This document shows positions 1 through 64,000 of a DNA stretch of 64,000 nt, one piece after another; the first letter of the stretch is position 1, and the number at the start of each line of letters is the position of its first letter. The notes below the pieces were generated by a model, which saw only the letters and a program-made list of their open reading frames with translations, searched no databases and was not told where the DNA came from. Origin of the DNA: Chloroflexota bacterium (GTDB taxonomy: Bacteria; Chloroflexota; Dehalococcoidia; Tepidiformales; Tepidiformaceae); contig JAPPBY010000011.1 of the NCBI GenBank assembly GCA_026702615.1, positions 1 through 64,000 on the forward strand, read 5' to 3'. Both the position numbers and the translations under genes were made by a program.

Positions 1-1257
1 CGCGTCGGTGGCGAAGAGATACCACTCGCCCTCGAAGCTGGCGACGCTGTTGTAGTAGTTGAGCATGGACTGCAGGCCGTCACGCTCGTATCGCTCGATG
101 GCCGCGTGCACGTATTGAATGGTGTATTCCCTTGGATCGGCGCCCCGCCAGGCCGGGGGTCCGGTCTCGGGCTCGCCGGCGTAGTAGCCGGAGGCGAAGA
201 TCAGCCCATCGTGGCGGATGGCCCAGGTGACCTTTTGCTGCTCCTTGCGGGAGTCAGGATGGGGCCACAGGTACTCCACCCAAACGCCCTCCCCGGTGGC
301 CTGGGCAATCTCCTTGCCCAGCTCCTGCCCGTCGGAGCCAACCACGTCCTTGATGTCCGTGCCGATGAGGTGCGGGAAGATGGGATGAGCCAGGTAGATG
401 TCGTCCTCTCCGATGAGGAACAGGTAGAACTGCCCCTCCAGGCTGTCCCGGCTGTTGTAGTGAGTGATTGTGGCGTCGAGGCCGTCCGCGTCGTATTTCG
501 CTACGGCCCGGCTCACGTACTCCTTGACGGATTCGGCGACGTCTTGCACCAGGGCTGAATGGGTGGCCGCGAACACGAGGCCGTCGTGAAGGACGGCGAG
601 AATTCGGCGTGGCTCTTCCTGCTTGGTGTCCGGGTTTACGCCCCGAGCCGTCGTCCAGGAACCCTCCTCGCTCGCAAGTTCTATCAACCCTGCGAAGGCG
701 GGAAATGCTGAGTCCGGGCCAACGTATTGGCCCTGTAGTGCGGGGAGAGCGTGGTGGACCAGCAAGATGTGATCGGCTGTGTCCACGATGGTGAGCGCTC
801 GCCCGTCCGCGAGTCCCGCCTCGGATCGGTAGAACTCAACGGTCGCGTCCCGGCCGTTCTCCTGGTAGTACGCAATGGCGCCTGCGACAAAGGCTCGGGT
901 CAGGTCGTCATCGGTCAGGGGAGCGGGTTCCGGCGTCGGCTCCGGCGTTGGGGTAGCCGTGGGCTCCGGGGCCTCGGTGGCCGCGGGCGTCGGCTCCGGC
1001 GTTGGGGTAGCCGTGGGCTCCGGGGCTTCGGTGGCGACAGGTGTCGGCTCTGGCGTTGGAGTAGCGGTGGGCTCCGGGGCCTCGGTGGCGGTGGGCTCCG
1101 GCGCCGGGGCAGGGTCATCGCCGCCACAGGCAACCGCAAGGGCTGCAATGGAGGCCACCAGCAGCAGCAAGAACAGGGGGGTCATCCCCGCTCGTGCTCG
1201 CCGTGATCTCAGTCCTGTCCGACTTGCCTTCGGTTGGCCCCTGCGCTCAGTTTGCAC
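1..1257 (-). CDS. Cache-domain lipoprotein, 3' end beyond the window
   Basis: The reading frame is open from a start near 1257 to the window edge, so the C-terminus is missing. The product has a lipoprotein signal (hydrophobic stretch ending ASIAALAVAC), then a Pro/Thr/Glu linker of three near-identical 18-residue units, then at least three related Cache-like sensor units. The units share AIxxYxxxGxxxxxxxYNS followed by a strand rich in aromatic residues and an HDGLIFASG-type end. Family knowledge says Cache domains bind small extracellular ligands; no kinase or chemoreceptor module is seen before the edge. A GTG at 1257 is preferred because AAAGGA lies 7 nt upstream and it adds an Arg-rich n-region; ATG at 1185 is the alternative. 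It diverges from the permease at 1366. The ligand is unknown. Confidence 0.75.
   Translation of the reverse strand, partial: MQTERRGQPKASRTGLRSRRARAGMTPLFLLLLVASIAALAVACGGDDPAPAPEPTATEAPEPTATPTPEPTPVATEAPEPTATPTPEPTPAATEAPEPTATPTPEPTPEPAPLTDDDLTRAFVAGAIAYYQENGRDATVEFYRSEAGLADGRALTIVDTADHILLVHHALPALQGQYVGPDSAFPAFAGLIELASEEGSWTTARGVNPDTKQEEPRRILAVLHDGLVFAATHSALVQDVAESVKEYVSRAVAKYDADGLDATITHYNSRDSLEGQFYLFLIGEDDIYLAHPIFPHLIGTDIKDVVGSDGQELGKEIAQATGEGVWVEYLWPHPDSRKEQQKVTWAIRHDGLIFASGYYAGEPETGPPAWRGADPREYTIQYVHAAIERYERDGLQSMLNYYNSVASFEGEWYLFATDA
932..1093. repeat. Three 54-bp tandem units encoding the lipoprotein linker
   Basis: Units begin at 932, 986 and 1040 and are nearly identical in DNA sequence. 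They encode the repeated EAPEPTATPTPEPTP-type linker between the lipid anchor and the first Cache unit. Such in-frame minisatellites commonly vary in copy number between strains. Confidence 0.85.
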
Positions 1258-1365
1258 CGTGTAGTCCTTTAGCAAATGTACTGCTGGCACATGTGTATCA
1301 TGGCCGTGCTACCCGTGTCTATTGGCGACTTTTGGGCGGGCCTTTGAAGCCAGGTACAACCTTAG

Positions 1366-3102
1366 ATGGTTCAAAACTCCCAAAGACGAACGGAAATTCA
1401 CTACGAACCGGATGAGAAGTGCCCACCATTCCGGGCCATAATTTCGGCACTGCAAATATTCATACCCAACACCATCAGTCTCGTCATGCTCGCGTCGCTG
1501 GTTGTCCGGGCATCCGACGAGTCGAACGCCTACCTGTCGTGGGTGACATTTACCGTGCTGGCAGTCACCGGAGCCGGCATGATCCTGCAGACCCTCAAGC
1601 TGCGTCAGTTGGGTTCCGGCCGCCTCATTGTCGCCAACTTCAACGTCCCGTTCCTGGCGGTTTGCGCTCTGGCACTCTCCGTCGGCGGACCTGGCTTGCT
1701 GGCCAGCCTGGTGGTGGTCTCCACCCTGGTTCAGTCCGTGCTGACCCTGCGTCTCGCCTCCCTCCGCCGCATCTTCACGCAGACAGTGAGCGGAATCGTG
1801 GTGATGCTGGTCGCCGTTTCGGCCATGCCGTTCATCATCAGCCGGGCGGTCACTCCGCCCGAAGGCGAGTCGACGGTGCTCTTCCTGGTGCCGGGAATGG
1901 TTGCCCTGGCCGCCGGGGTCCTGATATCCCTGCAAGACAAGCCGGTCTGGCGCATGTGGATTCTGACGGTCACCGTGGTGGTCGGCCTCATTGTGGCCGC
2001 GCCCCTGGGCTTCTATGACGCTGACATCGTCGCGGACGCTCGGTGGGTGAGCCTGCCCCCGTTCGAGTGGCCGGGGCGGGACCTGGTCTTCAACGCGGAC
2101 TTCTGGGCTTTGCTCCCGGTCTTCGTATTCGTGAATCTCACTGCCTTCATGAAAGCGGTGGGAGATCTATCGGTCATCTACCGGGCCTCGTACCGGGCTC
2201 AATCCGCCGTCGACTTCCGCACGGTGCAGGGAGGCTTGAATGTCTATGGGGCGGGCACCCTCCTCTCGGGACTGCTGGGAACCCTGCCTGTGGCCGCACC
2301 CTGGTCGGCCACGGCGGTCTACATTGCCTTCACGGGCGTGGCCGCCCGGAGCGTCGGCATCTACCTGGGCATTTTGACGATAGTGGTCGCCTTCTTCTCG
2401 AAGTTCCTCGCGATCCTCGTCGCTATTCCCAGTCCCGTAGTCAGTGCGGCCTACATCATCATTTTCAGCATGCTCTTCATCGAGGGTGCGAAGACCGTCT
2501 TTACGGGGCAGGTTGACCAGAAAAAGGCGACCATCACGGGCGTTGCCATGGTTCTGGGGTTATCCGCAGGATCGCTCAGCGCCCTGTTCGAAGGAACAAC
2601 GAGTCATCTCATCGGCAATACGATTGTTATCGGCGGCATCGCCGCCATACTCATGACCCTCGTTACGGAAGTGTCCGGTTTTCGCGCCAAGAAATTACAG
2701 GCCGAACTGTCCCAGTCCTCCCTGGCTGCGATCGACGAGTTTCTCTCCCAGTTCGCCGAGACGCACTCCTGGACCGAGGAGGGGGGGAACCGGCTGCGCC
2801 TGGTAGGAGAAGAGGCGATCTTGAGCCTGCTCGAGGAAGAGCAGGAGGGGCCCACCGAGCAGAAGCGCAGGTTGGTGGCCACGATCCGCCCCGACCGAGG
2901 CTCGGCCGAGCTTGAGATCGTTGTCGCCTCTGATGACGCCATCCAGGGGAACATCGAGAATCGCATGGCGTATCTGGGTCAGGATCAGGCGTTGGAGGAC
3001 GAGCAGGAGCTGTCCGTCCGAATCCTGCGCCACTACGCCTCATCGGTGCACCACCGCAAGTACTACGGGATCGACATCGTCAGCTGCCGCGTAGATCAGT
3101 AG
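1366..3102 (+). CDS. NCS2-type nucleobase permease with C-terminal ATPase-like domain
   Basis: This 578-residue integral membrane protein has about 12-14 hydrophobic segments between residues 20 and 435. Its layout resembles the NCS2 (xanthine/uracil, SLC23-like) permease family; substrate cannot be told from sequence. Residues about 450-578 form a soluble cytoplasmic extension (AIDEFLSQFAETHSW, then GEEAILSLLEEE, then a beta-rich end) reminiscent of anti-sigma-type histidine-kinase-like ATPase folds (RsbW/HATPase_c_2). The position expected for the N-box Asn is not Asn, so ATP binding may be lost. The start is the first ATG in frame; no strong SD is seen. It is divergent from the Cache lipoprotein, and a functional link is only possible. 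Confidence 0.75.
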   Translation: MVQNSQRRTEIHYEPDEKCPPFRAIISALQIFIPNTISLVMLASLVVRASDESNAYLSWVTFTVLAVTGAGMILQTLKLRQLGSGRLIVANFNVPFLAVCALALSVGGPGLLASLVVVSTLVQSVLTLRLASLRRIFTQTVSGIVVMLVAVSAMPFIISRAVTPPEGESTVLFLVPGMVALAAGVLISLQDKPVWRMWILTVTVVVGLIVAAPLGFYDADIVADARWVSLPPFEWPGRDLVFNADFWALLPVFVFVNLTAFMKAVGDLSVIYRASYRAQSAVDFRTVQGGLNVYGAGTLLSGLLGTLPVAAPWSATAVYIAFTGVAARSVGIYLGILTIVVAFFSKFLAILVAIPSPVVSAAYIIIFSMLFIEGAKTVFTGQVDQKKATITGVAMVLGLSAGSLSALFEGTTSHLIGNTIVIGGIAAILMTLVTEVSGFRAKKLQAELSQSSLAAIDEFLSQFAETHSWTEEGGNRLRLVGEEAILSLLEEEQEGPTEQKRRLVATIRPDRGSAELEIVVASDDAIQGNIENRMAYLGQDQALEDEQELSVRILRHYASSVHHRKYYGIDIVSCRVDQ

Positions 3103-3248
3103 CGCAGCAGGCCCTCCACCGCGCGGTGGGCGTCGTTCCCGTCGATTGTTAAGACGAGGGCCGCGACGTGATGGACGCCCCGGCAACCCGCGAGCGCTTC
3201 CCTGGTGGCGTCCAGGTAAGGAGCAGGCGACTACACGCGGACTACCAT
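3096..3248 (-). pseudogene. Short ORF interrupted by an in-frame TAG
   Basis: Reading from ATG at 3248 gives MVVRV, then TAG at 3233-3231, then 44 codons (APYLDATREALAG ... AHRAVEGLLRY) to a TGA that overlaps the permease stop. The part after the TAG has protein-like composition, but I do not recognise it. It could be the decayed last gene of the iron-import operon or a chance frame. Confidence 0.25.
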
Positions 3249-3325
3249 CGCAAGCACCCGCGGTCGAGTACCTCGGGAGTCGCCGGCGGCCGCCCGTCAG
3301 GGGCCTTGCCCCGCTGGCGCGACGG

Positions 3326-4120
3326 TCAACTGCCGGTGCCGATCGGCAGGCAGAACATGCGGCCAGATTCAGCATCGGTGAAGATCCTGGCCGCCACGCC
3401 GAACACCGTCTGCATCAGCTCGACGGTGAGCACTTCGGCAGGCGCACCGTCCGCCACGATCCGGCCATCGTCTACCACGACGACGCGGTCGGCATAGTTC
3501 GCCGCATGCACGAGGTCGTGGAGCACCATCACGACCGTCATGTCGCGGCTCGTGCAGAGGGACGCGACCAGGTCGAGCACCTCGAACTGATGCCGGACGT
3601 CGAGGAAGGTGGTCGGCTCGTCCAGCAGGAGCGTGCTGGCGCCCTGCGCGAGCGCAAGGGCGACCCATGCGCGCTGGCGTTCGCCTCCGGAGAGTTCGTC
3701 CAGGGGGCGCTGCGCGAAGTCGGCCAGACCCGTGAGTGTGAGCGCGGACTCGACGGCGAGTACGCCCTCGACGCCGAGCCGTCCGAACAGCCCGGTGTGG
3801 GGGAAGCGGCCCAACTCGACGAGTTCGCGAACTGTCAGCCCTGGCGGGCTTGATGGAGATTGGGGCAGGACGGAGACGAGGCGGGCGATACCGCGAGGTC
3901 CGAAGCTCCGGATGTCCTGCCCATCGAGGAGTACGACGCCGCTTCGCGTCGGGAGTAGCCGGGCCATCGCCCGGATTACCGTGGACTTCCCCGACCCGTT
4001 CGGCCCGACAATCGCCGTGATCGTGCCCTGTTGCAGTCCCAGGTCGAGGCCATCGAGCACCACCCGCTGCCCGTAGCCGGCGCTGACCTGTGCCAGCCGT
4101 ATGGGTTCGACATGGTTCAT
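3326..4120 (-). CDS. Iron-siderophore/heme/cobalamin-type ABC importer ATPase (FecE-like)
   Basis: This 264-residue cytoplasmic ATPase powers the importer formed with the two permeases upstream. It has Walker A GPNGSGKST at residues 39-47, signature LSGGERQ near 144, Walker B LLLDEPTTFLD near 165 and the switch His in VLHDL. The profile is that of the FecE/FepC/BtuD group. Its ATG overlaps the stop of the preceding permease by 4 nt (ATGA), indicating translational coupling in a four-gene operon. A Fur-box-like site lies upstream of the operon, favouring an iron-related substrate. Confidence 0.9.
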   Translation of the reverse strand: MNHVEPIRLAQVSAGYGQRVVLDGLDLGLQQGTITAIVGPNGSGKSTVIRAMARLLPTRSGVVLLDGQDIRSFGPRGIARLVSVLPQSPSSPPGLTVRELVELGRFPHTGLFGRLGVEGVLAVESALTLTGLADFAQRPLDELSGGERQRAWVALALAQGASTLLLDEPTTFLDVRHQFEVLDLVASLCTSRDMTVVMVLHDLVHAANYADRVVVVDDGRIVADGAPAEVLTVELMQTVFGVAARIFTDAESGRMFCLPIGTGS

Positions 4121-5142
4121 CGGATGCTCCTCCGAATAAGGGTGATGAGCAGGGGTGCGCCGAAGACGGCCAGCACGGCCCCGACGGGGAGGCCCACACG
4201 GGCCGATGAAGAGGGGATCGGGGGCCTGATGGAGAGCGACTGGGCAACGAGGTCGGCCGCCAGCAGGAGCACGCAGCCGATGAGCGCGGCCAGGGGCAGG
4301 ACCCGACGGGCGTCGGCGCCGGCGATCACCCGTGCGGCGTTCGGGGCCATCAGGCCTACGAACGCGATGGCTCCGGACACACTCACGGCCCCGGCAGCCA
4401 GGACTGCGGCGAGCCCGAACAGCGCGACTCGAGCAGGCTGCAGCGGGAGGCCGAGGGCGCGGCCAGACTCGTCGTCAAGCTGAAGGAGGTTCGCAGCGCG
4501 CGCGGCCAGCAAGCCCGCGGGGATGCCGGCGGCGGCCCACGGCAGTGCAAGCCAGACGTCGTCCCAGACGCGGCCGTTCAGCGACCCGATGAGCCAGGAG
4601 AGGATGCCTCCGAGCGCCTGCTGGGAGTTCAGCATGACAATCGAAGTCAGCGACCCAAGCACGGCGTTGACAATGACGGCCGTGAGGATCAGGCGCAGCG
4701 GATCGATGCGCCCCCGAAACGAACTGGCGAAGAGCACTAGGGCTCCCCCCGCCAGGGCGCCCACGAGCACGACGAACGGAAGCAGCTGGCCGGGTGAAGG
4801 CAGTCCCCACGTGCCCGCGAGGAAGAGGACCGCGGCGAAAATTCCCCCGGTGGAGACGCCGGTGAGCCCCGGCTCGGCGAGGCGATTGCGCATGACCACC
4901 TGCAGCAACGCCCCCGAGAGGCCCAGCATGCAGCCCACCAACAGCCCAAGAATCGCGCGAGGCAGCCGCAGCTCCCTCACGATCGTCAGGTCCGTGGGGT
5001 CCGTCGGCCGATCCAGCAGCGCAAGGACGACGCGATCCGGCGGTATCCAGACGGTGCCCAGTCCCAGGTGGAGGACGAAGAGCACGACAGCGGCAACGGC
5101 CGCGAGCAACGTGAGGGCCGCGAAGGAACGCGCCGATCTCAC
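4117..5142 (-). CDS. FecCD-family ABC importer permease
   Basis: This 341-residue polytopic membrane protein has about ten hydrophobic segments and the FecCD signatures REL(R)LPRAILGLLVG near the N-terminus and SGAIAFVGLMAPNAARVI in the second half. It pairs with the neighbouring paralogous permease to form the transmembrane channel of a siderophore/heme/B12-type importer. It starts at a GTG whose TG is shared with the TGA stop of the upstream permease. Presence of two different permeases fits a heterodimeric channel. Confidence 0.92.
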   Translation of the reverse strand: MRSARSFAALTLLAAVAAVVLFVLHLGLGTVWIPPDRVVLALLDRPTDPTDLTIVRELRLPRAILGLLVGCMLGLSGALLQVVMRNRLAEPGLTGVSTGGIFAAVLFLAGTWGLPSPGQLLPFVVLVGALAGGALVLFASSFRGRIDPLRLILTAVIVNAVLGSLTSIVMLNSQQALGGILSWLIGSLNGRVWDDVWLALPWAAAGIPAGLLAARAANLLQLDDESGRALGLPLQPARVALFGLAAVLAAGAVSVSGAIAFVGLMAPNAARVIAGADARRVLPLAALIGCVLLLAADLVAQSLSIRPPIPSSSARVGLPVGAVLAVFGAPLLITLIRRSIR

Positions 5143-6176
5143 GTTTGGCGGTTCAGCCCGAGGTTTGTGCGGCGGAGGAGCAGGAGGATCATCGGGGCGG
5201 CCAGGAGCGTCGCGCAGAGCCCCACGGGAATCTCGCGCGGATAGAGAAGAACCTTGGAGAGCACGTCGGACGCCAGTACCAGGAACGCTCCGACCACCGT
5301 GGCCACCGGGAAGAGCAGCCTCGCGTCAGGCCGGGGGACGATCAGGCGAGCGACGTGGGGCGTCAGCAGCCCAACCCACGCGATGGGGCCGGCCACGGCC
5401 ACGAGGCTGCCGATGAGCACCGCGGCCAGCGCGACGAACACGAGCCGCATGCGCCTTGCCGGCATTCCCAGCGACGAGGCGACATCCTCGTGCAGCTGGA
5501 GCACGTTCGCACCCCGGGCGAGCAGGAAGGCTGCGGGAATCCCCGCAATCACCCAGGGCCACACAAGCTCGACGTGATCCCAGGTCCTGTTCGCGAGGTT
5601 GCCGACGGTGAACAGGAAGAAGATCCGCACGGCGCCGGATGAGGCCGCGAGGCTGATGATGGCGAGGATGGCGCCGTTGAGGAGCGCCGCAACCGCCACG
5701 CCGATCAGCGCGGCTTCCAGCGGCGTTCGCGCTCCCCGAGACGTCGCCAAAACGATCAGGCCGCCGCCGAGGCCCCCGGCAAGCGCCACCAGGGGATGAA
5801 GCGCGAACAGGACCGGCGCGTTCAGCAGCAGGATGGCCGCCATCGCCAGCGATGCTCCCGCCGATACGCCAAGCAGCTCGGGCGAGGCCAGCGGATTCCG
5901 CAGCACGACCTGGAGGATGGCCCCGGAGAGCCCGAACCCCGCGCCCGCAAGCAGCGCGAGCAGCAGGCGCGGTACCCGCAACTCGCGGACCACCAGCTGT
6001 TCGATCCGGTCCCCGGAATCCCCCATCAGGATTCCGGGAAGTTCTGCTGGCGCCACTATCGGCTCACCCACGCTCAGGTGGGCGACGGCGAGCGCGGCGA
6101 GCGCCACCAGGATCACTCCAGCGGCGACCAGACGGGCCCAGCCCGGAACCGCGCCCGCGCCCGGGGCTGCGCTCAA
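5139..6176 (-). CDS. FecCD-family ABC importer permease (second subunit)
   Basis: This 345-residue paralogue of the next gene carries the same family signatures (VVRELRVPRLLLALLAGAG; GPIAWVGLLTPHVAR). The most likely start is a TTG whose TG overlaps the TGA of the binding-protein gene, a rare start codon that would make its translation depend on the upstream gene. It is the second gene of the importer operon. Confidence 0.9.
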   Translation of the reverse strand: MSAAPGAGAVPGWARLVAAGVILVALAALAVAHLSVGEPIVAPAELPGILMGDSGDRIEQLVVRELRVPRLLLALLAGAGFGLSGAILQVVLRNPLASPELLGVSAGASLAMAAILLLNAPVLFALHPLVALAGGLGGGLIVLATSRGARTPLEAALIGVAVAALLNGAILAIISLAASSGAVRIFFLFTVGNLANRTWDHVELVWPWVIAGIPAAFLLARGANVLQLHEDVASSLGMPARRMRLVFVALAAVLIGSLVAVAGPIAWVGLLTPHVARLIVPRPDARLLFPVATVVGAFLVLASDVLSKVLLYPREIPVGLCATLLAAPMILLLLRRTNLGLNRQT

Positions 6177-7318
6177 GGCAGAGGGGTTGGGAACAGCTCT
6201 GGGTAAATCTTCGGCATCGCCTCATCGAGCACGAAGTTCGTACCGCGAATGCCTCGGGATGTGCCCCAGATGAAGAAGTCCACCTCGTACACCTCGCCGT
6301 TCTGGACTGCCTGGAGCTCGCTCCAGATCACATTGTCCACGAGCTGCTCGGTTACCGGCTGCGGGGGCTCGGGCCCGAATCCGAACGTCTGGACGAAGAT
6401 GACCTCGGGATCGATGCTCAGCAGCTGCTCCACGGAGAAGCTGGGGAACGCCCCGTGAACACCGCAGTCGGTGAATTCCTCGTAGTAGTCCGCTGCACGA
6501 GCCAGCGCATCGATGGCCGGCGTGCACACCGTCTCCGCCCCGATATTGACGTCGGACCCGTACACGACCATGACCGACCGCTTCGTGGTGACTGCCGAAA
6601 CGTACTCCCCGAGCCGCGCTTCGAATGCCGCCGCCGCCGCCCGCGCCTCCTCTTCCACTCCGAGAAGGATCCCGACCTCGATAACGTGCGCGAGCATGCC
6701 CTCGACACCGATGGGGTCAACGATGAAGAGCGGTGCGATGCTGGCGAGGCCAGCGCGCAGGCCTTCGTGAACACCACCGAGCCCGATGACGAGGTCGGGT
6801 TCCGCCCTCGCGATGTCTTCCAGGCTTGGCTCGAAGAACGAGCCGCTGATGGCGCCGATCTCGTTCTCCTCCGGTCCCCAGTAGGCCGGGTCAAGGTGGA
6901 GCAGGTCGTACGCAGCGACCGGCTTGATCCCGAGCACGAACATCGTGTCGACGCAGAGCCCCGTGAGGCAGACGACGCGCACCGCAGGCGCCTCCAGCGT
7001 GACCATCTCGCCTGAAGCGTCTTCGATGGTGCGGGACTGGTCAGGCGTCGCCATTGGCGTCGCAGCCTCGGTCGCAGCCGGCGTAGCGGTTGCGGCCGTC
7101 GTTGGGGCAGCCGTGGCAGCTTCAGTGGCGGTCGCGGTGGGGGTCGCAGCCGCGGCTGTTGCAGTGGCAGCCGCCGGCGGCGAGGTGGCCGTGGAAGTCG
7201 CGGGGGCAGGTGTGGCAGCCGGTGTGGGGCTGTCGTCGCTGTCCCCGCCGCAAGCCACGGCCACTGGCAGTGCCAGGGCCGCCAGGAGCGTCAGTGCCGT
7301 GCGTCGAAGGATCTTCAT
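6173..7318 (-). CDS. Iron-siderophore-type ABC substrate-binding lipoprotein
   Basis: This 381-residue protein is first in the importer operon. It has a lipoprotein signal with Cys23 (LPVAVAC), an Ala/Thr/Pro-rich linker to about residue 95, then a periplasmic-binding-protein fold of the FecB/BtuF/TroA-like class (RTIEDASGEMVTLEAPAVRVV ... EPSLEDIARAEPDLVIG ... LLSIDPEVIFVQTFGFG). It should capture the ligand outside the membrane and deliver it to the two permeases. SD GGAGAG lies just before the ATG. The ligand (ferric siderophore, heme or cobalamin) is unresolved; the upstream Fur-like site argues for iron. Confidence 0.88.
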   Translation of the reverse strand: MKILRRTALTLLAALALPVAVACGGDSDDSPTPAATPAPATSTATSPPAAATATAAAATPTATATEAATAAPTTAATATPAATEAATPMATPDQSRTIEDASGEMVTLEAPAVRVVCLTGLCVDTMFVLGIKPVAAYDLLHLDPAYWGPEENEIGAISGSFFEPSLEDIARAEPDLVIGLGGVHEGLRAGLASIAPLFIVDPIGVEGMLAHVIEVGILLGVEEEARAAAAAFEARLGEYVSAVTTKRSVMVVYGSDVNIGAETVCTPAIDALARAADYYEEFTDCGVHGAFPSFSVEQLLSIDPEVIFVQTFGFGPEPPQPVTEQLVDNVIWSELQAVQNGEVYEVDFFIWGTSRGIRGTNFVLDEAMPKIYPELFPTPLP

Positions 7319-7339
7319 GTTCTCTCCAGTTGAGACGTA

Positions 7340-7366
7340 GTATCAGTGATACTGTATATCATTATC
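7340..7366. promoter_or_regulatory. Fur-box-like operator between divergent iron genes
   Basis: Positions 7348-7366 match the 19-bp Fur consensus at 15 or 16 positions depending on orientation, with an exact ATCATTATC half. A perfect 13-bp palindrome GTATCAGTGATAC (7340-7352) overlaps it. The site lies in the 127-bp gap between the importer operon and the exporter-fold pair, so one regulator could control both by iron. Direct Fur binding is inference. Confidence 0.65.
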
Positions 7367-7445
7367 CCGTGCAGAGCTTCTCGCGAGCCGTCAACGCGGG
7401 CCCGGTCTTGTGCCGACGCGGGCGGCGAAAGTGCGGCAACCGCCC

Positions 7446-9182
7446 ATGATGATCCACCGGCGAATCGTGGGGCTGACCGTCGGCGTGCGCCGGCTCCTGT
7501 TCCTCTCCATCGCGCTTGGCCTTGGCATCTCCGGGACGTGGGTCGCGCAGGGGGTGCTCATCGCGCTCATCGTGCGGCGAATCTTCGATGGCGGTGGCTG
7601 GACCGCGATCGCCGGCCTCGTCTTCGCCGTCGCCGGCCTGACCCTGCTACGAGCAGCGCTGATCTTCGCCCGCGAGGTCCTGGCGAAGCACGTCGCGGCC
7701 CAGGTCAAAACCAGGCTGCGCCGCCGGCTCTTCGCCCAGCTGCTCCTGCTTGGCCCCGGCTACCTGGAGCACACCGAAACAGGCAAGGTGCAGGCGACCC
7801 TGGTCGATGGGGTCGAGGCGCTCGAGTCCTATGTTGGCTACTACCTGCCCCACGCCGTGGTGTCGATCGTTGTTCCCATCTGCATCGTCGGCTTCATCGG
7901 GTATCTCAATCCCCTCATCGGCGCCATCGTCCTGGCCTTCGCGCTGGCCGTGCCGCTCATCCCCCGAGGCTGGGACCGCCTCCTGGGGGAGTACGGCCAG
8001 CGGCACTGGGCCGCCTATTCGTCGCTGGATGCCCAGTTTGTCGACTCCATGCAGGGCATGGTCACGCTGAAGGCCCTCAACGCGAGCGAGCGGCGAGGGG
8101 AACAGCTCCGCGCCGCGAGCCAGGCGCTCTACCGAGCCACCATGGCCCAGCTCTCGATCTCGATGATCCGCAATGGCATGGTGGGGTTCGCGATGAGCGG
8201 CGGCGTAGCGCTCGCCGTCGGCATCGGCAGCTTCCAGGTGGCTGCCGGCGATCTGGGCATCGCCGCGCTGCTGATCATCCTCTTCCTCTCGGCCGAGTGC
8301 TTTCGGCCCCTCGTCGAGCTGGATATGTACTGGCACACCGGCTACATGGGCATTTCGGCTTCGACGGGCATCTTCGATCTGCTCGATACCGAACCGGGGA
8401 TCCGTAACGCGGCGGGCGAACAGACCGGCGCCGCCACGTCTCCCACCGGAACGATCACCCTTCACGACGTGACGTTTCGCTACTCGAGTGACGCGCGCGC
8501 GGCCCTTGAAGGCGTCTCCCTGCAGATTCGCGAAGATGAGACCGTCGCGATCGTCGGCGGCTCCGGCGCCGGCAAGACCACGGTCGCATCGCTCCTGCTC
8601 CGGTTCTTTGATCCGCAAGAGGGCCGGCTGACGTTCGGCGAAACTGACTTCCGCGACATCCCCCTGGACGATCTGCGGCGGTCCATCGGCTACGTCTCCC
8701 AGGACACGTATCTCTTTAACGGGACCATCGAGGACAACCTCCGAATCGGGCGGCCCGACGCCACACCGGAGGCAATCCGCGATGCCGCCGCGAAGGCGAA
8801 CATCCACACCTTCATCCAGTCCCTTCCAGATGGCTACGACACCATCGTCGGTGAACGTGGCGCGAAGCTCTCGGGCGGCGAACGCCAGCGCATCGCCATC
8901 GCCCGCGCGCTCCTGAAGGACGCGCCCGTGCTCATCCTCGATGAAGCCACCTCGAACCTCGACGGCGCCAACGAGGCGGCGATCCGGCAGGCGCTCAGCC
9001 TCCTCACGCGAGGGAGGACGACCATCGTTATCGCCCATCGCCTCTCGTCGGTCGTCCACGCGGACCGCATCGTCGTGCTCGACAACGGCCGGGTTGCGGA
9101 GTCGGGCCGGCATGGGGATCTCGTGTCGCGTGATGGTCACTACGCGCAGCTCGTTTCCGCACAGCGAGAAGGCGTCTCATGA
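7446..9182 (+). CDS. ABC-exporter-fold half transporter, first subunit (IrtA/CydD-like arrangement)
   Basis: This is a fused six-helix membrane domain (residues 1-310) and nucleotide-binding domain of about 578 residues. Walker A is GGSGAGKTT near residue 370, signature LSGGERQRIAIARAL near 475, and Walker B with catalytic Glu is LILDEATSNLD. It overlaps the next half transporter by 4 nt, so a heterodimer is expected. Exporter-fold pairs next to siderophore importers can import siderophores (mycobacterial IrtAB is the known case); CydDC-like thiol export is the alternative. The Fur-like site upstream favours the iron role. Start is ATG 7446 or 7449; an in-frame start at 7410 is possible. Confidence 0.82.
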   Translation: MMIHRRIVGLTVGVRRLLFLSIALGLGISGTWVAQGVLIALIVRRIFDGGGWTAIAGLVFAVAGLTLLRAALIFAREVLAKHVAAQVKTRLRRRLFAQLLLLGPGYLEHTETGKVQATLVDGVEALESYVGYYLPHAVVSIVVPICIVGFIGYLNPLIGAIVLAFALAVPLIPRGWDRLLGEYGQRHWAAYSSLDAQFVDSMQGMVTLKALNASERRGEQLRAASQALYRATMAQLSISMIRNGMVGFAMSGGVALAVGIGSFQVAAGDLGIAALLIILFLSAECFRPLVELDMYWHTGYMGISASTGIFDLLDTEPGIRNAAGEQTGAATSPTGTITLHDVTFRYSSDARAALEGVSLQIREDETVAIVGGSGAGKTTVASLLLRFFDPQEGRLTFGETDFRDIPLDDLRRSIGYVSQDTYLFNGTIEDNLRIGRPDATPEAIRDAAAKANIHTFIQSLPDGYDTIVGERGAKLSGGERQRIAIARALLKDAPVLILDEATSNLDGANEAAIRQALSLLTRGRTTIVIAHRLSSVVHADRIVVLDNGRVAESGRHGDLVSRDGHYAQLVSAQREGVS

Positions 9183-10975
9183 CCACGATGGCAAACCCGA
9201 TAGCAGCGCCTGCGCCGAGCGGACAGAAGGCGCCCCGATTCTCGTCCGGCTTCTGGCAACTCCTCTGGATAATCCGGGGTTACTTCGGCCTGATGGCCCT
9301 CGCGACCGTGGCGGGCGTGTTGAACCAGGGCGCCACGATTGCCGCCGCGGCGCTCGGCGCCTACATGGTCGGCCAGGTCGCCGTCGGCGCGAGCGCCACC
9401 GACCTTCGGACGCCGGCAATCGCGCTGGGGGCCGCCGTCATCCTGCGCGCCGTTATGGCCTGGGCCGAGATGTGGGTAGCGCATGATCTGGCCTACCGCA
9501 TCCTCGCGGACCTTCGCGTTCACCTCTACTCCGCTCTCGAAAGGCTCGCTCCCGGGTACCTGATCCAGCGACGGTCCGGCGACGTGGCGTCTGCCGCCAT
9601 GGCCGACATCGAGACGGTCGAGTGGTTCTATGCCCACACAGTCGGAGCGTTCGTTGTGGCCGTCGTGGTGCCGCTCCTCGCGTTGGCGACCCTCGGAGTG
9701 ATGCACTGGACCCTGCCGCTCGCGCTCCTCCCCTTCGCGCTTCTGGTCGCGACTGCGCCACTCGTGCTGCGGCGTCTCGCCGCCAGGCAGGGCGACGCCA
9801 TGAGGGCCGACCTCGGTAATCTGAATGCGGAGGTTGTGGACGGCGTGCAGGGCCTGCGCGAACTGGTGGCCTTCGGCTTCCAGCGGAGGTTCCTCGCCAA
9901 CCTCGAGTCCCACAGCAACCGGCTCGTCCGCTCGCAGCTGGTCTATGGAATGCGCGCCGGGATCGAGCAGGGCGCCATCGTGGCGTTGATGAGCTGCGGC
10001 ATGCTGAGCGTCATTGCCGTTGCGGCAATCCACGTCTTCCGTGGCGACCTCGATCCTGCCTACTACCCCGTGGCGATTACGCTCGCGATTTTTGTCTTTA
10101 TCCCGATTTTCACCATAGCCTCGCTGGTCCAGAATCTCGGGATCGTCTTCGCCTCAGCCGAACGCGCCTTCCGCCTGATGCGCGAGCCGGCGCCCGTTGC
10201 GGACGCGCCTGGGGCCACTCCGCCGGATTCCGACGTGGAGCCCCGAGTCACCTTCACGGGAGTGACCTTCGGCTACCCCGGCGGCGGTGCTCCCGCGCTC
10301 CAGGATGTCTCACTCGAGATTGCGCCCGGAGAGACCGTGGCCCTCGTGGGCCACTCCGGCGCGGGGAAGACCACCTGCGCGAGCCTGCTCATGCGCTTCT
10401 GGGATGTGCACGCCGGGACCGTCGCCATCGGGGGACACGACGTGCGCCAGCTGCCCCAGCACTCCCTCCGGGAGCTCATCGGGTGGGTCCCCCAGGACAT
10501 CTACCTCTTCAATACCAGCCTGCGGGAGAACATTCGCATGGCGCGCCCCGGCGCCACCGACGCCGAGGTCGAGAGCGCGGCGCGGACGGCCCTGGCGCAC
10601 GAATTCATCACTGAGATGCCCCACGGTTACGACACCGTTGCCGGGGAGCGGGGCGTCCAGATGTCCGGTGGCCAGCGCCAGCGCATCGCGATCGCCCGTG
10701 CCCTGCTGAAGGACTCACCGGTACTCGTCCTCGACGAGGCGGTGTCGAGTCTCGACACTCGCAACGAGCAAGAACTCAACCTGGCGCTCCAGGCTGTTCG
10801 TGAGGGGCGGGCGACGCTCGTCATCGCTCACCGGCTTTCGACGATTCGCAGCGCCGACCGGATCGTCGTCCTCGAAGAAGGGCGAGTCGTGGAACAGGGC
10901 ACCCATGACGACCTCCTGGCTCACGGTCGCGTCTACCGCTCGTTGATCGCCGCCCAGACCGAGGCGGCCCACTGA
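9179..10975 (+). CDS. ABC-exporter-fold half transporter, second subunit
   Basis: This 598-residue partner of the preceding gene begins inside its stop codon (ATGA). The membrane domain covers residues about 25-330 and the ATPase domain about 355-598, with Walker A GHSGAGKTT near 390, signature MSGGQRQRIAIARAL near 494, Walker B LVLDEAVSSLD and the switch region VIAHRLSTI. All catalytic residues look intact in both partners, so there is no obvious degenerate ATP site. Substrate is unknown; context points to iron-chelate traffic. It is the last gene of the pair, followed by about 400 bp without a gene. Confidence 0.82.
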   Translation: MTTMANPIAAPAPSGQKAPRFSSGFWQLLWIIRGYFGLMALATVAGVLNQGATIAAAALGAYMVGQVAVGASATDLRTPAIALGAAVILRAVMAWAEMWVAHDLAYRILADLRVHLYSALERLAPGYLIQRRSGDVASAAMADIETVEWFYAHTVGAFVVAVVVPLLALATLGVMHWTLPLALLPFALLVATAPLVLRRLAARQGDAMRADLGNLNAEVVDGVQGLRELVAFGFQRRFLANLESHSNRLVRSQLVYGMRAGIEQGAIVALMSCGMLSVIAVAAIHVFRGDLDPAYYPVAITLAIFVFIPIFTIASLVQNLGIVFASAERAFRLMREPAPVADAPGATPPDSDVEPRVTFTGVTFGYPGGGAPALQDVSLEIAPGETVALVGHSGAGKTTCASLLMRFWDVHAGTVAIGGHDVRQLPQHSLRELIGWVPQDIYLFNTSLRENIRMARPGATDAEVESAARTALAHEFITEMPHGYDTVAGERGVQMSGGQRQRIAIARALLKDSPVLVLDEAVSSLDTRNEQELNLALQAVREGRATLVIAHRLSTIRSADRIVVLEEGRVVEQGTHDDLLAHGRVYRSLIAAQTEAAH

Positions 10976-11150
10976 ATCGCCCCCGACTAGGCACTTCGCT
11001 CCCGCCGCCGGCGTCTGCCGCAAGTCGTAAGGCGTTCTCTCTACCGCCGGATTGTCGGAGTGACGAGGCGCCCGCGCCAGGTGAACTGAGCCAACTTCTC
11101 GTCGGATCCTTGTTCTGAGGCCGTCGCGAGAGGTGGGCTTTGGCGGCCCC

Positions 11151-11176
11151 GGTACTGTCTACCGTCAGGTTTGGCC
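11151..11176 (+). repeat. 26-bp repeat A, copy 1
   Basis: This matches 23619-23644 in the same orientation and 14860-14885 in inverted orientation, with one to three differences. At the 23-kb copy the sequence is the extreme C-terminal coding part of a serine recombinase (VLPTVKLG), so this copy is probably a recombinase 3' remnant or an attachment-type site. Confidence 0.8.
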
Positions 11177-11191
11177 GGGGGTGGTGGGCCT

Positions 11192-11212
11192 ACACGTACT
11201 GTACTGCGAACT
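11192..11212 (+). repeat. 21-bp repeat B, copy 1
   Basis: Identical over 21 bp to 23005-23025. Here it sits 15 bp after repeat A, whereas at 23 kb it precedes the recombinase remnant and repeat A follows it. Confidence 0.75.
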
Positions 11213-11375
11213 TTCGCGTGCACTGTCACCATCTGAGAGGTGCCATGCCCGACGTGTGGTCAGGCCGCCCGGTAGGATGGACCGCGTTGTATGAGTCTTT
11301 CAAGTCGCCGCACTATTGATGCTGACCGGCGGTTTTAGGGATGCGAGCGCGACCGCCCTTGCAGGAGATTATCGA

Positions 11376-12638
11376 ATGACAGGAATCAGAGCCTCGTCCC
11401 TCCGCATCGTGACGATGGCCACGATGCTTGCTTTTGCTCTGTTGGTGGTGGTCTTGGGGACTGCCTGTCAGGACACCGAAGAAGAGGTCCCGCCGCCCAC
11501 CGACGATCGCGGGGCTAGTGTCCTGACCACGGTGGACGAGGGAGTCCCCGGTGTGTACGACACCCGGATCGTGTTCGGGCAGTCGGCGGCATTTAGCGGC
11601 CCCGCGCAGGCGCTGGGCCAGGGGATGCGGCTGGGGATACAGGCGGCGTTCCACGAGCAGAACCAGAAGGGCGGGGTGCATGGCCGCATGCTGGAGTTGA
11701 CCACTCTGGACGACCAGTATGAGCCGCACCTGGCTTACGCCAACACGCTGAATCTGATTAACAGGGAGCGCGTTTTCGCGCTCATTGGAGAGGTGGGAAC
11801 ACCCACCTCCCGCTCGGCGTCGCCATTGGCCAACGCGGAAGACGTGCCATTCATCGCGCCCTTTACCGGCGCCGGTTTCCTCCGGGACTCCGCGTTGGGG
11901 AACGTGGTGAACTTGCGTGCCTCGTACCATCAGGAAGCAGAGGAGATGGTGGCGCGCCTGACTGAAGACTTGGGGATCACCCGCGTCGCCGTGATGTATC
12001 AGAACGATTCCTACGGCCAGTCGGGGCTGGATGGAGTGGTTGAGGCGCTGGGGAAGCGCGGCCTGGAGCCAGTGGCCTTCTGGTACTACCAGCGCAACAG
12101 CGACGCGGTAAAGGCCGCCGTTTTTAACATCGTGGCAGCCGATCCCGAAGCGGTCATCATGATCGGGGCCTATGCCCCGGTTGCCAAGGCGATTTCCGTG
12201 GCCCGTGAGGACATAGACCCCATATTCATGGCGGTGTCCTTTGTGGGCAGCAACGCATTGGCGCAAGAGCTGGGGCCAGATGGCGCCGGCGTGTACGTCA
12301 CCCAGGTCGTGCCGCTGCCCGACGACACCAGCGTTCCCGCAGTGGCCGCCTATCGCGCCGCGCTGAAGGCGTTTGACGCCGATGCCGTGCCGGGGTTTGT
12401 CTCATTGGAGGGCTATCTGGCCGGGCGACTGGCAATTGTGGGTCTCGAGAAGTGTGGCAGGGACATCAGCCGCGACTGCTTCCTCGACGTCCTGCAACAC
12501 TCCGGGACAATCGACCTTAATGGGCTGACCCTCGAGTACGGCCCCGGCGACAATCAGGGCTCGGACGTGGTGTTTATGACCGTCATCGGAGATGACGGCA
12601 ATTACCACCTGGTCGACGATCTGGCAGAGGCGCGGTGA
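11376..12638 (+). CDS. Branched-chain-amino-acid-type substrate-binding lipoprotein
   Basis: This 420-residue protein has a lipoprotein signal (Cys31 in VVVLGTAC) and a Leu/Ile/Val-binding-type fold (Peripla_BP_6-like): VFGQSAAFSGPAQALGQGM, then LIGEVGTPTS, then VAVMYQNDSYGQSGLDGVVEAL. No permease or ATPase is adjacent. Instead its stop overlaps the start of a membrane sensor protein (GTGA), so it probably presents a ligand to that sensor, as TorT does for TorS; this is inference. Start chosen at ATG 11376 because AGGAG lies 8 nt upstream. Base composition looks less GC-rich than in flanking core genes. Confidence 0.85.
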   Translation: MTGIRASSLRIVTMATMLAFALLVVVLGTACQDTEEEVPPPTDDRGASVLTTVDEGVPGVYDTRIVFGQSAAFSGPAQALGQGMRLGIQAAFHEQNQKGGVHGRMLELTTLDDQYEPHLAYANTLNLINRERVFALIGEVGTPTSRSASPLANAEDVPFIAPFTGAGFLRDSALGNVVNLRASYHQEAEEMVARLTEDLGITRVAVMYQNDSYGQSGLDGVVEALGKRGLEPVAFWYYQRNSDAVKAAVFNIVAADPEAVIMIGAYAPVAKAISVAREDIDPIFMAVSFVGSNALAQELGPDGAGVYVTQVVPLPDDTSVPAVAAYRAALKAFDADAVPGFVSLEGYLAGRLAIVGLEKCGRDISRDCFLDVLQHSGTIDLNGLTLEYGPGDNQGSDVVFMTVIGDDGNYHLVDDLAEAR

Positions 12639-14800
12639 CGGCACAGCCCCGCAGAGCCGCTCCCGTGTTGATCGGCGCGCTCGGCGCGCTGGGAATAGTC
12701 ATCGCCTCGGCAGTGGCCGGCTGGCTGGTCATTGAAGACCTGGAGGCCAAGAATCGCGGCAGCGCAGACGCCGAGACTCTTGCTGACATCGCCGCGGTAG
12801 GCAAGCTATCGGGCATGGTGGCTGCAGCCTCATCCGTGCCAACCAACGTCCGGATGACCCCCGAAGGCATCGCCGAGGCGGGAACCGCCATCACCAACAA
12901 CCAGGACCGGTTGGCCGACCGTCTATCGGACCTGGAAGGTCGGGGTTATGACGGCCGCGTGGAGCAGGTAAGTCGACAGGTCGATCTGCTCACTGCCAAC
13001 GTGTCGCGGATAGAGGGTGAACGCCCCGCACTGTTGGAGGCCATCCTCACCGGGGAACGCAGCTGGCAGCAGCTGCTCTTTTCCACCAACCAGAAGCTGC
13101 TCCCCGCCATTAGTTCCAGCCTGGACAACCAGTTCTATTACGTGATGACGGGCAGCAGCGAATTCAGGGATGAAGTCCCTTCGGGTTTCGACCATCTGTC
13201 CGAGGAAGAGTTCCTTCGCTACTGGCATCTCGCCACCTTGCTGGATTGGACGTTCAGCGCCCACCGGAGCCTGCTGGCAGCGAATCTCAGCAGCCAGGAT
13301 GACCCAACGCGACTCGCCAGCAATGAAGAGAGTTTCGACACGGCCGCCCAGCGTCTGGAGCACAGCATCGCGTTCCTTGCCGAGCACGGTGGGCCAGAGC
13401 TGAATCCCGAGGTGATTCCCCTCTCCAATCGGTTGCTAGCCGCTGGCGCCGGAGAGAACAGCGCCCTGGACGCCATGAGGCTGAGGGCGTCGATGGTGGC
13501 TCGGGAGCGCCAGCTGATTGCGGCCAACGGTGAGATTCTGGCCGGGCTACAAGGGGAACTGGACAGCCTCGTTGCAGAGGTCAAGCAGAATTCGGCAGCG
13601 GCGGAGGATAGGCACGGGCAGGCCGCCTCCAGCGGGCGCATTGCCATCCTGGTGATAGCCATCGTTGGGATCGTTGGGACGCTGCTCGTTGCCGGTTACT
13701 TCGGCTTCAGTTCGCAGCGGCGAATATCAGCGTATCTGGCCGTCAACTCCCTGGGCGTGTTGGCGATAGTTATCGCCTCGGCGGTTGCGGTCTGGCTGGT
13801 CATCGACAATCTGGAGGATGAGAGCAGAGGCGGAGGCGACGTCGAGGTTCTGGCGGCGGCGGCGGACATAACCCGACGCTCGGGCGTCCTGGTGTCAACG
13901 ACGTCCGTTCCCAGCAACACCCGCATGACGTCCGAAGGCATAGCCGAAGCCAGGTCAGTCATCGCCAGCAATGACGAGGAGCTGGCCGACCAGCTGACCG
14001 TCCTGGAGGGCTGGGGCTATGACGACATCACGGAGCGCATGGGTCAGCGGATCGACTTGCTGACGGCCAACGTGTCGCGGATCGAGGATGAGCGTCCAGC
14101 CTTGCTGGAGGCCCTTCTGGAAGGGGAACGGAACTGGCAGGAACTCAGTCTCTCCACGAACTATGAGCTACTTCCCGCCATCGCTTCGAGCCTGGATAAC
14201 CAGTTCTATTACATGATGACTGGCAGGAGTGAATTCAGAACCGGGAATGCTTCGCGTTCCGACCATCTGTCCGAAGAAGAGTTCATTCGCTTCTGGCACA
14301 TGGCCACGTTGATGGAGTCGGTGTCCAGGGCGTACTGGACGCTCGACTTTGCCAACAGGCTGACGATTCCGGCGCTAGCGGCACGGGTGGAAGAAACCTT
14401 CGATACGGCGGCCCAGCGGATGGAACGCAGCATTGAGTATCTCGCGGAGAACGGGGGGGCGGAACTGAGTCCTGAGGTGATTCCCCTTGCCAATCAGTCG
14501 TTAGACGCGGGCGTTGGGGAGAACAGCGCCCTCGACGTCATGAAGTTGCGGACGTCCCTGGTGGCCAAGGAGCGCAAGCTGATTGGCGCCAACGGGCAAC
14601 TCCTGGCCGGACTGCAAGGGGAAGTGGATGACCTCGTTGCAGAGGCCAGGCAGAGTTCGGCGGCCGCGGAAGATCGGTACGAGCAAACGGTGTTCAATGG
14701 GCGTATCGCCATCCTGGTTATAGCCATGGTTGGAATCGTTGGGACGCTGCTGGTAGCTGGCTACAACGGCGTCCGTGTTCGCCGGGATGAAACGCGCTGA
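12635..14800 (+). CDS. Membrane protein with a tandem-duplicated periplasmic sensor domain and no output domain
   Basis: The 721-residue product is two homologous halves (about 1-355 and 362-721). Each has a transmembrane helix, about 300 residues of mostly helical extracytoplasmic domain, and a second transmembrane helix (TMs near 10-32, 334-354, 365-388, 689-712). Shared motifs include SVPxNxRMTxEGIAEA, LLTANVSRIExERPALLEA, SSLDNQFYYxMTG and DHLSEEEFxRxWHxATL. The fold resembles long helical input domains of sensor kinases and chemoreceptors (TorS/HBM type). It ends 12 residues after the last helix with no HAMP, kinase, cyclase or MCP module. It starts at a GTG overlapping the binding-protein stop, so the two are co-translated. 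Truncation of a larger kinase is possible because a recombinase-tail repeat lies 60 bp downstream. Confidence 0.7.
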   Translation: MTAQPRRAAPVLIGALGALGIVIASAVAGWLVIEDLEAKNRGSADAETLADIAAVGKLSGMVAAASSVPTNVRMTPEGIAEAGTAITNNQDRLADRLSDLEGRGYDGRVEQVSRQVDLLTANVSRIEGERPALLEAILTGERSWQQLLFSTNQKLLPAISSSLDNQFYYVMTGSSEFRDEVPSGFDHLSEEEFLRYWHLATLLDWTFSAHRSLLAANLSSQDDPTRLASNEESFDTAAQRLEHSIAFLAEHGGPELNPEVIPLSNRLLAAGAGENSALDAMRLRASMVARERQLIAANGEILAGLQGELDSLVAEVKQNSAAAEDRHGQAASSGRIAILVIAIVGIVGTLLVAGYFGFSSQRRISAYLAVNSLGVLAIVIASAVAVWLVIDNLEDESRGGGDVEVLAAAADITRRSGVLVSTTSVPSNTRMTSEGIAEARSVIASNDEELADQLTVLEGWGYDDITERMGQRIDLLTANVSRIEDERPALLEALLEGERNWQELSLSTNYELLPAIASSLDNQFYYMMTGRSEFRTGNASRSDHLSEEEFIRFWHMATLMESVSRAYWTLDFANRLTIPALAARVEETFDTAAQRMERSIEYLAENGGAELSPEVIPLANQSLDAGVGENSALDVMKLRTSLVAKERKLIGANGQLLAGLQGEVDDLVAEARQSSAAAEDRYEQTVFNGRIAILVIAMVGIVGTLLVAGYNGVRVRRDETR

Positions 14801-14859
14801 ACTCAAGACCCTCCTCACTGCCGTAGTTCGCGGTACGTTCGCCGCGGCCGGAAGTGGTG

Positions 14860-14885
14860 GGCCTAACTTGACGGTAGACAGTACC
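14860..14885 (-). repeat. 26-bp repeat A, inverted copy
   Basis: Reverse complement of the recombinase C-terminal repeat at 23619-23644. Read on the minus strand it encodes VLSTVKLGPP-like residues, typical of recombinase C-termini in this group. It lies 60 bp after the sensor-protein stop. Confidence 0.75.
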
Positions 14886-15072
14886 ACCTTCGAGGTGCTG
14901 TTCAGCCTCTAGCCGTGGGCTCGATGACGACGCGCCCACCATCCTCGACTTCGACGTACGGGCTGTGGCCGTCGAGCAGCTGCATGCCAGCGAGCGGCGC
15001 CGCGTGCGCTCTTCAGTGTCTCGCAGTCGCTCTCGTTCAGCTCCTCGCGGTCGGCCGCGACGAGATCGCGGC

Positions 15073-15124
15073 CCAGGACATGGACATGCGAGGAGGCTAG
15101 CGAGGGCCGCTCAAGGTCTCCGTA
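15073..15124 (+). repeat. 52-bp direct repeat, left copy, flanking the MacAB-like operon
   Basis: Matches 19830-19881 at 49 of 52 positions in the same orientation. The two copies enclose the three-gene MacAB-like operon almost exactly (this copy lies 55 bp past its last stop). Confidence 0.9.
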
Positions 15125-15178
15125 GGCCCTCTGTTGACGTTCCGGGGATGTTGCGCCGGAGTTGCCCAGCGCCTCGCG

Positions 15179-16435
15179 CTACTCGTTGCGGAGCGCAGCT
15201 ATCGGGTCGACGGTCGTGGCGCGGTAGGCGGGGTAACTGCCGCTCGCGAAGCCCACGCCCGCCGCCACGAGGAACGCCATCGCGATGCTCCACGGCTGGA
15301 TCAGCGTCGTCATCTCCTGGCCGCCCAACTCTCGCCCGTCGAGGGCGAACGAGGTGCCGACGCCGATCGCGATGCCGACGATGCCGCCGAAGAGGCTGAG
15401 CGTCAGCGCCTCGGTGACGAACTGCTTCACGATGTCGCCCGCCGTCGCGCCCACGGCGCGGCGGATGCCGATCTCGCGCGTCCGCTCGGTGACGGAGACG
15501 AGCATGATGTTCATCACCCCGATCCCGCCGACGAGCAGCGAGATGCCGGCGATGCTGCCGAGCAGGATCGAGAGCGTGTTGCTGACCTCGGTGGCGGCGC
15601 TGATCAGGTCGTCCTGGCTCTGGATCACGAAGTCGGGTTCAGGCGTCTCGTGGAGAAGGAGCAGCAGCTCGGTCACATCCTCCTTGACGCGCTGCTCGTC
15701 GGCGCCGCTCGCCGTCTGTACGTCGATCTGCGTGACGCGCAGGTCGCCGGCGGGCGTGTAGAGGAAGCGCAGGCGGCCCGCCGTGCCGCTCAGCGGGACG
15801 AAGACCTGGTCGTTCGCCTCGCTCGCGCCTCCCTGCTCCTCAAGCACGCCGATCACGACGAAGCCGAGCGTAATGCGGCCGCCGACGAAGGAGAGCCGCA
15901 CCTCTTGCCCAATCGGGTCGAGGCCCTCGTAGAGCGTATCGGCGACGCGCGCACCGAGGACGGCCACGAGGGCGCCGTCCTCGTCGTGCAGCGGCGTGAT
16001 GAAGGAGCCCGAGCGGATCGCCAGGTCGCGCACCTCGGCGTATCCGCTCGAGGTGCTGACGATCTGCGCGCCAACGTTGTTCGCACCCGCGACCGCCTGC
16101 GCGTCCACCGCCACGCGCGCGGCGACGGCGACGACGCCGGGGATGCCATCTGCGGCGATCGCCGCCGCGTCGCCCTGCACGAGCGTGGACTGCTCGAGGC
16201 CGGCGAGCGCTCCGGTCTGCGAGGTGGTCGCCTCCGCGCTCGACTCGATGAAGATCAGGTCGGTGCCGAGCCCGCGGATCTGGTCCGTGACGCCTCGCTG
16301 CGTGCCTTGGCCGACGGCAATCAGCACGATCACCGAGCTGACGCCGATGATCAGGCCGAGCGAAGTCAGCGCGCTGCGCAGGCGGTTCGCGAAGATCGCG
16401 CGCAGGGCGATGCGAAAGGCGTCGAGCGGGCTCAC
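15179..16435 (-). CDS. MacB-type ABC transporter permease
   Basis: This 418-residue protein has the MacB/FtsX topology: one N-terminal helix (ANRLRSALTSLGLIIGVSSVIVL), a large extracytoplasmic domain (about 45-280), then three C-terminal helices with the family motif GGIGVMNIMLVSVTERTREIGIRRAVGA. It couples ATP hydrolysis in the partner ATPase to extracytoplasmic movement, in export of peptides, antibiotics or lipids. GTG start overlaps the ATPase stop by 4 nt. It is the last gene of the operon; no outer-membrane channel gene is seen. Confidence 0.92.
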   Translation of the reverse strand: MSPLDAFRIALRAIFANRLRSALTSLGLIIGVSSVIVLIAVGQGTQRGVTDQIRGLGTDLIFIESSAEATTSQTGALAGLEQSTLVQGDAAAIAADGIPGVVAVAARVAVDAQAVAGANNVGAQIVSTSSGYAEVRDLAIRSGSFITPLHDEDGALVAVLGARVADTLYEGLDPIGQEVRLSFVGGRITLGFVVIGVLEEQGGASEANDQVFVPLSGTAGRLRFLYTPAGDLRVTQIDVQTASGADEQRVKEDVTELLLLLHETPEPDFVIQSQDDLISAATEVSNTLSILLGSIAGISLLVGGIGVMNIMLVSVTERTREIGIRRAVGATAGDIVKQFVTEALTLSLFGGIVGIAIGVGTSFALDGRELGGQEMTTLIQPWSIAMAFLVAAGVGFASGSYPAYRATTVDPIAALRNE

Positions 16436-17139
16436 CGCGCGGGCCCGTCCGGCGCGGCGGCCACCAGCGGAGCGCCGCTGTCCTCGACGATCCGCCCGTC
16501 GCGCATGCGCACCGTGCGGCGTGCGTAGGCAGCCACCTCCGCCTCATGCGTGACCAGCACCACCGTCAGGCCCTGCTGGTCCACCAACTCGCTTAGCAGC
16601 GTCATCAACTCGTGCTCCGTCGCCGTGTCGAGGGCGCCGGTTGGCTCGTCGGCGAGCAACACGAGTGGGTTCACGACGAGCGATCGGGCGATCGCGACGC
16701 GCTGCTGCTCGCCGCCCGAGAGCTCGGTTGGGAGGTGCGTAATGCGGTCCTTCAGGCCGACCCGCACGAGCGCCTGGGCGGCACGGCGCTTGCGGTCGGC
16801 GGCGCCTTGGTAGATCAGCGGCAGCTCGACCTGCTCGAGGGCGGTCATGCGCGGCAGCAGGTTGTAGGACTGGAAGACGAAGCCGAAGGCGCTGCCCCGC
16901 AGGCGCGCGCGTGCATCCTCGGAGAGCTGCGAGACGTCTCGCCCCCCGAAGGCGTAGCCGCCGCTGCTCGGGCGGTCGAGCAGGCCGATGATGTTCATCA
17001 GCGTGCTCTTGCCAGAGCCGGACTGGCCCATGATCGCGACAAACTCCCCGCCGCCGATATCGAGGTTCACGCCCGCGAGGGCGTGAACCGCCGTCTCGCC
17101 GGTGGAGTAGACGCGGGTCACGTCTTGCAGACGGATCAC
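16432..17139 (-). CDS. MacB/LolD-type ABC transporter ATPase
   Basis: 235 residues, cytoplasmic. Walker A GQSGSGKST at 38-46, signature LSGGEQQRVAIARSL near 139, Walker B LLADEPTGALD near 160, H-loop VTHEAEVAAYA. The sequence is of the MacB/LolD/FtsE group that drives FtsX-like permeases. Start is a GTG (17139) sharing TG with the adaptor stop and preceded by GGAGG; in-frame sequence further upstream lies inside the adaptor gene and is not expected to be used. Confidence 0.93.
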   Translation of the reverse strand: MIRLQDVTRVYSTGETAVHALAGVNLDIGGGEFVAIMGQSGSGKSTLMNIIGLLDRPSSGGYAFGGRDVSQLSEDARARLRGSAFGFVFQSYNLLPRMTALEQVELPLIYQGAADRKRRAAQALVRVGLKDRITHLPTELSGGEQQRVAIARSLVVNPLVLLADEPTGALDTATEHELMTLLSELVDQQGLTVVLVTHEAEVAAYARRTVRMRDGRIVEDSGAPLVAAAPDGPAR

Positions 17140-19718
17140 TGTCGACCTCCACCGCCAGGACCGCCGCCGCCGAAGCCACCGCCGGGCTGCCGTCGCTGCT
17201 GCTGGGCGCTGAAAGCGATCCCGGAGTTGTCGGCGCCGATCAGGAGCACCGCGCCGGCCTCGATCCCGCTCAGGATCTCGACGTTGGTCCCGTCGGACTC
17301 GCCGACCTCGACGGTGACGCGCTCGAAGGCGATCGCTCCCTCCCCGGCATCGTCGGCTGCCGGGCCGAGGACCGTCACGAACCACGCGCCATCGAGCTGG
17401 CGCACGGCCGAGACCGGGACCAGCACGGCCTGCTCCCGCAGTTCCTTCAGGATCGTGACGCTCGCGCTCATCCCCGGCGCGGGCAGCGGGCGCGCTGCGA
17501 GGGCGCCCTGCTGCGTTTCGGCTCCTTGCTCGAGCGCGTTCGACGTGAGGTTCGCGAGGCGTTCGTACATCTGCGGGGGAATCTCGAAATCCTCGGGGAG
17601 CGTCACGCCCTCGGGCAGCGGCTCGCCGTTGGCCACGGCTTGCAACACATCCTGGTTCGTGACGCCCTCGGGCAGATCGAGGCCGGCCAGCAGCCCGCCG
17701 CCACCAAGGCCACCCGCGCCTCGTGCGTCGCCGCCAGCAGCGCCACCTTCCCTACCGACGCCAGAGCCCTCGCCGGCTCCGGCTCCGAGGCCGGCCCCCG
17801 CGAGGAGTCTCGCGAGGTCGCCTCCGGTTCCGCGGAGCGCGGCGAGCTCGGCGGCGACCTCGGCGATCTCCGGCCCCGCGAGGAGGCGCGCCTCCACTTC
17901 GTAGGTGACGACGCCCTGAGCGGCGTTCGGCAGGCGGCTGATCGACGCGATGCGCACCGGGTACTCGACGTTCTCGATGGCGTCGAACGATGCAATCCCG
18001 GCCTGGCCGACCTCCAGGCTCAGCAGGTCCGCCTCGGTCACGGTGAGCGCGATCAGGATCCGGTCGGAGGTGCTCAGCGTAAACGCGGCGAGGCTCGCCG
18101 CCACGCGGTCGCCCGGCTGCACGTTCACGGCCTCGACGATCCCGTGGAACGGCGCCGTCACCGTGAAGTCGGTGAGGGCGGCCCGCGCCTCCTCGAGGGA
18201 GATCTCGGAGAGCCGTACGTTCTCCTCCTGCTGCGCGATCGCGTTCACGGTCGGGCCCGCGTTCAGCTCGTCGTAGCGCGCCTGCGCGCTGGCGAGGCTC
18301 GCGCGCGCACTCTCGAGGGAGGCGCGCGCCTGCTCGAACTCGCCCTCGTCGGCGGGGGCGCGCAGGTCCTCGAACCGCGCCGCGGCGGCAGCGTGGTTCG
18401 CCCTCGCGGCCTCCACCGCAAGCTCCGCCTGGCGCACGTCCTCCGCGCTCGGTTCTGCCTGCAGCTCCTCGAGTCGCGCCACGGCCGCCGTGTGGCTCGC
18501 ACGCGCTGCCTCCACCGCAAGCTCCGCCTGGCGCACGTCCTCCGGGCTCGGCTCTGCCTGCAGCTCCTCGAGTCGCGCCACGGCCGAGGCGTGGTTCGCA
18601 CGCGCCGCCTCCACGCTCTGCTCGGCCTGGTAGCGATCCTCCTCTGAGGCCGGGGCGAGCAGATCGGCCAGCCGCTGCTCCGCCGAGGAAAGCGCCGTGA
18701 CGGCCGACTGCCTCGTCGCGTCGTCGGCGACGAACGCGACGTTGGCGTTGGTCACGGCACTGGCGTAACGCTGGAAGTTGCTGCTCCGATCCTCGGCCAA
18801 GTCGCGCAACTCCCGGACTTGTGCGTCGGAAAGCGCCAGCGGGGCGGCGCATGGGCCCTCGGCGACATCATTGAGGTGGTCGTACTGCTCGCAGAACTCG
18901 TCGAAGGCGTCTTCGAGGGCGTGCCAGGAGTCGTCGGCCCTGTCGATCGCCCCGCTTAGCTGTGCCCGTGCCTGCGTGACGTCCGTGCGTGCGGCGGCGA
19001 TCTCCGTCTCGCCGGGACCCGCGATCAGAGCCGCCAGCGCTTCTTCTGCGCTCGATAGCTGCCCGAGGGCGTTCGCCACCGCCTGCTCGGCGCTCGCCAG
19101 CTCGCTCACGCTCGGCGGTTCCGAGAGCCGCACCAGCGCCTCTTCTGCGCTCGATAGCTGCCCGAGGGCGCTCGCCACCGCCTGCTCGGCGCTCGCCAGC
19201 TCGCTCGCGGTGGGCGGCTCGGTAAGCCGCTTGAGCGCCTGCTCGGCGTTCAGCACCTGGGTCTCAGCCGACTCGATCGACTGTCGTGCGGACGCGATCT
19301 CCGCGGCGGCCGGATCGGCAAGCAGGGCGTCAAGCCGCAACTCCGCGAGCCGCAACTGCGTCTCGGCCGTTGCGACCCGGCGCTGCGCATCGCCGTCATC
19401 CAGGGTCGCCAGCACATCGCCCGTTTGCACGGCATCGCCGCTCTCGACCTCGACCGTAGCGACGGTGCCAGCGACGCCGAAACTGAGCGTGGTGCTGCGT
19501 TCGGCCTCAGCCGAGCCGGAGAGATCCACGGTCGTGCTGAGCTGGCCCATCACCGCCTCGCTGCGCTGCGGTTCGGCAACGACATCCGTCTCTCCAGGCC
19601 GGAGCAGGAACCAGGTGGCGACCGCGACAGCAACGAGGACGGCGCTGGCCGCGAGGAGCAGCCACCGGCGGCGCGAGCTACGGCCGCGGATCAGGAGGTC
19701 GATGTCGACTTCGCTCAT
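17136..19718 (-). CDS. Very long MacA-type periplasmic adaptor
   Basis: The 860-residue protein has one N-terminal helix (19-39), a barrel/lipoyl segment (VAGTVATVEVESGDAVQTGDVLATLDD, residue ~80 on), a very long helical hairpin with repeated units, the second lipoyl half (FTVTAPFHGIVEAVNVQPGDRV), a beta-barrel domain, a Gly-rich insertion, and a Gly-rich C-terminus. Two unit types repeat: ASAEQAVAxALGQLSSAEEAL (twice) and AELAVEAARAxHxAAVARLEEL (about four times). Typical MacA is about 370 residues, so the coiled coil is greatly extended, perhaps to span a thick envelope. ATG 19718 is chosen for the canonical short n-region. First gene of the operon. Confidence 0.85.
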   Translation of the reverse strand: MSEVDIDLLIRGRSSRRRWLLLAASAVLVAVAVATWFLLRPGETDVVAEPQRSEAVMGQLSTTVDLSGSAEAERSTTLSFGVAGTVATVEVESGDAVQTGDVLATLDDGDAQRRVATAETQLRLAELRLDALLADPAAAEIASARQSIESAETQVLNAEQALKRLTEPPTASELASAEQAVASALGQLSSAEEALVRLSEPPSVSELASAEQAVANALGQLSSAEEALAALIAGPGETEIAAARTDVTQARAQLSGAIDRADDSWHALEDAFDEFCEQYDHLNDVAEGPCAAPLALSDAQVRELRDLAEDRSSNFQRYASAVTNANVAFVADDATRQSAVTALSSAEQRLADLLAPASEEDRYQAEQSVEAARANHASAVARLEELQAEPSPEDVRQAELAVEAARASHTAAVARLEELQAEPSAEDVRQAELAVEAARANHAAAAARFEDLRAPADEGEFEQARASLESARASLASAQARYDELNAGPTVNAIAQQEENVRLSEISLEEARAALTDFTVTAPFHGIVEAVNVQPGDRVAASLAAFTLSTSDRILIALTVTEADLLSLEVGQAGIASFDAIENVEYPVRIASISRLPNAAQGVVTYEVEARLLAGPEIAEVAAELAALRGTGGDLARLLAGAGLGAGAGEGSGVGREGGAAGGDARGAGGLGGGGLLAGLDLPEGVTNQDVLQAVANGEPLPEGVTLPEDFEIPPQMYERLANLTSNALEQGAETQQGALAARPLPAPGMSASVTILKELREQAVLVPVSAVRQLDGAWFVTVLGPAADDAGEGAIAFERVTVEVGESDGTNVEILSGIEAGAVLLIGADNSGIAFSAQQQRRQPGGGFGGGGPGGGGRQ

Positions 19719-19829
19719 TGGTGGTCTCTCATCCGATCGGGAGGCGGCGCCACCGGCCAGCGCGGCCATTCGCGGTCTTCGTTCGTAGCCTCATCTGGCG
19801 GTTCCTCCCGTGCGGCGGAGCTCGCGGCT

Positions 19830-19881
19830 CCAGGACATGGACACGCGAGGAGGCTAGCGAGGGCCACTTAAGGTCTCCGTA
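19830..19881 (+). repeat. 52-bp direct repeat, right copy, upstream of macA-like gene
   Basis: Partner of 15073-15124 (three mismatches). It lies about 110 bp upstream of the adaptor start and directly before a response-regulator remnant. Its end contains TAAGG twice with an 11-bp period, the spacing OmpR-family regulators usually recognise, so it may be an operator carried with the cassette. Confidence 0.85.
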
Positions 19882-19990
19882 AGGCAGCGGAGCGCGGGCT
19901 GCGACGCGACGGCTTGACCGGCCATGTCGCCTTCGACGGCGCCTCGGCCCTTGAGAAGGCCGCGGTGCACCCCTACGACGTGGACAGCCC
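19882..19990 (+). pseudogene. Response-regulator receiver-domain fragment
   Basis: The plus-strand frame reads AERGLRRDG then VAFDGASALEKAAVHPYDV, which lines up with the receiver of the intact regulator at 21526-22191 (ARGLRQAGF, IALNGESGLEKALVNRYDV). It lacks the N-terminal acidic pocket and everything after the strand leading to the phospho-Asp, so it is a broken copy. Confidence 0.65.
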
Positions 19991-20317
19991 GATCGAGTGC
20001 GGAGACGCCGCGGACGTGGCTCTGTCGGGCCGAGTTCTGAGCACGGTCAGTGTTTGGTGGACCACGTCAAGGACCCCGCCGGCGAGAAGCGCGACCTCGT
20101 CATCCCCAGCCACGACGTGGCGGCGGCCCAGCGGACGATGGCGGCCGTGGGTGTGCTCGATGTCGTAAGCGAGAACCAGGCGTAGTCGTTGGACGACATC
20201 ACCGCCCGCATCATCGAGTTCTACGCGGCTCCATCCCGGCCGGACCTGCAGATCGAAGAGGTGGGATGCGGCGGCGGGGCTGGAGGCGATCGTGGCCTTC
20301 CTGGGGCGGACCCTGGG
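19991..20317. other. Gene debris without an intact ORF
   Basis: Two short protein-like plus-strand pieces are visible: one around 20049-20185 (DHVKDPAGEKRDLVIPSHDV ... AAVGVLDVVSENQA, stop) and one around 20189-20320 (DDITARIIEFYAAPS ...). Neither has a plausible start or a family I recognise. Together with the receiver fragment they suggest a graveyard left by rearrangement at the operon edge. Confidence 0.4.
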
Positions 20318-21529
20318 CTAGCTCCCGCGGGTCGCGTTCCCGGGGAGCCGAACTTCAATCTCCAGACCACCATCGCGACGCGCCCTGGCGGAAAGGGCTC
20401 CGCCGTGCGCCCGGATGATGGCCTGCACGATGGAGAGCCCGAGGCCGAGGCCGCTTCGGCCCGCTCCCAACTCCTGCCGCTGGACGAAGGGCTGGAAGAA
20501 GCTCTCGACCTCCTCGGCGGTGAGCCGCGGGCCGGAGTTCCTGACCCGCAGGACGGCTTCCCCGCCCTCCTGCGCCACCTCGACCCGCACCCAGCCATCC
20601 GCCACGTTGTGGCGGATGGCGTTTTCGACGAGGTTGGTAACCAGCCGTTCGAGCAGGGCGCGATCGGCCCAGGCCGTCGCGTCCCCCAGCTCCATGGTCA
20701 GCTCGAGCTGGTTGGCGGAGGAGGCGAGGCCTCCGACCACGTCGCCGGCAAGCTCGGCGACGTCGATCTGGACGCGCGACAGGAGTCCGCTCTCGCTGCG
20801 GGCGAGTGCAAGCAGTCCATCGACCGTGCGCTCGCCCTGCTCGGTCGAGTCCAGGATGCGCTGGGCGAACTCGCGCTCTGCTTCGGTGGACCCGGGGTCG
20901 GCGAGCTTGATCTCGGCCTCGGCGCGGAGGATGGCGAGGGGCGTGCGCAACTCGTGGGAGACGTTCGCAGAGAAGGAGCGCTGACTGTTGAAGGCCTTCT
21001 CCAGCGCTTCGAGGAGGGAGTCGAGGGTGTCGGCAAGCTCCTTCAGCTCGTCGTCGGGGCCCTGGAGGGCGACGCGGTGGTGGAGATCGGTCTCGGACGA
21101 TGCGCGGGCCGTTTCCGTGATGCGCTGCACGGGCCGCAGGACGCGCCCGGCCACGATCCAGCCCAGCCCCAGGGCCACAACGGTAGTGGCGCCGAGGGCG
21201 ATCCCGGACTGGACGAGCTGTTCGCGGAGGGCGTCGTCGACGGCGTCGTCGATGGCGGCATCATGCACGTCGGCGACGAACTTGAAGATGGTGCGGCCGT
21301 CCCTGGCGGTGAACTCACGCAGGCGCTTGCCGTCGGGCAGGCGTTCGCCGAACGCCTCCATGACCTCCACTTCGGCGAAGAAGGCCCGCTTTTCGGCGAT
21401 GTCGTCCCCGTCGAGGGCGTCGCGGTAGAGGAAGTGGGTGATGGCGATGAGCACGAGCCCGGCCAGGAGAAAGAGCGACCCGTAGAGGATGGTCAGGCGG
21501 ATGCGGACGGTGGGCTGGGGGAACCTCAC
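20318..21529 (-). CDS. Sensor histidine kinase
   Basis: 403 residues: TM1 about 12-32, a short extracytoplasmic loop (about 33-108), TM2 about 109-130, HAMP (LRPVQRITETARASSE), a dimerisation/H-box SHELRTPLA with phospho-acceptor His192, N-box NLVENAIRHN (Asn303) and a G-box GLGLGLSIV. All catalytic motifs are intact. Its ATG overlaps the regulator stop by 4 nt, so the pair is co-translated. The signal is unknown; the DUF2680-like secreted protein divergently encoded next to the pair is a candidate accessory. Confidence 0.93.
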   Translation of the reverse strand: MRFPQPTVRIRLTILYGSLFLLAGLVLIAITHFLYRDALDGDDIAEKRAFFAEVEVMEAFGERLPDGKRLREFTARDGRTIFKFVADVHDAAIDDAVDDALREQLVQSGIALGATTVVALGLGWIVAGRVLRPVQRITETARASSETDLHHRVALQGPDDELKELADTLDSLLEALEKAFNSQRSFSANVSHELRTPLAILRAEAEIKLADPGSTEAEREFAQRILDSTEQGERTVDGLLALARSESGLLSRVQIDVAELAGDVVGGLASSANQLELTMELGDATAWADRALLERLVTNLVENAIRHNVADGWVRVEVAQEGGEAVLRVRNSGPRLTAEEVESFFQPFVQRQELGAGRSGLGLGLSIVQAIIRAHGGALSARARRDGGLEIEVRLPGNATRGS

Positions 21530-22191
21530 GGCGCACTCCCGATCCGGTAACCCGCGCCCTTCACGGTCTCGATAACCGGCGGGCCGCCCAGCTTGCGGCG
21601 GAGGGTCATGATGGTGACGGGAACCACGTTGGTCATCGGGTCGGCATGCTCGTCCCAGACACGCTCCAGCAACTCCTCGGCGCTGACAACGTTGCCGCGG
21701 GCGCCCAGCAAGACCTCCAGCACGGCGAACTCCTTGCGGGTGAGGCGCAAGTCTCGACCATCGCGGCTGGCGTGGTGGGGGCCGGGATCGAGGCGCACGT
21801 CGTCGGCCTCGAGCACCGGCGGCGTGCTCACGGCGCTGCGGCGGGCGAGGGCGCGGATGCGGGCGACCAGCTCGCGCAGGGCGAACGGCTTGGGCAGGTA
21901 GTCATCGGCGCCGAGGGAGAGCCCTTCCACGCGGTCATCGAGCGCCCCCGAGGCAGTCAGCATCAGGATGCGGGGGGCGTTGGGGCGGTTCGCCAGGCGG
22001 CGGCACACCTCGTCGCCATGGAGGCCAGGCAAGTCGCGATCGAGGAGCACGACGTCGTAGCGGTTGACGAGGGCCTTTTCCAGGCCCGACTCGCCGTTGA
22101 GGGCGATGTCGATGGCGAAGCCCGCCTGGCGCAGGCCACGGGCGACGACGTCGGCCAGGCGCTCGTCATCCTCGACGATGAGCACTCGCAT
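21526..22191 (-). CDS. OmpR-family response regulator
   Basis: 221 residues. Receiver domain with acidic pocket VEDDE, phospho-acceptor Asp51 (LLDRDLPG) and conserved Lys in LPKPFALRE; C-terminal winged helix (LTRKEFAVLEVLLGARGNVVS ... MTNVVPVTIMTLRRKLGG ... GAGYRIG). It controls transcription under the adjacent kinase. ATG 22191 is chosen because it begins the first receiver strand; longer in-frame starts would add unrelated sequence. Paired 11-12-bp spaced repeats upstream may be its own binding sites. Confidence 0.94.
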   Translation of the reverse strand: MRVLIVEDDERLADVVARGLRQAGFAIDIALNGESGLEKALVNRYDVVLLDRDLPGLHGDEVCRRLANRPNAPRILMLTASGALDDRVEGLSLGADDYLPKPFALRELVARIRALARRSAVSTPPVLEADDVRLDPGPHHASRDGRDLRLTRKEFAVLEVLLGARGNVVSAEELLERVWDEHADPMTNVVPVTIMTLRRKLGGPPVIETVKGAGYRIGSAP

Positions 22192-22213
22192 GCGGCCATT
22201 GTGCGGGTGTGGG

Positions 22214-22263
22214 GCATAAGGCCCAGATAAAAGGCGCCAGGTCCAGCTTATGCAGGTCTTATC
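22214..22263. promoter_or_regulatory. Candidate response-regulator binding sites
   Basis: GCATAAG (22214) followed 12 bp later by GATAAAA, and the mirror arrangement CTTATGC (22247) followed 11 bp later by CTTATC. Two half-site pairs face each other between the divergent regulator and DUF2680-like genes. OmpR-family regulators bind paired direct repeats of this spacing; autoregulation is inference. Confidence 0.4.
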
Positions 22264-22286
22264 GACCATCTGCGAGCATTCGCGAC

Positions 22287-22304
22287 GGCGGGGCAAGCCC
22301 CGCC
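22287..22304. other. Perfect GC-rich hairpin upstream of the DUF2680-like gene
   Basis: GGCGGGGC, loop AA, GCCCCGCC. No T-run follows, so it is not a standard terminator. A similar GGGG-GCAAA-CCCC hairpin lies at 37109-37129, suggesting a REP-like intergenic palindrome or a leader structure. Confidence 0.5.
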
Positions 22305-22340
22305 ACCCTGCATGAAAGTGCTGCGGGAAGGAAGCAGGCA

Positions 22341-22976
22341 ATGAGTCTTCGCATGAGGTCGCTCGTGGTAGCCGGGATCGTCGGGATGCTGTTTGCCGCG
22401 CTGGGCGTCGGCGCCGTCCTCGCCGAGGGCGGTAGCGAAGTTGACGACAAGAAGCGCTCGGGGCACGGAACGGGGGCGGGATACGGAGTGGACAGAGAGA
22501 AGGCATCGTCCTGGGACGAGGGACGCGAGGCCTTCGCTGGGGCGCTTGGGGTGACGGTCGAAGATCTTGACGCGGCCGCTCGGCAAGTTGCCCTCGACCG
22601 CGTCGACGAAGCCGTCGAGGCGGGGAAGATTACGGAGGAAGAAGCGGCGGAGATCAGGACGAGAGTCGAGTCGTCGGAGGCGGGGGACTGGCATCCTCGC
22701 GGTCGCGGGTTCGGTCTCTCGGCTGGCGGCGAGGGGCGAGCCGAGGCGCTGGGCGTGACGGTCGAGGATCTGAAGGCGGCGATGCGGCAGGTCCTGCTGG
22801 ACCGGATCGACGCGGCAGTCAAGACCGGCAAGGTCAGCGAGGAGAAAGCCGAGGAGTGGCGCACAGCGATCGAGTCCGGCGACAAGCCGGAACGGGATGG
22901 AGACTCCCGCGGCCGCTGGCGTGGATCCAGGGGGCACTGGGGCCCTGGCGATAAGGACGCGGCGACGACGGATTAG
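22341..22976 (+). CDS. Secreted protein with two DUF2680-like repeats
   Basis: 211 residues with an N-terminal signal peptide (MRSLVVAGIVGMLFAALGVGAVLA). Two copies of a helical motif ALGVTVEDLxAAxRQVxLDR(V/I)DxAVxxGK(I/V) followed by EExAE occur near residues 68-115 and 135-180; they resemble DUF2680. The C-terminus is Gly/Arg/Trp-rich. Function of the domain is unknown; it is often exported. Divergent from the two-component system. Start chosen for the AAGGAAG/AGG-rich leader and the signal peptide. Confidence 0.7.
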   Translation: MSLRMRSLVVAGIVGMLFAALGVGAVLAEGGSEVDDKKRSGHGTGAGYGVDREKASSWDEGREAFAGALGVTVEDLDAAARQVALDRVDEAVEAGKITEEEAAEIRTRVESSEAGDWHPRGRGFGLSAGGEGRAEALGVTVEDLKAAMRQVLLDRIDAAVKTGKVSEEKAEEWRTAIESGDKPERDGDSRGRWRGSRGHWGPGDKDAATTD

Positions 22977-23004
22977 CCCACTCCCTCCGTCCACGCCAAT
23001 CCCC

Positions 23005-23025
23005 ACACGTACTGTACTGCGAACT
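23005..23025 (+). repeat. 21-bp repeat B, copy 2
   Basis: Identical to 11192-11212. It lies just before the recombinase remnant. Confidence 0.75.
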
Positions 23026-23046
23026 CTCCGCTGGGCGGTGGCGATC

Positions 23047-23649
23047 TGCACTGTGCGCGCCGCCTGCGTGACGCCGCGGCTCCAGGCGAAGCGCTTCGAG
23101 GAGACGATCCTCGGGCAACTCCGCGACCACATCCTCACCGAGTCCAACATCCGCGACCTTGTAGGCGTGCTCGACGAGGAGATGGACGGTGTGGCCCGTG
23201 AGCAGCGCCAGAACCTGGAGACGATCGAGGCCGAGCTCGAGGATGTGCGCCGTCGACTGAGCCGGGTGTGGCAAGTGGTCGAGAACACCGACCTCGAGAT
23301 GGCCGACGCCTCGGAACGCATCAAGGAGCACCGAGACCGCCAGCAGCGGCTAGAGATCCACGCCGACGAGGCGCGGGCGATGCTGGCGGAGCGGCGCGTG
23401 CTGCTGGACAGCGCCGAGACGGTGGCGGCCTTCGCCGAGGAGATGAGCGAGTTCCTGCGGACGAGCGAGATCACAGAGACGCGGGCGTTCGTGCGCTCCT
23501 TCGCAAAAGGCGATCCTGGTGCGGCCGGGCAGGCCACGATCCACTACACGACCCCGACGCCGCTGGACAGTCCCCTGCGCGGCGGCAAGGCCGAGGAGGT
23601 AGCCCTCGGCGGCGGATCGGTACTGCCTACCGTCAAGTTAGGCCGGATA
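23047..23649 (+). pseudogene. C-terminal fragment of a large serine recombinase
   Basis: About 200 codons match the C-terminal part of large serine recombinases: the end of the zinc-ribbon (AACVTPRLQAKRFEE), then a long coiled coil (ILTESNIRDLVGVLDEEMDG ... REQRQNLETIEAELEDVRRR ... SERIKEHRDRQQRLE), then an IHYTTPTPLDSP tail. The catalytic N-terminal domain with the Ser nucleophile is absent, and sequence upstream is unrelated, so the gene is broken. The frame continues into the antisense of tRNA-Val (RDSNPRPLRCKRSALTS), a known translation artefact. The position next to a tRNA gene fits an old integration. Confidence 0.8.
23619..23644 (+). repeat. 26-bp repeat A, copy 3
   Basis: Recombinase C-terminal coding sequence, six bases before the tRNA-Val 3' end. 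Direct repeat of 11151-11176 and inverted repeat of 14860-14885. Confidence 0.8.
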
Positions 23650-23726
23650 TGGTGGGCGATGAGGGACTCGAACCCCCGGCCTCTTCGGTGTAAGCGAAGC
23701 GCTCTAACCAGCTGAGCTAATCGCCC
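23650..23726 (-). tRNA. tRNA-Val (anticodon TAC), CCA encoded
   Basis: The minus strand gives a full cloverleaf: acceptor GGGCGAT/ATCGCCC, D arm AGCTCAGCTGG, anticodon stem CTTCG/CGAAG around loop CTTACAC (anticodon TAC, reads GTA), T arm GGGGGTTCGAGTCCC, discriminator A and genomic CCA at 23652-23650. It decodes valine. It borders the recombinase remnant on its 3' side and the epimerase gene on its 5' side. Confidence 0.97.
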
Positions 23727-23751
23727 GGACCGCCAGTCTACCCGCCGGCTC

Positions 23752-24651
23752 CTACAGGACCGACTTGATCCCCTCCGCCAGCAGGATGCCCGGCTCCCAG
23801 CTGATCACCGACTTCGCCCGCGAGGTGTCCGCGCACTTGCGCAGCTCCTCGAACGCCCCTCGCGGGTTCGGGATGATGTGCTCCACCTCGCCCCCCACCA
23901 TCGCCGCGATCTCGTTCACCGACGTCTCCTCGCCCGACCCCACGTTCAGCGCCACCGCCCGCCCCTGCGGCAGCTCCGAGTTCGCCGCGTTCAGGTTCGC
24001 CCCCACCACGTCCTCCACGTGCACGTAGTCGCGCGTCTGGTAGCCGTCGCCGTAGACGGTCAGCGGCTTGCCCTCGTCCCGCAATCGCAGGAAGTGCGGG
24101 ATCACGAGCGCGTACGCCCCCTCCGCCGACTGCCGCGGTCCGTACACGTTGAAGTAGCGCAGCGATACGATCTGCATCCCGAACAGCGCCGCGAACAGGT
24201 CCGCGTACTGCTCCCCGATGAGCTTGTGCAGGCCGTACGGCGAGAGCGGGTTCGGCGCCAGGTCCTCCGTCATCAGGTGCGTTTCCTGGTCCCCGTACAC
24301 GCTCGACGACGACGAAACGACCACCCGCTCGACGCCGTGCTCGCGCGCGGCCTGCAGCACGTTCAACGTGCCGTTCACGTTCACCGCGTGCGTCCCGACG
24401 GGGTCGTCGACCGATTGCTGCACGCGTGGGAGTGCGGCCAGGTGGAACACCCACGTCGCCCCCTCCACCGCCGCCAGCACCGCCTCCGCGTCCGCCACCG
24501 ACCCCTCCACCAGCTCGGCCGCCGGGTTCAGGTACTCGAGGTTGCCCGTCGAGAGGTCGTCGAGCACGGCCACCTCGCAGCCGTCCCGCACGAGCGCATC
24601 GACGATGTGCGACCCGATGAACCCGCACCCTCCGGTCACCACGCAGCGCAT
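23752..24651 (-). CDS. NAD-dependent nucleotide-sugar epimerase/dehydratase
   Basis: 299 residues, extended short-chain dehydrogenase fold. NAD-binding TGGCGFIG at 6-13, catalytic SSSSVYG followed by YGLHK (Tyr-x3-Lys), and RYFNVYGPRQ and YGDGYQTRDYVHVEDV typical of UDP-glucose 4-epimerase/WbpP-like enzymes. It probably supplies sugars for envelope polysaccharide. ATG 24651 is chosen because a TAGCAT -10 hexamer ends 7 nt upstream (leaderless pattern). Divergent from dxr. Exact sugar specificity cannot be read. Confidence 0.88.
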   Translation of the reverse strand: MRCVVTGGCGFIGSHIVDALVRDGCEVAVLDDLSTGNLEYLNPAAELVEGSVADAEAVLAAVEGATWVFHLAALPRVQQSVDDPVGTHAVNVNGTLNVLQAAREHGVERVVVSSSSSVYGDQETHLMTEDLAPNPLSPYGLHKLIGEQYADLFAALFGMQIVSLRYFNVYGPRQSAEGAYALVIPHFLRLRDEGKPLTVYGDGYQTRDYVHVEDVVGANLNAANSELPQGRAVALNVGSGEETSVNEIAAMVGGEVEHIIPNPRGAFEELRKCADTSRAKSVISWEPGILLAEGIKSVL

Positions 24652-24724
24652 GGCAATCATGCTACGGGAAGGGTCGTCGCGCGGGATCGCAGACACCGGC
24701 GCGGGGGCGGGCTACGATGGGGGC

Positions 24725-25876
24725 ATGGCGCCAAAACGTATCGCCGTCCTCGGCTCGACCGGATCCATCGGCCGCCAGACCATCGACGTGACCCGGCAGC
24801 TGCCGGAGTTCTTCGAGATCACTGCCCTGGCCGCCGGGCGGAACACCGCCCGCCTCGCCGAGCAGGTCGCCGACCTGCGTCCCCGCTACGTCTACGCCGC
24901 CCAGCGCGACGCCGCCCTCGACGACGCCATCGAGGCAGCCGGCTCCACCTGGCTCCCCATGGACGAGATGGCCGTCGCTGACGATGTCGACATCGTGCTC
25001 GCGGGCACGGGCGGCGCCGCCGGCCTCCTCCCCACGATCGCCGCGTTGGAGGCGGGCAAGCCCGTCGCCATCGCCAACAAGGAAGCGCTCGTAATGGCCG
25101 GGCACCTCATCCGCCGCGCCATGGTCGCCGGCGGCGGCGACCTCCGCCCCGTCGACAGCGAGCACTCCGCCATCTGGCAGTGCCTCTGGGGCGAGGAGGA
25201 GCACGGAATCCGCCGCATCATGCTCACCGCCAGCGGCGGCGCCTTCCGCGACCTCGACCCCGGTCAGCTCGCCGCCGTCACGCCCGCGCAGGCGCTCAAG
25301 CACCCCACCTGGAACATGGGCGACAAGATCACCGTCGACTGCGCCACCCTCATGAACAAGGGCATGGAGACCATCGAGGCGATGTGGCTCTTCGATGTGC
25401 CCATGGAGGCGGTCCAGGTCGTCCTCCACCGCGAGTCGATCGTCCACTCCCTCGTCGAGTTCAGCGACGGCAGCGTGAAGGCGCAGCTCGGCGTCCCCGA
25501 TATGCGCCTCCCCATCCAGTGCGCCCTCGCCTACCCGGAGCGCATGCCCGAGCCTCCCGCCCCCGCCCTCGACCTGGCCGTCGCTGGCCAGCTGACCTTC
25601 GGCGAGCCCGACATCTCGCGCTTCCCCTGCCTTGGCCTCGCGATGCAGTCCGGGCGCCTCGGCGGCACCTACCCCGCCGCCATGGCCGCCGCCGACGAAG
25701 TCGCCGTCGAGCGCTTCATGGCCGGTGAGGTCGGCTTTCTCGACATTCCCGGCATCATCGAGGGCGTGATGGAGCGGCACGAATCGACGCCCGATCCCGA
25801 TCTTGAGGCGGTCTTCGCCGCCGACCAGTGGGCGCGCACCGCGGCGGAGGTGGCTCCGGCGGGGGCCGGCGCGTGA
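24725..25876 (+). CDS. dxr: 1-deoxy-D-xylulose 5-phosphate reductoisomerase
   Basis: 383 residues. Converts DXP to MEP with NADPH, the committed step of the MEP isoprenoid pathway. NADPH-binding GSTGSIG at 10-16, AIANKEALV, the metal/substrate motif PVDSEHSA, SGGAFR, HPTWNMG and CATLMNKG are all present. ATG 24725 follows TACGAT by 6 nt (leaderless pattern). Its TGA overlaps the GTG of rseP. The dxr-rseP order is common in bacteria, next to lipid and cell-envelope genes. Confidence 0.97.
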   Translation: MAPKRIAVLGSTGSIGRQTIDVTRQLPEFFEITALAAGRNTARLAEQVADLRPRYVYAAQRDAALDDAIEAAGSTWLPMDEMAVADDVDIVLAGTGGAAGLLPTIAALEAGKPVAIANKEALVMAGHLIRRAMVAGGGDLRPVDSEHSAIWQCLWGEEEHGIRRIMLTASGGAFRDLDPGQLAAVTPAQALKHPTWNMGDKITVDCATLMNKGMETIEAMWLFDVPMEAVQVVLHRESIVHSLVEFSDGSVKAQLGVPDMRLPIQCALAYPERMPEPPAPALDLAVAGQLTFGEPDISRFPCLGLAMQSGRLGGTYPAAMAAADEVAVERFMAGEVGFLDIPGIIEGVMERHESTPDPDLEAVFAADQWARTAAEVAPAGAGA

Positions 25877-27063
25877 CCTTCCTCGCTGCCTTCGAGATCG
25901 TCGATGTCCTTCGCTCGGCGCTGATCTTCGCGGCCCTCCTTATTCCCCTCGTCGTCATCCATGAGCTCGGGCACTTCCTTGCGGCGAAGGCATTCCGCAT
26001 CAAGGTGCTCGAATTCGGCATCGGCTTCCCGCCCCGCATCAAGGGCCTGTCGTTCAGGCGCGGCGAGACCGAATACACCATCAACTGGCTCCCCATCGGC
26101 GGCTTCGTCCGGATGATGGGCGAGGAGGACCCCACCGACCCCCGCTCGCTCGCCGCTGCCGCGCCCTGGAAGCGCCTCACGGTCATGGCGGCGGGCGTGG
26201 TCATGAACGTCGCCCTCGCGCTGCTGCTCTTCACCGTCGGTTTCATGGCTCCGCGGGAACGCGCCCTCAACCTCGCGCAGGTCGCCGAGGTCATGCCCGA
26301 CTCCCCCGCCGCAATGGCGACCATCTCCGGCACGCTCCGCGATGGCACCGAGCCGGCGCAGGGCCTTCAGCCCGGCGATGTCGTGATGGAGGTGAACGGC
26401 CGCGAGGTCCGCAACGTCAGCGAGCTCATCTTCCACACACGCCGCTTCATCGGGGAGACGCAGACCTGGGTGATCTCGCGTGCGAACTCAACGCTCGAGG
26501 CCGAGCTCTACGCCCGCTGGCGGCCACCCGAAGGCCAGGGTCCGACCGGGATCAGGGTGGGCGCTCCCACCGTCTGCACCGACATCGACGACGACGGGAA
26601 CCCCATCGGCTGCCGCCAACGCTTCCCCTACACGGAGAACGTTGCGTACGTGCCCTGGGAGGCGGTCCCACGCGGCTGGCAGGCCATGATCGACGCCGTG
26701 GTCGTCACCAAGAACGAGATCCAGGTGCGGGTGAACGGCAGCACCGGCGCCGCTCCCGACCAGCCCCTCCTCTCCGGCCCCGTCGGCATCGCGAACACCA
26801 CCGGCGATATCGTCGAGCAGGCCGGCTGGCGCCCGCTGATCGAACTCGCCGCCCTCCTCAGCCTCTCCCTGGCGGTGTTCAACGCCCTGCCCATCCCCGC
26901 GCTCGATGGCGGCCGCATGGTCTTCGTCGTCGTCGAGATGCTGCGCGGTGGCCGCCGCATCTCCCCGGAGAAGGAGGGCTTCGTCCACTTCGTTGGATTC
27001 GCGGTGCTGCTGGCGGGCATCCTCGTCATAACGTTCTTCGACATCTCCCGCCTCATCACCTGA
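25873..27063 (+). CDS. rseP: RseP-like site-2 zinc metalloprotease
   Basis: 396 residues, M50 family intramembrane protease. Zinc-binding HELGH at 30-34 in the first helix, a PDZ domain (about 120-210; LQPGDVVMEVNGREV), and the second zinc motif NALPIPALDGGRM near 335-347 followed by C-terminal helices. In other bacteria it cleaves anti-sigma factors or signal-peptide remnants; its substrate here is unknown. A ~50-residue insertion with two Cys (VCTDIDDDGNPIGCRQRFP) follows the PDZ region. GTG start shares TG with the dxr stop. Confidence 0.93.
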   Translation: MTFLAAFEIVDVLRSALIFAALLIPLVVIHELGHFLAAKAFRIKVLEFGIGFPPRIKGLSFRRGETEYTINWLPIGGFVRMMGEEDPTDPRSLAAAAPWKRLTVMAAGVVMNVALALLLFTVGFMAPRERALNLAQVAEVMPDSPAAMATISGTLRDGTEPAQGLQPGDVVMEVNGREVRNVSELIFHTRRFIGETQTWVISRANSTLEAELYARWRPPEGQGPTGIRVGAPTVCTDIDDDGNPIGCRQRFPYTENVAYVPWEAVPRGWQAMIDAVVVTKNEIQVRVNGSTGAAPDQPLLSGPVGIANTTGDIVEQAGWRPLIELAALLSLSLAVFNALPIPALDGGRMVFVVVEMLRGGRRISPEKEGFVHFVGFAVLLAGILVITFFDISRLIT

Positions 27064-27073
27064 CGCGCCTGCC

Positions 27074-27355
27074 GTGCTCTTCGACGCCCTCTTCATCACG
27101 CTCTTCGTCATCGGGTGGCTGGCGACTGGATTCCTGCCCTGGCTCGCGCTGAGCGTTGCGACCCGCGGGAACGCTGGCTTCCGCTACCTGTTTCTGAGCA
27201 TGGCCGCGGCGGTGATCGGCGGTCTCGCCGTCCCCGTCTTCCGCGAGGACGGGCTCGGCCTCGTCCTGAGCTTCGTCGTAGCGCTCGCGTTCCCTACCCT
27301 GCTGCTGATGGCGCAGCGAGCTTCCCGCCGCTGGCAGCCTGGAGTCCGGGGATGA
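27074..27355 (+). CDS. Small three-helix membrane protein, unknown
   Basis: 93 residues from a GTG, ten bases after rseP. Three hydrophobic segments (about 4-26, 35-55, 62-82) with a basic C-terminus (QRASRRW). No family recognised. Tight spacing to rseP and to the next gene (4 bases) argues it is a real operon member. Confidence 0.6.
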   Translation: MLFDALFITLFVIGWLATGFLPWLALSVATRGNAGFRYLFLSMAAAVIGGLAVPVFREDGLGLVLSFVVALAFPTLLLMAQRASRRWQPGVRG

Positions 27356-27359
27356 CGCC

Positions 27360-28271
27360 ATGACCATTGCCCTCTCGACCATGTACGCCCAGCAGAAGCG
27401 CTTCGATAACGGCGCGGACTTCGCCCGGTACACCGCCGAGGCCGGCTACGACGCCATCGAAGTCTCCCACTCGACGTCCCCGGAGAAGCTCCGCGAAATC
27501 CTCGACAGCGGCATCCTGCCCGTGACCTCGATCCACCAGCCAGCCCCGCACGTCGAAGTGGACGGCGGCAAGAGCAACCACGATCTGAACCTCGCCTCGA
27601 CGAAGCGGAGCGAGCACGCTCGCGCGCTCAAGCACGCCCTCCGCAGCGTCGAGTGGGCGGCAGAGGCGGGCGCATCGGCCGTCGTCGTGCATCTTGGCGA
27701 GGTCGAGGGCTCCTTCTCCGGCACGACCGCCGAGCTCTACCGCCTCTTCCGGCAGCACAGCATCAGGGACAACCGCGCCGCCGAGGCCCGCGCCGAGATG
27801 GAGCAACGCCGCGCCGAGGCTGCCCCCGCGAACCTGGAGGCGGCCCGCGAGTCGTTGGAGCAGCTTGTCGAGGCGGCCCGTCCCCACGGCATTGTCATTG
27901 GCATCGAGAATCGCCTTGAGTACCACCAGATCCCCCTCCCCGCCGAGTCGATTGCCCTCATGGAGGGCTTCGCTCCCGACGAGGTCGGCCACTGGCACGA
28001 CACCGGTCACGCCGAGGTGCTCGACCGCCTCGGCTTCCTGCCCCACGGCGCCTGGTTTGACGAGCTCGGCGACCGCCTCGCCGGCGCGCACGTCCACGAC
28101 GTGCGCGGTGTCGTCGACCACCGCGCGCCTGGCACGGCCCAGCTCGACTGGGAGATGGTCGCAGGCGGCCTCACCTCGCTCGATGCCATCACCCTCGAGA
28201 TCGACCAGCGCGAGACAGATGACGACGTCCGCGCCGCGCCCGCCTTCCTCCGATCGGTCGGTCTCGGCTAG
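27360..28271 (+). CDS. Sugar phosphate isomerase/epimerase-like TIM-barrel protein
   Basis: 303 residues with the AP-endonuclease-2/xylose-isomerase-like barrel pattern: AEAGYDAIEVS, ILPVTSIHQPAP, AGASAVVVHLGEV, IGIENRLEYHQIP, VGHWHDTGHAEV, AGAHVHDVRGVVDH and ITLEID. His, Glu and Asp residues at strand ends could bind a divalent metal. Members act on sugars, inositols or DNA; the substrate here is unknown. The stop overlaps the convergent nadC stop by 4 nt. Confidence 0.8.
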   Translation: MTIALSTMYAQQKRFDNGADFARYTAEAGYDAIEVSHSTSPEKLREILDSGILPVTSIHQPAPHVEVDGGKSNHDLNLASTKRSEHARALKHALRSVEWAAEAGASAVVVHLGEVEGSFSGTTAELYRLFRQHSIRDNRAAEARAEMEQRRAEAAPANLEAARESLEQLVEAARPHGIVIGIENRLEYHQIPLPAESIALMEGFAPDEVGHWHDTGHAEVLDRLGFLPHGAWFDELGDRLAGAHVHDVRGVVDHRAPGTAQLDWEMVAGGLTSLDAITLEIDQRETDDDVRAAPAFLRSVGLG

Positions 28272-29140
28272 CCGCCCTGATCCTCGAAGTCGATATCGAG
28301 CGCGATGTCCAGTGCGGGTGCGCTGTGCGTCAGCGCCCCTGAGGAGATGGCGTCCACGCCCGTCTCCGCGATCTCCGCGACCCGCTCCAGCGTGATGCCG
28401 CCGCTCGCTTCCAGCCTCGCCCGCCCCGCGACGATGGCGACCGCCTCGCGCAGCTGCCCGGTCGTCATGTTGTCGAGCAGAATCCACTCCGGTTTCGCGT
28501 CGAGCGCACCCGGGAGCTCCTCGAGCGCGTCCACCTCGATCTCGACCGGCGTTTCCGGTGCGTGCTGCCGGATGGTCGCCACAGCCTGCGCGAGCGTCTT
28601 GCCCTGGCGTGCGAGCGCCTCCCGGTGGTTGTCCTTGATCATCCCCATCACGGCGAGGTCGCGCCGGTGGTTCGCCCCGCCCCCGCAGCGCACCGCGTAC
28701 TTCTCCAGGTCTCGGAGCCCCGGCGTGGTCTTCCGTGTGTCGAGGATGACGCAGTCCGTTCCTTTGGCTGACTCTACATAACGACTTGTGATCGACGCGA
28801 CCCCCGAGAGCCGCTGCACGAAGTTCAGCGCCGTCCGCTCCCCCGACAGGATCGCCCGGGCTGGACCTTCCACGCTTGCGAGAACCGTCCCTCCCTCGAC
28901 CTCGTCCCCGTCCCCCACATGAGCCTCGAAGGCAGTCCCCTCGTCCAGCGTCGTGAAGACGTACCGGGCCACGACAAGCCCGCAGACCACCCCCGCCTCC
29001 CGCGCCACCAGCCGCCCCCGCGCGGCGAGCCCCGGCTCCACCACCGCCTGCGTCGTGACGTCGTCGCCGGCTCGATCCTCCGAAAGCGCCGTTCGCACGG
29101 CCGCGAGGATGGCTCCTACCTGGGGAGGTTCAACCAACAC
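28268..29140 (-). CDS. nadC: Nicotinate-nucleotide pyrophosphorylase (carboxylating)
   Basis: 290 residues. Converts quinolinate and PRPP to nicotinate mononucleotide in de novo NAD synthesis. Family motifs: SGERTALNFVQRLSG, ILDTRKTTPGLRDLEKYAV, GGGANHR, IKDNH, IEVEVD-like IEIEVDALEE, LLDNM, EASGGITL and SSGALTHSAP. It overlaps the end of nadB by 11 nt, so the two are coupled. nadA (quinolinate synthase) is not in the window. Confidence 0.97.
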   Translation of the reverse strand: MLVEPPQVGAILAAVRTALSEDRAGDDVTTQAVVEPGLAARGRLVAREAGVVCGLVVARYVFTTLDEGTAFEAHVGDGDEVEGGTVLASVEGPARAILSGERTALNFVQRLSGVASITSRYVESAKGTDCVILDTRKTTPGLRDLEKYAVRCGGGANHRRDLAVMGMIKDNHREALARQGKTLAQAVATIRQHAPETPVEIEVDALEELPGALDAKPEWILLDNMTTGQLREAVAIVAGRARLEASGGITLERVAEIAETGVDAISSGALTHSAPALDIALDIDFEDQGG

Positions 29141-30674
29141 GGCGGAACACCTGCTGCCGCTTCCAGCGCTCGTCGTCCCGCCCGGGGAAGTCCGTGCGGA
29201 AATGGGCGCCCCGGCTCTCCTCGCGCCTGAGCGCCGCCGTCAGCAGCAGCTCCGCGAAGACCCCTAGCCAGCGCCGCTCGTGCCCCTCCCGTGAGGGCTC
29301 CGGTTCGCCCTCGGGCCATCCGTCGATCGCGTCGAGTCCCTCCTGGAGCGCCTCGCCCGAGCGCTCGATTCCGGCGTGCTCCCAGAGCAGGCGCTGGACG
29401 GCCGCGTGGTCGGGAGGCGCTGTGCTTCCCGCTGCGAACGGTGTCGAGTCCGGGCAGGGTTCCATCGCCCCGCCCATCCCCTCCGCGATGTGCTCGATCG
29501 CGCGCTTTGCGAACACCACGGTTTCCAGCAGGGAGTTGCTTGCCAGCCGGTTCGCCCCGTGGACGCCCGTCGCAGCGGTCTCCCCGCAGGCGTAGAGGCC
29601 TGCCACCGTCGTGCGCGCCCACGAGTCCGTGCGCACGCCGCCCATGAGGTAGTGCGCGGCGGGGGCGACCGGTACCGGGTCGCGACGCAGGTCGACCCCG
29701 CGCTCGCGGCAGAAGGCCGCGATCCCCGGGAACCGCTCGATCGGGTCCACGCGCTCCAGCGCGCTGCAGTCGAGCCAGACGTGGTCGGAGACCGCTCCCC
29801 GCATCTCCGCGACCATTGCCCGCGCGACCACGTCGCGAGGCGCGAGGTCGCCAAGCTCGTGGTAGCGCGGCATGAACGCCTCGCCCCCGTCGTTGCGCAG
29901 CACCGCCCCCTCCCCCCGCAGCGCCTCCGAGATCAGGAACGGCGGCGCTCCCGGCCGGCGAAAGGCCGTCGGGTGGAACTGGTAGAACTCGAGGTCGGTC
30001 ACCTCCGCCCCGGCGTCGAAGGCGAGGGCGATGCCGTCGCCCGTGGCTACTGGTGGATTCGTCGTGTGCGAGAAGGCCGCCCCCGCCCCGCCCGTCGCCA
30101 GCACCACCGCGTCCGACTCGAAGACGCAGTCCGTTCCGTCGCCCTGATCGAGGGCGCGAACCCCCACGGTCTTGCCGTTCTCCAGCAAAACCTCGGTCGC
30201 CAGCGTGTGCTCGCGGACGGTTATTCGGCCGCTCTCGACCTGCTCCGCGAGCGCGGTCGTGATGGCCGCCCCGGTGCGGTCGCCGCGAGCGTGCAGAACG
30301 CGCGCGTTCCGGTGCGCTCCCTCGCGCCCGAACGCGCGGTTCGCCCCCTCGTTGTCAAAGCTGACCCCGTACCGTTCGAGGTCGCGGATGCGTCGTGGTG
30401 CGCTCTCCACCAGGATGCGCGCCATCTCCTCGTCGACGAGCCCCGCGCCCGCCGCGATCGTGTCCTTGAGGTGTTGCTCGGTGGAGTCGTCCGGGCCGAT
30501 CGCGGCGGCGATGCCGCCCTGGGCGTGGCGCGTGCTGCCCTCGTGCAGCTCCCCCTTGGTGACGAGGAGCACGGGACCCAGCGCGCTTGCTTCGAGCGCG
30601 GCGAAGAGGCCCGCCATGCCGCTCCCGACCACGATCGCCCGGTACCGCCCATCCGCTCCTGGGGGATCGCTCAC
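29130..30674 (-). CDS. nadB: L-aspartate oxidase
   Basis: 514 residues, FAD-dependent; oxidises aspartate to iminoaspartate. N-terminal FAD motif GSGMAGL (17-23), STRHAQGGIAAA, RTGAAITTAL, TGGAGAAFSHTTNP, EFYQFHPTAF, AAHYLMGGVRTD, CGETAATGVHGANRLASNSLLE. The frame is open upstream, but the GTG at 30674 begins the first FAD strand and gives the usual family length. TACACT ends 7 nt before this GTG, so the message may be leaderless. A perfect palindrome overlaps that -10. Confidence 0.95.
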   Translation of the reverse strand: MSDPPGADGRYRAIVVGSGMAGLFAALEASALGPVLLVTKGELHEGSTRHAQGGIAAAIGPDDSTEQHLKDTIAAGAGLVDEEMARILVESAPRRIRDLERYGVSFDNEGANRAFGREGAHRNARVLHARGDRTGAAITTALAEQVESGRITVREHTLATEVLLENGKTVGVRALDQGDGTDCVFESDAVVLATGGAGAAFSHTTNPPVATGDGIALAFDAGAEVTDLEFYQFHPTAFRRPGAPPFLISEALRGEGAVLRNDGGEAFMPRYHELGDLAPRDVVARAMVAEMRGAVSDHVWLDCSALERVDPIERFPGIAAFCRERGVDLRRDPVPVAPAAHYLMGGVRTDSWARTTVAGLYACGETAATGVHGANRLASNSLLETVVFAKRAIEHIAEGMGGAMEPCPDSTPFAAGSTAPPDHAAVQRLLWEHAGIERSGEALQEGLDAIDGWPEGEPEPSREGHERRWLGVFAELLLTAALRREESRGAHFRTDFPGRDDERWKRQQVFRRVG

Positions 30675-30682
30675 GCGACTTA

Positions 30683-30697
30683 GTGTACGTCGTACAC
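30683..30697. promoter_or_regulatory. nadB: Perfect 15-bp palindrome over the nadB -10
   Basis: GTGTACG-T-CGTACAC overlaps the TACACT -10 hexamer of nadB (30687-30682 on the minus strand) and lies 9-23 bp upstream of its GTG. A repressor binding here would block the promoter. The gene content (NAD synthesis) suggests an NAD-responsive repressor, but no known consensus is matched with confidence. Confidence 0.6.
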
Positions 30698-30758
30698 GAA
30701 GTCCCCGCGACGCGCGCCAGTGGCCCTGCCAGTCGCCCGAATCGTGCGCCGCCGTACA

Positions 30759-31267
30759 ATGCCAAGGGTGGCGATCCATCCAATCCGGCGCGCCGGCGAC
30801 CCCGTCCTCCGGCAGAAAGCAAGGCGCGTCCGTGTGCGCGATTCGAGCATCCCGCAGCTCATTGAGGACATGTTCGAAACGATGTACGACGCCCCCGGCG
30901 TGGGCCTCGCCGCGCCCCAGATCGGCATCCCCCTCCAGGTGATCGTGCTCGACACGCCGCCGGCCGAGCCCTTCGCCTTGCTTAACCCACAGATCATCAA
31001 GCGCTCGGGGGAACGCCAGCTTCACGAAGGCTGCCTCTCCGTGCCGGGCTTCCGCGGCGAGATCACGCGTTCGGTGAAGGTCCTGGTCAAAGGTATCGAC
31101 CCTACCACCGGGAGGGAGGTCCGCATCCGCGCCGAAGACGACCTCCTCGCCGAGGCCCTCGAGCACGAGATCGACCACCTCAACGGCATCCTCTACATCG
31201 ACTACCTCGACAGCCCCGACGCGCTTGTCCGCATCGACGCCGCACCGGAGGAAGTGGAGGAAGGGGC

Positions 31268-31271
<4 letters not shown>
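30759..31271 (+). CDS. def: Peptide deformylase
   Basis: About 170 residues. Removes the N-formyl group from new proteins. Three signature motifs are intact: GVGLAAPQ (47-54), EGCLSVP with metal-binding Cys92, and HEIDH (136-140). ATG 30759 is one start; GTG 30768 is equally likely because TACAAT (30755-30760) ends exactly 7 nt before it, which would make it leaderless and would make the ATG part of the promoter. The C-terminus (APEEVEEGA) overlaps the next gene. Confidence 0.96.
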
Positions 31272-33096
<1,825 letters not shown>

Positions 33097-33100
33097 GCCG

Positions 33101-33958
33101 ATGGCCGGCTTCCGCGTCTCCCCGCCCAGCATCCACCCCGAGGCGGAGCGCTCGTCGCGCCCGCCCGCCGGTTCTGCCGGCTCCGTCGATGCCCATCGCC
33201 AGATGACGTTCGTCCTTGGCGACACGGTCGACCTCGTCCTGGATGGCCTGCGCCTCGAATCGGCCGTCGCGAGCGAGGCAGGGGGCTCGCGCTACCGCAA
33301 CGTTGCCGTCGCCGCCCTGCTGGCGACCGGTTCGCGCTCGTGGAGCGCCCGGCTTGAGGCCCTGCACGCCATCGAGTCGGGCGCGTACGCGGCGGCCGTG
33401 CCGCTCGTCGCATCGGCCGCCGATCACGAGGCCGCCTGCGTGGCGCTCCTCGCAGATGGTGCTGCCGCCTGGCAAGACCTGCTCGATGCGGACGGCGTGA
33501 GCGACATGCCCGAAGCGCACGCGACCCAGCTCTCCCTCGGCGAGCCGCCGCGAGAAGCCGAACTCCCGCAACTCCTCGCGAATGTGCGCGACGCGACCCA
33601 GGCCCTCGCGCAGCCCTCGCCGGGCGCGACCCTGCTGCTCACCGGCGGTGAGAGCGGCCCTGGCAGGCTCTCTGTCACCTTTGCCGACCGTGACTTCCAC
33701 ATGGCTCTCGCCGAGCTGACGAGTGGCTGGCTGTTGGCGCTCGGCGTCGCGAAAGTCGAGCTGCTTCTCGAAGCGGGTGACGTCCTTCCCATCGCTGACC
33801 CCGAGGCGCTGACGCGCTGGGCCCGCTCAGCGCGCCGCGAACTGGACGAACCCCGCCGCTGCCGCATCGAACGCCGCGGCATTAGCGGGGTCGAGCGCTT
33901 CGTCGTCGAGAACTGGCGGCGCGCCCCCGCCGGCGCCGTGCGACGCATCGTCCTGTAG
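33101..33958 (+). CDS. Unknown conserved-looking protein downstream of eno
   Basis: 285 residues from an ATG 5 bases after the eno stop. No family recognised. Ala-rich, soluble; the first half contains DTVDLVLDGLRLESAVA and two helical stretches, the second half has a compact alpha/beta stretch (GRLSVTFADRDFHMALAELTSG) ending in a basic tail. The codon pattern matches neighbouring genes and the spacing indicates an operon with eno. Confidence 0.6.
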   Translation: MAGFRVSPPSIHPEAERSSRPPAGSAGSVDAHRQMTFVLGDTVDLVLDGLRLESAVASEAGGSRYRNVAVAALLATGSRSWSARLEALHAIESGAYAAAVPLVASAADHEAACVALLADGAAAWQDLLDADGVSDMPEAHATQLSLGEPPREAELPQLLANVRDATQALAQPSPGATLLLTGGESGPGRLSVTFADRDFHMALAELTSGWLLALGVAKVELLLEAGDVLPIADPEALTRWARSARRELDEPRRCRIERRGISGVERFVVENWRRAPAGAVRRIVL

Positions 33959-33984
33959 CGACCGCGGCGCGTACGATTTCCCCG

Positions 33985-34404
33985 ATGGCGCGCTCCCTCC
34001 CGGTCCTCCTGCTCGCGGCCCTGCTTGGCCTGCTGGCCCTCGCCTGCGATGACGGGCCGCCCCCGGACCCCGTTGCCGACGAGGAGTACCTCGCTGTCAT
34101 GTGCGTGAACCTCGACCGTTTCTCCGATGCGGTCATCGAGGCGACCGTGGAAGCGGAAATCGCAGAGGTCATTGAGGACTTCGTCAAGGAGCTTGAGGCG
34201 GTTGAGCCGCCTGCCGATCTGCGCGACTTCCACGAGGCGTTCATCGACTACCTGGAGGAGGCGGTCGACGACCCCACCAGCCCGCTCGTGCTCGCGCCTC
34301 CCCTTCCCGACCACGATGTGCGGGAGCGGCTGGCGGACAAGGAGCGCTCCGTGGAGGAGTGCCGCGAGCCCACGTTCTTCAGCGGTTCGCAGGCGGACCA
34401 GTAG
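33985..34404 (+). CDS. Small lipoprotein, unknown
   Basis: 139 residues with a lipoprotein signal (LLGLLALAC, Cys21) followed by an acidic, helical domain (ATVEAEIAEVIEDFVKEL ... PPADLRDFHEAFIDYLEEA). Likely anchored on the outer face of the membrane. TACGAT ends 7 nt before the ATG, so the gene looks leaderless, with its own promoter just after the preceding gene. Function unknown. Confidence 0.7.
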   Translation: MARSLPVLLLAALLGLLALACDDGPPPDPVADEEYLAVMCVNLDRFSDAVIEATVEAEIAEVIEDFVKELEAVEPPADLRDFHEAFIDYLEEAVDDPTSPLVLAPPLPDHDVRERLADKERSVEECREPTFFSGSQADQ

Positions 34405-34455
34405 CGGCTCGCGCGTATACTGAAGTCGCCAAGCAGCCCCGAGGAGTACCCGCCG

Positions 34456-35388
34456 ATGTCCACGCCCTATGCCTACTTCCAAGGTCAGATCGTTCCCCTG
34501 GAGGAGGCCAAGGTGGGTGTGATGACCCACGCCTTCAACTACGGAACGGCGGTCTTCGAGGGCATCCGCGGCAACTGGAATGCGGACGACGGCTGCCTCT
34601 ACCTCTTCCGCGTACGCGAGCACTACGAGCGCCTCGCCCAGAGCAGCCACATCCTCGGGCTGGAGATGAACGAGGAGATCGACCGCCTTTGCGACCTCAC
34701 CGTCGAGATCGTCGAGCGCAGCGGCTATGAAGAGGACGTCTACATCCGCCCGATGGTCTATCTCAGCTCCGAGGTGTTGGGCGTGCGCCTGCACGGCCTC
34801 GAGAGCGACATCCTCATCTTCATCGCCCCCTTCGGCCCCTATCTCGATATCGACAAGGGCGCCCGCTGCCACACCAGCAGCTGGCGGCGCGTCGACGATA
34901 CCGGCATCCCGCCCCGCGCCAAGGTGACGGGCATCTACGTGAACAGCGCCCTCGCCAAGTCCGAGGCCGAGCTGAACGGCTTCGACGAGGCCATCGTCCT
35001 CAACTCCGACGGGCACGTCTCCGAGGGCAGTGGCGAGAACATCTTCATCGTGCGCAACGGCGCCATCATCACGCCCCCGCCCTCCGATAACGTCCTCGAG
35101 GGCATCACTGCCGCCACCGTCGTCGAGCTCGCCGCCAACGAGCTCGGCATCGAGACCGTCGAGCGGTCCATCGACCGTTCCGAGCTCTACATCGCCGACG
35201 AGGTGTTCATGACGGGCACCGCCGCTCACCTCACACCTGTGACCGAGATAGACCGCCGAGTGGTCAAGGGAGGAGAGCCGGGCCCCATCACGAGGGAGCT
35301 CTCCCGGCTCTTCTTCGATGCCATTCGCGGCAAGAGCGAGAAGTATCGCCAGTGGTGCACCCCGGCACGCGTGCGGGTGGCGTCGTAG
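34456..35388 (+). CDS. ilvE: Branched-chain amino acid aminotransferase
   Basis: 310 residues, class IV PLP aminotransferase; transfers the amino group in the last step of Val/Ile/Leu synthesis. PLP-binding Lys in RAKVTGIYVNSALAK (about residue 156), GFDEAIVLNSDGHVSEGSGENIF, and DEVFMTGTAAHLTPV. A TATACT -10 lies at 34417-34422 and GAGGAG precedes the ATG, so this gene has an ordinary leader. The 3' end overlaps the next gene by 37 nt. Confidence 0.95.
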   Translation: MSTPYAYFQGQIVPLEEAKVGVMTHAFNYGTAVFEGIRGNWNADDGCLYLFRVREHYERLAQSSHILGLEMNEEIDRLCDLTVEIVERSGYEEDVYIRPMVYLSSEVLGVRLHGLESDILIFIAPFGPYLDIDKGARCHTSSWRRVDDTGIPPRAKVTGIYVNSALAKSEAELNGFDEAIVLNSDGHVSEGSGENIFIVRNGAIITPPPSDNVLEGITAATVVELAANELGIETVERSIDRSELYIADEVFMTGTAAHLTPVTEIDRRVVKGGEPGPITRELSRLFFDAIRGKSEKYRQWCTPARVRVAS

Positions 35389-36290
35389 ACGCCGATACCT
35401 TCCGGCCGCCTCGCGCCCTCGGCGTAATCGTCGGCGGGGCGTTCACCGTCTGGGCGGCCTTCATCGCCCTCGTGGCCGGAGTCCTGGCCGGTGGCGCCGC
35501 CATCGAGCCCACCACCTTCCTCGCCTGGGTGGTTGTCGCCCTCTTCGCCGGCGTCGCCCTCCTCTTCGGCTGGTGGACGCTCGGCGTTGCCCGGCTCGCC
35601 TACAACATCGACGACGACGCCCTCCGCATTCGCTGGGCCGGTGGCGAGGTCATCGTCCCTGTCGTCGACATCCAGCGCGTCGTCCCCGGCCGCACCGTCG
35701 GCGAGGAGTCCGTCACCGGGCTGAACTGGTGGGGCTGTCACATCGGCCGGGGCGTCGCCTCCTCCCTCGGTCCCACCCTCTTCTTTGCCACGCACAACCG
35801 CCCCGAGGACAACGTCTTCGTCGTCACGCCCGGACGCACCTACGGCCTCACCGTGCCCGACCAGGTTGCCTTCGCCGAGGCCTGCTCACGCCGCCTCATC
35901 GTTGGCTTCGAGCCGGGGGAGCCCCAGCGCTCCGAACCCCAGGGGTTCTCCCTGCTCCCCCTCTGGCGCGACGGCGACGTCTGGTTCGTCTTCAGTCTCG
36001 TCCTCGTAGGGCTCGGGGTGCTTGGCGGGTACCTGTTTACCCAGTACCCGGATCTGCCCGCGCTCGTGCAGATCGACTTTCCGAAGAGCACCGGCATCGT
36101 ACGCGTGGGGGAGCGCTCCGAGCTTCTGCGCATTGGCGCCGTGGGCGGCGTCATCGTCGCCGTGAACCTGGTCCTGGGATTTATCCTGCACGCCCGCGAG
36201 CGGGCGGCTGGCCTCTGGCTGCTGGCCTCGGCTGCGCTGATCCAGGCGGTGCTGCTCGGCGCCGCGATCGTTGCCTTCGAGCGGGCCTGA
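35352..36290 (+). CDS. Membrane protein with a PH-like domain
   Basis: About 312 residues. Two N-terminal helices (about 22-46, 55-76), a central beta-rich region (AYNIDDDALRIRWAGGEVIVPVVDIQRVVPG ...) resembling bacterial PH-like domains, then two or three C-terminal helices. It begins at a GTG inside ilvE (37-nt overlap); a GTG a codon later is equivalent and later starts would cut the first helix. Function unknown; convergent with the kinase-like gene. Confidence 0.6.
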   Translation: MVHPGTRAGGVVDADTFRPPRALGVIVGGAFTVWAAFIALVAGVLAGGAAIEPTTFLAWVVVALFAGVALLFGWWTLGVARLAYNIDDDALRIRWAGGEVIVPVVDIQRVVPGRTVGEESVTGLNWWGCHIGRGVASSLGPTLFFATHNRPEDNVFVVTPGRTYGLTVPDQVAFAEACSRRLIVGFEPGEPQRSEPQGFSLLPLWRDGDVWFVFSLVLVGLGVLGGYLFTQYPDLPALVQIDFPKSTGIVRVGERSELLRIGAVGGVIVAVNLVLGFILHARERAAGLWLLASAALIQAVLLGAAIVAFERA

Positions 36291-36299
36291 TCGCCCGCC

Positions 36300-36935
36300 T
36301 CAGTGCATCTGCGCGGTCTGCGCGATGATCGTGGCCGCCTGGTCCGGCGTGAGCCGGTCCGTGTTCAGGCAGAGGTCGTAGTTCTCCGTGGCCAGCCACG
36401 CGCGGTTGTAGAACCGCCGGAAGTAATCCTGCCGCTCCGCATCCGTCTTCTCGACCGTCTTCCGTGCCGAGTTGACATCGACGTTCATACCGCCGGCGAT
36501 GCGCTGGGCGCGTTGCTCGGTCGAGCCCGTCGTAAGCACCTTGAGCGTGTCGGACCGGCCGTGAAGCACCATTGGCGCGCCATGCCCCATCAGCACCGCC
36601 TCGCCCTGGTCGGCCAGGTCCCGGATCACGTCCTCGATGAAGCGCCGGTACTCGGTGGAGGTGAGGAGGGGGTTGGTCGCGAGCGGGACCGGGTCGGCCC
36701 AGGCGGCGACGGGCATGCTGGGGTTGCGCGCCAGCGCCTCCAGGATGCGAGTCAGGAGCGAAGGCGTGTGCTCTGCCTCGCTTACCGTCTCGGGTGAGAC
36801 GCCCGCTTCCTGGGCGGCTGTCTGCACCACCTGGTAGTCGTAGAAACGGAAGCCCAGCTTGTCTGCGGTCAGCTGGGCAATCTCCTCCCCGGCCGTTCCC
36901 ACGGGCCGGGCAATCGCCACGATCCGGATGTTCAT
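36300..36935 (-). CDS. Cytidylate-kinase-like family protein
   Basis: 211 residues of the Cytidylate_kin2-like group: an N-terminal P-loop-like segment (IVAIARPVGTAGEEIAQLTADKLGF), FYDYQVVQTAA, VLMGHGAPMVLHG, LKVLTTGSTEQRAQRIAGG and an AExQDYFRRFYNRAWLA stretch. The P-loop lacks the usual GxGGKS/T pattern, so nucleotide binding may differ from true CMP kinases. Function unknown. SD-like GGGGGCCAAGG precedes the ATG; a possible TACAAT -10 lies further upstream. Confidence 0.75.
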   Translation of the reverse strand: MNIRIVAIARPVGTAGEEIAQLTADKLGFRFYDYQVVQTAAQEAGVSPETVSEAEHTPSLLTRILEALARNPSMPVAAWADPVPLATNPLLTSTEYRRFIEDVIRDLADQGEAVLMGHGAPMVLHGRSDTLKVLTTGSTEQRAQRIAGGMNVDVNSARKTVEKTDAERQDYFRRFYNRAWLATENYDLCLNTDRLTPDQAATIIAQTAQMH

Positions 36936-37108
36936 CCTTGGCCCCCTCGGGCAAGTTTTCGTGCGGCGGGATTGTAACGCCTCTCGCCCTCCTGCATGTG
37001 CGACCGATGCCGCAACTCACCGCTGGTGTAAGCAAGCTCGTAGCGAGTGACCGCGCTCGCGTGTATAAGCTCAAAAGGCGCTACACTCCGATGCAGAGCT
37101 AAGCGCTA

Positions 37109-37129
37109 CCACGGGGGCAAACCCCGTGG
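37109..37129 (+). promoter_or_regulatory. Perfect hairpin in the leader of the CBS gene
   Basis: CCACGGGG, loop GCAAA, CCCCGTGG. It lies 23 nt before the ATG at 37153 and downstream of a TACACT hexamer (37082-37087), so it would be in the 5' leader. It includes a GTG (37126) that could otherwise be read as an upstream start. No T-run follows. Confidence 0.5.
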
Positions 37130-37152
37130 CTCGCGAAAGCAGTCAGGAACGG

Positions 37153-37626
37153 ATGGATCGGTCCCGGCTCGCGAAGTTCATAGACCAGCGCGTGGGCGAG
37201 CTCCCACTCGCGGAACCAGTGTTTCTCCCTCCCACGGCCTCTGTTCGCACCGCTGTCCAGCGGATGCACACGGGTGCGCGCTCATGCGTCCTTGCCGTGG
37301 AGAAGGAAGAGCTCGTGGGCATCTTCACCGAACGGGATGTGCTCACACGCTGCATGTCTGGAGACTTCGACTGGGATCAGCCGCTCGCCCCCGACTTGCT
37401 TACCCGCAAACCGGTCACCATCGCCTCCTCGACCACCGTGGGTGATGCGATCGCGCTCATGCAGCGCTACAACTATCGCACCCTGCCGGTCATGGAAGAT
37501 GGCGCCGTCATTGGGCTCGTTCGTCTGGGCGAGCTTCTGCAGCACTTTGCCGAATCTTTTCCCGAGGAAGTGCTGAACCTGCCGCCGCGTCCCCACCAGG
37601 TCGTGGCGAAGCGGGAGGGGGGATAG
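37153..37626 (+). CDS. CBS-domain-pair protein upstream of korA
   Basis: 157 residues made almost entirely of two CBS motifs: VRTAVQRMHTGARSCVLAVE ... LVGIFTERDVL and VGDAIALMQRYNYRTLPVME ... VIGLVRLGELLQHF. CBS pairs bind adenine nucleotides and usually regulate a partner. It ends 7 nt before korA, so regulation of the 2-oxoacid oxidoreductase by energy charge is a reasonable inference. ATG 37153 follows AGGA; the upstream GTG at 37126 sits in a hairpin and is less likely. Confidence 0.88.
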   Translation: MDRSRLAKFIDQRVGELPLAEPVFLPPTASVRTAVQRMHTGARSCVLAVEKEELVGIFTERDVLTRCMSGDFDWDQPLAPDLLTRKPVTIASSTTVGDAIALMQRYNYRTLPVMEDGAVIGLVRLGELLQHFAESFPEEVLNLPPRPHQVVAKREGG

Positions 37627-37633
37627 TCACAGG

Positions 37634-39514
37634 ATGACGACCGAAATCGAGTCACCGCTGTCCGAAGCCACGACGACGCGTGATCGCGTCACGATTCGCT
37701 TTGCTGGTGACTCTGGCGATGGGATGCAGCTCACGGGCACGCAGTTCACCCGCACGACCGCGGTCTACGGGAACGATCTCGCTACCCTGCCCGACTACCC
37801 CGCCGAAATCCGCGCCCCAACCGGTTCGCTCCCGGGCGTGTCCGGCTTCCAGCTCTCGTTCTCGAGCAACGACATCCATACCCCGGGCGATAACCCGGAT
37901 GCGCTTGTCGCCATGAATCCCGCCGCCCTCAAGACGAATCTTGGCGATCTCGTCCCCGGCGGTCTGCTCATCGTCGACGAGGGCGAGTTCAACGCCACCA
38001 ACCTGCGCAAGGCCGGGTACGAGGAGAACCCCCTCGAGGATGGGTCGCTCTCGTCCTACCGCCTCATGCGCATCGACATCACGAAGAACAACGCCGACGC
38101 CCTCGACGGGCTCGAGCTTGGCGCCAAGGAGCGCTTCCGCTCGCGCAACTTCTACGCGCTCGGCCTCGTTCTCTGGCTCTTCAGCCGCCCCATGGACACC
38201 GTCGTCCGCTGGGCGACGGACAAGTTCAAGCGGAACCCGGTCGTCCTTGAGGCGAACCTGCGCGCGCTGCGCGCCGGCAACGCCTTCGGCGAGACCAGCG
38301 AGCTCGTGCACGAGCGATACGAGGTGCCTCCCGCCGAGGTCGCGCCAGGCGTCTACCGCCACATCAGCGGCAACGAGGCGACGGCGCTCGGCTTCGTGAC
38401 GGCTTCGCACCTCGCGGGGCTGCCCCTCTTCTACGCGAGCTACCCGATCACTCCCGCGTCCGACGTCCTGCACGAGCTCGCCAGCTTCAAGCGGTTCGGC
38501 GTCAAGACCATGCAGGCGGAGGACGAGATCAGCGCGGTCTGCGCCGCCATCGGCGCCTCCTACGCGGGCCAGATGGCCCTCACTGGCACCAGCGGCCCCG
38601 GCCTCGCCCTCAAGAGCGAGGGCCTCAACCTCGCCGTCATGGCCGAGCTCCCCCTCGTCATCCTCGACGTGCAGCGAGCCGGCCCCAGCACCGGTATGCC
38701 GACCAAGACCGAACAGGCCGACCTGCTCCAGGCGATGTACGGCCGCAACGGCGACTCCCCCGTCGCCATCATTGCGCCCTCCACGCCGGGCGATTGCTTC
38801 TGGATGGCGATCGAAGCCTTCCGCATCGCCCTCAAGTACATGGTCCCCGTAATCATCCTCAGCGACGGCTACCTCGCGAACGGCTCCCAGCCCTGGCTCA
38901 TCCCCCAGTTGGCGGACATCCCGCCCGTTGAGTGGAGTCACGCCGATCCCGCCAGCGCCTCCCACGCCTACGAGCGTGACCCGGAGACGCTGGCGCGGGC
39001 CTGGGCCGTGCCCGGCCAGGCCGGCTTCGAGCACCGCGTCGGCGGCCTCGAGAAGTCGTACGAGACCGGTGACATCAACTACGAGCCCGGGAATCATCAC
39101 AAGATGACCCTGACTCGCGCCGAGCGCGTCGCGAAGGTCGCGAATGACATTCCCGACATCGAGGTAACCGGCCCCCAGGAGGGCGAGCTGCTGCTCCTCG
39201 GCTGGGGCGGCACCTACGGCGCCATCACCAGCGCGGGCGAGCGCGCCCGCTCGGAGGGCAAGTCGGTGGCATCCGCCCACATCCGCCACCTCAACCCCTT
39301 CCCCACCAACCTCGGCGAGGTGCTCTCGCGCTACGACAAGGTTCTGGTTCCGGAGCTGAACAACGGACAGCTCTCGGTGCTCGTCCGGTCGCAGTTCCTC
39401 GTGGACGCGATCCCCTTCAACAAGATCGCCGGCCAACCGTTCAAGATCTCCGAGATTTCCGGCAAGATCGATGAGGTCCTCGGTGTGGGCGGCCCCTTCG
39501 AGTTCGAGTTCTAG
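37634..39514 (+). CDS. korA: 2-oxoacid:ferredoxin oxidoreductase, fused gamma-alpha subunit
   Basis: 626 residues. With korB it oxidatively decarboxylates a 2-oxoacid (2-oxoglutarate likely) to the acyl-CoA with ferredoxin as electron acceptor. The gamma domain (about 15-200; GDSGDGMQLTGTQF, PDYPAEIRAPTGS) precedes the alpha domain with YPITPAS, QAEDEISAVCAAIGASYAG and TSGPGLALKSEGL. This two-subunit form lacks a separate ferredoxin-like delta subunit. A strong GGAGGGGGG leader precedes the ATG. 2-Oxoglutarate versus pyruvate specificity is inferred from the fused architecture only. Confidence 0.93.
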   Translation: MTTEIESPLSEATTTRDRVTIRFAGDSGDGMQLTGTQFTRTTAVYGNDLATLPDYPAEIRAPTGSLPGVSGFQLSFSSNDIHTPGDNPDALVAMNPAALKTNLGDLVPGGLLIVDEGEFNATNLRKAGYEENPLEDGSLSSYRLMRIDITKNNADALDGLELGAKERFRSRNFYALGLVLWLFSRPMDTVVRWATDKFKRNPVVLEANLRALRAGNAFGETSELVHERYEVPPAEVAPGVYRHISGNEATALGFVTASHLAGLPLFYASYPITPASDVLHELASFKRFGVKTMQAEDEISAVCAAIGASYAGQMALTGTSGPGLALKSEGLNLAVMAELPLVILDVQRAGPSTGMPTKTEQADLLQAMYGRNGDSPVAIIAPSTPGDCFWMAIEAFRIALKYMVPVIILSDGYLANGSQPWLIPQLADIPPVEWSHADPASASHAYERDPETLARAWAVPGQAGFEHRVGGLEKSYETGDINYEPGNHHKMTLTRAERVAKVANDIPDIEVTGPQEGELLLLGWGGTYGAITSAGERARSEGKSVASAHIRHLNPFPTNLGEVLSRYDKVLVPELNNGQLSVLVRSQFLVDAIPFNKIAGQPFKISEISGKIDEVLGVGGPFEFEF

Positions 39515-39530
39515 CGGCGACCTTCGCCGC
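39514..39530 (+). promoter_or_regulatory. Intercistronic hairpin between korA and korB
   Basis: GCGGCGA-CCT-TCGCCGC starts at the last base of the korA stop and ends directly before the GGGAGG ribosome-binding site of korB. It could protect or cleave the message, or tune korB translation; it lacks a T-run, so termination is unlikely. Confidence 0.5.
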
Positions 39531-39543
39531 GGGAGGCTATCCA

Positions 39544-40578
39544 GTGACGGCAGCTAGTTCTAATGGAGCCCTGAACGAGGAGATCCCTCTCCTTACGCGG
39601 AAGGACTTCGTTTCCGACCAGGAAGTCCGCTGGTGCCCGGGCTGCGGGGACTACTCCATCCTCGCGCAGATGCAGAAGACCCTGCCCGGCCTCCGTATTC
39701 CCCGTGAGGAGATCGTCTTCGTCAGCGGGATCGGCTGCTCCAGCCGCTTCCCCTACTACGTCAACACCTACGGCTTCCACACCATCCATGGCCGCGCCCC
39801 CGCCATCGCGACTGGCCTCAAGACCGCCCGCCCCGAGCTCACCGTCTTCGTCGTCACCGGCGACGGCGATGGTCTCAGCATCGGCGGCAACCACCTCATG
39901 CACCTCCTCCGCCGCAACGTCGATGTGACGGTCGTGCTCTTCAACAATCGCATCTACGGCCTCACCAAGGGCCAGTACTCCCCCACCTCCCCCATCGGCA
40001 AGGTCACGAAGTCGGCCCCAATGGGCACGACCGAGAACCCGCTCGACCCGATCAAGCTCGCCCTCGCTTCCGGCGCCACCTTCGTCGCCCGCTCCGTCGA
40101 CCGCGACACGAAGCACCTGGAGGCGACCCTGGCCACTGCCGCCAAGCACAAGGGCGCATCCTTCGTCGAGGTGTTCCAGAACTGCAACATCTACAACGAC
40201 GGCGCCTTCGCCTCCTTCGCCGACAAGGACGTGCGCCAGGACCGCATGGTCTACCTCGAGAACGGCAAGCCGCTGCGCTACGGCAAGCACCTTGAGCATG
40301 GCATCCGCCTCAACGGCTTCCAGCCCGAGGTGGTCGAGAATCCGATGAGCGACGACGAGCTGCTGGCTCACGACACCAGCCGCGAAGACATCGCCCTGCC
40401 GATGATCCTCAGCGGCATGGACTACCCCGACTTCCCGGTGCCCCTGGGTGTCTTCCGGCAGGTCGAACGCGAAACCTACGACGGGCTGGTGCAGGACCAG
40501 ATCGACGTGTCTCGCCTCTCTCCTGAACCCGACATCGAGGCCCTCATCGCCGGCCCCGAGACCTGGAACGTGCTGTAG
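39544..40578 (+). CDS. korB: 2-oxoacid:ferredoxin oxidoreductase, beta subunit
   Basis: 344 residues. Binds thiamine diphosphate and an Fe-S cluster. N-terminal WCPGCGDYSIL and GIGCSSR supply cluster Cys; the ThDP-Mg motif is GDGDGLSIGGNHL ... VLFNNRIYGLTKGQYSPTS. A further Cys sits in EVFQNCNIYNDG. GTG start preceded by GGGAGG at the correct distance. Operon partner of korA and of the flanking CBS proteins. Confidence 0.95.
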   Translation: MTAASSNGALNEEIPLLTRKDFVSDQEVRWCPGCGDYSILAQMQKTLPGLRIPREEIVFVSGIGCSSRFPYYVNTYGFHTIHGRAPAIATGLKTARPELTVFVVTGDGDGLSIGGNHLMHLLRRNVDVTVVLFNNRIYGLTKGQYSPTSPIGKVTKSAPMGTTENPLDPIKLALASGATFVARSVDRDTKHLEATLATAAKHKGASFVEVFQNCNIYNDGAFASFADKDVRQDRMVYLENGKPLRYGKHLEHGIRLNGFQPEVVENPMSDDELLAHDTSREDIALPMILSGMDYPDFPVPLGVFRQVERETYDGLVQDQIDVSRLSPEPDIEALIAGPETWNVL

Positions 40579-40614
40579 CGGCCACCGAGCCGCCCGGCGT
40601 ATGGGAGCAACGCC

Positions 40615-41154
40615 ATGACCAGACCCTCCGGAACCGAACTGGTTACCTGTCCCCTCTGCGGGGAAAAGAACATCGCAGGCGCTGATCGCTGCGAGAACTG
40701 CCTTCAGCCCCTGCGGAGCATGGATATTCCCGAACCGGACCAGGCACTCAGCGAGAGCGCGTTCAGTGCGCCCCTGACCTCGCTGCGCCTCCTCCGCCCT
40801 CCCGCCCTTGCCCCCACCGCAAGCGTGCGCGATGCCGTCAACCTGCTCGTTGAGAACAAGGGCGGCGCCGTTCTCGTCGTCGATGGCGATTCCCTCTCCG
40901 GCATCTTCACCGAGCGGGACGTGCTCAAGAAGGTTGCCGGCCGCCCGGGCGCCCTCGATGCGCCCGTGGCCGAGTACATGACGACCGACCCCGTCGTCGT
41001 CCGCGAGAACGAAACCGTCGCCGTCGCCCTCCACAAGATGGCCGACGGCGGTTTCCGGCACGTGCCCATGGGCACCCGCCAGGGGTATCGCGTCGTCACC
41101 GCCTCCGATGCCCTGAAGTGGGTCGTCGAGCGCTACATCGAGCTCGGCGCCTGA
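40615..41154 (+). CDS. Zinc-ribbon plus CBS-pair protein downstream of korB
   Basis: 179 residues. An N-terminal zinc ribbon (CPLCGEKN ... CENCLQPL, residues 12-33) is followed by two CBS motifs (VRDAVNLLVENKGGAVLVVD ... LSGIFTERDVLKKV; MTTDPVVVRENETVAVALHKM ... FRHVPM). It lies 36 bases after korB with GGGAG before its ATG. It is the second CBS protein around korAB; an allosteric or redox-sensing partner role is inference. Confidence 0.85.
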   Translation: MTRPSGTELVTCPLCGEKNIAGADRCENCLQPLRSMDIPEPDQALSESAFSAPLTSLRLLRPPALAPTASVRDAVNLLVENKGGAVLVVDGDSLSGIFTERDVLKKVAGRPGALDAPVAEYMTTDPVVVRENETVAVALHKMADGGFRHVPMGTRQGYRVVTASDALKWVVERYIELGA

Positions 41155-41215
41155 CCCCTCGCCCCCGGCTTGCACCGGCGCCGGTGCTATCATCGAGAAC
41201 CCGCGGCGGCATCGC

Positions 41216-42313
41216 GTGCGCCGCCAGACTTCCGCGGAGGGCCGAACCCTGACTGCGACCTACCGCGAGCGCACAACCGCCAGTGGCGACCTGAAGCTGG
41301 CCTACCAGGAGTGGGGACCGGATGACGGACCCGTCATCCTCGCCCTCCACGGCTTCGGCGTCTCCGGCCACATGTTCGATGAGTTCGGCCAGCGAGCCTC
41401 CGACCGCTACCGCCTCATCAACCTCGACCAGCGCGGTCACGGCGACAGCGAGTGGGCCTCCGACGGCGACTACACCCGCGAGGCGTTCGTCGCCGATGTC
41501 GAAGCCGTCCGCGAGGGGCTTGGTTTCGAGTCGGTCATCCTCATGGGCCACAGCATGGGCGGCCTCAACGCCGTCGAGTACACCTTCCAGCATCCCGAAC
41601 GGGTAAGCGCCCTCATCCTCGTCGATGTCGGCCCCGAGGCGGCGAAGGAAGGGGTCGACAACATCATGCGGTTCACCCGCGGCCCCGACGAGCTCGATTT
41701 CGACGAGTTCGTCCAGAACGCCATGCGCTTCAACACCCGCCGCACCGAGGAGAACATCCGCGAGCGCATGCGCCACCGCCTGCGCCCGCTGGAGAACGGC
41801 AAGTGGACCTGGAAGTTCGACAAGCGCTTCCGCGAGGGCGAGGGCGCCGTCCGCTCCGGCAGCGAGCTCAGCAGCGACGAGCTCTGGCGCCGTTTTCGCG
41901 AGCTCGCCCCCCCGGTCCTGCTCCTGCGTGGCCAGCAGAGCGACATCCTCAGCCAGGAGGTCGCCGAGCGGACCGCCGGCGAGATACCCGCCGCCCGCCT
42001 CGTCGTCGTCCCCGAGGCCGGCCACAGCGTGCCCGGAGACAACCCCGACGGCTTCACCGAAGCTGTCACCGCATTCCTTGCGGATGTCGGTGCCGGCCGC
42101 TTTCCCGAAGCCGAGGCCGACTCCACCCCGATCCCCATCCCCGACGACATCGATGAGCTGCGTCGTGGCTGGCGCACCCGCGAGCGCCGCATTCCCGGCC
42201 CGGCGCTGGTCGCCGGGGCGGCGGTGGCCGTCGCCGCCGTCGCCGCCGTCGCCGCCGCGGGCGCCTTCCTCTTCTCTCGGCTGCGCAGGCGACGAAGGGA
42301 CGACGAGGCGTAA
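41216..42313 (+). CDS. Alpha/beta hydrolase with a C-terminal membrane anchor
   Basis: About 365 residues. Alpha/beta hydrolase core with oxyanion HGFGVSG, nucleophile elbow GHSMGG (Ser) and catalytic His in EAGHSVPGDNP. Residues about 322-350 form an Ala/Val-rich transmembrane helix followed by RLRRRRR, a clear C-terminal anchor with a basic cytoplasmic end. Substrate unknown. TATCAT at 41189-41194 may be the -10. The GTG at 41216 is the longest start; a CTG at 41249 has a better-placed GGAGG and would remove only 11 residues. Confidence 0.82.
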   Translation: MRRQTSAEGRTLTATYRERTTASGDLKLAYQEWGPDDGPVILALHGFGVSGHMFDEFGQRASDRYRLINLDQRGHGDSEWASDGDYTREAFVADVEAVREGLGFESVILMGHSMGGLNAVEYTFQHPERVSALILVDVGPEAAKEGVDNIMRFTRGPDELDFDEFVQNAMRFNTRRTEENIRERMRHRLRPLENGKWTWKFDKRFREGEGAVRSGSELSSDELWRRFRELAPPVLLLRGQQSDILSQEVAERTAGEIPAARLVVVPEAGHSVPGDNPDGFTEAVTAFLADVGAGRFPEAEADSTPIPIPDDIDELRRGWRTRERRIPGPALVAGAAVAVAAVAAVAAAGAFLFSRLRRRRRDDEA

Positions 42314-43116
42314 TGCCGCAGCTCACCGTCGAGGGAGCTTCGCTCGGGTACGACGAGGCGGGGCAAGGCGCCCCGGCCTTCGTCTTCGTTCACGGCTGGG
42401 CTGGCGATCGCTCCTTCTGGCGCCCCCAGGTCGATGACCTCTCGCGCGACTTCCACTGCCTCACCCTCGACCTGCGCGGCTGTGGCGAGTCCTCGCTGGA
42501 CCCGCCCTACGACCTCACCCAGGCCGCCGATGACGTCGCCGCCGTCATCGAGGAGCGGGGCATGGAAGCGGCCATCGTCGCCGGGCACGACATTGGCGGG
42601 CTGGTCGCGCTCCTCGCGAACAGCCGCCACGAGGATCGCGTCATCGGCACCGTCATGGTCGATCCGCCACTCGACTCCGCCGCCCGCGGGGCGATGGGCG
42701 GCCTTGCCGCCCAGCTCCGCGACGACGGCTCCATGGAGCCCGCGCGCGTGTTCTTCGACCGCTTCTTCAGCGAGGCCTCGGACCCCGACATCCGCGAGCG
42801 CGTGGAGGAGCGCATGATGGCCTGCGACCCGCAGGTTGCCGCCGGCCAGCTCATGGACAACGGCTACTTCTCCCAGAACCTGGGCGCCCTCCTGCAGTCG
42901 GCCGACCAGAAGCCGTTCATGGCCCTGTGGGGGAACGCCCCCCTCGGCGACCCGGAGCGCCTGCGCCAGATCACCTTCTTCCTCCGCCAGGAGCCGGTCA
43001 CGGGGGCCGGGCACTTCCTCCAGCTCGAGAATCCCGCCATGACGAACGCGCTCCTGCGCGCCTTCGTCGACGATGTCCGCCGCGACCCGCGCATCAGCGC
43101 CTTCACCACCAGCTAG
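42313..43116 (+). CDS. Alpha/beta hydrolase with Asp nucleophile (epoxide hydrolase/dehalogenase type)
   Basis: 267 residues. Oxyanion motif VHGWAGD, nucleophile elbow GHDIGG with Asp instead of Ser, and catalytic His in GAGHFLQLENP. In this fold Asp nucleophiles are typical of epoxide hydrolases and haloalkane dehalogenases, but other activities are known. ATG overlaps the stop of the preceding hydrolase (TAATG), so the two are coupled. Substrate unknown. Confidence 0.85.
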   Translation: MPQLTVEGASLGYDEAGQGAPAFVFVHGWAGDRSFWRPQVDDLSRDFHCLTLDLRGCGESSLDPPYDLTQAADDVAAVIEERGMEAAIVAGHDIGGLVALLANSRHEDRVIGTVMVDPPLDSAARGAMGGLAAQLRDDGSMEPARVFFDRFFSEASDPDIRERVEERMMACDPQVAAGQLMDNGYFSQNLGALLQSADQKPFMALWGNAPLGDPERLRQITFFLRQEPVTGAGHFLQLENPAMTNALLRAFVDDVRRDPRISAFTTS

Positions 43117-43124
43117 CGGCAATC

Positions 43125-43967
43125 GTGGCCCGCGCGGTACGGAAGGCGACGCCGGGAACGAAACCGCTCCTGGTTGTTGCCGTCCTGTTGCTTCCCCTCG
43201 CGCTCGTCGCTTGCGGCGACAACGGGGACGGCGTCGACGACGAGCTGGTGCGCCGCTCACCGGCTCCAGGAGAGACCCCGGCCGCGACATCGGACGCCAC
43301 CCCGTCCGGGCCAGATGGAGCGTCGGCGAGGGCGGACGCCACGAATGCTGCATCGACCGCCACCCCGGCGCCTCCCACCGCTACCCCCAATGCCGACGGC
43401 GTCTACATCGTCGCCTGCCACGACTTCTACGTTCCCCTCGACAAGGTCCACCGCCTCGACGATGACTGCGCGCCGGACGCGCTCGTGTCCCTGCCCGATG
43501 AGTACGCCTACGGCCCCCAGGAGGTCGTCGAGGGTGTCCTCCCCGACCTTCTCGCCCTGCTGGAGGCAGCGTCGGAAGCGGGGCACCTGCTTGCGGTCGT
43601 CAGCAGCTACCGCAGCTACGAGACCCAGCGCAACACGTTCGAGTACCACGTCAACGAGTACGGCCTCGACCAGGCCCTGCGCGTGAGCGCTCGCCCCGGG
43701 CACAGCGAGCACCAGCTCGGCACCACCGTCGACTTCTCCAGCACCACCGTCGGCTACGAGCTTGTCGAAGCCTTCGGGAGCACGCCCGAGGGCCGCTGGC
43801 TGGCCGAGCACGCCCACGAATACGGCTTCATCCTCAGCTACCCCGAGGGCAAGGAGGTGGTCACGGGTTACGCCTACGAACCCTGGCACTTCCGCTGGGT
43901 CGGCCGTGAGCTTGCGGCCGAGGTGCGCGCCAGCGGCCTGACCCTCGGCCAGTTCCTCCTGCGCTGA
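43125..43967 (+). CDS. VanY/DacB-like M15 D-Ala-D-Ala carboxypeptidase lipoprotein
   Basis: 280 residues. Lipoprotein signal with Cys30 (LALVAC), a Pro/Thr/Ala linker to about residue 90, then an M15B peptidase domain with SYRSYETQ, the zinc motif SARPGHSEHQLGTTVDF (His and Asp ligands) and the second His in EPWHFRWVG. It trims peptidoglycan stem peptides outside the membrane. GTG start, 9 bases after the preceding stop. Confidence 0.9.
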   Translation: MARAVRKATPGTKPLLVVAVLLLPLALVACGDNGDGVDDELVRRSPAPGETPAATSDATPSGPDGASARADATNAASTATPAPPTATPNADGVYIVACHDFYVPLDKVHRLDDDCAPDALVSLPDEYAYGPQEVVEGVLPDLLALLEAASEAGHLLAVVSSYRSYETQRNTFEYHVNEYGLDQALRVSARPGHSEHQLGTTVDFSSTTVGYELVEAFGSTPEGRWLAEHAHEYGFILSYPEGKEVVTGYAYEPWHFRWVGRELAAEVRASGLTLGQFLLR

Positions 43968-43978
43968 TTGCCCGCCAC

Positions 43979-44009
43979 CCTGTCGGATGTAAGACTCGCC
44001 CCCGACAGG
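43979..44009 (+). promoter_or_regulatory. Inverted repeat overlapping a ribosome-binding site
   Basis: CCTGTCGG (43979-43986) can pair with CCGACAGG (44002-44009); the right arm includes the first three bases of the AGGAGG that serves the enoyl-CoA hydratase ATG at 44022. If formed in the message it would partly hide the site. Confidence 0.35.
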
Positions 44010-44021
44010 AGGCCACCCCCA

Positions 44022-44819
44022 ATGTCTACCGATGCTACTGATGAACTGATCGTCGACCAGTGCGACGGCGTGCTCACCCTCACCTTCAACCGGCCCGAGC
44101 GGCTCAACGCCATCAGCGGCCCCATGCTCGCCGCCCTCTCGGAACAGCTCGACCGCGCCAACGTCGACCCCGAGATCCGCGTCGTCGTGTTGACCGGCGC
44201 CGGCCGTGGCTTCTGCGCCGGCCTCGACCTGAAGGCCCGCGCCGACGGCGACGACATGAGCGGCGCCACTGACCTGCGCCTCTTCGACCTGCACAACACG
44301 CCCCCGCTGGTCCTCCATCGCATGGACAAGCCGGTCATCTGCGCCCTCAACGGACCCGCCGCCGGATATGGCATGGACCTCGCCCTCGGTTGCGACATCC
44401 GCATCGCCAGCGACCGGGCCAAGCTCGGCGCCGTCTTCGTACGGCGCGGCGTCCTGCCGGAGTCCGGCGGCACCTGGTACCTGCCCCGCCTCGTCGGCTG
44501 GGCGAAGGCCGCCGAGATCGCCTTCATGGGCGATGTGCTTGATGCCGAGCGTTCGCACGAGCTCGGCCTCGTGAACCGCGTCGTCCCCCACGACGACCTT
44601 ATGGACGAGGTCCGCAACGTGGCTGGCCGCATTGCCAGCAACGCGCCCTACTCCGTGCAGGCCACGAAGCGCATGATGCGGCTCGGCATGGACGAGACCT
44701 TCGAGACGGCCGTCGACCACACCTACCTGCAGCTCCGCCCCATGTTCACCAGCGAGGACTTCCGCGAGGGCATGACCGCCTTCCTCGAACGCCGCGATCC
44801 CGAGTTCAAAGGGCGCTGA
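44022..44819 (+). CDS. Enoyl-CoA hydratase/isomerase family protein
   Basis: 265 residues, crotonase fold. LTFNRPERLNAI, the oxyanion-hole segments FCAGLDLKA and GPAAGYGMDLALGCD, and a Glu in RRGVLPESGGTWYLPRLVG consistent with a hydratase. Acts on acyl-CoA in beta-oxidation or a related route; exact substrate unknown. AGGAGG lies 8 nt before ATG 44022, which is preferred to an in-frame start 18 codons upstream. Confidence 0.92.
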   Translation: MSTDATDELIVDQCDGVLTLTFNRPERLNAISGPMLAALSEQLDRANVDPEIRVVVLTGAGRGFCAGLDLKARADGDDMSGATDLRLFDLHNTPPLVLHRMDKPVICALNGPAAGYGMDLALGCDIRIASDRAKLGAVFVRRGVLPESGGTWYLPRLVGWAKAAEIAFMGDVLDAERSHELGLVNRVVPHDDLMDEVRNVAGRIASNAPYSVQATKRMMRLGMDETFETAVDHTYLQLRPMFTSEDFREGMTAFLERRDPEFKGR

Positions 44820-44879
44820 GTCAAGGGCCGCTGAGGGCGCCTGCTACACTGGCACGGCCTCGAAGGGCCAGGAGCGAGT

Positions 44880-45533
44880 ATGTACCGGCGCCTGATTCGC
44901 GGCACTGTGGAGCGTGGCCAGACGGCCGAACTGCTTGCCGCCGCCCGCTTCGCCTTCGAGCACCAGGACAACCGCGGCATCCGCGCGCGTACGGCCCTTT
45001 GGGCGGCCATGACCGGCCCCACGAACGCCATCTCAATCGTGATGGACTTCAACACGCTCGAGGAGCTGGAGCGCCTCAACGACCTCGCCACCCAGGATTC
45101 GCAGTTCGCCGGAATCTGGGCCGATGTAGAGCGCCACCTCCTCCCCGGCCGCACCGACGCCTCCATCCACCGCCTCTCGTACCACTCCGAGGGCCTCATC
45201 TCCGCCGAGGAGGCGACGGCCCCCCGCCGATTCCTGCGCCTGATGACGGGCGAGGTGCTGCCGGGCAAGGGCCGCGAGTTCGTGCTCTCCCTGTCGGAGG
45301 CGCTGCGGTACCAGAACGAGCGCGGAGTCGACGCCACCACGAGCGTCTGGAGCGCCCTCTCCGGCGGCACGAATGCCATCGCCATTGCCGGCGAGTTCGA
45401 CTCGATGGCCGAGCTGGAACGCTTTGACGACCTTGCCCTTCAGGATGCCGAATTCGCGCGCTTCCGCCGCGCCACCCGCGAGGCGATGGCCTTCCTCACC
45501 ACCCACGTGGAGCTGATGCGGAACGTCCTCTAG
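44880..45533 (+). CDS. Duplicated ferredoxin-like (dimeric alpha/beta-barrel type) protein, unknown
   Basis: 217 residues built from two related ~100-residue halves: YRRLIRGTVERGQTAELLAA ... SIVMDFNTLEELERLNDLATQDSQFA, and RFLRLMTGEVLPGKGREFVLSL ... AIAGEFDSMAELERFDDLALQDAEFA. Each half looks like one subunit of a NIPSNAP/antibiotic-monooxygenase-like barrel. Function unknown. A TGCTACACT extended -10 (44842-44850) and AGGAG before the ATG give it its own promoter. It ends at the terminator at 45561. Confidence 0.7.
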   Translation: MYRRLIRGTVERGQTAELLAAARFAFEHQDNRGIRARTALWAAMTGPTNAISIVMDFNTLEELERLNDLATQDSQFAGIWADVERHLLPGRTDASIHRLSYHSEGLISAEEATAPRRFLRLMTGEVLPGKGREFVLSLSEALRYQNERGVDATTSVWSALSGGTNAIAIAGEFDSMAELERFDDLALQDAEFARFRRATREAMAFLTTHVELMRNVL

Positions 45534-45560
45534 CCCTCCGCTCCGGGCCTCGGACATGAG

Positions 45561-45584
45561 AAAGGGGCGCAGATGCGCCCCTTT
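45561..45584. terminator. Bidirectional intrinsic terminator
   Basis: Perfect stem AAAGGGGCGC / GCGCCCCTTT with loop AGAT. It sits between convergent genes (stops at 45533 and 45607). The A/T ends give a short U-run in both directions. Confidence 0.85.
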
Positions 45585-45606
45585 CGTGATTCGGACCGGG
45601 TGAGGC

Positions 45607-45996
45607 CTAGTGGCCGCAGGGGCGCGCCTCCCCGCCTCCACCCTCGGTCTGGAAGCTGGAGCCGCAGGCGCAACTCTTCGTCGCGTTCGGGTTGTAGATG
45701 CTGAAGCCGCTCTTCATCACCTCGTCGACGTAGTCGATCTCGGCGCCGTCGAGGTACTGGGCGCTCTCGGGGTCGACGACGATGCGGACGCCGCTCCGCT
45801 CCATGACGATATCGTCCGCTTCGGTCGAGCGGGCCAGGGCCATGCCGTACTGGTAGCCCGAGCAGCCGCCGCCGGCCACGAAGACTCGCAGGGCGCCCTC
45901 GGGAAGGTCGCGCGCCTCAAGGAGCGCCTTCGCCTTCTCAACAGCGGCATCGGTGATGTTGACGAGTTGAGTCTCGGTGGTGGCTTCGGTCGTCAT
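45607..45996 (-). CDS. erpA: A-type Fe-S cluster carrier/insertion protein (IscA/ErpA family)
   Basis: 129 residues. Conserved cysteines in GGGCSGYQYGM (Cys in the first loop) and SCACGSSF (C-x-C) place it in the HesB/IscA/ErpA family, which delivers Fe-S clusters to apo-proteins. A Gly-rich tail ends RPCGH, adding one more Cys. AAGGAG lies 5 nt before ATG 45996, preferred to an upstream in-frame start. An extended -10 TGCTATACT lies about 60 bp upstream. It is divergent from the cysteine desulfurase, so the pair supports Fe-S assembly. Confidence 0.93.
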   Translation of the reverse strand: MTTEATTETQLVNITDAAVEKAKALLEARDLPEGALRVFVAGGGCSGYQYGMALARSTEADDIVMERSGVRIVVDPESAQYLDGAEIDYVDEVMKSGFSIYNPNATKSCACGSSFQTEGGGGEARPCGH

Positions 45997-46111
45997 GTGC
46001 ACTCCTTGGAGGTTGCTTGCGTACAAATCCGGCGCGCAAACGCCAGGCGCGGCTAAAGTATAGCAAGAGTCGCGCCCTTAACGCCCGGCGGCGCGTCATC
46101 GGGAGGGAACC

Positions 46112-47281
46112 ATGGAGCGCGTCTACCTCGACCACGCCGCCACCACGCCCCCCGACCCGCGCGTGCTTGAGGCCATGTGGCCCGTCTTCTCCCGCGACTG
46201 GGGCAACCCCTCTTCCATCTACCTCGAGGGCCAGACCGCCAACCGCTGGCTCGACGAAGCCCGCGTCCGCTGTGCTCGCCTGCTCGGCGTCGAACCGAGC
46301 GAGATCATCTTTACGAGCGGCGGCACCGAGTCCGACAATGCCGCTATCCGCGGAGCCGCCCTCGCCCAGCGTGAACGCGGGCGTGGCGACCACATCGTCA
46401 CGAGCCAGGTCGAGCACCACGCCGTCCTCCACACCGTCGAGCAGCTCGAACGCGACGGCTTCCGCGCCACCTACCTCCCTGTCGACTCCGACGGTCGCGT
46501 CGACCTCGCCGCGCTCGAGGAGGCCGTCGGCCCCGAGACGGCCGTGCTGACCCTGATGGCGGCGAATAACGAAGTCGGGACGCTCCAGCCGGTCGCGGAG
46601 GCGGCGGCCCTGGCGAAGGCGCGCAACCCCAACGTCGTCGTCCACACGGATGCCGTGCAGGCTGCCGGCTCAATCGACATAACTCCGGAGGCGCTTGGCG
46701 TGGACCTGCTCAGCATGGCCTCGCACAAGCTGTACGGCACGAAGGGCACGGGACTGCTGTACGTGCGCCGGGGTACGCCCTGGCACCCGCAGATCCTGGG
46801 GGGTACGCAGGAGCGCGAGCGACGCGCCGGCACCGAGAACGTCGCCGGCGCTTTCGGCCTTGCCGTCGCCATGGAGCTTGCCTGGCAGGAGCGCGAGGAG
46901 CGCGTCGCTCACTACCGCCGCCTCCGCGACCGTCTCCTCTTCGAGCTCCCCGAGCGCGTCCCCGACACGGTCATCACCGGCCCCACCGACCCCGATCGCC
47001 GCCTCCCCAACAGCTTCAGCTGCTGCTTCCGCAACGTCGAGGGCGAGAGCGTCCTGCTCGGGCTCGACATGGTGGAGATCGCCGCCAGCTCGGGCAGCGC
47101 CTGCACGACCGGCTCGCTTGAGCCCTCGCACGTCCTCACGGCCATGGGAATCGAAGACGACCTCGCCCACGCCTCGCTCCGGCTGACCGTCGGCAAGGGA
47201 AACACGGACGAGCAGATCGACCACGTGCTGGAGCAGCTCCCGCCGATCGTCGAGCGTCTACGGGCGCTCGCCCCGGGTTAG
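46112..47281 (+). CDS. Cysteine desulfurase (NifS/IscS family)
   Basis: 389 residues, class V PLP aminotransferase. Supplies sulfur from cysteine. YLDHAATTPPDP, FTSGGTESDN, VEHHAV, AANNEVGTLQP, HTDAVQAAG, PLP-Lys in SMASHKLYGTKG (about residue 205) and the mobile Cys loop SSGSACTTGSLEPSHVL. The loop type is that of NifS/IscS rather than SufS. GGGAGG precedes the ATG. The stop overlaps that of the convergent fabF by 4 nt. Confidence 0.95.
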   Translation: MERVYLDHAATTPPDPRVLEAMWPVFSRDWGNPSSIYLEGQTANRWLDEARVRCARLLGVEPSEIIFTSGGTESDNAAIRGAALAQRERGRGDHIVTSQVEHHAVLHTVEQLERDGFRATYLPVDSDGRVDLAALEEAVGPETAVLTLMAANNEVGTLQPVAEAAALAKARNPNVVVHTDAVQAAGSIDITPEALGVDLLSMASHKLYGTKGTGLLYVRRGTPWHPQILGGTQERERRAGTENVAGAFGLAVAMELAWQEREERVAHYRRLRDRLLFELPERVPDTVITGPTDPDRRLPNSFSCCFRNVEGESVLLGLDMVEIAASSGSACTTGSLEPSHVLTAMGIEDDLAHASLRLTVGKGNTDEQIDHVLEQLPPIVERLRALAPG

Positions 47282-48516
47282 CCCTCGTAGCGCTTGAAGA
47301 TCACGCTGCCGTTCTGGCCGCCGAAGCCGAACCCGTTGACCATCGCCGCGTTGACGGTCATCTCGCGGGCCTCAAGGGGCACGTAGTCGAGGTCGCACTC
47401 GGGGTCGGGATTCTCCAGGTTGATCGTCGGAGGCACGCAGCCGTCCGCGATCGCTAGCACCGATGCCAGCGCCCCCACCGCGCCGGCCCCGCCCAGCAGG
47501 TGCCCGACCATCGACTTTGTCGCGCTGATGGCGACGGAGTTGGCGTGCTCCCCGAAGGCGATCTTGATCGCCAGCGTCTCGGAGGCGTCGTTCAGGGGCG
47601 TGCCTGTGCCGTGCGCGGAGATGCAATCGATCGCTTCCGGCCCCATGCCGGCCGCGTCGAGGGCGGAGGACATCGCCTGCGCCGCTCCGCTGCCATCGTC
47701 GCGGGGAGCGGTGATGTGGTACGCGTCGCTGCTCAGCGCGCCGCCCGCGATCTCGGCGTACACGCGAGCGCCGCGCTTGCGCGCCCGCTCCTCCGACTCC
47801 ACCACGAACACCGATGCGCCCTCGCCGAAGACGAAGCCGTCACGGTCGCGGTCGAAGGGGCGGGAGGCGCCCTCGGGGTCCTCGTTGTTCCGGCTGAGCG
47901 CCTTCATGTTCGCCAGCCCCGCCACGGACACCGGGTGTATCGCGGCTTCCGCGCCGCCGGCTAGCACCACGTCGGCGAGGCCGCTCTCGATGAGCGCCTT
48001 CGCCTCGACGTAGCTATAGAGCCCGCTCGCGCAGGCGGCGGTCGAAGCCAGCGTCGGCCCGCGCAGCCCGAGCTGCATGCCCACCTGGCAGGCGCCCATG
48101 TTCGGCGCCATCAGGGGCACGAAGAAGGGGGACACGCGCGCCGGTCCCTTGGCGATGTAGTTCTCCGTCTCGAGGAAGGTGTTGAGCACGCCCCCGGCGC
48201 CCGTGGCCAGCGCCACGGCCGCGCGCGGCCGCTCCTCGTCGGTCAACTCCAGCCCCGCGTCCTCGGCCGCTTCGTGGGCCGCCGCCACGCAGAACTGGGC
48301 GAAGCGCGACATCCGCCGCGCCGCCTTCGAATCGACCCCCTTGGGGGTGAACCCCTTCACCTCCCCGGCAATGCGGACGGGGAGGTCGCTGGCGTCGAAC
48401 GCCTCGATCGGCGCGATGCCCGACGTCCCGGCGAGCAGGTTGCGCCACGATTCGGGCGCCGTGAGGCCTACGGGCGTTACCGCCCCGATTCCCGTAACAA
48501 GCGCGCTGGTCATCAA
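47278..48516 (-). CDS. fabF: Beta-ketoacyl-ACP synthase II (FabF-like), copy 1
   Basis: 412 residues. Elongates fatty-acyl chains. Catalytic triad Cys in STAACASGLYS, His in SAHGTGTPLND and His in VGHLLGGAGAVG; C-terminal GFGFGGQNGS. Last gene of a fabD-KAS-KAS operon with 4-nt overlaps. Start at the ATGATG overlapping the upstream KAS stop. Confidence 0.95.
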   Translation of the reverse strand: MMTSALVTGIGAVTPVGLTAPESWRNLLAGTSGIAPIEAFDASDLPVRIAGEVKGFTPKGVDSKAARRMSRFAQFCVAAAHEAAEDAGLELTDEERPRAAVALATGAGGVLNTFLETENYIAKGPARVSPFFVPLMAPNMGACQVGMQLGLRGPTLASTAACASGLYSYVEAKALIESGLADVVLAGGAEAAIHPVSVAGLANMKALSRNNEDPEGASRPFDRDRDGFVFGEGASVFVVESEERARKRGARVYAEIAGGALSSDAYHITAPRDDGSGAAQAMSSALDAAGMGPEAIDCISAHGTGTPLNDASETLAIKIAFGEHANSVAISATKSMVGHLLGGAGAVGALASVLAIADGCVPPTINLENPDPECDLDYVPLEAREMTVNAAMVNGFGFGGQNGSVIFKRYEG

Positions 48517-49763
48517 ACCGCTCCGTTCACGGCGCGGAAGATCACCGCGGCGTTGTGTCCGCCAAGTCCCACCGAGGTGCTCAGCGCCGTGTGAACGGGG
48601 CGGGATTTCGCCACGTTCGGCACGTAGTCGAGGTCACACTCGGGGTCCGGCGTCGTGTAGTTGATGGTCGGGGGGACCTTCTGGTCGCGGATGGCGAGGA
48701 TGCAGGCGATCGCCTCGATCGAACCCGCCGCCGCCATCCCGTGTCCGGTCACCGGCTTGATCGAGCTCATCGAGACTTCGTAGGCCGCCTCCCCCATGAG
48801 CTCCTTCACAACGACGGTCTCGATGCGGTCGTTCAGCTTCGTGCCGCTGCCGTGGGGATTGATGTAGTCGATTTCGGCGGCGTCGATTTCGGCTTCGCGC
48901 AGGGCGCCCGTGATCGAGCGGCGCAGCCCCCGGCCCGCCTCGTCGAGCGCGATCATGTCGTAGGCGTCGTTCGAGGTGCCCGAACCGAGTAGCTCGCAGT
49001 AGATGCGCGCCCCGCGCGCCCGTGCGTGCTCGTACTCCTCGAGGATGACCGCACCGGCTCCCTCCCCAGCCGCGAAGCCATCACGGTTCAGGTCGAATGG
49101 CTTGACCGCTTGCTCGGGGTGCTCGTTGTCGCTCGCGAGCGCGCGCATTGAGCACCAGGTCGCGTGGAACACGGGCACGAGCACCGACTCGCAGCTCCCC
49201 GCGATGACGGCCGCCGCGTCCCCGCGCTGGATCGCGTGCGCCCCCGCCCCGATGGCGGCGGCGCCCGTCGCGCAGGCGCTCACGACGGCCACGTTCGGGC
49301 CGCGTGCGCCGGTGTGAATCGAGATGTGACCGCTGGCCGCATCGACGATGAAGTTGGCGATAAGGAAGGGCGAAACGCGCCGAGGTCCGCGCATCTGCAG
49401 CGCCTGGTCGCCTTCCCAGATTTCCTCGTAGCCGCCGCCCCCGTTCCCGAAGATGATCCCGACGTCCTCGCAGTTCTCTTCGGTGATCTCGAGGCCGCTG
49501 TCGTCGAGCGCTTCCAGCACGGAGTTCATGGCGAAGCGCACGCCCCGGTTCATGTGACGCCGCTGCTTCGCGCCGATGCGCTCGTCGATCTCGAAGTCCT
49601 TCACCTCGGCCTGGATGCGCACGGGGAAGGGCTCGGCGTCGAAGAGGGTGATCGGGCCGATGCCGCTGCGGCCGTCCAGGACCGACGCCCACGTCTCCTC
49701 GGCCGTGTTCCCGGCTGGGGTGACTGCGCCGACGCCGGTGACGACGACGCGGGGGCGGTTCAC
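48513..49763 (-). CDS. Beta-ketoacyl-ACP synthase II (FabF-like), copy 2
   Basis: 416 residues, paralogue of the next gene with active-site Cys in VVSACATGAAA, His in NPHGSGTKLND and His in VTGHGMAAAGSIEA. The HGSGT and GHGMAAAGS variants differ from the canonical HGTGT and GHLLGAAG, as seen in some KAS-like enzymes of secondary or specialised acyl chains. GTG start shares TG with the fabD stop. Division of labour with the canonical copy is inference. Confidence 0.88.
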   Translation of the reverse strand: MNRPRVVVTGVGAVTPAGNTAEETWASVLDGRSGIGPITLFDAEPFPVRIQAEVKDFEIDERIGAKQRRHMNRGVRFAMNSVLEALDDSGLEITEENCEDVGIIFGNGGGGYEEIWEGDQALQMRGPRRVSPFLIANFIVDAASGHISIHTGARGPNVAVVSACATGAAAIGAGAHAIQRGDAAAVIAGSCESVLVPVFHATWCSMRALASDNEHPEQAVKPFDLNRDGFAAGEGAGAVILEEYEHARARGARIYCELLGSGTSNDAYDMIALDEAGRGLRRSITGALREAEIDAAEIDYINPHGSGTKLNDRIETVVVKELMGEAAYEVSMSSIKPVTGHGMAAAGSIEAIACILAIRDQKVPPTINYTTPDPECDLDYVPNVAKSRPVHTALSTSVGLGGHNAAVIFRAVNGAV

Positions 49764-50752
49764 TGCGTAGCACTCTCGACGGCGGCAAAACGCTCGCTGA
49801 GCAGGCCCGTGCGGTCGTCGCTCAGGCTGACCACGTTCGTCTTCGGGTCAATGCGACGCACCAGCTTGGTGAGCACGTTGCCGGGCCCCACCTCGACGAA
49901 TAGGTCGGCGCCCAGCTCCTGCATGCGCTCGACGCCGCGCTGCCAGTGCACCACCGAGGTCAGCTGGTCACGCAGCTCTGCGTGAACCTCGCCCCGGGAG
50001 CGGAGCACATCGGCGTTGATGTTGCCGACCACGGGGGCGTCCGGCTCCCGTGGCGGGAACCGCTCGAGCCAGCCGCTCATGGTGTCGCTCGCGCGCTGCA
50101 TCAGCGGCGAGTGGGAAGCGATGGTGATGGGCAGCCGCACAACCTTGCGCGCGCCCGCTGCCTGGGCGGCGTCCATGGCCCGCTTCAGCGGCCCGACGGC
50201 GCCCGAAATAACGTTTTGCCCCTCGCAGTTGAGCGTCGCAATGCCGACGTACCCGTCGCTGCCCGTGGCTTGGTCGCAGATGGCGAGCACCGACTCCTCG
50301 GAAAGGCCGAGGATGGAGGCCATGCCGCCCGGGTTCTCCTGGCCGGCCTCGTCCATGGCGCGGCCGCGCTCGCGTACGAGCAGCAGCCCTTCCTCGAATT
50401 CGAGCGAGCCCGCCGCCACCGCGGCTGTGAACTCGCCCATCGAGTGCCCGGCCAGCACGTGTGGCTGCAGCCTCCGGTCGATTGCCGCCCAGCGTTCCTT
50501 GAGTGCCGCGAGCCAGGCCATCGAGATGACGAACGTCGCCGGCTGCTGGTTGATGGTCCGTTCGAGCTCTTCCTCGGGCCCCTCGAAGCAGAGGCTGGAG
50601 AGCTTCGTCTCGAGCACTTCGTCCGCGCGCCGGAAGACCTCGCGGGCCGCCCGCGACGCGTGGTACAGGCGCTCGCCCATGCCGACGCTATGTGAGCCTT
50701 GACCCGGGAAGATGAGGGCGATTCGGCGCCAGGGATCCACTGATCGCTGCAT
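49760..50752 (-). CDS. fabD: Malonyl-CoA:ACP transacylase
   Basis: 330 residues. Loads malonyl groups on ACP. N-terminal FPGQGSHSVGMG, nucleophile GHSMGE (Ser about residue 101), VRERGRAM (substrate Arg), catalytic His in ASHSPLM, and VEVGPGNVLTKL. First gene of the operon; TGCTATCCT upstream is a candidate extended -10. No acpP or fabG is in the window. Confidence 0.95.
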   Translation of the reverse strand: MQRSVDPWRRIALIFPGQGSHSVGMGERLYHASRAAREVFRRADEVLETKLSSLCFEGPEEELERTINQQPATFVISMAWLAALKERWAAIDRRLQPHVLAGHSMGEFTAAVAAGSLEFEEGLLLVRERGRAMDEAGQENPGGMASILGLSEESVLAICDQATGSDGYVGIATLNCEGQNVISGAVGPLKRAMDAAQAAGARKVVRLPITIASHSPLMQRASDTMSGWLERFPPREPDAPVVGNINADVLRSRGEVHAELRDQLTSVVHWQRGVERMQELGADLFVEVGPGNVLTKLVRRIDPKTNVVSLSDDRTGLLSERFAAVESATQ

Positions 50753-50829
50753 GAAGCCTCGCCCGCGCGCGATTGCGCCGCACGGGCAGGCCCGAGGATA
50801 GCAGAGCCCACGTCAACACAATAGGGAAC

Positions 50830-50871
50830 GGAAAGGTTTAGAGAAGGCTTGCCGGATCGAAATCGACGCTC
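50830..50871 (-). repeat. Duplicated priA 3' end (left border of an island)
   Basis: 42 bp matching 52628-52669 at 37 positions. On the minus strand it encodes SVDFDPASLL plus stop, versus SVDIDPVSLL plus stop for the intact priA. Differences are mainly conservative, as if the copy came from another strain's priA. It marks the left border of a ~1.8-kb island. Confidence 0.85.
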
Positions 50872-50873
50872 AA

Positions 50874-51040
50874 GGGCCGTTGACCGGCCCCTGAGCGTGC
50901 CCCATCATCGTCCGCGACTCCGCACGAGTCTTCTGCTCCTGGCGTGGGAATTACGGGAGGGCGGTTTTGTGCCCCCTTGCGGATCACGTTGGACAGCGAT
51001 GGCTCGTGCGGAGTCCACCGCCATCCCACCGCAAGGGGGC
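50874..51040 (+). other. Structured region: hairpin plus two interleaved perfect inverted repeats
   Basis: GGGCCG/CGGCCC (50874-50890) is followed by a 13-bp inverted repeat (GACTCCGCACGAG at 50916-50928; its complement at 51003-51015) and a 12-bp one (GCCCCCTTGCGG at 50971-50982; its complement at 51029-51040). The arms interleave (1a-2a-1b-2b), the topology of a pseudoknot or of two competing structures. The last arm contains the only purine-rich stretch before the TTG start at 51047, so the fold could control its translation. No known RNA family recognised. Confidence 0.6.
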
Positions 51041-51046
51041 TCCACA

Positions 51047-51658
51047 TTGAAGCACATACGTGTCATCTCGTTAGCGGTCATTGCCGTGATTGGCGCCGTC
51101 GCCATCGGCGTCGTCGCCGCCCAGGATGGCAACACGGCCAATGTCGAGGTGCGCGTCTGGCAGAGCACACAGGATTCCGAGCAGCTCTACATCAGCGCTC
51201 GTCCTGAAGGTGGCTCGTGGCGGACGCTGGGCACCATCCCGCTCGACATGAGCGGCCTCAACAGTCGCGAGACCTTCCGCTACGGTGACATCACCGTAGG
51301 CGTGCCGGTCGCGGACCCTGCGCTCACCTACGACGAAACAGGGAGACCACTCCTCGCCTTCACCGACGAAGGCAAGGTCATTCCAGAGTCGGACGAAGCA
51401 CTGGCCTGCTATGAGGCGCTGGAGTGGTTCGCCGACGAAATATGGGCCGATGACTGGGATGCGGAGCAAGTGACCTGCTCGGGGTACGGGGCGTGGTCGC
51501 ACACGTATCGCGCAGGGTTCATCGCCACGGGTGTCGCCAGACTCTCGCAGGGCATCTACTCCCTCTACATCCCCTTCCACATCTCCAGCGTCAACGGGCA
51601 GGTCCTGTACCGACTGTGGCGCTCAGACAATCTCCGCTCACTGGCACCCGGTAACTAA
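51047..51658 (+). CDS. Secreted protein of unknown function on the priA-tail island
   Basis: 203 residues from TTG 51047, or 219 from ATG 50999. The TTG start gives an ideal signal peptide (KHIRVISLAVIAVIGAVAIG then VVAAQD). The mature part is beta-rich (VEVRVWQSTQDSEQLYISAR, SWRTLGTIPLDM) with two or three Cys (ALACYEAL, VTCSGYG) and an extended middle. No family recognised. Its leader overlaps the interleaved inverted repeats. Composition is less GC-rich than neighbouring core genes. Confidence 0.6.
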   Translation: MKHIRVISLAVIAVIGAVAIGVVAAQDGNTANVEVRVWQSTQDSEQLYISARPEGGSWRTLGTIPLDMSGLNSRETFRYGDITVGVPVADPALTYDETGRPLLAFTDEGKVIPESDEALACYEALEWFADEIWADDWDAEQVTCSGYGAWSHTYRAGFIATGVARLSQGIYSLYIPFHISSVNGQVLYRLWRSDNLRSLAPGN

Positions 51659-51661
51659 CGG

Positions 51662-51808
51662 GTGCAGGATCGCGATCCCAATCGCCCAATGACAGATGCC
51701 GAAGCGGCTGCCTTTGGCTGTAGCGTCGTGTCTGGCCTCGGGTGTGGTCTGATGGTGTTCGTGGGCGGGCTCATCTTGATCGCCATCGTCGTGCTGCTCG
51801 TGCTCTAG
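51662..51808 (+). CDS. Single-helix microprotein
   Basis: 48 codons from GTG 51662, or 39 from ATG 51689. The sequence is MTDAEAAAFGCSVVSG followed by a long hydrophobic helix (LMVFVGGLILIAIVVLLVL) to the stop. The single C-terminal transmembrane segment and position 4 bases after the preceding stop support a real gene. Function unknown. Confidence 0.45.
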   Translation: MQDRDPNRPMTDAEAAAFGCSVVSGLGCGLMVFVGGLILIAIVVLLVL

Positions 51809-51833
51809 CCTCGCAGACTCGGCTTCGACCTTC

Positions 51834-52163
51834 TTGGCCAACCTAGGCAAACTAGAGGTCATCCCCGCTGAGGTAACTGCTGTGATCAATTCAGACCCCA
51901 TGACCTGCCCTAGCTGCGGCTTCAACTACCTCCACCATGAACAGGTGGAGGTGTTCCCCAGACCGAAGGAGGATGCTGAACGGTACGTGGGTTTTGAGGT
52001 CAGCCGCCAAGGCCTGCGCACCATTCCCCCTGACACCAACCCTTCATCTAGGCGGGATGGGCTACGAATCCGGTTTTCATGTGAGGGCTGCGACCTTCTG
52101 CCCTCACTGACGATCGTGCAGCACAAGGGCCAGACGTTCATGGAGTGGGAACAGAGGCCCTGA
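51834..52163 (+). CDS. Small zinc-ribbon-like protein, unknown
   Basis: Up to 109 residues. CPSCGFNYLHHEQVEVF and CEGCD form two Cys pairs typical of a zinc ribbon; the end is HKGQTFMEW. Start is uncertain: TTG 51834, GTG 51882 (AGG 8 nt upstream) or ATG 51900. Located on the priA-tail island; function unknown. Confidence 0.55.
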   Translation: MANLGKLEVIPAEVTAVINSDPMTCPSCGFNYLHHEQVEVFPRPKEDAERYVGFEVSRQGLRTIPPDTNPSSRRDGLRIRFSCEGCDLLPSLTIVQHKGQTFMEWEQRP

Positions 52164-52278
52164 TTCGCGGCGACTCAGTTCCCTGCCTAGTTAGCCCTAT
52201 AAGTCCCTACCCCTTGACGCCACGCCGCCTCACAGTACGCTGGATGCGGACATCTGTTCGGGAAGAGGAGTAGGCCGC

Positions 52279-52590
52279 ATGGCTGAGCGTGGCACTACGG
52301 AAGAAGCCGCCAAGAATCTCGCTCGCTTTCTGAGCCAGCGCTCAACTGCCGACCAAAGGGCGGTCATCCTGTCGAGGCTGTGGCAGTACATGCTCACTAC
52401 GGAGCATGCGGATCTCAGGTCCGCGTATGGGTTGGCTCTCGATTCCGCGAGTGAGGAGACTCTGAGGTTGGCCCTCAGGATGGACATCGAACGAGTCGAT
52501 GCGCTCTATGGCCTTGAGCGACGTGTGGAGAACCTAGAGGCGCTACTGGGCGAGATCATCAACCGGCTTGACCGGCTGGAGGACTCTTGA
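52279..52590 (+). CDS. Small helical/coiled-coil protein, unknown
   Basis: 103 residues; AEGR-type helical N-terminus and a C-terminal leucine heptad pattern (LERRVENLEALLGEIINRLDRLE). GAGGAG lies 7 nt before the ATG, so translation is likely. No family recognised. Last gene of the island, 38 bases before the intact priA 3' end. Confidence 0.6.
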   Translation: MAERGTTEEAAKNLARFLSQRSTADQRAVILSRLWQYMLTTEHADLRSAYGLALDSASEETLRLALRMDIERVDALYGLERRVENLEALLGEIINRLDRLEDS

Positions 52591-52627
52591 GTTCGTCCCT
52601 AGTGGAGTCACGTAAGTAACTCCTGAA

Positions 52628-52669
52628 GGAAAGGCTTAGAGAAGGCTCACCGGATCGATGTCGACGCTC
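52628..52669 (-). repeat. Intact priA 3' end repeated at 50830 (right border of the island)
   Basis: Direct repeat partner of 50830-50871; contains the stop codon of the intact priA. Direct duplication of a gene 3' end is the usual scar of a site-specific or homologous integration that restores the gene. Confidence 0.85.
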
Positions 52670-55110
52670 CACCGCCGCCCCAGCGCGACCTGCTCGAGGA
52701 GGGCGCGCGGATCGCGGCCCCGCAGCAGGATGTGCCAGCGGTACTCGCCCCGTAGGCGCCGCACGTAGGCGGGAGTCGGGCCGAGGACGTCCGGGTCGGG
52801 CCAGCCCGCTGCGTCGCGACGCGTCCGCAGCTCCCCCGCAACCTGTGAGGCGTGTTCCAGACCCCGCTCCTGGTTCGCGTGCCGGTAGGTGAGTCGCGCC
52901 AGCCGGGCGAAGGGCGGGTAGCTGGCTCGACGCCGGTGCTGCGTCTCGTGCGCGAAGAAGCCGCGGTAGTCGTGCTCGGCGGCGGCGCGGATGGGCGGCA
53001 CGTCCGGCTCGTACGTCTGGATGTAGACCTCCCCTTGCCGCTCCCGCCGCCCCGCTCGCCCCGCCACCTGGCTCAGGAGCTGGAATGTGCGCTCGTGCGC
53101 GACGTAGTCGGGAAGGCTCAGCCCCACGTCCGCGTCCACCACCCCCACGACCGTCATGGCGGGCAGGTCGAGCCCCTTCGCCAGCATCTGGGTCCCCACG
53201 AGGATGTCGACCTCGCGCGCCTCAAGCGATTGCAGGATCTGTTCGTGGCTCCCCTTGCGGCTGGCGGCGTCGCTATCCCAGCGCGCGACGCGCGCCCCGG
53301 GGTAGGCGCGCTTCGCCTCCTCCTCGATCCGCTGCGTTCCGACACCGAAGGGTCGGTAGCGCGCGCTGCCGCACGTGGGGCAGGTCGTCTCCTGCGTGCG
53401 GCTGCGCCCGCAGTGGTGGCAGAAGATGCGCGGGTGAAGCACGTCGCGCGTGTCGAGCCCCATCGCGAGCGAGCAGGTCGGGCACGTCGGCAGGTACCCA
53501 CAGGCACGACATAACAGGAACCGCGCCGCGCCCCGCCGGTTCACGAACAGGATCGCCTGTTCCTCTTCCTCCAGCGCTCGCCGCAGCGCGTTCCGGAGCG
53601 GCACGCTGAAGACGCCCCGGTTCCCCGCCTTCAGCTCTTCCCGCATGTCGACCACCCTGATCTCGGGCAGTGGGACCACCTGCGTGTCGCCCTCGTTGAG
53701 CGCCATCACCCGCGACGGCAGGTCGAGTCGCGTCAGCGTCCCGACCTCCGCCCGGTGGTACGTGGTCACGTCCGGCGTCGCGCTGCCGAGCACGAGCGTC
53801 GCGCCCGTCAGGCGGCACAGCTCGGCGGCGGCATCGCGAGCGTGGTAGCGAGGCTGGGGGTCGACCTGCTTGTAGGTCCACTCGTGCTCCTCGTCCAGCA
53901 CCACCAGCCCGAGGTCCCGCACCGGCGCGAACACGGCGCTTCGGGACCCCACCACCAGCCGCGCCTCCCCCCGCTGGATGCGGTGCCACTGGTCGTACAG
54001 CTCGCCCGTGCTGAGGCTGGAGTGCAGCACCGCGATCTCCGCCGGGAACTGCTCGCCGTAGCGCTGGATCGCCTGGGGCGTCAGCGAGATCTCCGGGACG
54101 AGCACGATCGCGCCCTTCCCCGCCTCCAGCGCCCGCCGCGCCAGTTCGAGGTACACCTCGGTCTTCCCCGACCCCGTCACGCCGTGCAGCAGGTACTCGC
54201 CCGGCGCTTCAGAGATGGCTTCGACCACGGATGCTTGCGCTTCCGTGAGCGTCGCGGGAGGCAGCGGCTCCGGCCGCCGCTCCGCGATCGGGTCCCGCTC
54301 GACGCGCGCTTCGTACTCCCGCAGCCACCCCTCCTCCGCCAGCTCGTCGAGGTGGCGGCGCTGCGCCCCCAGCTCCCGGATTTCCGTGAGGGTCGTGTCC
54401 CGCGCCTCCGCGAGCCGCTCGAGGATGCGCGCGGCCACCGAGCGCGGCGCGCGCTCGACAAGCTCGCGCGCATGCCGCCGCGCGAACTCCGGCTCCGCCG
54501 CGAGAGCCACGCGACGCTCCATGCGTGGTCGCCCCGCGGGACGCGCGAGTCCCTGCGCGACCGTCAGGTGGCCGCTGTCCTGGAGCCGCCGGAGCAGGTC
54601 CATCGGGACCTGCCCCAGCGCTTCCCGCAGCGTGTCGAGCGCGGTCTGGCCGTTCTCGGCGAGGTACTGCAGCACGCGCCGGTCGGCGGGGTCGCTGGGC
54701 AGGAGCAGGGGCACGTCGACCGGCGACACGACCGTCACCGACCGCTGCCCGTACCCCGACGGCAGGCACGTCGTGACGCATTCCCACAGCGGCGCCAGGT
54801 AGTGGTCGCTGAGCCAGCGGGCGAGTTCGCGGTGGGGCGCGTCGAGCACCGGCTCCGGGTCCGCCAACGCCTCGACCGGTCGCGCCTCCTGCTCGGGAGG
54901 CGTGTCCGTTTCCCCCAGCACGATGCCCTGCAGCAGGCGGCTCCCGAACGGGACGAACACCGCCTGTCCCAGCCGCACCTCCATCCCCTCTGGCCGCGTG
55001 TAGGTGAAGGGATGACGCGCCGGCTGACCGCTGTTCACCGCCACCTCAACGAAGGCGCGCTCGACCAACGGGAACGGTTCGGATGCGGCGGTGCGCGGCT
55101 CGCTCGACAC
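52636..55110 (-). CDS. priA: Primosomal replication-restart helicase PriA
   Basis: 824 residues, 3'-5' DNA helicase that reloads the replisome at stalled forks. N-terminal DNA-binding domain (HPFTYTRPEGMEV, GSRLLQGIV), Walker A GVTGSGKTEVYLELA near 307, Walker B VVLDEEHEWTYKQ, zinc-binding Cys cluster (CRACGYLPTCPTCS ... CHHCG ... CPTCGS) and helicase motifs VGTQMLAKGLDLP and QVAGRAGR. GTG start. A TACGCT lies 9 nt upstream. The 3' end is duplicated at 50830. Confidence 0.95.
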   Translation of the reverse strand: MSSEPRTAASEPFPLVERAFVEVAVNSGQPARHPFTYTRPEGMEVRLGQAVFVPFGSRLLQGIVLGETDTPPEQEARPVEALADPEPVLDAPHRELARWLSDHYLAPLWECVTTCLPSGYGQRSVTVVSPVDVPLLLPSDPADRRVLQYLAENGQTALDTLREALGQVPMDLLRRLQDSGHLTVAQGLARPAGRPRMERRVALAAEPEFARRHARELVERAPRSVAARILERLAEARDTTLTEIRELGAQRRHLDELAEEGWLREYEARVERDPIAERRPEPLPPATLTEAQASVVEAISEAPGEYLLHGVTGSGKTEVYLELARRALEAGKGAIVLVPEISLTPQAIQRYGEQFPAEIAVLHSSLSTGELYDQWHRIQRGEARLVVGSRSAVFAPVRDLGLVVLDEEHEWTYKQVDPQPRYHARDAAAELCRLTGATLVLGSATPDVTTYHRAEVGTLTRLDLPSRVMALNEGDTQVVPLPEIRVVDMREELKAGNRGVFSVPLRNALRRALEEEEQAILFVNRRGAARFLLCRACGYLPTCPTCSLAMGLDTRDVLHPRIFCHHCGRSRTQETTCPTCGSARYRPFGVGTQRIEEEAKRAYPGARVARWDSDAASRKGSHEQILQSLEAREVDILVGTQMLAKGLDLPAMTVVGVVDADVGLSLPDYVAHERTFQLLSQVAGRAGRRERQGEVYIQTYEPDVPPIRAAAEHDYRGFFAHETQHRRRASYPPFARLARLTYRHANQERGLEHASQVAGELRTRRDAAGWPDPDVLGPTPAYVRRLRGEYRWHILLRGRDPRALLEQVALGRRWSVDIDPVSLL

Positions 55111-55141
55111 GGCCCCGGTAGCGTAGCGGCTCAGCGCGCTC

Positions 55142-55570
55142 CTAGGAGAACGAAACGCAGGCGCTGCCGATCACGCGCAGCACGCTTTCCTGGTCGAAGC
55201 GCCGCTCGTACTCCTCCGATATCTCGTCGATGGCGCGCCTGCCCTCGTCCCCGGGCGGGGCGTAAATGATCAGCAGCTTGCTCCCCTCCCGCAGGACCTC
55301 GCCGCTCGAGTCCCGCCACTGCCCGTTCCCCGAGAGCACCGTCAGACCAGCCGGGAAGCGCGGCGTGACCGTGTCGGCGAGAAACTCGCGCCACTCTTCT
55401 TCGGAGATCGTCCCGCCATCGCTCTGGCTCAGGCCGAAGAAGAGCTGGTATTCGGTCCACCGGTCCGTGCCCTCCGGACACGCCTTCCTGCCCTCTCCCC
55501 ACTCGTCGCAGGCGGCAAGCGTGACCACAGCAACGCCCAACAGCGCCACCACAACGATGCGGGTCGTCAT
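55142..55570 (-). CDS. DUF3574-type lipoprotein
   Basis: 142 residues with a lipoprotein signal (AVVTLAAC, Cys21) and a domain like DUF3574: YQLFFGLSQSDGGTISEEEWREF, VTPRFPAGLTVLSGNGQW, GSKLLIIYAPP. The domain's role is unknown; it is usually exported. Four bases separate it from the SDR gene, so they form a transcription unit. Confidence 0.78.
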   Translation of the reverse strand: MTTRIVVVALLGVAVVTLAACDEWGEGRKACPEGTDRWTEYQLFFGLSQSDGGTISEEEWREFLADTVTPRFPAGLTVLSGNGQWRDSSGEVLREGSKLLIIYAPPGDEGRRAIDEISEEYERRFDQESVLRVIGSACVSFS

Positions 55571-55574
55571 GCCC

Positions 55575-56324
55575 CTAGCCGCGGCCCACGAACGGCATCT
55601 TCGTCGCCATCACCGTCAGCGTGAGTACGTTGGCGTCGAGGGGCAGGCTCGCCATGTAGAGCACTGCCTTCGCCACGTTCTCGACATCCATGGTCGGCTC
55701 CGGGCGCACGTCGCCGCTGGCCTGCGGCATGCCCCGCTCCATCTTCGCCGTCATCGGCGAGGTCGCGTTCCCGATGTCGATCTGCCCGCAGGCGATGTCG
55801 TACTGGCGCCCGTCCAGCGCCGTCGACTTCGTGAGCCCCGTGATGGCGTGCTTCGTCGATGTGTACGGCGCGGAGTTCGGCCGTGGCGTCGTCGCAGAGA
55901 TGGAGCCGTTGTTGATGATGCGCCCGCCCTGCGGGTCCTGCGCCTTCATCACGCGGAACGCCTCCTGCGTGCAGAGGAACGTCCCCGTCAGGTTCGTCTC
56001 GACCACTGCCTGCCACTGCTCGAAGGTGAGCTCCTCCAGCGGCCGCGGAGGCGCCCCGATGCCGGCGTTGTTGAAGAGCACATCGAGTCGCCCGAAGCGC
56101 TCGACCGTCCAGTCGAACAGCTCGCGTATCGAAGCGGGTTCGCGCACGTCCGTGGTGATGGCGATGGCGCGGTCGCCGTCGGCGCCGGCCTCGGCGATGG
56201 TCGCCCGCAGTGTCTGCGCGCGCCGTCCCGCCAGCGCGACCGAGTACCCCTCGCGCAGGAACGCGAGCGACACGGCCCTGCCGATCCCCGAACCCGCCCC
56301 TGTCACGATCGCAACTGGACTCAT
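55575..56324 (-). CDS. Short-chain dehydrogenase/reductase
   Basis: 249 residues, classical SDR: cofactor motif [17 protein letters not shown], catalytic Ser in [15 protein letters not shown] (Tyr-x3-Lys). The Arg in AGRRAQTL suggests NADP preference. Substrate unknown. TAGGGT ends 7 nt before the ATG (leaderless pattern). Divergent from thiolase, so an acyl-CoA or steroid-like pathway link is possible but unproven. Confidence 0.9.
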
Positions 56325-56413
56325 CGCGCGAACCCTACCGCCCGGCCACCCGCTCCGCCATCGCTCGCAGCCCGCTCTGGCGTACAGTCTTGGCAGCGAA
56401 GAGGAGATATGCC

Positions 56414-57592
56414 ATGAAGTCGGTGATCGTTGGTCTGGCGCGAACCCCCATTGGACGCTTCGGCGGGGGCCTGAAGCCCTTGCCCGCGACCGGGCTTGGC
56501 TCGGCCGCCATCGGCGGCGCCCTCGAGAGCGCCGCCGTGCCCCCCGACGCCGTCGATGAGGTGATCTTCGGTCATGTCGTACAGGCCGGCGCGGGGCAGA
56601 TCACCGCCCGTCAGGCCGCCAGCGGCGCTGGCATCCCCATGACCGTCCCTGCCACGACCATCAACAAGGTCTGCCTTTCCGGACTCACGGCCATCGCCAT
56701 GGCCGATCGCGCCATCCGCCTCGACGAATCCGACGTCATCGTGGCGGGCGGCATGGAGTCGATGAGCAACGCCCCCTACCTCCTCCCCGACGCCCGCTGG
56801 GGCGGCCGCCTCGGACACGGGCCACTCATCGACGCGATGCAGCACGACGGCCTCTTCTGCGCCTTCGACGAGTGCTCGATGGGCGAGTCCGCCGACCTCA
56901 AGAATGAAGCCCTCGGCATCTTCCGCGAGGAGCAAGACGAGTGGTCGGCGGCCAGCCACCAGCGCGCGGCCGCCGCCCGCGACAGCGGTCACTTCGCCCG
57001 CGAGATCGTCTCGGTCGATGTGCCCGCCCGCCGCAGCCAGACCGTGCAGGTCGAGCACGACGAGGGCATCCGCGACGACACGACCGTACAGTCGCTCGCC
57101 GGGCTGCGGCCCGTCTTCACGCCCGAGGGCACCACGACCGTTGGGAACGCCTCGCAGATCAGCGACGGCGGCGCCGCCGTGGTCGTCGCCAGCGAACGCG
57201 CCGCCGCCGATCTGGGCGCGGAATCGATCGCCGAGGTCGTCTCCTACGGCCAGGTGGCTGGCCCTGATGCGACCCTGCACGAGCGCCCCGCCGAAGCCAT
57301 CCAGGCTGCCCTCGACCGTGCCGGCCTGTCCCCCTCCGATCTCGACGTCGTCGAGATCAACGAGGCCTTCGCCTCGGTCGCCCTCTGGTCCGCGCGCATG
57401 CTCGATCTCGATCCGGCAAGCGTGAACCCGAATGGCGGGGCCGTCGCCCTCGGCCACCCCCTCGGGGCGACCGGCGCCCGGCTCATGGTCACGCTCCTGA
57501 ACGAACTGCGGCGCCGTGGCGGCGGGCTCGGAGCCGCCTCGCTCTGTGGCGGCGGCGGTCAGGGCGACGCCGTCATCGTGCGCGTCGGCTAG
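56414..57592 (+). CDS. Acetyl-CoA C-acyltransferase (thiolase)
   Basis: 392 residues. Nucleophile Cys in [16 protein letters not shown] (about residue 86), [30 protein letters not shown] and the second catalytic Cys in [12 protein letters not shown]. Condenses or cleaves 3-ketoacyl-CoA. GGAG lies shortly before the ATG and TACAGT is a plausible -10. With the distant enoyl-CoA hydratase it may serve beta-oxidation or ketone metabolism. Confidence 0.93.
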
Positions 57593-57596
57593 ACGG

Positions 57597-58496
57597 TCAC
57601 GCTCCGCGCTGCTCGGCGATCTCAAGCAACTCCAGCGCGAGCGCCCTCCCCAGCCCCGGTCCCGCCCCGACCGGCCCCCCTACCTTCGACCGCACGATGA
57701 CGCCCTCAGGGGCGACCAGGCCGTGGAGCTTCAGCGTCGTGCCGAAGCTCTCGGCGTAGGCAGCAGCGGGATAGCTGCACCCGGCTTCGAGTGCGGCCAG
57801 GAACGACCGTTCCGCCCCCACGAGCTGTCGTAACTCCCGGTCGTCGATGCCGGCGAGCAGGCGCTGCGTTTTCGCGTCGTCGCGGCGGCACTCGACCGCG
57901 AGCGCTCCCTGTGCGGGCGCGGGCAGCATCTCCTCGAACCCGAACACGTGGCTCGCGCGTTCCGCCAGCCCGAGCCGCTCCAGCCCGGCGATCGCAAAGA
58001 GCGCCGCGTCGTACTCGCCCGACTCGACCTTCTCGAGTCGGGTGTCCACGTTCCCGCGAATCGGTCGCAGTTCGAGGTCGGGCCGCACCGCGAGCGTCTG
58101 TGCCGACCGACGCGGACTGCTCGTCCCCACGATCGCCCCCGCGGGTAGCCCCGCCAGCGTCGAGCCGTCGCGCGACACCAGCGCGTCGCGCGGGTCCGCA
58201 CGCTCTGGCACCGCCGCGATCACGAGACCGTCGGGGCGCGCCGTCGGCAGGTCCTTGTAGCTGTGTACGGCCACGTCGACCTCGCTCGCCAGCAACGCGT
58301 CCTGGATCGCGGACGTGAACCATCCCGCCCCCTCCCCCGACGTGAGCGGACTCGTGCGATCGCGGTCGCCCGCCGTCGTAATCTCGACGACCTCGAGTGC
58401 GACGTCAGGCCACGCGGCCCTCAGGCGGACGGCCACGAGTTCTGTCTGCTGAAGCGCGAGCCGGCTCGCGCGCGTCCCGAGCCGGAGCGTCGTCAC
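57597..58496 (-). CDS. hemC: Hydroxymethylbilane synthase (porphobilinogen deaminase)
   Basis: 299 residues. Assembles four porphobilinogens to hydroxymethylbilane. LRLGTRASRLALQQTE, SLxTSGEG, VHSYKDLPTA, IVGTSSPRRSAQ, IRGNVDTRLEK, APAQGALAVE and the dipyrromethane-cofactor Cys in LEAGCSYP. GTG start overlaps the hemL stop by 4 nt; sequence upstream in the same frame lies in hemL and is not used. Confidence 0.96.
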   Translation of the reverse strand: MTTLRLGTRASRLALQQTELVAVRLRAAWPDVALEVVEITTAGDRDRTSPLTSGEGAGWFTSAIQDALLASEVDVAVHSYKDLPTARPDGLVIAAVPERADPRDALVSRDGSTLAGLPAGAIVGTSSPRRSAQTLAVRPDLELRPIRGNVDTRLEKVESGEYDAALFAIAGLERLGLAERASHVFGFEEMLPAPAQGALAVECRRDDAKTQRLLAGIDDRELRQLVGAERSFLAALEAGCSYPAAAYAESFGTTLKLHGLVAPEGVIVRSKVGGPVGAGPGLGRALALELLEIAEQRGA

Positions 58497-59791
58497 GACC
58501 CGCCGCGGCTTGCAACCGGCCCCGGGCTCGCCTCGCGCAGCGCCTCCGCGGCGGCCCGCACCGTGTGGTCGATGTCCGCTTCCGTGTGCGCTGCCGAGAC
58601 GAACCACGCCTCGAACTGCGACGGCGCCAGCATCACCCCTCGCTTCAGCATCCCCTTGTGGAACGTGGCGAAGGTAGCGGTGTCGCTCTCGGACGCCTCC
58701 GTGTAGTCGCGCGGCGGCGTGGGGCGGAAGAACAGCGACAGCAACGAGCCCCGCCGCACGACGCAGGCTTTCGCCTCGGAGCGGCGCACCGCCGTCCCGA
58801 GGCCGTTCTCGAGGTACCGCGCCAGCTCGTCGGCCCGCGTGTAGGGGCGCCCGTCGCAGAGCACGTCCAGTGTTGCGACACCGGCCGCCATGACGAGCGG
58901 GTTCCCGCTGAGCGTGCCCGCCTGGTAGACCGGCCCTTCCGGCGCCAGCAGCGACATCAGCTCAGCCCGTCCCCCCAGCGCTCCCACGGGCAGCCCGCCC
59001 CCGACGACCTTGCCGAGGCAGACGATGTCCGCTTCCGGCAGCAGGCCGCTGAGGCCGTATCGCAGTCTGAAGCCCGTGATGATCTCGTCGTCGATCAGCA
59101 GCGCCCCGTGCTGGCGTGGCACGGCCTGCAGGGCGTCGAGGAAGGCGTCTTCGGGTGGCACGACCCCCATGTTTCCGGCGACCGGCTCGACGATGACCGC
59201 CGCGGTCTCGTCGCCGTGCGCCTCGAACCACTGCGAGAGTGCGTCCGCATCGTTGTAGGGAAGCACGGCAGTCCCGGCGGCGATGGACTCGGGTACGCCG
59301 GCCGAGTCGCTCAGCCCAAGCGTCGCGACCCCGCTCCCGGCCTTCACCAGTAGCCCGTCGCTGTGGCCGTGGTAGCACCCCTCGAACTTCACGATTAGGT
59401 CGCGCCCGGTCGCCGCACGCGCCAACCGGATCGCCGTCATCGTTGCTTCCGTCCCCGAGTTCACGAAGCGGAGCCGTTCGAGTCCCGTGGCCTCGCTGAT
59501 GCGCCTCCCCAGCTCCACCTCCCCCGGCGAGAGCGCCCCGAAGGCTGTCCCTCCGGCCGCTGCCTCACCCAGCGCCGCCACCACCGCCGGGTGCGCGTGC
59601 CCGAGGATGAGCGGCCCGTATGCCGCGACGTAGTCGATGTACTCCGTCCCTTCGGCGTCGAACAGTCGCGCTCCGGACGCGCGTGCGATCGGGATGGGTT
59701 CGCCCCCGATTGAGCGGAACGAGCGCACCGGGCTGGAGACGCCCCCCGGGAAGAGCGCCCCGGCCTGTTCCCGCAGGTCGGCGTTATCCAC
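58493..59791 (-). CDS. hemL: Glutamate-1-semialdehyde 2,1-aminomutase
   Basis: 432 residues, PLP enzyme making 5-aminolevulinate in the C5 heme pathway. FPGGVSSPVRSF, GPLILGHAHPAVVAAL, FVNSGTEATMTAIRLAR, KFEGCYHGHSDGLL, IVEPVAGNMGVV, IDDEIITGFR, PLP-Lys in CLGKVVGGGLPVGA, and TLSGNPLVMAAG. GTG 59791 is preferred: it begins the usual N-terminus. It overlaps the upstream gene by 8 nt. hemA, hemB and hemD are not in the window. Confidence 0.96.
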   Translation of the reverse strand: MDNADLREQAGALFPGGVSSPVRSFRSIGGEPIPIARASGARLFDAEGTEYIDYVAAYGPLILGHAHPAVVAALGEAAAGGTAFGALSPGEVELGRRISEATGLERLRFVNSGTEATMTAIRLARAATGRDLIVKFEGCYHGHSDGLLVKAGSGVATLGLSDSAGVPESIAAGTAVLPYNDADALSQWFEAHGDETAAVIVEPVAGNMGVVPPEDAFLDALQAVPRQHGALLIDDEIITGFRLRYGLSGLLPEADIVCLGKVVGGGLPVGALGGRAELMSLLAPEGPVYQAGTLSGNPLVMAAGVATLDVLCDGRPYTRADELARYLENGLGTAVRRSEAKACVVRRGSLLSLFFRPTPPRDYTEASESDTATFATFHKGMLKRGVMLAPSQFEAWFVSAAHTEADIDHTVRAAAEALREASPGPVASRGGS

Positions 59792-60449
59792 GGCTGATCC
59801 CGGCGGGCGTTCGTGCGAGGTACGCCTCGCGGACGTCGTTCCCCGGTGTCGGGAAGTCGGCGAACGCGACCTCACGGTCGGGGCTCGACGGCTGTGGCGG
59901 TTCCCGCTGCCACAGCGCCGCCTCGCGACAGAGCGCGACCATGACGCTGCACGGCTCCGGGCAGGGAATCTCCTCATCCGACGCTGCCTCCCCCACCCAC
60001 ACGGGCGTCCGCACACACCGACCGCAGAGCGCGTCACGCGCCCGCTCCTGCCCCTCTGCATCGAGCTCGCCTGCGGTGCGATAGCGCCCCCGCTGCCGCG
60101 CCACCACTTCGTCCAGCGGGACGACATGCAGCGTTCCCTGCGCCGCCTGTTGCTGGTGCAGGAGCGCCTGCGGGTAGATGGCTTCGATTGCTGCTTCGGC
60201 TAGCTTTTTGGGTAGCGAGACGCGCCAGTTGCCAGGCAGCGTCCGCGCACCACTGAGTGGCCGGTAGCGACCGTGGTCGTCGAAGCGCGCATGTTCCCGC
60301 AGCGCCTCGACCGTACCCGTGAGCTCGTGCGCGTCTGCCCCCGAACGCGGGCCGGATAGCTCCACCCTTTCGCCCCGAAACGCCACCGCCACCTCGCCCA
60401 GCGTGAAGTCCCGCCTGGCCGCGATCGCTGCCCTCGCCAAGTCGTCCAC
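59784..60449 (-). CDS. Putative Fe-S protein of the DR2241-like type, heme-operon associated
   Basis: 221 residues from GTG 60449 with TAGAAT ending 6 nt upstream (leaderless pattern). C-terminal cysteines CGRCVRTPVWVG and CPEPCSVMVALCREAALWQ form a plausible 4Fe-4S site like that of the DR2241 C-terminal domain (Fer4_23-like); the middle GRYRPLSGARTLPGNWRV fits its stabilising domain. DR2241 itself carries a CbiX-like chelatase domain, absent here. First gene of the hemL-hemC unit, so a tetrapyrrole role is inferred. Confidence 0.55.
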   Translation of the reverse strand: MDDLARAAIAARRDFTLGEVAVAFRGERVELSGPRSGADAHELTGTVEALREHARFDDHGRYRPLSGARTLPGNWRVSLPKKLAEAAIEAIYPQALLHQQQAAQGTLHVVPLDEVVARQRGRYRTAGELDAEGQERARDALCGRCVRTPVWVGEAASDEEIPCPEPCSVMVALCREAALWQREPPQPSSPDREVAFADFPTPGNDVREAYLARTPAGISRG

Positions 60450-60545
60450 GGGGCCATTCTAGCGATTGGGCGGGTGTAGATAGACGCGAGCCGCCGGTCC
60501 GTCACATACTGCCCGCGCCCGCCACGAAGTCGCAGGAGGTTCGAG

Positions 60546-60686
60546 ATGGGGCAGTTCCACCGCCAGCAGGTGAGTAACGCCGAAATCGTCGCGCTCCAGG
60601 ACAGCTGGACGGCGATGCCTCCGTCCATGTTCTACGCCGATGTTCCCGCCGGCGACGGCGGTCGCACCTACCGCCCCCTGGACTGA
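60546..60686 (+). CDS. 46-residue small protein coupled to a VOC gene
   Basis: AGGAGG lies 6 nt before ATG 60546. The 46 codons (MGQFHRQQVSNAEIVALQDS ... MPPSMFYADVPAGDG ... YRPLD) end in TGA overlapping the next ATG (ATGA). No transmembrane segment or family recognised. The strong ribosome-binding site and coupling make translation very likely; it may be a small partner or a translational leader of the VOC protein. Confidence 0.65.
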   Translation: MGQFHRQQVSNAEIVALQDSWTAMPPSMFYADVPAGDGGRTYRPLD

Positions 60687-61078
60687 TGACTGTGGCGAGT
60701 GTGAGTGGAGACATCGAAGGCGTCGCCGGCGTCATCATCTGGACCGACCGGTACCCCGAGATGCTCGCCTTTTACCGCGACGTGCTCGGCCTGACGCCCC
60801 GCAGCGAGCGGCCCACCTTCGCGAACTTTGAGTGGGATGGCTTCCGCCTCAGCGTCGCGGCCCACCCCGAGGTCCACGGCCCCGCCCGCGACCCGCTGCG
60901 CATCATGGTCCACTTCGCCGTCCCCGATATCGCCGCGACGCACCAGCGGCTGGTCGAGCAGGGCGTCGAGTTCTCGCGCCCGCCCGAGCAGGAGCGCTGG
61001 GGCGGCTGGGTCGCGACCTTCGCCGATCCGGACGGGAACACGCTCCAGCTGCTGCAGCTCCCTGACGAGACCTCCTAG
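60686..61078 (+). CDS. VOC-family (glyoxalase/dioxygenase-like) protein
   Basis: 130 residues, two beta-alpha-beta-beta-beta modules: IEGVAGVIIWTDRYPEMLAFYRDVLGL and MVHFAVPDIAATHQRLVEQGVEF, ending ATFADPDGNTLQLLQLP. Metal ligands would come from His/Glu at the module edges (HFAV). Typical of glyoxalase I, fosfomycin-resistance or ring-cleavage proteins; the activity here is unknown. ATG overlaps the stop of the 46-residue gene; the stop overlaps that of the convergent gene by 4 nt. Confidence 0.88.
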   Translation: MTVASVSGDIEGVAGVIIWTDRYPEMLAFYRDVLGLTPRSERPTFANFEWDGFRLSVAAHPEVHGPARDPLRIMVHFAVPDIAATHQRLVEQGVEFSRPPEQERWGGWVATFADPDGNTLQLLQLPDETS

Positions 61079-61809
61079 ACCAAGGGCCAGGGATAGCTCC
61101 GGTGGGGACCCGGAGTGGGCATCGCTCGCGTCTGCAGGAGCCGGTCGGCCCGACCCAGGAACGCCCCGATTTCGTCCGGTGAGAGCAGCGCATTAAACGC
61201 TTCGGTTTCCTCATCGTCCCCCGCGACCGCCGTCGCGGCTCGCTCCACGTCCGTCAGCCACTCGTCCGAGATGGGCTGCTCCGCCCAGTCCCAGATCACC
61301 GTGCGCAGCTTGTACTCGCGGTGGAAGCAGAGCCCATGGTCGATCCCCCACACGCGCCCCTGCTCGTCCAGCAGGCAGTGGCCGCCCTTGCGGTCGGCGT
61401 TGTTGGCCACGAAGTCGAACACCGCCATCCGCTGCAGCTGCGGCACGAGCTCCGGGTCGTCGCGCTGCTCGAAGAAGTGCGACGACTGGTCGTGCGGCAC
61501 GTACAGCTGGAGCGACCCCACGCCCTGGGGCCCGTCCCGCACCACGGTCGGCGGGACGAACGACCAGCCAAGCAGCTGCGCGAGCTGGTAGGCCGCCACC
61601 TCCCGCGCGTAGAGGGTCCCGGTGGGGAAGTCCCACAGCGGCGTCTCGCCCGATTCCGGCTTGTAGACCGCCGCGATCTCCTGGCCGTCGCCCGCGCAGA
61701 GCCGCGCCAGGTAGACGTAGTTGCTGGAGGACCAGAGCAGCTTCAGATCCTCGAACTCCGCCTCCAGCAGCAGCGCCTCGGCCCCGGCCATGTCGATGGT
61801 GCGGGTCAT
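61075..61809 (-). CDS. SCO1664-family kinase-fold protein
   Basis: 244 residues. PI3/PI4-kinase-like core as in the SCO1664/TIGR03843 group: AAVYKPESGETPLWDFPTGTL (nucleotide Lys), EVAAYQLAQLLGW, PPTVVRDGPQGVGSLQLYV, catalytic VFDFVANNADRKGGHCLL and GIDHGLCFH. Substrate unknown; in actinobacteria such genes are conserved near core metabolism. TACGCT within TGCTACGCT ends 7 nt before the ATG (leaderless pattern). Confidence 0.82.
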   Translation of the reverse strand: MTRTIDMAGAEALLLEAEFEDLKLLWSSSNYVYLARLCAGDGQEIAAVYKPESGETPLWDFPTGTLYAREVAAYQLAQLLGWSFVPPTVVRDGPQGVGSLQLYVPHDQSSHFFEQRDDPELVPQLQRMAVFDFVANNADRKGGHCLLDEQGRVWGIDHGLCFHREYKLRTVIWDWAEQPISDEWLTDVERAATAVAGDDEETEAFNALLSPDEIGAFLGRADRLLQTRAMPTPGPHRSYPWPLV

Positions 61810-61849
61810 GGCGGGCAGCGTAGCAGAGCGTCCGGAGGGGGGCGGCGAG

Positions 61850-62740
61850 TCAGACCGTGATGGTCCCCCGCAGGACCGTGACCGCCGTTCCCGCGATGCG
61901 CACGGTCGTGGGCGTGTCCCCCTCACCCTCTACCTCCACCTCGACCAGCCCCGGCCGCCCCATGATGTGCCCCTGCTCCACGGTGTACGCAGCCTCCCGC
62001 ACGAGTCCGTGGCGCCACAGGTAGGCCGCCATCCCGCCCGTTGCGCTCCCCGTCACCGGATCTTCCTGCACCCCGGAGGAGGGCCCGAAGTGCCGCGCGT
62101 GCGCCCGGTTCGCCCGGTCGTACGCCTCGGGCGTGAACACGTGCGTGCTGAAATAGCCGTCTTCGCCCTCGAGCTCGGCCAGGCGCTGCAGGTCGGGTCG
62201 AACCCGTTCAAGCACCGCCAGCGACGCCACCGGGATCATCGCCTGCGGCGTACCTGTGCTGACCACCTGCACGGGGAACCTCGCCAGCAGGTCCGAAGCT
62301 GCGATGCCCAGCACCTGCGCGTACGTGTCCCGGTCGAGTTCGTCTCGGAACTCCGGTGTCGCCTGCGTCATCGCGATCCGCACCCGTCCGTCGTCCCGTC
62401 GCGACAGGTCCACGGGCAACACGCCCACGTTTAGCTCCTGCGTCACGCGGCGCGACCCCTCGCTGAGTTCGATCAGCCCGTCCTCCACGAGCGCGTGCAT
62501 TGTCGCGATGGTGGGGTGTCCGGCGAGCGGAATCTCTTTCCGCGGCGTGAAGAAGCGCACACGGAAGTCCGCCACCTCTGAAGGCATGGCGAAGGCGGTT
62601 TCGCTCAGGTTCAGCTCGCGCGCGATCGCCTGCATCTGCTCGGGGGAGAGCCCCTCCGCGCGGGTGACGACGCCGCAGGGATTCCCTGCGTAACGCTCGG
62701 TGGTGAAGGAGTCGACGATCGTGATCTCGTACTCGGCCAT
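61850..62740 (-). CDS. PhzF-family epimerase/isomerase-like protein
   Basis: 296 residues. N-terminal DSFTTERYAGNPCGVV, LNLSETAFAM (catalytic Glu), RFFTPRKEIPLAGHPTIA and C-terminal GVQEDPVTGSATGGMAAYL are classic PhzF motifs. Members isomerise or epimerise small metabolites; substrate unknown. ATG 62740 has TACGCT 6 nt upstream. It is divergent from cinA with only 22 bp between start codons. Confidence 0.92.
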   Translation of the reverse strand: MAEYEITIVDSFTTERYAGNPCGVVTRAEGLSPEQMQAIARELNLSETAFAMPSEVADFRVRFFTPRKEIPLAGHPTIATMHALVEDGLIELSEGSRRVTQELNVGVLPVDLSRRDDGRVRIAMTQATPEFRDELDRDTYAQVLGIAASDLLARFPVQVVSTGTPQAMIPVASLAVLERVRPDLQRLAELEGEDGYFSTHVFTPEAYDRANRAHARHFGPSSGVQEDPVTGSATGGMAAYLWRHGLVREAAYTVEQGHIMGRPGLVEVEVEGEGDTPTTVRIAGTAVTVLRGTITV

Positions 62741-62762
62741 CGCGGGAGCGTAGCATCGGGCC
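62741..62762. promoter_or_regulatory. 22-bp bidirectional leaderless promoter core
   Basis: TACGCT (minus, 62752-62747) and TAGCAT (plus, 62751-62756) share two bases; each ends 6 nt before its start codon (62740 minus, 62763 plus). RNA polymerase could occupy only one direction at a time, so the two genes' transcription may compete. Confidence 0.55.
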
Positions 62763-63257
62763 ATGTCCATTCAAGAGAACGATGCCCTCGCCACGCGCGT
62801 CGGCGAGCTGCTCCTGGCCCGCGAGGCGCGCGTCGCCGTTGCCGAAAGCACCGCCGGCGGCCTCATCTCGGCCCGCCTCATCAGCGTGTCCGGCGCCTCG
62901 AAGTGGTTCGACCGCGGCCTCGTCGCCTACACCATGCCCTCGAAGCCGGACACCCTCGGCGTCAGCATCGAGTTCCTGCGCGAGCACGGGACCGTCAGCC
63001 CCGCGGGCGTGACCGCCGTCGCCGAGTCCGTGCGCGAGCGCACGGGAGCGGACTACGTCGTCGCCGAAAGCGGCATGGCCGGACCGACGAAGGGCCGCAC
63101 CTCCAGGCCCATCGGCGGCGTCTCCTTCGCCGTCGCCGGGCCCGACGGCACGGTCAGCGAGGAGCTCCACCTGGAGGGCTCGCGCGTCTCCATCATGGAG
63201 CAGATCGCCGAGCACGCCCTCGAGATGCTGGTCGCCGCGCTCGACTCTGGCGCCTAA
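62763..63257 (+). CDS. pncC: CinA C-terminal-type nicotinamide-nucleotide amidase
   Basis: 164 residues of the CinA_C/PncC family: VAVAESTAGGLISARLISVSG, FDRGLVAYTMPSK, VSPAGVTAVAESVRERTGADYVVAESGMAGPT. Deamidates NMN to NaMN in NAD salvage. Only the C-terminal domain is encoded; the N-terminal COG1058 domain of full CinA is absent. Leaderless-type start. Confidence 0.9.
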   Translation: MSIQENDALATRVGELLLAREARVAVAESTAGGLISARLISVSGASKWFDRGLVAYTMPSKPDTLGVSIEFLREHGTVSPAGVTAVAESVRERTGADYVVAESGMAGPTKGRTSRPIGGVSFAVAGPDGTVSEELHLEGSRVSIMEQIAEHALEMLVAALDSGA

Positions 63258-63320
63258 CTCGCCCTTGGGCGAAGGTGAGGTCTCCCACGCCGCGCAGCCA
63301 GCGCGAGATTGGAGCCACCC

Positions 63321-64000
63321 GTGCCCGCACCCGACCTCGACACCATTGTCTCCTTGGCCAAGCGCCGGGGTTTCGTCTTCCCCTCTTCCGAGATTTACGG
63401 CGGTTTCGCCAACACCTACGACTACGGTCCGCTGGGCGTTGAGCTGAAACGCAACATCCGCGACGCCTGGTGGCGCGCCATGGTGCGCGAGCGCGATGAC
63501 GTCGTCGGCATCGACGCGGCCATGATGACGAACCCCCAGGTGTGGGTCGCCAGCGGCCACACCGAGACCTTCAACGACCCCCTCGTCGACTGCAAGGAAT
63601 GCCGTCAGCGCTTCCGCCCCGATCACATCGAGGAAGGTCAGTACGGCAAGGCCGAGCGCGACCCCGACGGCAACTTCCTCTGCCCCACCTGCGGCGGCGA
63701 GCTGACCGAGCCGCGCCTCTTCAACCTCATGTTCAGCACGCAGGTGGGGACGGTCGTCGACGAGGGCTCCATCGCCTACCTGCCCCCCGAGACCGCCCAG
63801 GGCATGTTCGTGAACTTCGAGAGTGTGCGCAGCTCCATGCGCCGCAAGCTGCCGTTCGGCATCGCCCAGACCCGCGTCAGCTTCCGGAACGAGATCACGC
63901 CCGGTCGATTCATCTTCCGCACGCTCGAGTTCGAGCAGATGGAGATGGAGTTCTTCTGCCGTCCCGCTGACGCCGCCGAGTGGCACCGCTACTGGATCGA
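63321..64000 (+). CDS. glyS: Glycyl-tRNA synthetase, 5' part only
   Basis: 226 codons before the window edge. Class II alpha2-type GlyRS: KRRGFVFPSSEIYGGFANTYDYGPLGVELKRNI, HTETFNDPLVDCKEC with zinc-like CPTCGGELTEPR, FNLMFSTQVG, PETAQGMFVNF, LPFGIAQTRVSFRNEITPG and FEQMEMEFF. Charges tRNA-Gly. GTG 63321 with GGAG 6 nt upstream. Confidence 0.96.
   Translation, partial: MPAPDLDTIVSLAKRRGFVFPSSEIYGGFANTYDYGPLGVELKRNIRDAWWRAMVRERDDVVGIDAAMMTNPQVWVASGHTETFNDPLVDCKECRQRFRPDHIEEGQYGKAERDPDGNFLCPTCGGELTEPRLFNLMFSTQVGTVVDEGSIAYLPPETAQGMFVNFESVRSSMRRKLPFGIAQTRVSFRNEITPGRFIFRTLEFEQMEMEFFCRPADAAEWHRYWI

Follow-up and report, generated by a model that had tools for sequence, protein, structure and literature searches.

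A gene pair on the forward strand of the window (the 64,000-nucleotide stretch of Chloroflexota bacterium contig JAPPBY010000011.1 analyzed here) encodes a solute-binding lipoprotein, P0001, and a tandem sensor, P0002, that has membrane helices but no output domain. Based on sequence comparisons, the output-less forms to which P0002 belongs are a separate, old clade of single origin, and an intact kinase counterpart is encoded in the same genome. Our favored interpretation, which we hold tentatively and at a little under an even chance, is that the docking domain in these proteins captures its binding protein outside the membrane.

The P0001 gene (11376..12638) encodes 420 residues of the Peripla_BP_6 or LivJ type (Pfam, E=1.1e-48); the nearest PDB chain is 4kv7, a LIV-type binding protein, and a lipobox-like AC can be read from the sequence after the signal helix. 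The P0002 gene (12635..14800) has a GTG start that overlaps the TGA of the P0001 gene and encodes 721 residues, in which two units are 62% identical over 350 residues. Four strong hydrophobic helices, called by hydropathy and not by a trained predictor, occupy residues 11-29, 336-354, 372-390, and 691-709. The first two flank unit 1 (~12665-12721 and 13640-13696) and the others unit 2 (~13748-13804 and 14705-14761). Between them lie the predicted extracytoplasmic helical (TorS/HBM-like) domain of unit 1 (12722..13639, from hydropathy) and the corresponding domain of unit 2 (13805..14704, from hydropathy and similarity to unit 1). The short linker that joins the units (~17 residues, 13697..13747, from the TM positions) is probably cytoplasmic, as the deduced topology would place it there.

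P0002 has no Pfam domain above the cut-off and its tail past TM4, of ~12 residues, contains nothing recognizable. Neither HisKA nor HATPase catalytic domains were found in P0002 or any output-less relative. The genes adjoining the pair are, by reading, ABC exporter-like and MacAB-like, and no LIV-type ABC permease or ATPase was recognized beside P0001 or in the related loci that were read. The lengths of the two proteins and the unit alignment agree with the first-pass annotation, which had described two ORFs with a GTGA overlap and a two-unit TM-helical-TM protein; its assignment of P0001 as a Leu/Ile/Val-type binding lipoprotein without ABC partners also holds, as no adjoining ABC genes evidently belong to P0001, and so does its statement that no output domain follows the last helix.

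That annotation had also suggested that conserved two-unit, output-less homologues beside binding proteins would favor a new system, and such homologues exist. A collection scan identified nine other MAGs with the two-unit form (68-92% identity), most of them carrying the label Chloroflexota or Dehalococcoidia. A binding-protein gene precedes these orthologues wherever upstream sequence is present, and a 4-nt overlap couples both genes in two-unit and one-unit loci of differing genomic context. Despite their differing contexts, the two-unit orthologues end ~9 to 12 residues past TM4. Their C-terminal tails are short and variable, and the TM helices and linker are kept in every two-unit form. 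No neighboring gene was conserved across the output-less loci read. The dN/dS values between two-unit orthologues were 0.19-0.30 for the whole protein, low and similar in both units, and therefore indicate that the tandem sensor is not decaying; omega for the TM2-linker-TM3 region was 0.14-0.37 in the pairs tested. Two of the labels, Gemmatimonadetes (L041) and Actinomycetes (L039), do not establish the hosts, since a MAG bin may include stray contigs. The copy at L041:1958-4124, on the contig binned as Gemmatimonadetes, is 92% identical and has a frameshift in unit 1; given the low coverage, this may be a sequencing error or a stray contig.

The relatives of P0002 have several other architectures. 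Three MAGs (isolates named RHO) encode a one-unit form of 359 residues beside a binding protein, and G085 has a version of 351 residues. Searches of genomes that carry output-less loci identified sensor-binding-protein fusions of 670, 773, and 777 residues at three loci, which have an N-terminal anchor or signal and no second TM, and a secreted tandem form of 602 residues with a signal peptide only. In all, the second TM of each unit is missing from four relatives. A further occurrence of the secreted tandem is in G862, a genome in the same class as the Gemmatimonadetes MAG G397, where the operon (L215:5055-10530) has overlapping genes for a binding protein, the tandem sensor, and a TonB-dependent receptor (Plug 8.9e-14, barrel 5.5e-31) that adjoins TRAP transporter genes. 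Beside two of the fusions are genes (L080:9914-11266 and L081:662-1966) for proteins of 434-450 residues, whose sole region in common with the fusions is the N-terminal domain of the latter (120 residues).

In a tree of 65 sensor units, a single branch (100/100) split 39 kinase sensors from 26 output-less units, and the binding-protein tree had the same split at 100/100. The inner order is similar in both trees (fusions, one-unit, secreted, and two-unit forms), although the positions of the fused and secreted forms, which have long branches, are less sure. Profile scores were at least 313 bits for complete output-less units, versus ~150 or less for kinases. In the sensor tree, the first units of the two-unit proteins make up one group and the second units another; the tandem therefore has a single origin that predates the divergence of these lineages. 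The binding proteins of the two clades have 95 of 365 columns in common at 90% or more and only three fixed differences, so the type of ligand and the mode of docking are probably alike in both.

The homologue search also returned intact single-unit kinases, one of which is in the window's own genome (contig C33). Its operon (L010:8179-13585) encodes, in order, STAS, receiver-SpoIIE phosphatase, HATPase_c_2, Peripla_BP_6 lipoprotein, and TorS-like kinase proteins, an arrangement that is also present in G004, G002, G029, and G393. The kinase, P0003, has 727 residues with one sensor unit followed by HAMP, HisKA, and HATPase domains, and its best NCBIfam match is TIGR02956 (TorS; aligned residues 14 to 720). 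The gene order, binding protein then sensor, is that of the window pair, and both proteins are homologous to those of the pair (64% identity between the binding proteins and 29% between the P0002 and kinase sensors), whereas the single unit with its HAMP and kinase domains and the partner-switching-type output have all been lost from the pair. With its LivJ-type binding protein and TorS-like kinase, the operon is apparently a solute-sensing input to partner switching. The literature searched, which included few subscription papers, contained no description of an operon combining a binding protein, a TorS-like kinase, and partner switching. No sensor-less kinase of the TorS-like family was found in the window's genome, in which the sole close catalytic match is this intact paralogue.

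The proposed resemblance of the P0002 unit to TorS/HBM-type input domains is partly borne out, at the level of the family. The Pfam TorS_sensor_domain was matched in 4 of 17 members (best 8e-9), being below the cut-off in P0009 and absent from P0002; the best NCBIfam match of the kinase paralogue is TorS, as noted above; and the closest folds to a weak model are TorS-TorT, PilJ, and McpS, with TorS-TorT at or near the top of the lists. Because the mean pLDDT values of the two AlphaFold runs were 55 and 54, we use the topology and the fold list as supporting evidence only. An hhalign profile comparison with Escherichia coli TorS gave no support, HBM (PF16591) had no match at E values up to 1 in P0002 or the 17-member scan, and the sensor profile matched chiefly coiled-coil and helical proteins among PDB sequences. 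A TorS-type sensor is read by a binding protein that binds whether or not ligand is present, the HBM receptor CtpL is activated by the binding protein PstS, and TorS-TorT, LuxQ-LuxP, and LytS-XylFII are all precedents for sensors reading binding proteins (PMC6321045). Based on these precedents, we infer that the helical domain binds the binding protein. As for a TorS-type kinase, a partner binding protein is encoded next to P0002, by the overlapping P0001 gene, which is kept in the orthologues.

The kinase system occurs in about 7% of the genomes drawn at class and phylum level, and the output-less form in very few. The full kinase is also present in 11 of 13 genomes that carry the output-less form, although this sample is small, its genomes are related by descent, and MAG binning is uncertain. 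Of the two exceptions, one is a contig binned as Gemmatimonadetes and the other a genome that is not complete (G674, which seems to represent the same contigs in the phylum draw, has a completeness of 69%). In addition, G862 carries the secreted form, and no kinase was detected there. Within the window's genus, the kinase was found in seven of nine genomes searched and the pair only in the window's species. Plasmid records held no match to the tandem sensor, and phage records had one weak match (25%) to the binding protein.

Under the capture model, the pair would be a binding protein plus a docking domain that has been freed from the kinase which the domain drives in the parent system. P0002 would be a covalent pseudo-dimer of its one-unit relatives, anchored by the four TM helices. 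It would capture the binding protein, in either its empty or its ligand-loaded state, on the outer side of the membrane, with no signal being transmitted across. The fused and secreted relatives without TM2 lead us to infer that the group works without signal transfer across the membrane. Arguing against the model is the constraint on the four TM helices of P0002, which a mere anchor might not need. Where the intact operon is present, competition or co-reception would be most likely, with P0002 titrating ligand or binding protein off the kinase, or docking on the kinase itself. Relatives that lack the kinase may use this capture module with another partner, such as the TonB receptor encoded in its own operon; the existence of that operon indicates that the module can be put to another use.

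It is possible, although we consider it doubtful, that the family as a whole represents decoys or co-receptors, that is, an old, horizontally moving two-gene module that tunes the paralogous kinase/partner-switching pathway wholly outside the membrane. Based on the co-occurrence with the kinase, the paralogous kinase pathway is probably the target in Chloroflexota, where the pair would act on it as a decoy or co-receptor. A decoy effect cannot be general, because G862 has the secreted form and no kinase was found there.

Alternatively, P0002 could be a transmembrane receptor that lacks an output of its own, whose units read the binding protein and whose TM bundle and linker move an unrelated, separately encoded cytoplasmic partner. 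The conservation of the TM helices and linker in all two-unit forms, under purifying selection, is consistent with such a role, and the number of helices, four, would be that of a TorS-type receptor dimer. However, we consider it unlikely, as TM2 is entirely missing from the fused and secreted members of the clade, the C-terminal tails are short and variable, no neighbor gene is conserved across the loci, and no sensor-less kinase of the family was found in the genome. The same observations weigh on two functions suggested in the first-pass annotation: neither a ligand relay through the membrane nor a scaffold for a kinase encoded elsewhere is supported, given the four relatives without the second TM of each unit and the lack of a sensor-less kinase of the family in the genome. 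A scaffold for an unrelated partner is conceivable.

A role for the pair as an aid to ligand capture and uptake, holding a solute at the cell surface for a transporter with no link to signaling, is improbable as well. While P0001 is from the LivJ transport superfamily and the operon of the secreted form includes a TonB-dependent receptor gene and lies near TRAP transporter genes, no transporter gene is consistently beside the pair in the Chloroflexota loci read and the kinase paralogue frequently co-occurs.

That P0002 derives from a kinase gene cut short at the repeat near 14860 and now decaying is highly improbable: although the repeat is 60 nt beyond the stop codon and an intact single-unit kinase is present in the genome, orthologues in unrelated contexts have the same end point beyond the last helix, the two-unit forms are under purifying selection, the old output-less clade is separate from every kinase, and no kinase remnant was found downstream. 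P0002 was accordingly rejected as a kinase cut off at the repeat, on the basis of the common C-terminus, the dN/dS values, and the separate clade. Nor do homologues always run on into a kinase or MCP, as the nine MAGs with the two-unit output-less form and the same C-terminus demonstrate.

The repeat itself is real, as had been reported. It is a dispersed palindromic repeat with a 26-nt left arm (GGTACTGTCTACCGTCA...) at 11151..11176 on the forward strand and an inverted 26-nt right arm at 14860..14885 on the reverse strand, the two being 92% complementary. Two forward copies of a 20-nt direct repeat (family D8, 90% identical) bound the inserted segment at 11173..11192 and 14846..14865. Synteny with G004 and G007 extends up to 11135 and 10995, respectively, and is then lost, the downstream MacAB segment being on another contig in G004, and the joined form of the palindromic repeat is present elsewhere in the genus. 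The GC content of the pair is 62-63% (60-63% for the relatives' copies) versus 68% for the window. These features fit the insertion of a 3.65-kb segment into a palindromic repeat, with the repeat as the site of entry and not of truncation. The palindromic repeat (GGTACTGTCTACCGTCAAGTTAGGCC...) is also found at 23619-23635 of the window, and there are several copies per genome, with partly conserved flanks, in the genus and other MAGs searched, compared with almost none for a reversed control.

Among the known systems closest to the window pair is TorT-TorS of E. coli and Vibrio, a periplasmic binding protein and its sensor kinase, which also has a helical sensor domain read by a binding protein encoded beside it. 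Unlike TorS, P0002 has no HAMP, HisKA, HATPase, or receiver domain and has two units in tandem, and P0001 is of the LivJ and not the TorT type, with no BLASTP similarity to TorT. The HBM/PilJ chemoreceptor domains of McpS and PilJ have a similar helical fold, according to the fold search, but these are fused to MCP signaling domains and P0002 has no Pfam HBM match. Eukaryotic decoy receptors keep their ectodomain, have lost their output, and are paralogous to a signaling receptor of the same genome. The comparison of these with the window pair is one of analogy and not homology, since here a separate binding protein carries the ligand and decoy action is putative.

To our knowledge, bacterial sensor domains have nearly always been investigated as the input part of kinases or chemoreceptors, and the literature searched (with few subscription papers) contained nothing matching output-less or decoy sensors in bacteria. 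The clade described here, of a sensor domain and its binding protein, has persisted, duplicated, fused, and been secreted, in all cases without an output domain. This suggests that such kinase-less binding-protein/docking-domain pairs are the bacterial equivalent of decoy or capture receptors. Because sensor and binding protein are covalently linked in the fused forms, these offer a ready-made docking complex for structural studies of such sensors. If the pair does modulate the paralogous kinase, it would be a clear-cut bacterial example of receptor decoys or co-receptors that is open to experimental test, and if its role is in capture together with a TonB receptor, a sensing module would have been recruited into uptake.
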